From: Spirochaetaceae bacterium
GTDB taxonomy: Bacteria; Spirochaetota; Spirochaetia; PWKH01
NCBI GenBank assembly: GCA_003559765.1
Contig: PWKH01000087.1
Coordinates: 1-33,781 of the forward strand
Reading direction: 5' to 3'
Length of the DNA stretch: 33,781 nucleotides
The notes under the pieces are model-generated. The model did not search any database and was not told where the DNA came from. It saw only the letters and a list, made by a program, of their open reading frames with translations. Position numbers and translations under genes: made by a program. Below are positions 1-33,781 of the stretch, piece by piece. How positions within the stretch are numbered: position 1 is the first letter of the stretch; each line of letters starts with the position of its first letter.

Positions 1-51
1 AATGCCACCTTGCAGCAGGCGCTTGAATCGGTTTCACAGAAAAAACCTTAA
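1..51 (+). CDS. C-terminal end of a truncated upstream CDS (…NATLQQALESVSQKKP*), product unknown
   Basis: Frame 1 is open from base 1 to TAA at 49-51; too short to identify. Confidence 0.5.
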   Translation, partial: NATLQQALESVSQKKP

Positions 52-278
52 CTGCTGCGATTCATCTTGATTGAAAGCATCCCATCCGCTCCAGCTGATC
101 ACTCCCCATGATCAGAGCTCAGGCGTGTTATGAACACCCCAGCAGAGTTATTTCATCCCCCTGTTTTCAATACACATACAGTCATCTTATACCTACATGT
201 CGCCGATGGCTCTTGGATTTGGTTTTTTTCTATCAAATTCAGATTTCATACGGTTGTCCTACCAAACTGCAGAAAAAG

Positions 279-307
279 TTGACAGATGGCAGAAATAGGT
301 GTATCGT
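279..307 (+). promoter_or_regulatory. Putative sigma70 promoter for the ABC ATPase gene: TTGACA-17-TATCGT
   Basis: Perfect -35 TTGACA (279-284), 17-nt spacer, TATCGT (302-307); purine-rich AAGGGGG precedes ATG 340. Confidence 0.55.
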
Positions 308-339
308 GTGTTCAATAAGATAAACTAAGGGGGTTCTAC

Positions 340-1431
340 ATGGCCACTGTAAATCTCAAGGACATCACCAAAGTCTATGATGGTGGTGTGCTCGCCGTAG
401 ACAAGGCAAACATTACCGTAGAAGACAAAGAATTTGTCGTACTCGTCGGACCGTCGGGATGCGGAAAGTCCACTACCCTTCGAATGGTAGCCGGACTTGA
501 AGACATCACCGAGGGTGAACTTACTATTGACGATAAAGTCGTGAATGACATCCCGCCGAAGGATCGGGATATCGCCATGGTCTTCCAGAACTACGCGCTG
601 TATCCGCATATGAGCGTGTACGACAACATGGCGTTCGGACTGAAAATCCGGAAATTTCCCAAGGATCAGATCGAACAGCGGGTGAAGGAAGCAGCCCGGA
701 TCCTGGATATTGAAGAGCTGCTTGACAGAAAGCCGAAAGCGCTCTCCGGCGGTCAGCGGCAGCGTGTTGCAGTAGGACGGGCGATTGTGCGGAAACCGAA
801 GGTGTTCCTCTTCGATGAGCCGCTTTCAAACCTCGATGCGAAGCTGCGTGTGCAGATGCGTGCAGAGATTTCCAGCCTGCATAACCGGCTGGAAGCAACC
901 ATGATCTACGTAACCCATGACCAGGTGGAAGCCATGACCATGGCTGACAAGATCGTGGTCATGAAGTTCGGCCTCATCCAGCAGATCGGCTCTCCCATGG
1001 AAATGTACGCTAAGCCTGCCAACAAATTCGTCGCCGGATTCATGGGATCTCCTCCCATGAACTTCATCACCGTTGAGCTGAAGAAAGAAGGCGAAGATAT
1101 CTATGCAGTTGAAAAAGATTTCAACGTAAAACTGCCGAAGAAGCACCAGAAAGCACTGAAGGACTATGTCGGCAAGAGGGTGACCTTCGGAGCCAGACCG
1201 GAAGACCTTGATTTCGCCGCCAAGAGCGATTACACAACCATCAATGCTAAGGTAAGCATCATCGAGCCCCTCGGCGCTGAAACCCATATCTATGCCGCCA
1301 CCAGCGAGCATCAGATGATCGCCCGGGTTGATCCGAACCTGGATCTCCATATTGATCAGTCAATCTTTCTGAAACCGAACCTGGACAAAGTCAGCTTTTT
1401 TGACATAGAAACCGAAGAAGCAATTCTCTAA
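340..1431 (+). CDS. ugpC: Carbohydrate ABC transporter ATP-binding protein (UgpC/MsmX-type)
   Basis: Walker [10 protein letters not shown], signature [14 protein letters not shown], Walker [14 protein letters not shown]-loop THDQ, C-terminal MalK/UgpC-like regulatory domain. Confidence 0.93.
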
Positions 1432-1455
1432 TTTGTTGAGAAACCTGCATGATTC

Positions 1456-1484
1456 CAGCCGTCCCGTATCGGGGCGGCTGTTTT
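1456..1484 (+). terminator. Rho-independent terminator downstream of the ABC ATPase gene
   Basis: CAGCCGTCCCG-TAT-CGGGGCGGCTG (one G.U pair) followed by TTTT. Confidence 0.8.
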
Positions 1485-1497
1485 GTGAGCCGCTGCT

Positions 1498-3027
1498 GTG
1501 AACATCGCCGTCATCGTTCCGCCGATTGAAGACTTCTACCACACTCCCCATCGCCATGCCTCCCTCGGTGCAGAGGTGGTCTGCACGATTATCCGGCAGC
1601 ACGGCCATGAAAGCATCCTGCTGGACTTCCCCTGCATGGGGTCTGAAGCCACCGATATTCCCGGAGAGCTCGGGTATCTCAGGGAGGTGATCCTTCCCGG
1701 AGAATACGGGCCGACGGCGTTTTTCACCCGCAGAAGACGATACGGACCCTCCTATGAGGAATGTGCGGCCCGGATTGCAGCCCTGAAGCCTGATCTTGCC
1801 GCCCTCTCATGCTTTGCCTTTGCCTACAGCGACAGCTGCCTCAAACTGCTTCGAGCCCTGCGCAGACTGCTGCCGGAATGCCCGGTTATCGTCGGCGGGG
1901 CGGGGCCTTCGAGCATGCCGGATACGTTCATCGGAGATAATCTCGCAGATGCGGTCCTCCGGGGTGAGGCCGAGGTCTCCCTGCCTCCGCTTCTTGACGC
2001 CTTTTTGAAGGCAGGTTCCAGGAAGCTCCTGCAGAGCATCTGCCGGGAAATTCCCAACGGGGTTACTGCTCCGCTGGGAAAGCCCCCGGGTCCCCCGGGG
2101 TTGACTGCCTCGGCAGGAGAGATACAGACCGCCTGTGCGGCTTCCGCGGTTACCAAGCGGTTCCAGCAGTTCTCGGCAAGCATCTCCCGGGGCTGTCCTA
2201 TGCACTGCCGGTTCTGCTCCATTTCCTTTTCCCACGGCAGGGATTTCCGCCTTCCGCCGTTGGAATCAGCGGCAACCCGGATCCTGGAGCGGACTGCTGC
2301 AGAAGGGGTACCCGGACTGCCGATCTCAATTAACATCGAAGATGACAATCTGCTGGCAGATTTCGGATACTGTTCGGCCCTTCTGGAGCGGCTTACTCAG
2401 CAGCTGGGGGCGATTTCCGTAACCGCGGAAAACGGCATGGACTACCGGCTGCTGGACCATGAACGGATCGACCGGCTCACGGCACTGGGTATGAGAAAAT
2501 TCAATCTTTCTGCAGGCATTGTTCCCTCACAGGCTTCCCTGCAGCAGCGGCGCAGCCAGGATCTTGCCCTTCTGGAGGATTTGTGCAGGCATCTGCATGC
2601 ACAGGGGACAGAGACCGTAGTGTATGCCATTGCCGGATTTCCCGGGGACAGCCGCAGACAGAGCATTTCAGCCCTTCAGTTTCTCCGCAGTATCCCCGCA
2701 TATTCCGGACTGTCGCTTTTTTATCCCGTGCCCGGTCTTCCGGGATGCGCAGCAGCGGCTGATCATCCCTCGGTCCTTTCAGCAGGCTCCTCGCTGTATC
2801 CCTGGGGAGAGTCGCTGAGCACCCGGGAAATGGCTGCGCTGTTCCGTCTCTCCCGCTTTATCAATCTGGAGAAGCACAAGCACCTGTCTCACCGGGACAA
2901 GCGTCTGCTTGATCTGATACGAAGAGACAAAGTCCTGCATACATACATCAAAGGAAGGGATGAGCCGTTCGAAGTGCCGGATTATGCCGCAGACTCCGAA
3001 CTTGTCAGGGAGTTCTTTTCATCATAG
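1498..3027 (+). CDS. B12-binding-domain radical SAM protein
   Basis: N-terminal cobalamin-binding-like Rossmann segment (…LSCFAFAYSDS…VIVGGAGPSSMP…VLRGEAE) and radical SAM motif GCPMHCRFCS (CxxxCxxC); GTG start. Confidence 0.85.
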   Translation: MNIAVIVPPIEDFYHTPHRHASLGAEVVCTIIRQHGHESILLDFPCMGSEATDIPGELGYLREVILPGEYGPTAFFTRRRRYGPSYEECAARIAALKPDLAALSCFAFAYSDSCLKLLRALRRLLPECPVIVGGAGPSSMPDTFIGDNLADAVLRGEAEVSLPPLLDAFLKAGSRKLLQSICREIPNGVTAPLGKPPGPPGLTASAGEIQTACAASAVTKRFQQFSASISRGCPMHCRFCSISFSHGRDFRLPPLESAATRILERTAAEGVPGLPISINIEDDNLLADFGYCSALLERLTQQLGAISVTAENGMDYRLLDHERIDRLTALGMRKFNLSAGIVPSQASLQQRRSQDLALLEDLCRHLHAQGTETVVYAIAGFPGDSRRQSISALQFLRSIPAYSGLSLFYPVPGLPGCAAAADHPSVLSAGSSLYPWGESLSTREMAALFRLSRFINLEKHKHLSHRDKRLLDLIRRDKVLHTYIKGRDEPFEVPDYAADSELVREFFSS

Positions 3028-4011
3028 GAGCTTTTCCACATCACCGGAAATTTCGCAGGCTCCGGGATCGCCGGTTCCGTCAAAAAGCATGCTCCCCTGA
3101 TTATCCTTCAGGGTAAGGCGGATCTTAGCAGACACCCCCTCCTTGATATACCGGTTCATTACTCCCTTCCGGGGAGCGGCAAGCAGCCCGGTTGCGGCAT
3201 TCTGCACACTGATCCACAGCACATATCTTGAGTCGGCAATCCGCAGGGAAACGGCATGCCCGCTGACAGCAAGCTCTTCAATCTGGGACCGGGTGTAGGT
3301 TGCAAACCGGTACAGTCTTTCTCCGGTGTAGAGAAAGCCGAGAAATCCCACAAACTGCCGTCCCAGCCAGGGAATGGATGCGACCGAAAGCATGAAGGAG
3401 GTCCGGGGGTCGGCAAAATCATTGCTCTGCATCCACAGATAATCCTTCGGGAACGAGGTGCCCCAGTCCTTTTCGATATATCCCTTCCCGCCGGTGAAAT
3501 CAACCGGAGCTCCGCCAATGGTCATACTGCCCTGAAGTGAATGGTTCATGGACACCACTCCGTGGAAGCATTCCATGAAGGGCACATACCCGTACCATCC
3601 CATGATTCCCGGTGAGGTGAGGGTCACCGGATAGGGAGTGGTGCCTTTGTATGCAATTGTTCCGGCGATTTGTATCTCCTCACGATCTATGGAGAGGGTC
3701 ATCTCACTTCTGGAAAAATAGTTGTCCCCAATCCTTACAAAAAACCGGTGTTTCTCTGTCTGGAATTCACTGATGTCATAGGGAATGTAGCAGGAACCTT
3801 TGCTGCTGATAATCTGAATGAAGGCATGGCGATCATCCCGCTGCACCAGGGATATTCCGGGAATTACCGCCAGCACTTCACCGCTGCAGGTATGCTTGAA
3901 GTACCAGCCTTCGAAATAAGAGCGTTTCTTCAGATTTCCCTGGAAGATTTCAGGATGAAAGAGATGTCTTCCCATACTCAAGTATAGCACAGCTGACCGG
4001 CATTGCTCCAA
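3022..4011 (-). CDS. Tocopherol cyclase-like family protein; likely start at 3975 (MGRHLFHPEIFQG…)
   Basis: Tocopherol-cyclase-family features: KRSYFEGWYFKH, GYIEKDWGTSFPKDYLWMQSNDF. Confidence 0.8.
   Translation of the reverse strand: MEQCRSAVLYLSMGRHLFHPEIFQGNLKKRSYFEGWYFKHTCSGEVLAVIPGISLVQRDDRHAFIQIISSKGSCYIPYDISEFQTEKHRFFVRIGDNYFSRSEMTLSIDREEIQIAGTIAYKGTTPYPVTLTSPGIMGWYGYVPFMECFHGVVSMNHSLQGSMTIGGAPVDFTGGKGYIEKDWGTSFPKDYLWMQSNDFADPRTSFMLSVASIPWLGRQFVGFLGFLYTGERLYRFATYTRSQIEELAVSGHAVSLRIADSRYVLWISVQNAATGLLAAPRKGVMNRYIKEGVSAKIRLTLKDNQGSMLFDGTGDPGACEISGDVEKLL
3981..3989 (-). promoter_or_regulatory. Extended -10 (TGC-TATACT) 5 nt upstream of ATG 3975; possible leaderless promoter
   Basis: Minus strand reads TGCTATACTtgagtATG; no Shine-Dalgarno visible. 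Confidence 0.5.
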
Positions 4012-4017
4012 GGGATA

Positions 4018-4635
4018 TCAGATTTTTTTTGCCCACTTCAGGTAATGCATCAGGGAAATCATCATTATCCCGTTATCATAGACCCCATCTCCCATCTGGG
4101 CGGTCACGTCATCTACCGGCTGGGCAGTCACGTCAATCAGCTCAAATTCATCCAGGTTCTGTTCCTGCTGCTGCACCAGATCCAGGGCAAGGTAGGTGAA
4201 CACCCGGTTGTTCATAAAGGCTGGGTTCGGAGAGACAGAACCCAGCTCAATCAGCGTCTCCGCATGATATCCTGTCTCCTCAAGCAGCTCCCGGTATGCC
4301 GCCTGAGTTTTCGGTTCATCATGCTCCACGACTCCGGCGGGAAACTCCCGGGTTATGGTCTCGTTGCCATGGCGGTACTGGTTCACCATCAGAAACCGCT
4401 TTCTCCCCTGGTCATCGGTTATCACCGGAACTACCGTTACCCAGTCGGGCGCATCAATCTGAATGAAAGTTCCCTCCACACCTTCGGCGGATTCCCGATG
4501 CACTGTATAGACCGAGAAGATCCTGCAGTCCTGCAGTTTCTTTTTCCCCCTGGTCTTCCAGGAGAGATGTCCCTGTTCTTCCTTCATATCAGCCCCATAT
4601 TTTGAACTGCCTTCAGTATAGCTGAAAACCTGCAT
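4018..4635 (-). CDS. NUDIX hydrolase (ADP-ribose pyrophosphatase-like); start may be 4587
   Basis: Nudix box GVVEHDEPKTQAAYRELLEETGY fits GX5EX7REUXEEXGU. A TATACT at 4620-4615 lies inside the 5' end of the longest ORF, favouring the internal ATG. Confidence 0.88.
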   Translation of the reverse strand: MQVFSYTEGSSKYGADMKEEQGHLSWKTRGKKKLQDCRIFSVYTVHRESAEGVEGTFIQIDAPDWVTVVPVITDDQGRKRFLMVNQYRHGNETITREFPAGVVEHDEPKTQAAYRELLEETGYHAETLIELGSVSPNPAFMNNRVFTYLALDLVQQQEQNLDEFELIDVTAQPVDDVTAQMGDGVYDNGIMMISLMHYLKWAKKI

Positions 4636-4648
4636 GAATTCGACAATC

Positions 4649-4676
4649 TTTACGTAAAATTCACCTTTTCTTTATC
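4649..4676 (+). promoter_or_regulatory. Three hexamers at 11-bp spacing (TTTACG n5 TTCACC n5 TTTATC); candidate OmpR/PhoB-type response-regulator site
   Basis: Hexamer starts at 4649, 4660 and 4671; located between the NUDIX gene and the redox operon. Confidence 0.5.
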
Positions 4677-4709
4677 CAGACTCGATCCAGTTGCGGTGAT
4701 ACTGGTTTC

Positions 4710-5147
4710 ATGAAACAGATCAAAATTATCAACCTATGCTGCATGGTTCTGATGCTCGCCGCTGCACCGGCTGCAGCCTGCGAATTCACCTATCGGATCA
4801 CCAACAGTCTCGGATCCTCCCGGGAGGTGTCGCCGGACGAACTGATACCGCTGACTGCCGGGGAGATCTACGAACTGGAATTATCCTACTGGGAGGATCA
4901 CCGTTCCTGTCCTCTAGGTCCGGAGGGGACCGTGCTGCTGCTGGAGGGAGGCAGGTGGATTACTCAGCGGCAGACCCAGCCGCTGGTGCTGCAGGCTCCG
5001 GTCTCCTGGCCGGAATCGTCAAGCAGAACAAAAACCGGATATGCTTCATTCATACCGCAGCAGCAGGGAACCTGGACGGTGGAAATACTGCGCATCTGCT
5101 CCCGGGAAGGTTACAGCGGATCGCTTCATTTTCACGTAACCAATTAA
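4710..5147 (+). CDS. Small exported protein, function unknown (signal peptide, three Cys in mature part)
   Basis: MKQIKIINLCCMVLMLAAAPAAACEF signal-like N-terminus; predicted secreted beta-rich domain; 13 nt upstream of the 4Fe-4S protein gene. Confidence 0.7.
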   Translation: MKQIKIINLCCMVLMLAAAPAAACEFTYRITNSLGSSREVSPDELIPLTAGEIYELELSYWEDHRSCPLGPEGTVLLLEGGRWITQRQTQPLVLQAPVSWPESSSRTKTGYASFIPQQQGTWTVEILRICSREGYSGSLHFHVTN

Positions 5148-5160
5148 CAGGAGATAAGGC

Positions 5161-6276
5161 ATGAAACACAGAAAGTTTCCCTTCCGCACAGCGGCACAGC
5201 TGCTCATCCTGCTGCTGATTATCGGCGGAGCAAGTCTCAGAAATCTCGGTGAGCCGACTCCCCCGTGGATACCGGAGCTGCAGGGATTCTGCCCCTTCGG
5301 CGCCGTGCAGACCCTGGCAGGGTCGCTGCAGCAGCCGGAGCTGCTGCTCCAGCCTCATCGCTCCCATCTCTGGGTGCTCTCGGGAGTGCTGCTGATCACT
5401 TTGCTGTTCGGAACAGTCTTCTGCGGTTATCTCTGTCCCCTGGGATCAGTTCAGGAGTGGCTGGGAGCTTTGGGGAAAAAACTGTTTCCCAAGCGCTTTA
5501 ACCGCGCCGTACCTCCAGTCCTCGATACGTTCAGCTTTATCCCAAGAACGGCCGTGTTCCTGGTGATTCTTTTCTCAGTGTACGGCGGCATCACCGTATC
5601 ACTGGATCTGCTGAATCCTTCCTTCGCCTTGGCGCATATATGGACTGCCGCAGTCCCGGCTGCCGCGGGTTTTCTGCTGCTGACAGTTTCGCTGCTGTCG
5701 CTGATTGTCTACCGGCCCTGGTGCAGATGGCTCTGTCCCTACGGCCTGCTGCTTGGTCTGCTGAGCAGGGCAAGCCTGGTAAAAATCCGTCGGAACACCG
5801 CAGGCTGCACCGGCTGCCGACGCTGCGACCGCTCCTGCCCCATGCATATTCCGGTATCACAGAAGCAGAGCATCTCCGGGATCCGCTGTATCCAGTGCAG
5901 CCGGTGTGCAGACTCCTGTCCGGTGCCCGGCGCGCTCGGCAGCTCTGTCCCTCTCGGCAGCGCGGCTGCTTCCCTGCTGGTGGTCGTGCTCTTTTTCACC
6001 CCCCTGACCGCGGCATGGGCCTTCGGGGGCTATGCTCCTTCCCCGGCTCAGAGTTCGGCGGAGGGGGAAGTTTCTTCGGTGAATCTCTCTCCGATGATGA
6101 GTCTGCAGGATCTTGCCAGTCAGCTGCACATGGAGTACCATGATCTTACTTCACTGCTGGGACTTCCTGCAGCGTACCCCGAAGAAACGCTGCTTTTTGA
6201 TATCGAACTGGACAGCGGATTTGAGGAAGTAACCTTCGGTTTTATTCGCGAGCAGGTGGAACAGCTGCTTAAATAA
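5161..6276 (+). CDS. NapH/YccM-like membrane polyferredoxin (4Fe-4S binding) with extra C-terminal domain
   Basis: Multiple TM segments, CGYLCPLG and CRWLCPYG motifs, two 4Fe-4S clusters CTGCRRCDRSCP and CIQCSRCADSCP; SD AGGAGA before ATG. Confidence 0.88.
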   Translation: MKHRKFPFRTAAQLLILLLIIGGASLRNLGEPTPPWIPELQGFCPFGAVQTLAGSLQQPELLLQPHRSHLWVLSGVLLITLLFGTVFCGYLCPLGSVQEWLGALGKKLFPKRFNRAVPPVLDTFSFIPRTAVFLVILFSVYGGITVSLDLLNPSFALAHIWTAAVPAAAGFLLLTVSLLSLIVYRPWCRWLCPYGLLLGLLSRASLVKIRRNTAGCTGCRRCDRSCPMHIPVSQKQSISGIRCIQCSRCADSCPVPGALGSSVPLGSAAASLLVVVLFFTPLTAAWAFGGYAPSPAQSSAEGEVSSVNLSPMMSLQDLASQLHMEYHDLTSLLGLPAAYPEETLLFDIELDSGFEEVTFGFIREQVEQLLK

Positions 6277-6285
6277 GGAAGCATC

Positions 6286-6987
6286 ATGGCGGAAATCATC
6301 CTTACTGAGGACAATGAAGCATTGGCCGAAGCAGTAGCCGGCTACCTGGAAGCAGACGGTCACCGGGTGATCCGTTTTTCCCGGCTGCAGGGGGTGGAAA
6401 CGGCGATCAGGATGCGAAAACCGGATCTGCTGATCCTTGATGTGATGCTTCCCGACGGCGACGGATTCCGGTTTGCCCGCAGCATCAGACAGCACCAAGT
6501 CGCCGTGCTGTTTCTCACCGCACGGAGCACTGAATCCGACCGCATTACCGGTCTGGAACTTGGAGCGGATGATTACGTGGTGAAGCCCTTCTCCATGCGG
6601 GAGCTGGTGCTGCGGGTGAGAAAAATTCTTGAACGCAGCCCCCCGAAGCAGAGTTCACCTGAAACAGAAACATGGACAGCGGAGGACAGCGGCACACCCC
6701 GATGCATCCGTTTCGATAACCGGGGACACCGCTGTTTTATCGATGACCGGGAAATCAGCCTGACCGCCGCGGAATGGAGAATACTCCAGTACCTGGCTGC
6801 GAACGAGGGGATGGTGATCAGTCGGGAGCAGATACTCGGAACATGTCTGGACTCCTATGCGGAAGGGTCCCTGCGCAGCGTGAACACCCACATGAAAAAT
6901 ATCCGGGCAAAACTCGGCAGCAGCATCTGGGTTGAAACCGTCAGGGGGTTCGGATACCGGTTTACCGGCAGGAAACAGCAGATATGA
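6286..6987 (+). CDS. OmpR/PhoB-family response regulator
   Basis: Receiver domain (EDN, LLILDVMLPDGDGF, LTARS, DDYVVKPFS) and C-terminal winged helix (TAAEWRILQYLAANEGMVISREQIL…VRGFGYRF). Confidence 0.95.
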   Translation: MAEIILTEDNEALAEAVAGYLEADGHRVIRFSRLQGVETAIRMRKPDLLILDVMLPDGDGFRFARSIRQHQVAVLFLTARSTESDRITGLELGADDYVVKPFSMRELVLRVRKILERSPPKQSSPETETWTAEDSGTPRCIRFDNRGHRCFIDDREISLTAAEWRILQYLAANEGMVISREQILGTCLDSYAEGSLRSVNTHMKNIRAKLGSSIWVETVRGFGYRFTGRKQQI

Positions 6988-8240
6988 ATCTGGTGAGAAA
7001 AACCTTTATGCTCTTTCTCGGTGCATTTCTCCTGCAGATGGCCCTGCTCTCGATCATGCTGCTGCTCGGTTATACCCATTCTGAAGGAACCTGGAAGCAG
7101 CTTCGGCTTCATACCATAGAACGAGCAGCTGCAGATATTATCGCCGGAGACCCCTCCCGCCAGCTTCCCCAGGATATCCCCGCCGCGGTATATGACGCAG
7201 ACCGTAATCTCCTGGAAGCAAATCGGGGAGTCGGCCGGGGAAGCAGCCTGCATCACGCAGAACTGATACCGGTAACTAGGGGAGATGAGATAACCGGCTA
7301 CTATGCTGCCGGTCAGCTGAGCTTCCGCTATGATGCAGCCAATCGGCAGCTGCTTGATACCATGACCAGGGTATTTTTCTTCGGCCTCATCTTTGCCTTG
7401 CTTATCTCCCTCGCTGCGGCACGCTACTTTTCCAACCATATTGCAAAACCGGCTCAAAGAATTGCCCAGTCTCTGGAAGGGTTCACCCGGAACAGCAGAT
7501 CGGCCGAGCTTCCCGCTGAGGGAGCCGAAGAGATACTGCACATTGCCGCAGCTCTTGCGGGGCTGCAGCAGCGGCTTCAGGATGAACAGAAACTGCGCTC
7601 GCAATGGGCCCAGGATATTGCCCATGATCTGCGCACCCCCGTTGCTTCTGTGAAGGCGCAGCTTGAGGCGATGAAGGACGGAATCCTTCCTGCCACGCAA
7701 AGCAGGTTCACCCTCATCGCAGGAGAGCTTTCCCGGCTTGAGCAGCTGGTATGCCAGCTGGAGGAGCTGATGCAGCTGGAATCCCCGGAAATGGTCATCA
7801 GCCCTCGGACCATTGATGCCGCCGGGTTTCTTGCACAGGCTGCCAGGCAGCATGACCCCAATCCCCGAAAGGTGACGGTCCGCACGGAGACAGCAGTACC
7901 GGTACTGACCGCTGACGAAGCGCTGCTGTACCGGGGGGTATCGAACCTGCTGACTAATGCCGTCCGTCATACCCCTGAAGGCGAAACCGTCACGCTCAGG
8001 ATATTCCCCGAAGATCAGGGAACAGCCCTGCAGGTCAGCAACCCCGGTGATCCGATACCGCCGGAGGAACTTCCTAACATATTCAACCGGCTCTTCCGGG
8101 GAGAATATGCCCGCAGCTCCCATGGGAGCGGCCTTGGTCTGACCATCGTAAAACAGATTGCCCTGCTGCACGGCGGCTCCGTCCGGTGCAGCAGTTCTGC
8201 AGAAGCAGAGACCGTCTTCACTCTTTATCTCCCGCAGTAA
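6984..8240 (+). CDS. Sensor histidine kinase
   Basis: Two TM segments, HAMP-like region, H-box DIAHDLRTPVASVKAQLE, N-box LLTNAVRHTPEG, G-box GSGLGLTIVKQI; overlaps the regulator by ATGA. Confidence 0.94.
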   Translation: MNLVRKTFMLFLGAFLLQMALLSIMLLLGYTHSEGTWKQLRLHTIERAAADIIAGDPSRQLPQDIPAAVYDADRNLLEANRGVGRGSSLHHAELIPVTRGDEITGYYAAGQLSFRYDAANRQLLDTMTRVFFFGLIFALLISLAAARYFSNHIAKPAQRIAQSLEGFTRNSRSAELPAEGAEEILHIAAALAGLQQRLQDEQKLRSQWAQDIAHDLRTPVASVKAQLEAMKDGILPATQSRFTLIAGELSRLEQLVCQLEELMQLESPEMVISPRTIDAAGFLAQAARQHDPNPRKVTVRTETAVPVLTADEALLYRGVSNLLTNAVRHTPEGETVTLRIFPEDQGTALQVSNPGDPIPPEELPNIFNRLFRGEYARSSHGSGLGLTIVKQIALLHGGSVRCSSSAEAETVFTLYLPQ

Positions 8241-8242
8241 TC

Positions 8243-8259
8243 TTTACCAATTATTTACC
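8243..8259 (+). promoter_or_regulatory. Tandem TTTACC n5 TTTACC (11-bp spacing); candidate response-regulator site
   Basis: Exact hexamer repeat starting at 8243 and 8254, directly after the kinase stop and upstream of the exported-protein gene at 8325. Confidence 0.5.
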
Positions 8260-8324
8260 GGCACCACATGGAAACTCCATATCCCGATGATACGGTAAGA
8301 CTATCTTAGACAAAGGAGCAGACA

Positions 8325-8867
8325 ATGAAACTTGTAATGCTGGTAGTTGGATTGATTCTCACCCTGGGGGTATCGGCTCAGGGAGTCACGGAAACAGAGC
8401 AGGACCTCAGACCTGCTGCAGCGGAGACTGCCCCAGGCGGTCCGGAAAACCCCGATGATCCCCTCGGGAGGGAAGTGGCCGCATTCGGTACGCTGAAAAC
8501 CCTGGACGGAACCCTGCAGTATTTCCATGACGAGTGGCATCTTGAAGCAGACTCGGTGATGTATGAACTCCATATGGGACCGACAGGGCACGACAGTGAA
8601 GAACTCTTTCCTCAGGGAGCGGCAGCGGTCGTCAGAGGGTTCGTCTTCAGCGATCATATATCGCCGATTTCCATCAGCACAGCTGAACTGGAAGTGCAGT
8701 ACTGGACCGAAGAGCGTCATTCGGTATGGGCCGGAAGCGGTGAAGGCGCGATGCGCCGAACAGACGGACAGCAGCCTGAAGACGGCATCCAGCGGGTGAG
8801 CGAACAGGGAGAGCGGGGGGAAGCGATTCCCATGCAGCAGAGACTGCTGATGCGTCAGGCACCGTAA
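8325..8867 (+). CDS. Exported protein, function unknown
   Basis: Signal-like MKLVMLVVGLILTLGVSAQG; SD AAAGGAG; core GTLKTLDGTLQYFHDEWHLEADSVMYELHMGPTGH suggests a small beta-rich domain. Confidence 0.65.
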   Translation: MKLVMLVVGLILTLGVSAQGVTETEQDLRPAAAETAPGGPENPDDPLGREVAAFGTLKTLDGTLQYFHDEWHLEADSVMYELHMGPTGHDSEELFPQGAAAVVRGFVFSDHISPISISTAELEVQYWTEERHSVWAGSGEGAMRRTDGQQPEDGIQRVSEQGERGEAIPMQQRLLMRQAP

Positions 8868-8881
8868 CAGCAGCCCGGCAG

Positions 8882-8908
8882 AGCCGGCAGGTGCTACTGC
8901 CGGCTTTC
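8882..8908 (+). terminator. Hairpin terminator candidate between convergent genes
   Basis: AGCCGGCAG-GTGCTA-CTGCCGGCT, perfect 9-bp stem followed by a weak T tract; overlaps the stop codon of the minus-strand acyltransferase gene. Confidence 0.6.
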
Positions 8909-9640
8909 CTGGGAAATCTGAGCGCCGGCAATGATGTCCTGAAGTTTTTTGGGAAGTTCATGCTTCTGCTCTTCAGTCAGCCCGGCAGTATCAACGGCCG
9001 GATGCACGGTCATATAAATATCCGTAGCCTTCACCCGGTGATCCTCCTCCCATAGACGGTAGGTGTTCTGAATGGTCACCGGTATAATGGTTGCCTTGGA
9101 CCGGGTAGCCAGTTTCAGGCTCCCCTCCTTGAACCGGTTTATGGTATTGGACCTGCTTCGCGTACCCTCCGGGAACATAATCAAGGGGGTTCCCGATTCG
9201 ATCCGCTTCACCCCGTCCAAAATCATTTTCACAGAGGACCGGGCGCTCCCCCGTTTTATGGTCACGCATCCCATGGAATCCATCCACTGTCTGAGCAGCG
9301 GCACTTTCCGCAGTTCCTCCTTAGCAATAAACCCTGCCCATATCGGGAAATGCCCCACCAGCAGAGGAATATCCATATAGCTTTGATGATTGGAAATCAC
9401 GCAGATCCGCCCCGCTTCCCGGGGAAGGTGCTCAAGTCCGGTCATATGCACCCTCCCCCGCAGAGCGGATATAATTCCTCGGGAAAGAAACCGTCCGTTC
9501 TTCCTCAGCACCCGCTCAGCCTGCTCGCGCAGACCGATCAGTCTGAGCAGCCCGTAGGACACAAGCCCAGTCAGAGAAACAGCAACAAAAAGTACGGCGA
9601 GATACAGCAGCACAAGCACCGTGCCGATTAATCGGACCAT
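8894..9640 (-). CDS. plsC: 1-acyl-sn-glycerol-3-phosphate acyltransferase
   Basis: NHQSYMD (HX4D) and FPEGTRS motifs, N-terminal TM segment. Confidence 0.92.
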   Translation of the reverse strand: MVRLIGTVLVLLYLAVLFVAVSLTGLVSYGLLRLIGLREQAERVLRKNGRFLSRGIISALRGRVHMTGLEHLPREAGRICVISNHQSYMDIPLLVGHFPIWAGFIAKEELRKVPLLRQWMDSMGCVTIKRGSARSSVKMILDGVKRIESGTPLIMFPEGTRSRSNTINRFKEGSLKLATRSKATIIPVTIQNTYRLWEEDHRVKATDIYMTVHPAVDTAGLTEEQKHELPKKLQDIIAGAQISQESRQ

Positions 9641-9698
9641 CTGTCAACTCACTTTACACGTATTATCCTGAAGCCGAAGGCGCAGAATCCGCCGCGGC

Positions 9699-11369
9699 TC
9701 AGCTGTCTTTTCCCAGCAGCCGTCCCAGCAGTCCCCGCTTCCGTTTCTGCTTCGGTTTTTCCTTCCGGGGAGCAGCAGGCTGCTGTTTGCGCTGCGGGGG
9801 TTTATTCTCAGGAGCCTGCTGTTTCGGCTGCTCCTTGGATTTCTGTTCCATGGATGCGCCGTACTTCTGCTTGTAGTAGGCTATCCGCTCTTCAAGAGGA
9901 AGCCCCTGAATATCCCGGACCTCCTGGGGCTTCAGTCCCTCCTTCCTTTCTGCCTGGGGCTTCCTCCCCTTCGGACGGGACGCAGCTGCCGCGGGATCCC
10001 GTTTCGGCTTAGGTTTCGGTTTTGGTTTCCCAGCAGGCTCATTCTGTATTTCCTGAGACTTCTGCTGCTCCCGGGGTTTCCGCCTGTCCCCTCCCCGCTC
10101 AGGTTTTCCGTCCTTCCGACGGCGTGAACCGCCGCCTCTGCCGGGTTTCCGAGGTTCCTGTTTGGCACGGTATTTCAGGTCTCCGGCGGGCACGTCGGCA
10201 CTCTTGTCAACAACCCGGTCCAGGTCTTCGCACCACTCAACGGAAATCTTCATGCCGATAAAGTTCTCGATTGCCTCAACCCCGTAGACAAACTGCTCGC
10301 AGGCAAAGGAAACCGCCGCTCCGCTCTTCCCTGCCCTGGCGGTACGGCCGATGCGGTGGACGTAGCTTTCGTAGTCTTCAGGAATGTCGTAATTGACCAC
10401 CAGGGACAAGTCGTTGATATGCAGCCCCCTGGCGGCTACGTCCGTTGCTACCAGATACCGGAGGCTTCCCTCCTTCATGGTGTCGATGATCTTCAGCCGC
10501 TTGCGCTGGGGAAGATCCCCCATGAGAAACTGGGAATGGTATCCGTTGAGCTGCAGCCGTTTGGATACCTCAACCGCCCTATGGCGGGTATTGGTGAAGA
10601 TCAGCGCGGTTGCCGGATCTTTGGTCCGAAGGATATGCAGCAGCAGCTTGAATTTCTCATGCTTGGTCACATGATACATCTCCTGCTTGATGTCCTCAAC
10701 GGTGATGTTCTCGGGAGTAATCTCCACGGTAGCAGGATCATTCATGAACTCCCATGCCAGATGGCGGACCCGGGTGGTAAGGGTGGCGCTGAAGAGCATG
10801 GTCTGCCGCTCGGTCTTGCTGCGCATTTTGCTGAGCATCTTCTTGATGTCGGGATAAAACCCCATGTCAAAGAGGCGGTCGGCCTCATCAATGACTACGA
10901 TATCAAGGGAGCGGAAATCAATCTTATTGGAGCTCTGGAAATCTATCAGCCTTCCCGGTGTTCCGATAAACAGATCAACCCCGGCATTGACCGCCTTGTC
11001 CTGGCGGTGATACCCCATGCCTCCGAAAAACGTGGCTATCCGGATCTCCGGAATACCGGCGGCAAGGAGCTTTGCATCATCCTCTATCTGATCTGCCAGT
11101 TCCCTGGTGGGAACGATGATCAGTGCCTTTACATTGCCCGATCGCCTCACATACTGGTCAAGGATGGTTATGAGAAATGCCGCCGTCTTCCCGCTTCCCG
11201 TCTGGGACTGTACCAGTATATCCTTCCCCTTCAGGGAATGGGCGAACACCTGTTCCTGCACCGGCATGGCGGTCTCAAACTGAGCCTCCCGAATACCGTC
11301 TAACACTCGCTGGTGGATATCAAATTCTGTAAACTTCATTTGCATTGTACTTCTCTTTTCTTCTCTCAA
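9699..11369 (-). CDS. DEAD-box RNA helicase with long basic C-terminal tail; start probably 11345
   Basis: Motif I QTGSGKT, PTRELA, DEAD, SAT, HRIGRTARAG; low-complexity KPKPKPKPKR / RKQQ tail. Confidence 0.94.
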   Translation of the reverse strand: MREEKRSTMQMKFTEFDIHQRVLDGIREAQFETAMPVQEQVFAHSLKGKDILVQSQTGSGKTAAFLITILDQYVRRSGNVKALIIVPTRELADQIEDDAKLLAAGIPEIRIATFFGGMGYHRQDKAVNAGVDLFIGTPGRLIDFQSSNKIDFRSLDIVVIDEADRLFDMGFYPDIKKMLSKMRSKTERQTMLFSATLTTRVRHLAWEFMNDPATVEITPENITVEDIKQEMYHVTKHEKFKLLLHILRTKDPATALIFTNTRHRAVEVSKRLQLNGYHSQFLMGDLPQRKRLKIIDTMKEGSLRYLVATDVAARGLHINDLSLVVNYDIPEDYESYVHRIGRTARAGKSGAAVSFACEQFVYGVEAIENFIGMKISVEWCEDLDRVVDKSADVPAGDLKYRAKQEPRKPGRGGGSRRRKDGKPERGGDRRKPREQQKSQEIQNEPAGKPKPKPKPKRDPAAAASRPKGRKPQAERKEGLKPQEVRDIQGLPLEERIAYYKQKYGASMEQKSKEQPKQQAPENKPPQRKQQPAAPRKEKPKQKRKRGLLGRLLGKDS

Positions 11370-11383
11370 TCTTGTTTCTTACG

Positions 11384-12220
11384 TTATGCCTGATTAACGT
11401 AGTCCTTTTCAAGGGTCCGAATCAGCTGATGGATACGCAAGGTCACCTGATGCTGCTTGAATATCCGTGTCTCATCCACCCTGCCCACGGGCATCGCACC
11501 CATGCTGGTGCTCGAAATAAACACCTCACTAAAGGCGCCGTCATACAGATCCTGGAGCGTAATGCACCGGTATGCGACATCAAGCCCGATTTCCCGGGCA
11601 CTTTCGATAATATGCTTCCTGGTCACCCCGGCGAGCACCCCTGAAGAGGCGGTGATCAGGGTTGATCCGGACAGTGCGAATACATTGGTCCGGGTCCCCT
11701 CAATGGTGCAGCCCCGCCGGTCCACGAAGAGCGCCTCAAAGGCCCCGCGCCGTTCAGCCTCCCGAAGGGCGACATAATTGAGCAGCAGGGAGGTTGACTT
11801 CACCTCGGGGACCACCCGTTCCCCCTCATAGGTAATTACCTTCACCCCTCGGCGGTAGTACTCAGCAGGATATGCGGGCAGATCGGTATAGAAAATAAAC
11901 AGCATCGGTGAGCTGCCGCCGATAAGCTGTACCCGCAGCGTCGCCCGGTCGATGGAGTCGGCCTTGATGAGCCGGTAGACAAACTCATAAAGCTGTCCGG
12001 CCGACCAGGTATGGGGAATCTCCAGCCGGCCGGCCGAATCCAGCAGCCGGTCGATGTGGTCCTCCAGGAACACCGCCACCGACTTGAGCACCTTTACCGA
12101 TTCATAGACGCTGAAATTAAAAAATACTTCCCTGATGCTCACGGGCACCCGGGCTTCAGACTCCGGGATTACCCTCCCGTCACGCACTGCAGATTTCATG
12201 TGTCCCGTCTCTCCCGTCAA
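11384..12220 (-). CDS. Class-IV PLP aminotransferase (BCAT/D-amino-acid aminotransferase-like); start probably ATG 12199
   Basis: KSTSLLLNYVALREAERRGAFEALFVDRRGCTIEGTRTNVFAL and SSTSMGAMPVGRVD are fold-type IV motifs. Confidence 0.9.
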   Translation of the reverse strand: MTGETGHMKSAVRDGRVIPESEARVPVSIREVFFNFSVYESVKVLKSVAVFLEDHIDRLLDSAGRLEIPHTWSAGQLYEFVYRLIKADSIDRATLRVQLIGGSSPMLFIFYTDLPAYPAEYYRRGVKVITYEGERVVPEVKSTSLLLNYVALREAERRGAFEALFVDRRGCTIEGTRTNVFALSGSTLITASSGVLAGVTRKHIIESAREIGLDVAYRCITLQDLYDGAFSEVFISSTSMGAMPVGRVDETRIFKQHQVTLRIHQLIRTLEKDYVNQA

Positions 12221-14674
12221 TCAGCTGTCTCCGAAATCATGGAATCTGAGCACTTCCCGGGGCTTGCTTCCCGCAGCCGGGCCGACCACCCCCATCTCTT
12301 CCATGGTTTCTATCATCCGTGCAGCCCGGTTGTACCCGATCTTCAGCCTCCGCTGCAGCATGGACGCTGAGGCCACGGACCGCTCCTGCACAATCTGCAT
12401 GGCCTGTGTCATTAAAGGATCGTTCTCATGCCCCTCACCGTCAAAATCGTCTGCATCCGGGTCTTCGTCATCCAGGAAATAGGATTCATCCAGGTAGTCG
12501 GGTTCACCGTTTTCCTTCACATGACCGACGATCCGCTCAACCTCCTCCTCCGACAGAAAGGCGCCCTGAATCCTGGTCGGATAGGCCTCCCAGGAGGAGA
12601 GAAAAAGCATGTCCCCTTTCCCCAGAAGCTTCTCGGCCCCCGGCATGTCGATTATGATGCGCGAATCCGTATTGCTGACCACCATGAAGGCGATCCGGGA
12701 GGGAATATTGGCTTTGATCAGACCGGTGATCACATTGGTGGAAGGCCGCTGGGTGGCCAGCACCAGATGAATTCCCACTGCCCTGGCCATGGCCGCCAGC
12801 CGGGCAAGATACTGCTCCAGTTCCTTTCCGATGGTGCTCATGAGATCGGCAAACTCGTCAATCACCAATACAATATAGGGAAGATGTTCGGCGGTAGTAT
12901 CCCGGGTCTGTATCTTCATATTGTAGGAACTGATATCCCGGACCCCCAATGCATCCAGCAGATTGTACCGCCGTTCCATCTCGTAGATGCAGTACTGCAG
13001 TGCCTTGAGGGTCTTCTTCGCATCGCTGATCACCGGGGTGAGCAGATGGGGAATATCGTTATACAGCTTCAGTTCCACAATCTTGGGATCAATCAGCATC
13101 AGCCGAACATCCTTGGGAGAACGGCGGTAGAGGATGGAACAGATCAGTGCATTCACGCATACCGATTTTCCGGAACCGGTGGCCCCTGCAATCAGCAGGT
13201 GGGGAGTTCGCACCAGATCAATCAGCTTCAGTTCCCCCATGATATCCTTCCCCAGGGCCATGGGAATTTTCAGCTGTCCCTGCCGGTCGGCTTCTTCAAT
13301 CATTGCCTTGAATGAGACAATCGTCCGCTTTCGGTTGGGAACTTCGATGCCCACCGCCTGTTTCCCCGGAATGGGAGCAACGATCCGCACCCGGGAGGCC
13401 GCCAGCTGCAGGGCGATATTGTCCGAGAGATTGGTAATCGCAGAAACCCGGACCCCCGGCGCCGGCAGGATTTCAAACATCGTCACCACCGGACCCTTTT
13501 TAACTCCAGTCAGTTCCGCTTCAATACCGAATTCAGAAAAGGTCCGCATCAGCGCCTCGGAGGCCGCCCTGGTATAGGCGTCGTCCTCATCGGTGAGATC
13601 CGGATAGGTTGCCAGGATATCCTCAGGAGGCGGCCGGTAGTCCCCCCGGGGCCTGCCCGAAGATTTTTTCCTGGTCAAAGGAGCTGTCTCCGCCTCCCGG
13701 CGGGCCCAGTCCTGCTCTGCCGGGTCTCTGTTCTCCTCCTCCGGCTCCACCAGGTTCTGAAACTTCGGATCCTCCGGAGGAAGGGTCGGGGTCACGGTAT
13801 TTTTCAGATCGACCTCTTCGCGGGTGAGCACTCCCCCGGAGTAGTCCCGCTCCAGCTGCTCATCCTGCAGCTCCTCCTCGGAAGGCTCCTGCGGTGCCTG
13901 GTCCTGCTCATCCTTATCATCCGGATAAGCAGGAGCACGGTAGGGCCTGGGATGCACCCCGAAGATCGGCCGCACCGGTTCGTTCTCCCCCTGCAGAAAC
14001 TCATCCTCCCCGTCAATCGGCTGTTCCGGCTGCTCTTCATCCTCCATGGCGCTGAATATCTTACGGAAGGAGGGAAGTTCCGGAACCGCCGGAATATCGG
14101 GGAATCTCAGTGTTCCGTCTGGAGGAATCTTTACTGAGTCGATCTCGATCTGATGCCCAGAAGAAGCTCCGGCAGGCTGCTGGGACACGATGTCTCCGGT
14201 GGACTTCGACCTGATGAACGAGAAAAACAGCAGGGTAAGCTGCAGCAGCAGAATAATACCGACAATTGATGCGGCGGCACTGCGGCCGAAAAGCTGGGCT
14301 GCCCCCTGAGCCGGGGCAAATTCTCCGGAGGGATCCTGGACGGCAAGATACAGCAGTCCAGTAAGAAAGGGGATCACTGTCAGCAGCAGATGCATGAACT
14401 GACGCCGCGATTTGGTGCCCCGAACCAGCAGCACAGCGAGGAAGAGATAGAAAACGGGGATATACCAGGCGGCCGGGCCGAACAACTGGGTAAGGGTTTG
14501 GGCAAGGGGCATGAGTATCCAGGAAAGCTCCCCGGGCACACTGAGACCGTGGTTCCGGACAGCCAGGGACCCCCCTGAACCGATACTGATCATGCATGCA
14601 GCGAATGCTGCAGCTGTTCTCATAATGTTTGCGCCCAATACCGTACTCCTCTGCTGATAAATCCAATTGTGCAA
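12221..14674 (-). CDS. ftsK: DNA translocase FtsK/SpoIIIE; start possibly TTG at about 14638 behind AGAGGAG
   Basis: N-terminal TM segments, acidic linker, motor with GATGSGKSV, LVIDEFADLM, ATQRPS, C-terminal gamma wHTH (MLQRRLKIGYNRAARMIETMEEMGVVGP). Confidence 0.96.
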   Translation of the reverse strand: MHNWIYQQRSTVLGANIMRTAAAFAACMISIGSGGSLAVRNHGLSVPGELSWILMPLAQTLTQLFGPAAWYIPVFYLFLAVLLVRGTKSRRQFMHLLLTVIPFLTGLLYLAVQDPSGEFAPAQGAAQLFGRSAAASIVGIILLLQLTLLFFSFIRSKSTGDIVSQQPAGASSGHQIEIDSVKIPPDGTLRFPDIPAVPELPSFRKIFSAMEDEEQPEQPIDGEDEFLQGENEPVRPIFGVHPRPYRAPAYPDDKDEQDQAPQEPSEEELQDEQLERDYSGGVLTREEVDLKNTVTPTLPPEDPKFQNLVEPEEENRDPAEQDWARREAETAPLTRKKSSGRPRGDYRPPPEDILATYPDLTDEDDAYTRAASEALMRTFSEFGIEAELTGVKKGPVVTMFEILPAPGVRVSAITNLSDNIALQLAASRVRIVAPIPGKQAVGIEVPNRKRTIVSFKAMIEEADRQGQLKIPMALGKDIMGELKLIDLVRTPHLLIAGATGSGKSVCVNALICSILYRRSPKDVRLMLIDPKIVELKLYNDIPHLLTPVISDAKKTLKALQYCIYEMERRYNLLDALGVRDISSYNMKIQTRDTTAEHLPYIVLVIDEFADLMSTIGKELEQYLARLAAMARAVGIHLVLATQRPSTNVITGLIKANIPSRIAFMVVSNTDSRIIIDMPGAEKLLGKGDMLFLSSWEAYPTRIQGAFLSEEEVERIVGHVKENGEPDYLDESYFLDDEDPDADDFDGEGHENDPLMTQAMQIVQERSVASASMLQRRLKIGYNRAARMIETMEEMGVVGPAAGSKPREVLRFHDFGDS

Positions 14675-14710
14675 TAAAATACCAAGAAATACAACAGTGC
14701 AGTCATGCTG

Positions 14711-15517
14711 TCAGCGAAACAGCAGGCCGTACAGCCCCAGGGGAATCAGGTAGAAACAGAATAGATAAAGCTTCCCTCCCCGGATGAGGTACAGCAGCAG
14801 CTTCAGGGATGCAAATCCCGAGACCAGGGCCGCAATGAATCCCGCAGCCAGCGCTTCTGCCGATACCGCTGCGGTGATCGTCTCCGCTGCAGCCAGCTCA
14901 AGTATCAGTGCGCCAATTATCGCCGGAATGGATATAAGAAACGATATTTCCCCAGCCCGCCTGCGGTCGGCTCCGCTTACCAGGGCTGTCGAAATGGTGA
15001 TCCCCGAACGGGAAATTCCCGGAAGGGTGCCCAGCCCCTGACTGATCCCCAGCACGGCGCTTTTTACCGGAGAAAGATGGATGCTTCCGACCGGCCGCTG
15101 GAATACCCGTCCGATGATCAGGATGGCCGAGGTGACTAAAAAGAGCGCATAGACCCCAGTTATCGGCATAGCAGGCTGCACCCGGGAAACTGCAAGGCCT
15201 ACCGCACCGGTGAATACGGTTGCAATGACGATCATCCTTACGGTCCGCATATGGGACCGGTGGATATCCTCCTCCCCGAGGGGAACGGATTTTGAAACAG
15301 CCTGGTACAGCGCCCGGATCAGCTCCCAGATGCGGCGGCGGAATACAAAACAGACGGCAATGAGGGTGGCGATATGGAGCAGCACGTCATAGAGCAGCGG
15401 TATTCCGTCAATCTGAAGCACATCCCGGAATACCGCCAGATGCCCGGAACTTGAAACGGGAAGAAACTCTGTTACCCCCTGCACGAGGCCGAGAATAAGC
15501 GACTGCAGTACACTCAT
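14711..15517 (-). CDS. uppP: Undecaprenyl-diphosphate phosphatase
   Basis: GLVQGVTEFLPVSSSGHLAV and GTLPGISRSGITIST motifs; polytopic. Confidence 0.96.
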   Translation of the reverse strand: MSVLQSLILGLVQGVTEFLPVSSSGHLAVFRDVLQIDGIPLLYDVLLHIATLIAVCFVFRRRIWELIRALYQAVSKSVPLGEEDIHRSHMRTVRMIVIATVFTGAVGLAVSRVQPAMPITGVYALFLVTSAILIIGRVFQRPVGSIHLSPVKSAVLGISQGLGTLPGISRSGITISTALVSGADRRRAGEISFLISIPAIIGALILELAAAETITAAVSAEALAAGFIAALVSGFASLKLLLYLIRGGKLYLFCFYLIPLGLYGLLFR

Positions 15518-15523
15518 TGCAGT

Positions 15524-15552
15524 ATGATAATCAAATCCCGCCTTCAGCGCAA
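15524..15552 (-). promoter_or_regulatory. Promoter TTGCGC-17-TATCAT ending 6 nt before the uppP ATG; possible leaderless start
   Basis: Minus strand: TTGCGC tgaaggcgggatttgat TATCAT actgca ATG; no SD. Confidence 0.45.
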
Positions 15553-15563
15553 GGAAAAAATGT

Positions 15564-16208
15564 TTAGCCGCTGATGAGCACCAGCTGCCGGCGGTATCCG
15601 TCCATCAGGGGATTGGTGATGTCGGCAGTCCGCACCGTAAGCTCCGGTCTTTCAGCAGTCAGTTCGGTAATCTCCTCTGCAACCCGCCGGTCAGTGCCCT
15701 TGTAAGCGGCGATCACCCCGTGTTTCTTCAGCAGGGGAGCAAGCATCGGATAGATCTCCCTGAGGCGTGCAACGGCCCGGAAGGTGACTGCATCGCAGGT
15801 AAAGCCTGCCTGCCGGAGGTCCCCTTCAAAGACCGACACCCTGGGGTGCAGCCCCGCCGCAGCCGCGGCATTCCTGAGAAAACCCGAGCGTTTGCCCGAG
15901 CGCTCAATGAGCACCATCCTGATTCCGGGAAGCATGACCGCCAGCGGGATGCCGGGGACACCGTTGCCGGATCCTGCATCGGCCATACTGCTCCCCCGGG
16001 GAAGAAGCCGCTGCAGCACCGGAACTGCCGCCAGCGCATCCATGATATGACGGACGACAAACTCCTCCCCGGCCGCCCGCACCAGATTGTACCGGGGATT
16101 CCACAAATCAATTTCCCGGCAGTAGGCATTCAGCTGCTCAAGCTGTTCGGTGCTCCAGGTCAGTCCGAGGGTGTTAAGCCCGGAGGCAAGATATCCGGAA
16201 TAATCCAT
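15564..16208 (-). CDS. rsmG: 16S rRNA (guanine527-N7)-methyltransferase
   Basis: GidB-family: NPRYNLVRAAGEEFVVRHIMDALA, DAGSGNGVPGIPLAVMLP, FRAVARL; adjacent to mnmG. Confidence 0.94.
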   Translation of the reverse strand: MDYSGYLASGLNTLGLTWSTEQLEQLNAYCREIDLWNPRYNLVRAAGEEFVVRHIMDALAAVPVLQRLLPRGSSMADAGSGNGVPGIPLAVMLPGIRMVLIERSGKRSGFLRNAAAAAGLHPRVSVFEGDLRQAGFTCDAVTFRAVARLREIYPMLAPLLKKHGVIAAYKGTDRRVAEEITELTAERPELTVRTADITNPLMDGYRRQLVLISG

Positions 16209-16213
16209 ACCGG

Positions 16214-18019
16214 CTACCGCCCCAGGTGCACCATAAGCACCGCAAGATCAGCGTTCCGTACCCCGGAAATCCGTGAAGCCTGGCCTACCGACAGCGGCCT
16301 GATCTGCTTCATCTTTTCCCGGGATTCACTGGACAGCCCCTCAACGCCGTCATAGTCGAAATCCCGGGGAATTCGGATGCGCTCCATCTTCTCAAAACGC
16401 TTCACCTGCATCTCCTGGCGTTTGATATACCCTTCATACTTCACATCCAGCTCCGCCTGCCGCAGATGAGCCGGCTGATACCGCTTCAGCTCCTCGAACT
16501 CCTCCAGGAGGTCCTCCAGGGTGATCAGGGGATTTTTCACATGCTGGGAGAGGGACTTCCCACCCGGAAGTCTGCGCTGTCCCAGAAGCTCCTTAATCTC
16601 ATCTATCTGCTCCATCTTCTGCCGAAACTGCTCCATGGCCTCCCGGTCATGCATCCCTGCCCGGAAGGCTGTCTCCATCAGCCGCTGGTCTGCTGAATCA
16701 TGACGCAGATTCAGCCGGTATTCCGCCCGGGAGGTGAACATGCGGTAGGGTTCATTGGTTCCCTTGGTCACCAGGTCGTCGATGAGCACTCCCGTATAGG
16801 CCTGAGCCCGGGAGAGCACCATGGGCTGCTCCCCCCGGAGCTTAAGAGCCGCGTTGATCCCCGCCATCAGGCCCTGGCATGCCGCCTCCTCATACCCGGA
16901 AGTTCCGTTGGTCTGTCCCGCTGCATAGAGGCCTGATACCAGCTTCGTCTCCAAAGTCGGGTACAGCTGGGTCGGATCAAGATAATCGTACTCGACGGCA
17001 TACCCGGGGCGCATGATCCGGGCATGCTCCAGTCCCGGGATGGTGCGGATGAACTGCTCCTGCACCGCTTCGGGAAGGGAGGATGAGATGCCGTTGAGAT
17101 ACATCTCCTCAGTGCCGATTCCCTCGGGCTCAACAAAGATCTGGTGCCGGTCCCGCTGGGGAAATTTGACTACCTTGTCCTCGATGGAGGGACAGTAGCG
17201 GGGTCCGAGGCCGGTGATCCTGCCGCTGAACAGCGGGGAGGTATGGATGTTTTCCTGGATGACGGCATGGGTGTGTTCGTTAGTATAGGTGATGTAGCAG
17301 GGCACGGAGGGGCGCTCAATACTGCCGGCGGAAAAGGAGAAGGGCAGCATCTGCTCATCCCCGGGCTGCTCCTCCATCCGGGAGAAGTCCAGAGAGCTTT
17401 TCCTCACCCGAGCCGGTGTGCCTGTCTTCATCCGTCCCAGCCGGAACCCGAGAGATCGCAGACAGCTGCCGAGCCCGTAGGCTCCCGGCTCCCCGAGTCT
17501 CCCCTCCGGGGCGGTATGCTCGCCGATGAAGACAGCTCCGTCCATGAAGGTGCCCGTGGTGATTACGACGCATCGTGCGGTAATGCGGTTTCCCCGGCGG
17601 GTCACCACCCCCTCCACCCTCTTTTCCTGCTCATTGATCAGCAGATCGGTTACGGTATCCTGAAACAGATGCAGGTGCTGCTGTGCTTCCACAGTCTCCT
17701 TGGCAAGACGGCTGTAGCTGTATTTATCAGACTGGGCCCGGGGCGCCTGGACCGCCGGACCGCGCCGGCGGTTCAGGATCCGGAACTGGATCATGGTCCG
17801 GTCTATCAGCCGGGCCATGACGCCGCCGAGTGCATCGATCTCCCTGACGATATTCCCCTTCGACAGGCCACCTACGGCGGGGTTGCAGGAAAGACGCCCC
17901 ACTGCATCCAGGCTCTGGGTGATCATCAGGGTAGAGAACTGCAGTTTTGCCAGGGCGCAGGCCGCCTCAATACCGGCATGACCTCCCCCGATTACGATCG
18001 CATCAACATCCATCGGCAT
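16214..18019 (-). CDS. mnmG: tRNA uridine-5-carboxymethylaminomethyl modification enzyme MnmG (GidA)
   Basis: FAD motif [48 protein letters not shown]. Confidence 0.97.
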
Positions 18020-18028
18020 CTTCCTTCA

Positions 18029-19417
18029 TTATTTCCCGACGCAGAATCCCGAGAATATCCGGTCAAGGATATCATCGGGGGTCAGCGCTCCGGTGAGTTC
18101 TCCTAATGCGGCAAGCGCCTCCTGAAGCTCCGAGGCGATTACGTCCATGGGCATGGCTGTCCCGACTGCGCGATGAGCTTCCCGGAGGGCACTGACAGCC
18201 CGGTCAAGCAGCTCCTTCTGCCGGAATGAGTCAATCATTACCTCCTGATCACGGGATGCCTCGCCGGCTGAACCGGGCAGACGGCGAAGAATCTCCGCCT
18301 CCAGACGGGCAAATCCCTCGCCTGAGTGGGCGCTGACCGGCAGGGCTCCCTCAGGCGAAGGGCTCACCTCCGGGCTGTCGCATTTATTCCAGAGGAACAG
18401 GTACCGGGGATCCTGCCGCTTTTGGTGAAACAGATCCTGCTCCTGGTCGTTCAGCCCGGCTACCCCGTCACATACATAGAGCACCAGCTCCGCCCGGTCC
18501 ACCACATCCCGGCTGCGGAGCATGCCCTCCTGCTCAATGTCATCAGCATCATCAATGCCGATATACCTGAATCCTGCCGTATCATACAGACGGACCGGAA
18601 CTCCCTCAAGGGCAATCCAGGACTCGATGTAGTCCCGGGTAGTTCCATGGACATCTGAAACGATTGAGCGGTCCTGCTTGAGAAAAAGATTGAACAGGGA
18701 GGATTTCCCCGCATTGGTCTTTCCTGCCAGGGCGATAGTGACCCCTTCATGGTACAGCCGGCCCGCCTGATAGGTGTCTGCAAGCTGCTGAAGCCGCCCA
18801 GCGGCAGCCTCTATTGTCTCTGCCGGCACAGGAATCTCCTCTTCTATCTCGTCTTCTGCATAATCAAGCTGGAGCTCCAGTATGCTCAGCACGTCCGCCA
18901 GCTCCTGCTTCTGCTCGTCTATCCGCTGATGCAGAGTTCCGGAGAGCCGCTGAAAAGCAAAGCTGTGAGCCTTTCCAGACTTCGAACCGACTATTTCCTG
19001 GACCGCCTCCGCTCTGGTGAGATCCATCTTGCCGTTAATAAACGCCCGAAAGGTAAACTCTCCCGGCTGGGCATCCCGGAACCCGACTGCCCGCAGCGCC
19101 TCGAGAATCCGCTGGATCCCCGGAAGGCTTCCGTGACAGAATATCTCAACACTCTCCTCGCCGGTATATCCTCCGGGAGCCCGATACACTCCGAGCACCA
19201 CATCATCGATTGCTTCACGGCTTTCGGGATCTGAAAACACCCCGTGGTGCAGAGTCCCGTGGGCAGCCTGTCTCAGCCGGCGGGGTCGGGAGAAGCACCG
19301 GGCAACCAGGTCAACCGCTCCGGTTCCGGAGGTGCGCACCACCGCCAGGGCGCTTGACGCAAAGGGAGTAGCTAATGCCGCAATAGGCTCTTCTGTCTGG
19401 TAAGATCGGTCATTCAT
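18029..19417 (-). CDS. mnmE: tRNA modification GTPase MnmE
   Basis: PGGYTGEE, GEFTFRAFINGKMDLTRAEAVQ, GKTNAGKSSLFN, DTAGFR, C-terminal FCVGK. Confidence 0.97.
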   Translation of the reverse strand: MNDRSYQTEEPIAALATPFASSALAVVRTSGTGAVDLVARCFSRPRRLRQAAHGTLHHGVFSDPESREAIDDVVLGVYRAPGGYTGEESVEIFCHGSLPGIQRILEALRAVGFRDAQPGEFTFRAFINGKMDLTRAEAVQEIVGSKSGKAHSFAFQRLSGTLHQRIDEQKQELADVLSILELQLDYAEDEIEEEIPVPAETIEAAAGRLQQLADTYQAGRLYHEGVTIALAGKTNAGKSSLFNLFLKQDRSIVSDVHGTTRDYIESWIALEGVPVRLYDTAGFRYIGIDDADDIEQEGMLRSRDVVDRAELVLYVCDGVAGLNDQEQDLFHQKRQDPRYLFLWNKCDSPEVSPSPEGALPVSAHSGEGFARLEAEILRRLPGSAGEASRDQEVMIDSFRQKELLDRAVSALREAHRAVGTAMPMDVIASELQEALAALGELTGALTPDDILDRIFSGFCVGK

Positions 19418-19425
19418 GGGACTTG

Positions 19426-19454
19426 AGTATAATCAACCGCAGGGGATGTATCAA
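19426..19454 (-). promoter_or_regulatory. Strong sigma70-like promoter TTGATA-17-TATACT ending 8 nt before the mnmE ATG
   Basis: Minus strand: TTGATA catcccctgcggttgat TATACT caagtccc ATG; no SD. Confidence 0.65.
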
Positions 19455-19467
19455 CTCCGGATGCCGC

Positions 19468-20214
19468 TTATATTCTGATCAGCAGAATGGTGATGTTGTC
19501 CTTTCCGCTGATTCGGTTTCCCTCCCGGACCAGGTCGCTGCAGACAGTCTCAAGAGAGCTGCCGGAGGCGATAATCCGCTGGATATCTGCTTCAGGGATG
19601 ACATCGGTGAGACCGTCGCTGCACAGTATGATCACGTCCCCCTCCTGAAGATCCCGGCGGTACAGCCCGATATCCTGATCGCTGAGTTCAGGCTTCATCC
19701 CGACGGCCATACTGATCAGGTGATTCATGGGATGGTTGAACATCTGGTCCTTGGAGATGCTGCCCTGCCGGTAGAGCTCCCATACATAGGACTGGTCCTC
19801 GGTGATCTGGGTGAGCTCCCCTCCGCGCTGTATATACCCCCGGCTGTCGCCGACTGAGGAGAACCATGCCCGGATTCCGTCGGTCCATACCGTCGTCAAG
19901 GTGGTTCCCATTCCCGAGTATTCATCCACAGAGGCCGAAAGCCGCCATATCCGCTGGTTTGCCTGCTGCACAGCCCGGACCATGCACTGACGGATATCAT
20001 CACCGGCATCCCGGCGGAGCTCCATGAAGGCCTTCCGCATCGTCTCAGCCGCCTCTTCGCTGGCCACTTCACCGGCAAGGCAGCCTCCGAGTCCGTCGCA
20101 GACAATGCCGAGCAGCCCCGCTTCTTCGCTGCTGCTGTCAAGAAGCACATAATCCTCGTTGAGATCCCGAATCTTCCCGATATCCGTCACGTACTTCCAT
20201 TCCATAGGCACCAC
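19468..20214 (-). CDS. PP2C-family serine/threonine protein phosphatase; start probably 20205
   Basis: IRDLNEDY, VCDGLGG, GMGTTLTT, SVGDSRGY, LCSDGLTD, DNITILL; SD AAGGTGG before ATG 20205. Confidence 0.92.
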   Translation of the reverse strand: MVPMEWKYVTDIGKIRDLNEDYVLLDSSSEEAGLLGIVCDGLGGCLAGEVASEEAAETMRKAFMELRRDAGDDIRQCMVRAVQQANQRIWRLSASVDEYSGMGTTLTTVWTDGIRAWFSSVGDSRGYIQRGGELTQITEDQSYVWELYRQGSISKDQMFNHPMNHLISMAVGMKPELSDQDIGLYRRDLQEGDVIILCSDGLTDVIPEADIQRIIASGSSLETVCSDLVREGNRISGKDNITILLIRI

Positions 20215-20284
20215 CTTTTTTTTCGCGACTCTCTCCTTCCATTATATACGTCATCCCCGCACCTCTCAACACCGGAGAGGCAAA

Positions 20285-20314
20285 TTGACCCCCACCGAGA
20301 TATTCTGCTACAAT
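20285..20314 (+). promoter_or_regulatory. Promoter TTGACC-18-TGC-TACAAT upstream of the IMPase-like gene
   Basis: -35 5/6, extended -10 TGCTACAAT, 18-nt spacer. Confidence 0.6.
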
Positions 20315-20344
20315 CACCCATCCCCTGAAAAAGGACTGATATTA

Positions 20345-21145
20345 ATGAATCGAAGGATAACCGAAAAGGTGCTTGCAATTCTCCGGGAGGTCGGGGAGTA
20401 TCAGCTGTCTTATTTCCGCTCCATCCCCCTGGGGTCGGGAGACTCTAAGCTCGGCAGTGAAATGGTGAGCGAAATAGATATTGAAAGTGAGCGCAGACTT
20501 CATGCAGCCCTGACTGACCTTATTCCTGAAAGCACCTTCTACGGAGAAGAAACGGTGCAGCAGCAGGGGGGCGCATACAACTGGGTTGTCGATCCCCTGG
20601 ACGGCACGGCCAACTATCTCAGCGGGTATGACGCCTGGAGCATATCAGTCGCCTTAGTATCACCTGAGTGCATCGAGGCTGGCTTTGTCTACAAGCCCTT
20701 CACGGGGGAATATTTTCATGCCCGCAGCGGGTTGGGCGCCTGGTACATGGACCATCCGCTGCCGAAGCACAGCTCCCTCACCCTGGCTGAAAGCCTTCTG
20801 GGCACCGGCTTCCCCTACCGTTCAGCCTATTCCTCCCGGGCCATGTTTGACTCCCTGGAGGAGCTGCTGTTTTCCTGCAGAGGCATTCGGCGAAGCGGTT
20901 CTGCGGCCCTGGATCTCTGCTTTCTTGCCGCCGGGTTTCTCCAGGGATTCTGGGAAATTGATCTGCAGCCCTATGACTCCGCCGCAGGAATTCTGATGCT
21001 TGAGGAGACCGGATGCAGGTGGAGCGACTTCTTCGGGGACACCTACGAACTGTTTTCGACAAACTCCCTGGTGGCGGGTCTCCCCGGGGTATATGAGGAG
21101 CTCCAGCCGGTCATCGGGAAGCATTACCGGAAGATTGAGGCTTAA
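20345..21145 (+). CDS. Inositol monophosphatase family protein
   Basis: EEtv…VVDPLDGTANYLSG motif; start MNRRITEK behind AAAGGA rather than the longer ORF start at 20159. Confidence 0.88.
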   Translation: MNRRITEKVLAILREVGEYQLSYFRSIPLGSGDSKLGSEMVSEIDIESERRLHAALTDLIPESTFYGEETVQQQGGAYNWVVDPLDGTANYLSGYDAWSISVALVSPECIEAGFVYKPFTGEYFHARSGLGAWYMDHPLPKHSSLTLAESLLGTGFPYRSAYSSRAMFDSLEELLFSCRGIRRSGSAALDLCFLAAGFLQGFWEIDLQPYDSAAGILMLEETGCRWSDFFGDTYELFSTNSLVAGLPGVYEELQPVIGKHYRKIEA

Positions 21146-21170
21146 CGATTTCTCTGATCCGTAGTATAGT
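21142..21170 (+). promoter_or_regulatory. Promoter TTAACG-17-TATAGT ending exactly 6 nt before the nfo ATG; likely leaderless
   Basis: TTAACG atttctctgatccgtag TATAGT attccc ATG; no SD; the -35 overlaps the upstream stop codon. Confidence 0.6.
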
Positions 21171-21176
21171 ATTCCC

Positions 21177-22025
21177 ATGAAATATATTGGAGCCCACGTA
21201 AGTGCGGCAGGGGGCGTCAGCAATGCCCCGGTGCGCGCAGCAGAGATCGGAGCGACAGCCTTTGCCTTGTTCACAAAGAACCAGCGCCAATGGAAGTCGA
21301 AACCGCTGTCGGAATCGGAAATCAGGGAATTCAAAGCACAGATGCAGAAGCACGGTTTCACCCCGAAGCAGGTGCTTCCCCACGACAGCTACCTGATAAA
21401 CCTCGGCAATGTAAAGGACGAGCAGACTCGAAACAAGCACCTTTCAAGCTTTGTTGACGAGATGCAGCGGGTCGAACAGCTGGGACTTGACCGGCTGAAC
21501 TTCCATCCCGGCTCCCACCTCAATGAACTCACGACGGATGCGGCCATGCAGAAGATTGCCGAAGGGATTGGTCTGGGCATCCGGGAGAGCTCGGGGGTGT
21601 ATGCGGTCATTGAAATTACCGCCGGTCAGGGAACAAACCTGGGATTCTCCTTTGAGCAGCTGGCTCAGCTGATAGATCTGATACCGCAGCAGGACCGCAT
21701 AGGGGTGTGCCTTGATACCTGTCATATGTTTGCCGGGGGCTACGACCTCAGACAGCAGGAGGCCTATGACGCGGTGATGGCCCAGTTCCAAAAACTCATC
21801 GGATTCGAACTGCTTATGGGGATGCATTTGAATGATGCAAAAAGCTCTCTGGGAAGCAGGGTTGACCGCCATGCGAGTCTCGGCAGAGGTGAACTCGGCA
21901 TTGAGCCCTTCTCATATATCATGCAGGATGAACGGATGGATGAAATCCCCTTTATCCTTGAAACGGTTGAGCCTGAACTGTGGCCTGAAGAAATCAGAAC
22001 GCTCAAGGAGTTTGCCCATGGCTGA
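21177..22025 (+). CDS. nfo: Deoxyribonuclease IV (AP endonuclease)
   Basis: GAHVSAAGGVSNAP, LPHDSYLINL, HPGSH, CLDTCHMFAGGYD, HLNDAKSSLGSRVDRHASLGRG. Confidence 0.96.
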   Translation: MKYIGAHVSAAGGVSNAPVRAAEIGATAFALFTKNQRQWKSKPLSESEIREFKAQMQKHGFTPKQVLPHDSYLINLGNVKDEQTRNKHLSSFVDEMQRVEQLGLDRLNFHPGSHLNELTTDAAMQKIAEGIGLGIRESSGVYAVIEITAGQGTNLGFSFEQLAQLIDLIPQQDRIGVCLDTCHMFAGGYDLRQQEAYDAVMAQFQKLIGFELLMGMHLNDAKSSLGSRVDRHASLGRGELGIEPFSYIMQDERMDEIPFILETVEPELWPEEIRTLKEFAHG

Positions 22026-22794
22026 TAGGATATTTCCCGAGCTGGCAAAACCTGCAGTGCTGGGACATCGGGGGTTTTCCAGCATCGCCCCGGAAAACAC
22101 CATGAGCGCCTTTGAAGCCTGCCGCCGGGAGAGCATACCGGGGATAGAGCTCGACGTGCATCGGTGCGCCTCCGGCGAAGTGGTGGTTATCCATGACCAC
22201 CAGCTCAAGCGGACTACCGGAGCAGAAGGCACGGTGGAGGAGAGCTCCTTCGCAAAGCTGCGCAGTCTGGATGCAGGCTCCTTTTTTTCCCCGGAGTTCG
22301 CCGGAGAACGGATCCCGCTGCTCCAGGAGGTGTTTGAAACCTTCGGATCATCCATGTACTTCGACGTGGAGCTGAAATACCAGGGGCGCGACGACATCGG
22401 CCTCGGCAAGCGGGTATCTGAACTCATCAGTTCCTACGGCCTTGCATCACAGGTATTGGTCTCCTCCTTCAATCCCTTTCAGATCCGCCATTTTGAAAAG
22501 CATGCCCGGGGAGCGGTTCCTACTGCGGTTATATTTGCCGTCGACCCGGAGGTGCCCAAACGCCTGCAGCGCGGGCAGGGACGGCTGTTCACCCATGCCT
22601 CGGTGCTGAAGCCGAAATACTCCCAGGTCACCGAAGCCTGGTTTGCCCGATATCATGACAGAAAATCCTACGGCGTATTTACCTGGACGGTAGATGATCC
22701 GGAGGAGATCCGCCGGCTGGCCCGCCTCGGAGTGGAGGGCATTATTTCAAACGATCCGAAACAGACCATGGAGGTGCTTGCTACAGCGTATTGA
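22018..22794 (+). CDS. Glycerophosphodiester phosphodiesterase
   Basis: LGHRGFSSIAPENTMSAFE, GIELDVHRCASGEVVVIHDHQLKRTT; overlaps nfo by 8 nt (ATGGCTGA). Confidence 0.93.
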   Translation: MADRIFPELAKPAVLGHRGFSSIAPENTMSAFEACRRESIPGIELDVHRCASGEVVVIHDHQLKRTTGAEGTVEESSFAKLRSLDAGSFFSPEFAGERIPLLQEVFETFGSSMYFDVELKYQGRDDIGLGKRVSELISSYGLASQVLVSSFNPFQIRHFEKHARGAVPTAVIFAVDPEVPKRLQRGQGRLFTHASVLKPKYSQVTEAWFARYHDRKSYGVFTWTVDDPEEIRRLARLGVEGIISNDPKQTMEVLATAY

Positions 22795-24184
22795 GCAGCA
22801 CCGAAGCGGCAATTTCTCCGAACCGCCGAAGCGCTGCTGTTTTTGCCTCATGATCGGATGCGCCGGTACCGTTGGCCACCACCGTGTCGGTTGACGCGAG
22901 CACCCTGCGGGTCCGGGTCTCCACAATCTGCACTTCCCCCCGGGCGGTTGCTACAAAGCGGTCCCGTGAATGCACCACTGATACGATTTCAACTTCCCCG
23001 ACCACCGCGTGCACCCCCTGACCTGCCTGCTGAAGGATGGACTGGATAACCTGGACCTGCGGTCCCGGGGAAACAGTCATGGGAACTGCATTCACCGTAT
23101 TTTCCCGGAATACTTCCACCAGCGCTTCCGTGGCGGCCGCATCATGCCGAAGGTCTCCTGCCCGATCATATTCCAGGATGGATGCAGCCACGGCTCCCCG
23201 CAGCACCTCGGGAAGCACGGTAAAGGAGAAGTACGTCTGCCGCTCACCTCCCAGCCGGTACAGTCCGCTCACCAGGGTGTTCAGCTCCTGGCTGCCCCGC
23301 AGGACTTCACTGGGCCCGTCGAACCGGGAAGTATCCAGGTGCACAGTCACCCGCCCGCTTCCCCGAAATCCCGGATGGGTGATCTGCACAGATGCAAATC
23401 CCCTGACGTCTGTTGCTGCCTGCTGTTCCAGCTGTATGCGGCGTCCGAGGCTGTCATAGACCGGATAGGCAAAGATGAGTTCAGCATTTGCAATTCCGCT
23501 GCTGAAAGCCCGCCCGTCGCGGACCAGCCGGACGGAAAAAACTGTATCCCCGTCACTTCTCCGCTGGGGCTCCATCCTCACCCGCTCCAGAATACCGATT
23601 GCCTGGTTCAAATACTCCTGGGAAAGCTCCAGATGCTCAGGCAGTTCAGAGGCATAGGCAGCCCGGGCAGCCTCCAGATATGCATGTACCGCCTCGGTGT
23701 CCTGATTCCTCGCATAATTCCGCCGTGCCGCATCCCGGTAAGACAGATGTTCCTGTCCCTCCCGGGCCAGCCGGTCCTGCTGAATACGTCGGAAGTTATT
23801 GATGGTTCTCCGATTCGCCTCGGCCAGCAGATATACCGTGGTTTTGCCGTCTTCACTGCGCTCAAATTCATCAGCAACAAAGAGGCTCAAATCGGCAATT
23901 TCTCCGTTGTCGACCAGTTCCCTCCGGTATCTGTCCTCAAGACGGTATCCGATATATGCCGAGAGCTGATTCATCAGATCATTCAGGGCCCGGTCTCTGG
24001 CAAGCTCCGTCTGATCTTCCTGTGCGCTTCCTTCGGCGACAAAGGAGATCGTCGTCAAGGTAGCCGAAGGGGTGCTGATGGTCCACCGGGGAACCCCTTG
24101 AATCAGACTGGTTATGGTGGCACACCCTGTGAGCGCCAGCACCAGCAGAGCTGCGGCAATAACGGAGCATATCGGCTTCTTCAT
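22781..24184 (-). CDS. LPP20-like lipoprotein, function unknown
   Basis: Lipobox LALTGCA; DRALNDLMNQLSAYIGY resembles LPP20/FlgT-type domains; ATGA-coupled to the upstream gene. Confidence 0.7.
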   Translation of the reverse strand: MKKPICSVIAAALLVLALTGCATITSLIQGVPRWTISTPSATLTTISFVAEGSAQEDQTELARDRALNDLMNQLSAYIGYRLEDRYRRELVDNGEIADLSLFVADEFERSEDGKTTVYLLAEANRRTINNFRRIQQDRLAREGQEHLSYRDAARRNYARNQDTEAVHAYLEAARAAYASELPEHLELSQEYLNQAIGILERVRMEPQRRSDGDTVFSVRLVRDGRAFSSGIANAELIFAYPVYDSLGRRIQLEQQAATDVRGFASVQITHPGFRGSGRVTVHLDTSRFDGPSEVLRGSQELNTLVSGLYRLGGERQTYFSFTVLPEVLRGAVAASILEYDRAGDLRHDAAATEALVEVFRENTVNAVPMTVSPGPQVQVIQSILQQAGQGVHAVVGEVEIVSVVHSRDRFVATARGEVQIVETRTRRVLASTDTVVANGTGASDHEAKTAALRRFGEIAASVLLNTL

Positions 24185-25500
24185 TCCTGCCGCCCTGCAT
24201 CAAAAATGAGGGAATTCTCCTGCTGATTTACCAGGTGCATATGAGCGGCCCCCGGAACCATTGCAGCCGCCCGGCGGATGCGCTTTTCAAGCTCCTCCGG
24301 AGATCCGTCAAAGACCAGCACAAAACGGATTTCATCCAGGGAGAAGGAGGTTCTGCGCAGCGACGCAGCCTGCTGCTCCAGCCGGCTGATAAACTCATCC
24401 ATACCCGGATCGGCCGCCGCACCGATGAATACAAGCTCATACTGCTCGCCGCGGTGCACCTGATCCGTGATCCTCCCGCTGATCTGCACAAGAAGATTTT
24501 CCATGACTTCCTCCGTTCCTGTGCGCAGCGCCCGCATCCCGGCTCCGTACAGGGATGCCGTGCTGGAAACCGCTTTGGTCTGATGAACTGCACCGCCGAT
24601 TTCTTGTCCGGTTGAGGCATCATAACAGGTCACGGTAATGAACGCCCTCCCCAGATACCGGGATGAGCCGGTCTGCTCAACGGAGGTTTCAGCAGAAATC
24701 TCGATATGATAGTCATAGGGAAGCGGGGATGCATCCAGCCGCAAATGAGCAGGAACCCCCGGGACATCCATGACGGCTGCTTGCTGCTGCATCTGATCAT
24801 ATTCAGCTGCAGGAAACCCGTATCGGACGAGCACGCCCCTGGCGGCGGCAGTTGCAGTATCGGCAAAGGCTGCATCGGTGATGCCGGCGGCGGAACAGGA
24901 GACCAGAAATACGGGACGGCTGACATCCTGCCACAGCATTTCGGGGCGGAACAGCACCTCCGAAAGGGGCCGCTCCCCGTCAATTTCCGGGAACGGCTCG
25001 TCGGGCAGGCGGAGTCCGAACACCTGATCTCTGATCATTCCTGCCTCAATACCGGAGCTGACAATCCGGTCGGACAGTGCTCTCAGGTTAATCCGCACTC
25101 CTGCGATCAGCTGATACTTCCCCTCAGCACGGTCCCAGGCAACAGTCTCCAGGGTCCCCGGTATGCAGTAGGGCTCCAGGTTCCTGATTCCGGCGATAAT
25201 CCGCTGCACCTGATCGCCGTAGAGCAGGGCGGATTCCTCAAGCATCACCACTGCCGATCGAAACAGGGCATCCTGCTTGGCAGCAGCTTCTGCTTCCTGC
25301 CGGCTTGCCCCTTCCCCGTAGCCGAAGAACATCGGAGCAGTTACTCCGGCTCGCTCCAGCAGCCTTGGGTCGGTCCGGGGCGCTTCTTCCCGGTATCGAT
25401 CCCCGCCGTAATAGGAGGCGCAGCCGACTGTCGGCAGCATCAGCAGTATGATGATGATCCGCTGCAGGACGGACCCTGATGAATGGAATCTCCTGTACAT
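24181..25500 (-). CDS. LPP20-like lipoprotein, function unknown
   Basis: Lipobox LPTVGCAS; GYGEGASRQEAEAAAKQDALFRSAV typical of LPP20-like domains. Confidence 0.7.
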   Translation of the reverse strand: MYRRFHSSGSVLQRIIIILLMLPTVGCASYYGGDRYREEAPRTDPRLLERAGVTAPMFFGYGEGASRQEAEAAAKQDALFRSAVVMLEESALLYGDQVQRIIAGIRNLEPYCIPGTLETVAWDRAEGKYQLIAGVRINLRALSDRIVSSGIEAGMIRDQVFGLRLPDEPFPEIDGERPLSEVLFRPEMLWQDVSRPVFLVSCSAAGITDAAFADTATAAARGVLVRYGFPAAEYDQMQQQAAVMDVPGVPAHLRLDASPLPYDYHIEISAETSVEQTGSSRYLGRAFITVTCYDASTGQEIGGAVHQTKAVSSTASLYGAGMRALRTGTEEVMENLLVQISGRITDQVHRGEQYELVFIGAAADPGMDEFISRLEQQAASLRRTSFSLDEIRFVLVFDGSPEELEKRIRRAAAMVPGAAHMHLVNQQENSLIFDAGRQE

Positions 25501-25506
25501 ACTGCT

Positions 25507-25535
25507 ATTGTACGGGTGATTTCGCGAGAGGGCAA
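25507..25535 (-). promoter_or_regulatory. Promoter TTGCCC-17-TACAAT ending 6 nt before ATG 25500; possible leaderless start
   Basis: Minus strand: TTGCCC tctcgcgaaatcacccg TACAAT agcagt ATG; no SD. Confidence 0.5.
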
Positions 25536-25548
25536 TACAGCAAATCTG

Positions 25549-26670
25549 CTACAGCCGCAGGGTCACACCGGCGCCGGCAGCAGGAACAAGGCGCCAGTCC
25601 CCGTGGGTGCCTCCGGCAGGACCGATGATGTGCCCCTTGGCGCAGACCCCTGCCTTCCACCGGGGAGAGGCGTATGCCTGCAGGGAAACCCCGACGGTGC
25701 CTGTCAGCAGGGTATCCGCCTTGCGGGTGTCCCAGCCCGGTCCTCCGGCAAAGGAGAGATCAAGTGCAAGCATATCAATAAAGGACGGCTCCCGGCTGAT
25801 GCCGCGCGGCAGCGGCAGGGGAACCTGCCAGCCTCCCTGCAGCATGATCAGCTGATCCCCTCCGCCGAAGAAGTGCCCCTCGACGGCAATCATCCCGGAG
25901 ACAAACCGCAGCAGGGAGTCCGCCGCCGCCTGCAGGGAAATCGCCGGTGCGATGGTCCCTTCCGGATGCAGGGCCGCTCCGCCCTGCAGGGAAAGAGATA
26001 TTCCCAGCCGGTTCAGAGGTTCCACAGGCATACCTGGAACGATTCTGCCGGATGCATAGAGCACATCGGCTGCAAGATAGCGCCTCCAGGGCTCGCGTCC
26101 CCACTCCGCCTCAAGCGATGCGGCCTCAGTCTCACGGGAATCCCAGTATCCTGAAGGGGCAGTGCGCAGCAGCGCCCGGGAACTTCCCTCCGGCCCCTGC
26201 ACCAGGAATTCCGCTCTCCTGGAGAAAACCGGCTCCTCTGTCAGTATAAACAGCTGCCCCGGGGCTGCCAGCTCCACCCTCGGAGGAGGCAGCAGACCGG
26301 GAAATTCTATCAGCATTCCCGGAAGCGCCCGGGCCAGATATTCTGCGGCATCCTCCAGCGCTTCCCGGGGGGTATCCCCGATGCCGGCAGGACGGACCTG
26401 CACCGCTTCAGCCTCCCAGGTGATCATCAGGGAGGCTTCACTGCGGTACAGTCCTGAAGGAAGCTGAGTCTCCTGATACTCGGCAAAATCCAGGGAGAGT
26501 GCTTCCTGAACGCCCTTCAGCAGTTCAGTGCCCTCCAGGAAAGCCTGCAGAAAGACCTCCTGGGGATCTGCAGGAAGAGACACCGCTGCAAGTCCCAGCA
26601 GTACACTCAGCAGGATGCGTTTTCCCATCCCGGCTTCACTCCTCCCGGGCCCACTGAAGCACGGTCTCAA
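25549..26670 (-). CDS. Exported, possibly outer-membrane beta-barrel protein; start probably 26628 (MGKRILLSVLLG)
   Basis: Signal-like N-terminus; C-terminal half of alternating amphipathic strands ending VTLRL. Confidence 0.6.
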   Translation of the reverse strand: MRPCFSGPGRSEAGMGKRILLSVLLGLAAVSLPADPQEVFLQAFLEGTELLKGVQEALSLDFAEYQETQLPSGLYRSEASLMITWEAEAVQVRPAGIGDTPREALEDAAEYLARALPGMLIEFPGLLPPPRVELAAPGQLFILTEEPVFSRRAEFLVQGPEGSSRALLRTAPSGYWDSRETEAASLEAEWGREPWRRYLAADVLYASGRIVPGMPVEPLNRLGISLSLQGGAALHPEGTIAPAISLQAAADSLLRFVSGMIAVEGHFFGGGDQLIMLQGGWQVPLPLPRGISREPSFIDMLALDLSFAGGPGWDTRKADTLLTGTVGVSLQAYASPRWKAGVCAKGHIIGPAGGTHGDWRLVPAAGAGVTLRL

Positions 26671-27907
26671 CTACCACCCGTGAGGCTTCGGCCATGTAGT
26701 CAGCGCAGGCCCATTCATACCGGCTGTGGTAGTTGAACCCCCCGGAGAAAATGTTCGGAGCTGGAATGCCCATGGCGGTCAGCCGGGCACCGTCGGTACC
26801 GCCCCGGATGCTCGTCATTTCAGGGGTGATGCCTGCCGAAGCAATCGAGCGCTTCAGCACATCCAGCACCTTCGGGTCCCTGCTGATGGCATCATACATA
26901 TTCTCATACTGCCAGAGAGTCTCAACCCGGACCGCGCCGCCGGGAAAGGCAGACTGCACTGAGCGGGCCATCTGCTCCACCGCCTCGGACCGGCGCACCG
27001 CCTCAGTACGGTCAAAGTCCCGGATAAACACGGTCACCGACGCCTGCTCCGCATCGCCGGTGACCGTCAGGGGGCAGTAGTACCCGAACCGGCCGTCGGT
27101 TGCCTCAGGGCTCTCAGCCTGGGGAAGCATGGAGATAAAGGATGCGGCCATCGTAACGGCATTGACCATCCGTCCCCGGGCATTCCCGAGATGGTAGGAC
27201 ACGCCGGTGAAAATCACGTCGCATTTCAGCGCATTGAAGCATTCAGCTTCCATGGTGCCCCGGCCGGGACCGTCCAGGGTATAGCAGTACCGGGAGCGCA
27301 GCTTCTCCACCGGGAAATGGTCCATTCCCCTGCCGGTCTCCTCGTCGGTGGTGAAAATGAGCTCAACCGCCCCGTGCTCCAGTTCCGGGCGGGCTGTCAG
27401 ATATTCCGCTGCGGTGATGATCTCAGCAATCCCGGCTTTATCATCGGCTCCGAGGAGGGTGGTGCCGTCTGCAGTAATGATATCCTTACCCACGCATGAG
27501 AGCAGTTCGGGATGCTCCTTCGGTGAAAGCACATATCCGCTGGTTCCCAGGGGGATATCGTTGCCGGTATACTCCTTGATTACCTGAGGGACTACCCCTC
27601 TGCCTGAAACATCCTCGGCGGTGTCCACATGGGCCATAAATCCCACTGCAGGAACCTGCTCTAGTCGCCGGTTAGTCGGAGGAATGCGGGCAATGAGAAA
27701 GCCCTCATCTAATACTGAGATATCGGTGATGCCCAGATCCTGCAGTTCGCTGCTGATGATATTCAGCAGGTCCCATTGTCCGGGGGTGGTGGGCCGGGAG
27801 GTGCTGCTGCGGTCAGACTGCGTATCGACAACTGCATATCTGAGCAGCCGCTCCGTTACCCTTTCGGAGAACCAATGCTGCATACTGCCTCCTTCTTGCT
27901 TGATCAT
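26636..27907 (-). CDS. pepT: Peptidase T (tripeptide aminopeptidase); start probably 27883
   Basis: GFMAHVDTAEDVSG, LGADDKAGIAEI, FTTDEETGRGMDHF, IRGGTDGARLT; SD AAGGAGG before ATG 27883. Confidence 0.95.
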   Translation of the reverse strand: MIKQEGGSMQHWFSERVTERLLRYAVVDTQSDRSSTSRPTTPGQWDLLNIISSELQDLGITDISVLDEGFLIARIPPTNRRLEQVPAVGFMAHVDTAEDVSGRGVVPQVIKEYTGNDIPLGTSGYVLSPKEHPELLSCVGKDIITADGTTLLGADDKAGIAEIITAAEYLTARPELEHGAVELIFTTDEETGRGMDHFPVEKLRSRYCYTLDGPGRGTMEAECFNALKCDVIFTGVSYHLGNARGRMVNAVTMAASFISMLPQAESPEATDGRFGYYCPLTVTGDAEQASVTVFIRDFDRTEAVRRSEAVEQMARSVQSAFPGGAVRVETLWQYENMYDAISRDPKVLDVLKRSIASAGITPEMTSIRGGTDGARLTAMGIPAPNIFSGGFNYHSRYEWACADYMAEASRVVVETVLQWAREE

Positions 27908-27958
27908 GCTTCATCCTAGCCGTTTTCCCCTGCCGCCGCAAGCAATAATTACCGGCTA

Positions 27959-27986
27959 TTGTGCTATCTCCCACACATGATATAAT
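27959..27986 (+). promoter_or_regulatory. Promoter TTGTGC-16-TATAAT for the WYL regulator gene
   Basis: Perfect -10 TATAAT at 27981-27986; weak -35. Confidence 0.5.
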
Positions 27987-28038
27987 ACTCCCTGTGCCCG
28001 GAGGGGCTTTTCATTTTCATCAAGCATAAGGATAGCAC

Positions 28039-29010
28039 ATGAAAGCAGAACGGCTTACGCAGCTCGAGCTTCTCCTCCTGTCCCATCCCGAGGGTATGCG
28101 CCGCGCTGAAATTGCCCGGCGCCTGGGGGTGCACCGTTCAACCATCGGGCGGTACATCGAAGAACTGAAACACCATATGGACATCGAGGAGGACGGGTTT
28201 ATTATCAAGCCTTCGGGAAAGCACGACATGGATATGATGAAGCTCAGCGTCTACGAGAGTCTTGCCTTCAACCTCTCCGCGGAGCTGCTCGCGTCCCATG
28301 TTGAGTTCCAGAATCCCCATCTTGCATCAGGACTCCGTAAGATTGCAGGAAACATGCGGAACTATGCGCCCACCATGAGCCGGAACCTCAATGCCGCGGC
28401 CGAGGCGATAGAGGTGGGGTCAAAAAAAAGCAATCCCACTTTCATGAAGGCCCTTGAGGTGCTTACCGATGCCTGGATTTCCGGGAAAATCGTACGCATT
28501 CGGCACACCGGCTCCCAGGACGGTCAGCCCCAAGAGACAGAATTTGCCCCGTACTTCATTGGATTCAGGGAGGAGGGGACCGGACGAAGACCGATCAGCG
28601 TCACCGGCAGGCTGCGCCATACCGCAGAGATCACCACCATAGACATCCTCGACATCCATGAGGCGGAAATCCTTGATGAGATTTACACAATTCCTGACAA
28701 CCTGAAGCCCTTTTTCAAACCTGATGCGCAGCAGCGCTACGGGGGAATTGATCTCATCCCGCTGAAGCTGAAGCTCAAGGAGCGCTCTGCCCTGAATTCT
28801 CTCTCCCTCGTCTACCGCGAACGCTGCGAAATCTACCGGAATACCGAGGGAGAGCTGATCTGTGAAATGGAGGCGGAGAATTCCATCGAACTGATGCTGC
28901 GGATCGTCCAGAGCGGAGACTCCATCGAAATCATTGAGCCGCAGTCGTACCGAAAAAAATTCATGAAAGAACTGGAAAAGATCTTCCGCGTTTACAAAGA
29001 TATTGTATGA
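28039..29010 (+). CDS. HTH/WYL-domain transcriptional regulator
   Basis: N-terminal HTH (GMRRAEIARRLGVHRSTIGRYIEEL), WYL-like core and WYL C-terminal extension-like tail. Confidence 0.82.
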   Translation: MKAERLTQLELLLLSHPEGMRRAEIARRLGVHRSTIGRYIEELKHHMDIEEDGFIIKPSGKHDMDMMKLSVYESLAFNLSAELLASHVEFQNPHLASGLRKIAGNMRNYAPTMSRNLNAAAEAIEVGSKKSNPTFMKALEVLTDAWISGKIVRIRHTGSQDGQPQETEFAPYFIGFREEGTGRRPISVTGRLRHTAEITTIDILDIHEAEILDEIYTIPDNLKPFFKPDAQQRYGGIDLIPLKLKLKERSALNSLSLVYRERCEIYRNTEGELICEMEAENSIELMLRIVQSGDSIEIIEPQSYRKKFMKELEKIFRVYKDIV

Positions 29011-29012
29011 TG

Positions 29013-29027
29013 TATACTAATAGTATA
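29013..29027. promoter_or_regulatory. Perfect 7-1-7 palindrome TATACTA-A-TAGTATA overlapping -10 elements of the rbr operon
   Basis: TATACTA 29013-29019, A 29020, TAGTATA 29021-29027; TATAAT at 29024-29029; TTTACA (28991)-16-TATACT (29013) is an alternative promoter. Confidence 0.6.
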
Positions 29028-29064
29028 ATCTACACAAAGACACTATAAAACCTAGGAGGGAACC

Positions 29065-29640
29065 ATGAAGTCTTTGAATGGAACCGCAACTGAAAAAAAC
29101 CTGCTTACGGCATTTGCAGGTGAGTCACAGGCACGAAACCGCTATACCTATTTCGCCGCAGCGGCGAAGAAGGAAGGGTTTGTGATGATTTCCGAAAAGT
29201 TCAGCGAAACAGCTGATCAGGAGAAGGAACATGCCAAGCGGTTCTTTAAATTTCTCGATGGGGGAGAAGTTGAAATCACCGGTGCATTTCCAGCAGGGAA
29301 GATCGGCACTACCGCGGAAAACCTTCGCGCAGCAGCGGCCGGGGAAAATTATGAGTGGACCACCATGTATCCGGAATTTGCCAAGACGGCAGAGGAAGAA
29401 GGGTTCAACGAAATCGCTGCAGTGTTCAGGGCAGTAGCTGCTGCTGAAACACGGCATGAAGACCGGTATCTGAACATGCTGAAACTGGTGGAGGATGGTA
29501 CCATGTTCAAGCGGGACACCCCGGTGAAGTGGCAGTGCCGCAACTGCGGATATATCCATGAAGGAGCCGCTGCGCCGGCAAAATGTGCCGCCTGCGCCCA
29601 TCCTCAGGCCCATTTTGAGGTGTTCGGAGAGACTGTATAA
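29065..29640 (+). CDS. rbr: Rubrerythrin
   Basis: Ferritin-like diiron domain ([36 protein letters not shown]) plus C-terminal rubredoxin-like CRNCGY…CAACAHP. Confidence 0.96.
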
Positions 29641-29668
29641 TATTATATTTGGTCCAAGGAGGACAATT

Positions 29669-30067
29669 ATGGCAGAAGCAGTAAAACACGGAGTGTATTT
29701 GTGTGAGATCTGCGGAAACGTAGCAGAACTGCTGCGTGCAGGTCAGGGGGAATTGGTTTGCTGCGGTGAACCAATGAAGCGTATGGATGAACAGACCGCT
29801 GATTCATCTACGGAAAAACATGTTCCAGTTATCGAAAAAACCGATTCCGGTTACAGCGTAGTAGTCGGTTCAACCCTTCATCCGATGGTTGAAAAACACT
29901 TTATTGAATGGATTGAACTCATCGTAGACGGAAAATCCTGTAAGAAATTCCTCAAACCCGGTGATGAGCCGAAGGCTGAATTCTGCACCTGTACTGATGA
30001 TGCAGCTGCGTCGGTTTCAGCCAGGGAATTCTGCAACGTCCACGGACTCTGGAGGGCGGAAAAGTAA
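29669..30067 (+). CDS. dfx: Desulfoferrodoxin (2Fe superoxide reductase)
   Basis: N-terminal CEIC…VCCGEPM desulforedoxin centre; [30 protein letters not shown] catalytic site; SD AAGGAGGA. Confidence 0.95.
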
Positions 30068-30555
30068 TGATAAGCAAAGCAGTGGAACAGGCGTTCAATG
30101 AGCAGTTCAACAAGGAACTCGCATCAGCATATATCTATGCCGCAATGGCTGCGGATTTTGAATCCAAGAATTACTCCGGATTCGCCCGCTGGATGACCGC
30201 CCAGGCAAAGGAAGAGGTCGAGCATGCCCAAAAATTTTATCATTTTTTACTTGAACGCGGCGGCAGACCCTTGTATGATACAGTAGAGAAGCCTCAAGAA
30301 AGCTGGGCAAGCGTCCGGGAGGTCTTTGAACATGCGCTCAAACATGAACGGTTTATTACCAAGAGCATTGATGAGCTGGTGAACACAGCCCGGAAGCATG
30401 ACGACAAAGCATCTGAAGTATTTCTTCAGTGGTTTGTGTCAGAACAGATTGAAGAGGAAAGTACTGTTGAATCCATCCTGGCTAAATTTGATCTTGCCGG
30501 GGAAGATAACCGAGGGCTTTACCTGCTGGATAAAGAACTGGGAGCTCGAGGATAA
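30067..30555 (+). CDS. ftnA: Ferritin
   Basis: EQFNKELASAYIYAAMAADFESKNYSGFARWM, EEVEHAQKFYHFLLERGG, EQIEEES; start overlaps the dfx stop (TAATG). Confidence 0.94.
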   Translation: MISKAVEQAFNEQFNKELASAYIYAAMAADFESKNYSGFARWMTAQAKEEVEHAQKFYHFLLERGGRPLYDTVEKPQESWASVREVFEHALKHERFITKSIDELVNTARKHDDKASEVFLQWFVSEQIEEESTVESILAKFDLAGEDNRGLYLLDKELGARG

Positions 30556-30580
30556 GTTTCTCTAAAATGAGGAGGCAAAC

Positions 30581-30742
30581 ATGGAAAAATATGTATGTGA
30601 TTTATGCGGATATGTATATGATCCCGCAGAAGGTGATCCGGATAACGGGGTCGATCCCGGAACGGCATTCAGCGACATTCCCGATGACTGGGTGTGTCCG
30701 CTCTGCGGCGCGGCCAAGGATGACTTTTCTCCCCTTGAATAA
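30581..30742 (+). CDS. rub: Rubredoxin (53 aa; not in the supplied ORF track)
   Basis: Manual translation [62 protein letters not shown]. Confidence 0.96.
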
Positions 30743-30778
30743 TTTAGGGATGTGAAGTACACACACCTATGAACCCAC

Positions 30779-30812
30779 AGGCTGTCTGCGGGATTGTGCA
30801 GACAGCCTTTTT
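30779..30812 (+). terminator. Rho-independent terminator of the rbr-dfx-ftn-rub operon
   Basis: AGGCTGTCTGC-gggattgt-GCAGACAGCCT (perfect 11-bp stem) followed by TTTT. Confidence 0.9.
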
Positions 30813-30898
30813 CTCTGTCTTTCTTTTCCAAAGGGATTGACAAGGTGCTGCATTGAACACTCAGCAGCAGGCGGCATCAATTCAAGGAGCAAACCAGT

Positions 30899-32389
30899 AT
30901 GGGTAACAGGAAAACACCTAGAGTACATCCATGGGGTATCCTGGTTACTGCATTCTTTCTCATCATAACCCTCCCATTGCTCATCGGGTGCAGCGATGAA
31001 CCGATGCGCTTTACCCTTGAAGATATTTCCGAACCCATCAATATTTCCGATCCCCAGGACATTCTTCCGGGAACCTGGGAAGGAACCTTCACCATGCAGG
31101 GAACCGAATACACTGTACGCTTCTCCCTTCAGGAGAATGAAGACGGCAGCTTCATCGGAGCATTCTCTCTGCCGCAGCAGACTCAGGCGCTGTTTATCTT
31201 CGATGAGATTGAAATAGACGAGGACGGCGTAATAACCTTCCAGGCATCCTCCATCCAGGCAGGATATACTGCGACCTTGCGGGCTGTGCAGGATTCCCAG
31301 CAGATCACCCTCTCAGGAACATGGAAGCATGCAGGGAGCCAGGCGGAACTGACCATGCAGCCGAGGCAGTTCGATACGCTCACCAGGATAGAACGGCCTC
31401 AGGATCCCGCACGTCCCTATCCCTATCACGAAAAAGAGGTGGTATTCCCCAATGTCCGGGAGGATTTTGAGCTGGCAGGAACCCTGACCTATCCTGAAGG
31501 AGCAGGACCCTTTCCGGTGGTAATCCTTATTTCCGGATCCGGTTCCCATGACCGGAATGAAGAGATTTTTGGACATCGGCCGTTCTTAGTGCTCGCCGAT
31601 CATCTGACACGGAACGGCATCGCCGTTCTCAGATATGATGACAGAGGAGTGGGCGGTTCCGGTGGAGAATCCGAAACTGCTGACTCCTATGACCTTTCCA
31701 TTGATGCTGAAAGCGCCCTGGATTACCTGCTGGAGCACCATAGAGATATCATATCGGATGAAATCGGACTGGTCGGGCACAGTGAAGGAGGCATCATCGC
31801 CCCGATGGTCGCCGACAGACGGAATGAGATATCCTTTTTGATCCTGCTGGCCGGTCCCGGACAGCAGGGTGATCAAGTGCTGCTTTCGCAGACCCGGGCC
31901 ATCCTCGAAGCACAGAGCCTGCCTGAATCACTGGTGGAGACTACCTTGACGACGAACCGGGCTATCTATTCACTGCTGATGGAAGAGGATAATGAGGACA
32001 AACTGCAGACGAAAATCACACAGATCATGCGCAGCGTCGGCATACCTGAAGATCAGATCCGCCAGCAGCTGCCGTCGATCCTGCTTCCGTGGTTCAGGTT
32101 CTTCCTCTCCTATGATCCCGGGGAGGTGCTCACCAGGCTGTCCGTCCCGGTGCTCGCCCTGGGAGGCAGTCTTGACCTTCAGGTGCTTGCTGAAGAGAAC
32201 ATCCCACGGATAGAAGCGCACCTGGAAGCAGGGGAATCACCTCAGGTGACGACAAAAATCTATGAGGGGCTCAACCACCTGTTCCAGCCTGCTCAGACCG
32301 GTATGGTGGACGAATACGGAACAATCCCGATTACCATCGCACCCCAGGTGCTGGAGGATATTTCCCAGTGGATCTGGGCGATTCTGTAA
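30899..32389 (+). CDS. Lipoprotein alpha/beta hydrolase
   Basis: Lipobox LLIGCS, ISGSGSHDRNE, YDDRGVGGSGG, nucleophile elbow GHSEGG, C-terminal His region GLNHLF. Confidence 0.87.
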   Translation: MGNRKTPRVHPWGILVTAFFLIITLPLLIGCSDEPMRFTLEDISEPINISDPQDILPGTWEGTFTMQGTEYTVRFSLQENEDGSFIGAFSLPQQTQALFIFDEIEIDEDGVITFQASSIQAGYTATLRAVQDSQQITLSGTWKHAGSQAELTMQPRQFDTLTRIERPQDPARPYPYHEKEVVFPNVREDFELAGTLTYPEGAGPFPVVILISGSGSHDRNEEIFGHRPFLVLADHLTRNGIAVLRYDDRGVGGSGGESETADSYDLSIDAESALDYLLEHHRDIISDEIGLVGHSEGGIIAPMVADRRNEISFLILLAGPGQQGDQVLLSQTRAILEAQSLPESLVETTLTTNRAIYSLLMEEDNEDKLQTKITQIMRSVGIPEDQIRQQLPSILLPWFRFFLSYDPGEVLTRLSVPVLALGGSLDLQVLAEENIPRIEAHLEAGESPQVTTKIYEGLNHLFQPAQTGMVDEYGTIPITIAPQVLEDISQWIWAIL

Positions 32390-32398
32390 TCTGACGGC

Positions 32399-33277
32399 TC
32401 ATGACGGCATCTTCCGGTATAATCCCGCGGTCTTAAACAGCCACGGTGCTGCAAAGGTAACCCATGCGCCCATAACAAAGTACCTGAGGAAAGTCATGCA
32501 TGCAAACAGCAGTTCCTGATCCTCCCCGACTCCCGTCAGGCCGATAAAAAGCGTCCGGGTAACCACCCGAAGACCGAAGAGTATCCCCAGACCGATGACA
32601 GCCTTCAGAATCTGCTGCCACCATGCGGCTTGTTCCACGAATTTCACCACCTGTTTCTCCAGCCGGTATCCCCACAGCGCTGCAAGGATGTATCCAAGAA
32701 CTACCGGCGCAAGGCCGAAGGACTGGTTGAGAAACAGCAGCAGCACTGTTCCTCCGGTAAACAGCACATATCTCCTGCCGCTCATTTCCAGGGTGTATTT
32801 TCGCTGAAGAAATTCGAATCCTGTAAGAATCAGCAGGCCGATCAGCACCCCGGCGATAATATCCACCGGATAGTGGACTCCGAGGTATACCCGGGAAAAT
32901 GCGACCAGCACGATCAGAACCGCTGCGGTCCCGTAGGCCCATCTCCGGTCGATCTCCCGGGCAAGATACCCCCAGAATGCAGTGTTGCCCTGGGCATGCC
33001 CGCTGGGAAAGGAGAAGCCGTCCTCTTCAATCAGTCTCACCGCCAGGTCTGGCCGTTCAGTCATATAGTTATATTTGATTGCAGTATTCAAGTAGATAGA
33101 GGTTACGAACACCAGAGAGAACCTGATGCCGAAGTCCTTGTTCCAGAGCCAGTAGAGCAGCGGAATGACGATCATGTAGTATTCCTGATCTCCCAGCAGG
33201 GTGATCCAGCGGAAGAACCCGTCGAGTACCGGGTTTGAAAACTGCTGCACCCAAAGAATGAACGAGAGGTCTGCCAT
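32399..33277 (-). CDS. PAP2-superfamily membrane phosphatase
   Basis: KYNYMTERPD, FPSGHAQGNTAF, SRVYLGVHYPVDIIAGVLIG; polytopic. Confidence 0.92.
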   Translation of the reverse strand: MADLSFILWVQQFSNPVLDGFFRWITLLGDQEYYMIVIPLLYWLWNKDFGIRFSLVFVTSIYLNTAIKYNYMTERPDLAVRLIEEDGFSFPSGHAQGNTAFWGYLAREIDRRWAYGTAAVLIVLVAFSRVYLGVHYPVDIIAGVLIGLLILTGFEFLQRKYTLEMSGRRYVLFTGGTVLLLFLNQSFGLAPVVLGYILAALWGYRLEKQVVKFVEQAAWWQQILKAVIGLGILFGLRVVTRTLFIGLTGVGEDQELLFACMTFLRYFVMGAWVTFAAPWLFKTAGLYRKMPS

Positions 33278-33305
33278 AAAAACACCCCCTGAATCATCCT
33301 ATAGT

Positions 33306-33315
33306 AGGTTCCTAA
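33306..33315 (-). repeat. Copy 1 of 10-mer TTAGGAACCT upstream of the PAP2 gene
   Basis: AGGTTCCTAA on plus strand = TTAGGAACCT on the PAP2 coding strand. Confidence 0.5.
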
Positions 33316-33426
33316 GTCTGTATTTGTCAATCTTTTCACAGCAAACTAATAGAACCTTGGCTGTTTTCCTTCAGAAAATGGGGTATGGGCGCTTCACCTC
33401 AGGCAAACTTGACGCCGAGCAGAAAT

Positions 33427-33436
33427 TTAGGAACCT
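33427..33436 (+). repeat. Copy 2 of 10-mer TTAGGAACCT upstream of the YeeE gene
   Basis: Identical 10-mer in the same orientation relative to its gene as copy 1. Confidence 0.5.
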
Positions 33437-33438
33437 TG

Positions 33439-33462
33439 TCATTATAAACAATTTTGTAATGA
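33439..33462 (+). promoter_or_regulatory. Inverted repeat TCATTATAAA-CAAT-TTTGTAATGA just upstream of the YeeE SD
   Basis: 9/10 complementary in DNA, 10/10 with G.U pairing in RNA; ends 2 nt before GGAGG (33465-33469). Confidence 0.5.
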
Positions 33463-33475
33463 TTGGAGGCTGAAC

Positions 33476-33781
33476 ATGTATCTCAAGAACCAATGGAAAC
33501 CCTATGTGTACGGCGCGCTATCGGGGCTGCTGCTTACGATCAGTGTAGCCCTCCAGGGGCAGTTTTTCGGAACGTCGACAACCTTTCCGCGATTCACCAC
33601 CCTTGTTCTCGATACGGTAGGCATTGATCTCGGTTTTCTCAGTTTCTACCAGGCGAGTGACGGGAACCTGACCGGAGCAGCTTTCCCTAACTGGCAGCTG
33701 CTGTTTGTCCTCGGCATTGCCCTCGGAGCTTTTATCACCTCAAAACTGACAGGCACCTTCAAGCGTGAGGAGATGCCCCCT
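33476..33781 (+). CDS. YeeE/YedE-family (TsuA-like thiosulfate/sulfur) transporter, truncated by window end
   Basis: MYLKNQWKPYVYGALSGLLLTISVALQGQFFGTSTTFPRF…LLFVLGIALGAFITSKLTG; SD GGAGG; no stop before window end. Confidence 0.8.
   Translation, partial: MYLKNQWKPYVYGALSGLLLTISVALQGQFFGTSTTFPRFTTLVLDTVGIDLGFLSFYQASDGNLTGAAFPNWQLLFVLGIALGAFITSKLTGTFKREEMPP

Follow-up and report, generated by a model that had tools for sequence, protein, structure and literature searches.

Zheng et al. 2011 (PMC3160421) read TA-like signals ~12 bp before start codons as marking leaderless genes. Of the 18 Spirochaetes genomes in that study, 6 were predicted to have such TA-led genes, which made up a mean of 3.9% of genes. 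In the spirochaete Leptospira interrogans, dRNA-seq published in 2017 (PMC5243855) placed the transcription start site (TSS) of about 440 genes <10 nt from the start, and that of 170-184 genes exactly at it. Elsewhere among the bacteria, leaderless genes number 505 in Mycobacterium tuberculosis (PMC3898074) and 1,174 in Deinococcus deserti, as these figures are quoted in PMC5243855. The case described here fits this known kind, leaderless genes having already been reported for Spirochaetes and other bacteria; what is new is the organism and the conservation gene by gene. As in the TA-led genes of Zheng et al., a TANNNT hexamer lies with its first T about 12 bp before the start and no Shine-Dalgarno (SD) motif is present, the share here being about 5%; the present lineage is uncultured, however, and tests of a -35 partner and of conservation orthologue by orthologue have been added. 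The evidence in L. interrogans, the other spirochaete, is experimental, whereas ours is a prediction from sequence, and that work (PMC5243855) found no general sigma70 motif, whereas -35 and -10 elements are recognizable here. In M. tuberculosis and D. deserti, as here, a leaderless class stands beside SD genes, but it is large there and a small minority here.

The window, the whole 33,781-nucleotide stretch that was analyzed, is contig 47 of the 189 contigs of a 2.09-Mb genome that is 85% complete; the closest MnmE proteins in public genomes, at 46-52% identity, come from metagenome-assembled genomes of Spirochaetales and Spirochaetaceae, which points to an uncultured spirochaete as the most likely source. 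Two relatives (G001 and G002) belong to the same genus as the window genome, a third (G003) to the same family, and the remaining ones to the same class. The genome's own sample comprised the window and 80 sampled stretches (L002-L081), 723 kb without N, with 540 usable starts, 476 of them ATG. Starts were called from coding potential and start-codon type alone, blind to SD motifs and promoters. The spacer is the number of nucleotides from the -10 hexamer (TANNNT) to the ATG. In the window, SD motifs were sought as GGAG, GAGG, or AGGA in positions -20 to -1.

Five genes in the window have a promoter-like element adjoining the ATG:

21142..21147, + strand, nfo -35-like hexamer TTAACG (sequence; CTTAACG also in the G002 orthologue)
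21165..21170, + strand, nfo -10 hexamer TATAGT, 6 nt before the ATG (sequence; same-genus orthologues)
21177..22025, + strand, nfo (endonuclease IV, AP_endonuc_2), predicted leaderless (Pfam PF01261; no SD; start conserved in orthologues)
15547..15552, - strand, uppP -35-like hexamer TTGCGC (sequence)
15524..15529, - strand, uppP -10 hexamer TATCAT, 6 nt before the ATG at 15517 (sequence; G003 orthologue TAATAT-7-ATG)
14711..15517, - strand, uppP (BacA family), predicted leaderless (Pfam PF02673)
25530..25535, - strand, -35 hexamer TTGCCC of the gene at 25500 (sequence)
25507..25512, - strand, -10 hexamer TACAAT of the gene at 25500, 6 nt before the ATG (sequence; G002 and G003 orthologues)
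24181..25500, - strand, predicted lipoprotein, predicted leaderless (signal peptide ending LPTVGC, judged by eye)
3981..3989, - strand, extended -10 TGCTATACT of the tocopherol-cyclase-like gene, 5 nt before the ATG at 3975 (sequence; orthologues)
3022..3975, - strand, tocopherol-cyclase-like gene, predicted leaderless (Pfam PF14249)
19449..19454, - strand, mnmE -35 hexamer TTGATA (sequence; kept in G002 and G003)
19426..19431, - strand, mnmE -10 hexamer TATACT, 8 nt before the ATG at 19417 (sequence; orthologues)
18029..19417, - strand, mnmE, predicted leaderless or with a 1-2 nt leader (Pfam TrmE_N and MnmE_helical)

A preliminary description of the window had proposed these arrangements as a recurrent layout lacking SD motifs, and all of them are in the sequence exactly as it gave them: TTAACG-17-TATAGT-6-ATG for nfo, with ATTCCC as the spacer and at the very coordinates given, TTGCGC-17-TATCAT-6-ATG for uppP, TTGCCC-17-TACAAT-6-ATG for the lipoprotein gene, TTGATA-17-TATACT-8-ATG for mnmE, and TGCTATACT-5-ATG for the tocopherol-cyclase-like gene. 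The lack of SD holds as well, with GGAG, GAGG, or AGGA in 0/5 of these genes within -20 to -1; nor did any of the five carry, 5-9 nt ahead of the start, purines complementary to the 16S 3' end. The nfo -35-like hexamer overlaps the TAA stop codon (21143-21145) of the preceding inositol-phosphatase-like gene. No Pfam family was matched by the products of the genes at 25500 and 4710. By way of contrast, the best sigma70 match between 14 and 26 kb is an ordinary promoter with a leader: TTGAGA-17-TATAAT (20241-20269, minus strand), upstream of a PP2C-like gene, with AAGGAGAG after it.

These five genes very probably belong to a class of about 5% of genes with sigma70-type promoters that place +1 on the A of the start codon or 1-2 nt upstream, and with leaderless mRNAs translated independently of SD. 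RNA polymerase would start at the A or 1-2 nt ahead of it, the resulting mRNA would have no room for an SD, and the AUG at its 5' end would presumably be recognized SD-independently, like leaderless mRNAs elsewhere, while an ordinary SD at 6-7 nt would serve most remaining genes that show a recognizable signal. A discriminator of 6 nt is standard in sigma70 geometry, so that a spacer of 6 sets +1 on the A. With a TSS that shifts by 1-3 nt, spacers of 5 and 8 may yield very short leaders. We infer from these spacings that +1 of nfo is the A of its ATG. For mnmE, the promoter layout stood as first described, but its spacer of 8, kept in two relatives, may mean a leader of 1-2 nt instead of none, with +1 at the A or 1-2 nt upstream.

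The layout is kept in 9/11 orthologues of the five window genes in G001-G003. The nfo orthologues carry TATAGT-6-ATG (G002) and TATATT-7-ATG (G001); TTGATA-17-TATACT-8-ATG of mnmE is kept in G002 and G003, and two more distant Spirochaetales (L082 and L083) have TTGATT-17-TATTCT-9-ATG. Ahead of the lipoprotein gene at 25500, TAATAT-5-ATG without SD was found in G002 and TACAAT-12-ATG in G003, and the tocopherol-cyclase-like gene has TATACT 6-8 nt before the ATG in G001, G002, and G003. As a separate observation, the nfo gene at window position 21177, leaderless in type here, differs from its counterpart in the sister genus (G003, locus L165), which has AAGGAGG, a switch of initiation mode between close relatives.

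A rival reading grants that the -10 boxes are real but has the working mRNAs come from other promoters upstream, or has the starts miscalled and translation beginning further downstream on a leadered RNA. Many bacterial genes do have several TSSs, and a second promoter further upstream, with a leadered mRNA as its product, may coexist with such a -10. However, 31-50 nt separate each of the five window genes from the same-strand gene ahead, leaving little intergenic room for such a promoter, and against miscalling, the start methionines of nfo, mnmE, uppP, and the tocopherol-cyclase-like gene align with the starts of their orthologues. We consider this reading improbable.

Within the window by itself, enrichment was only marginal: TANNNT at spacers 5-8 occurred at 5 of ~30 starts, against ~2 estimated from the genome background rate, and a consensus scan between 14 and 26 kb returned 7 sigma70-like sites versus 4.8 +/- 1.6 in shuffles. 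The preliminary description had named a lack of genome-wide enrichment of the spacing as a refutation and had called for a comparison with shuffled controls; on the genome's own sample the enrichment was found, and clearly. SD 4-mers peaked 6-7 nt before starts, a sign of ordinary SD initiation in this genome. TANNNT preceded the ATG at spacer 6 in 22 genes and at spacer 7 in 13, where the background rate is 7.9 per position (Poisson p about 2e-5; 723 kb). Nearly all of this signal lay in genes without SD (spacer 6, 20; spacer 7, 11; background 3.5 per position) rather than in SD genes (2 and 2), so that 31/207 no-SD versus 4/269 SD genes had the hexamer at spacer 6-7 (Fisher p = 1.3e-8), the SD assignment being a simple 4-mer rule applied to predicted starts of an incomplete genome. 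The 31 no-SD genes compare with about 7 expected (p about 2e-11) and, in 500 dinucleotide shuffles of no-SD upstream regions, with a mean of 6.4 and a maximum of 16. Internal ATG codons of the same sample showed no TANNNT peak at such spacing. By start codon, TANNNT at spacer 6-7 was found before 35/476 ATG versus 2/64 GTG/TTG starts, a difference in the direction of an AUG preference, though the numbers are too small to carry it. The excess above background amounts to about 24-26 of the 476 ATG genes, a class near 5%.

The hexamers have the company expected of a promoter. The best TTGACA match 16-18 nt upstream of the -10 averaged 3.65 of 6 positions in TA-led genes versus 2.43 in controls, and matches of at least 4/6 were present in 60% versus 11% (p = 3e-11); a TG extension of the -10 was seen in 12/37 TA-led genes. 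A front-like position, with a divergent neighbor or a gap >30 nt, was held by 27/31 TA-led versus 139/258 SD genes (p = 4e-4). A pyrimidine at -1, a modest signal in keeping with transcription from a purine, the A of the ATG, was found in 31/34 TA-led versus 197/269 SD genes (p = 0.02).

Conservation extends beyond the window. Among G001-G003 orthologues of TA-led genes, TANNNT at spacer 4-9 without SD was present in 38/49, for genes chosen by hand from the own-genome TA-led list before the orthologues were seen, except nfo and mnmE; the other 11 had an SD instead (5), both signals (2), or neither (4). Scoring of the layout covered about 20 genes in these three relatives. For 10 SD genes, TANNNT without SD occurred in 2/23 orthologues (p = 5e-8 versus 38/49). 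Ungapped upstream identity among TA-led orthologues reached a peak of 0.73 at position -35 over a background of 0.2-0.4, and this peak was absent in SD genes; identity was low save at -35, the -10 block, and the -1 base.

That AT-rich intergenic sequence yields TANNNT near some ATGs by chance is a reading to which the marginal enrichment of the window alone and the commonness of -10-like hexamers lend some color. As a general explanation it is already refuted by the sharp spacing peak, the near absence of the hexamer from SD genes and internal ATGs, the shuffles that never approached the observed count, the -35 partner, and the orthologues, and we leave it very little probability, though it may hold for about a quarter of single genes. 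Least probable of all is that the AT-rich block 7-12 nt before the ATG enhances translation, by S1/U-rich binding or through low structure, instead of being a promoter, a recognized alternative reading of AT bias ahead of non-SD starts (PMC5397173). An enhancer would require neither that the block be a TANNNT hexamer paired with a -35-like one 16-18 nt away nor a place at the front of transcription units.

The leaderless reading of the class is thus supported by a sharp peak at 6-7 nt, nearly confined to no-SD genes, together with a -35-like hexamer and orthologue conservation; from these we infer where exactly +1 lies and that translation is leaderless. It had also been proposed that two initiation classes coexist, for which four genes with strong SDs were cited, all of them borne out by the sequence, as was the name of rubrerythrin by Pfam. 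A sixth, tentative leaderless case, the gene at 4710, closes the list of sites:

29657..29662, + strand, dfx SD AGGAGG, 6 nt before the start at 29669 (sequence)
29054..29059, + strand, rubrerythrin SD AGGAGG, 5 nt before the start at 29065 (sequence)
27888..27893, - strand, pepT SD AGGAGG, 4 nt before the start at 27883 (sequence)
8314..8318, + strand, SD AGGAG, 6 nt before the start of the gene at 8325 (sequence)
4698..4703, + strand, GATACT-6-ATG before the gene at 4710, leaderless promoter not supported (orthologues have AGGAGG)

Two classes are too few, as 163/476 ATG genes (163 of the 207 without SD) had neither a simple SD nor the TA layout; among them may be genes with translational coupling, S1 dependence, or a weak SD on a leader, as well as miscalled starts. 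The gene at 4710 was rejected as a leaderless case: GATACT is present but is not a TANNNT hexamer, and AGGAGG precedes the orthologues in 3/3 relatives, in two of which the start sits 5 codons further in. A thiD-like gene (L062, 13360-14241) was set aside as well, since the pattern matched here, yet SD-like motifs were found in all three orthologues. Both are likely chance matches, and the thiD-like gene demonstrates that single-gene calls made without conservation have a real error rate, about a fifth to a third to judge from the background count.

The spacing bias recurs over much of the class. In samples from other Spirochaetia, the no-SD peak at 5-7 nt comprised 14 genes versus 1.5 expected in G010, 11 versus 2.2 in G027, and 10 versus 2.4 in G008; in the G028 sample it fell short of significance. 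Whole-genome counts of TATAMT at spacers 6-7 versus 12-13, which are supportive only because non-genic matches are included, were 49 versus 13 in G010 and 137 versus 49 in G040; the excess was clear in many of the class's genomes and absent from G017, G020, and G023. One further property did not carry over: N-terminally hydrophobic proteins were encoded by 18/37 TA-led versus 69/269 genes in the own genome (window and L002-L081; p = 0.006), but by 11/48 versus 72/243 in four other Spirochaetia, and an enrichment of exported or membrane proteins is not claimed.

These results would extend leaderless initiation to an uncultured spirochaete family in which that state appears to be kept gene by gene between genera, though the upstream sequence around these signals has mostly diverged. 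Orthologue pairs like that of nfo, leaderless in type in one genus but with an SD in a neighboring one, offer ready comparisons for a change of initiation mode. In annotation, programs that call starts by their SD can misplace leaderless ones. It is conceivable, if rather doubtful, that the leaderless state is itself under selection, such that a set conserved in the family (mnmE, the penicillin-binding-protein gene, rhomboid, the AI-2E family transporter, the tocopherol-cyclase-like gene, and nfo) would be translated differentially with the state of the ribosome or initiation factors and would occasionally switch to SD, as nfo did in G003.

Two promoters outside the window were conserved in their own right. 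The penicillin-binding protein gene has exactly CATACTAATATATTTTT just before the ATG in 4/4 family genomes (L044:11815-11831, L208, L210, and L216), a stretch with no other occurrence in 318 loci and with conservation far above that of other promoters, which may serve as an operator or as the site of an alternative sigma factor. Upstream of the AI-2E family transporter gene (L063, upstream of 3211 on the minus strand; L221 and L226), the promoter stretch is almost entirely conserved in three same-genus genomes, including the -35 to -10 interval, TTTAGCAAAGGTGA, which suggests a regulator site within this promoter.
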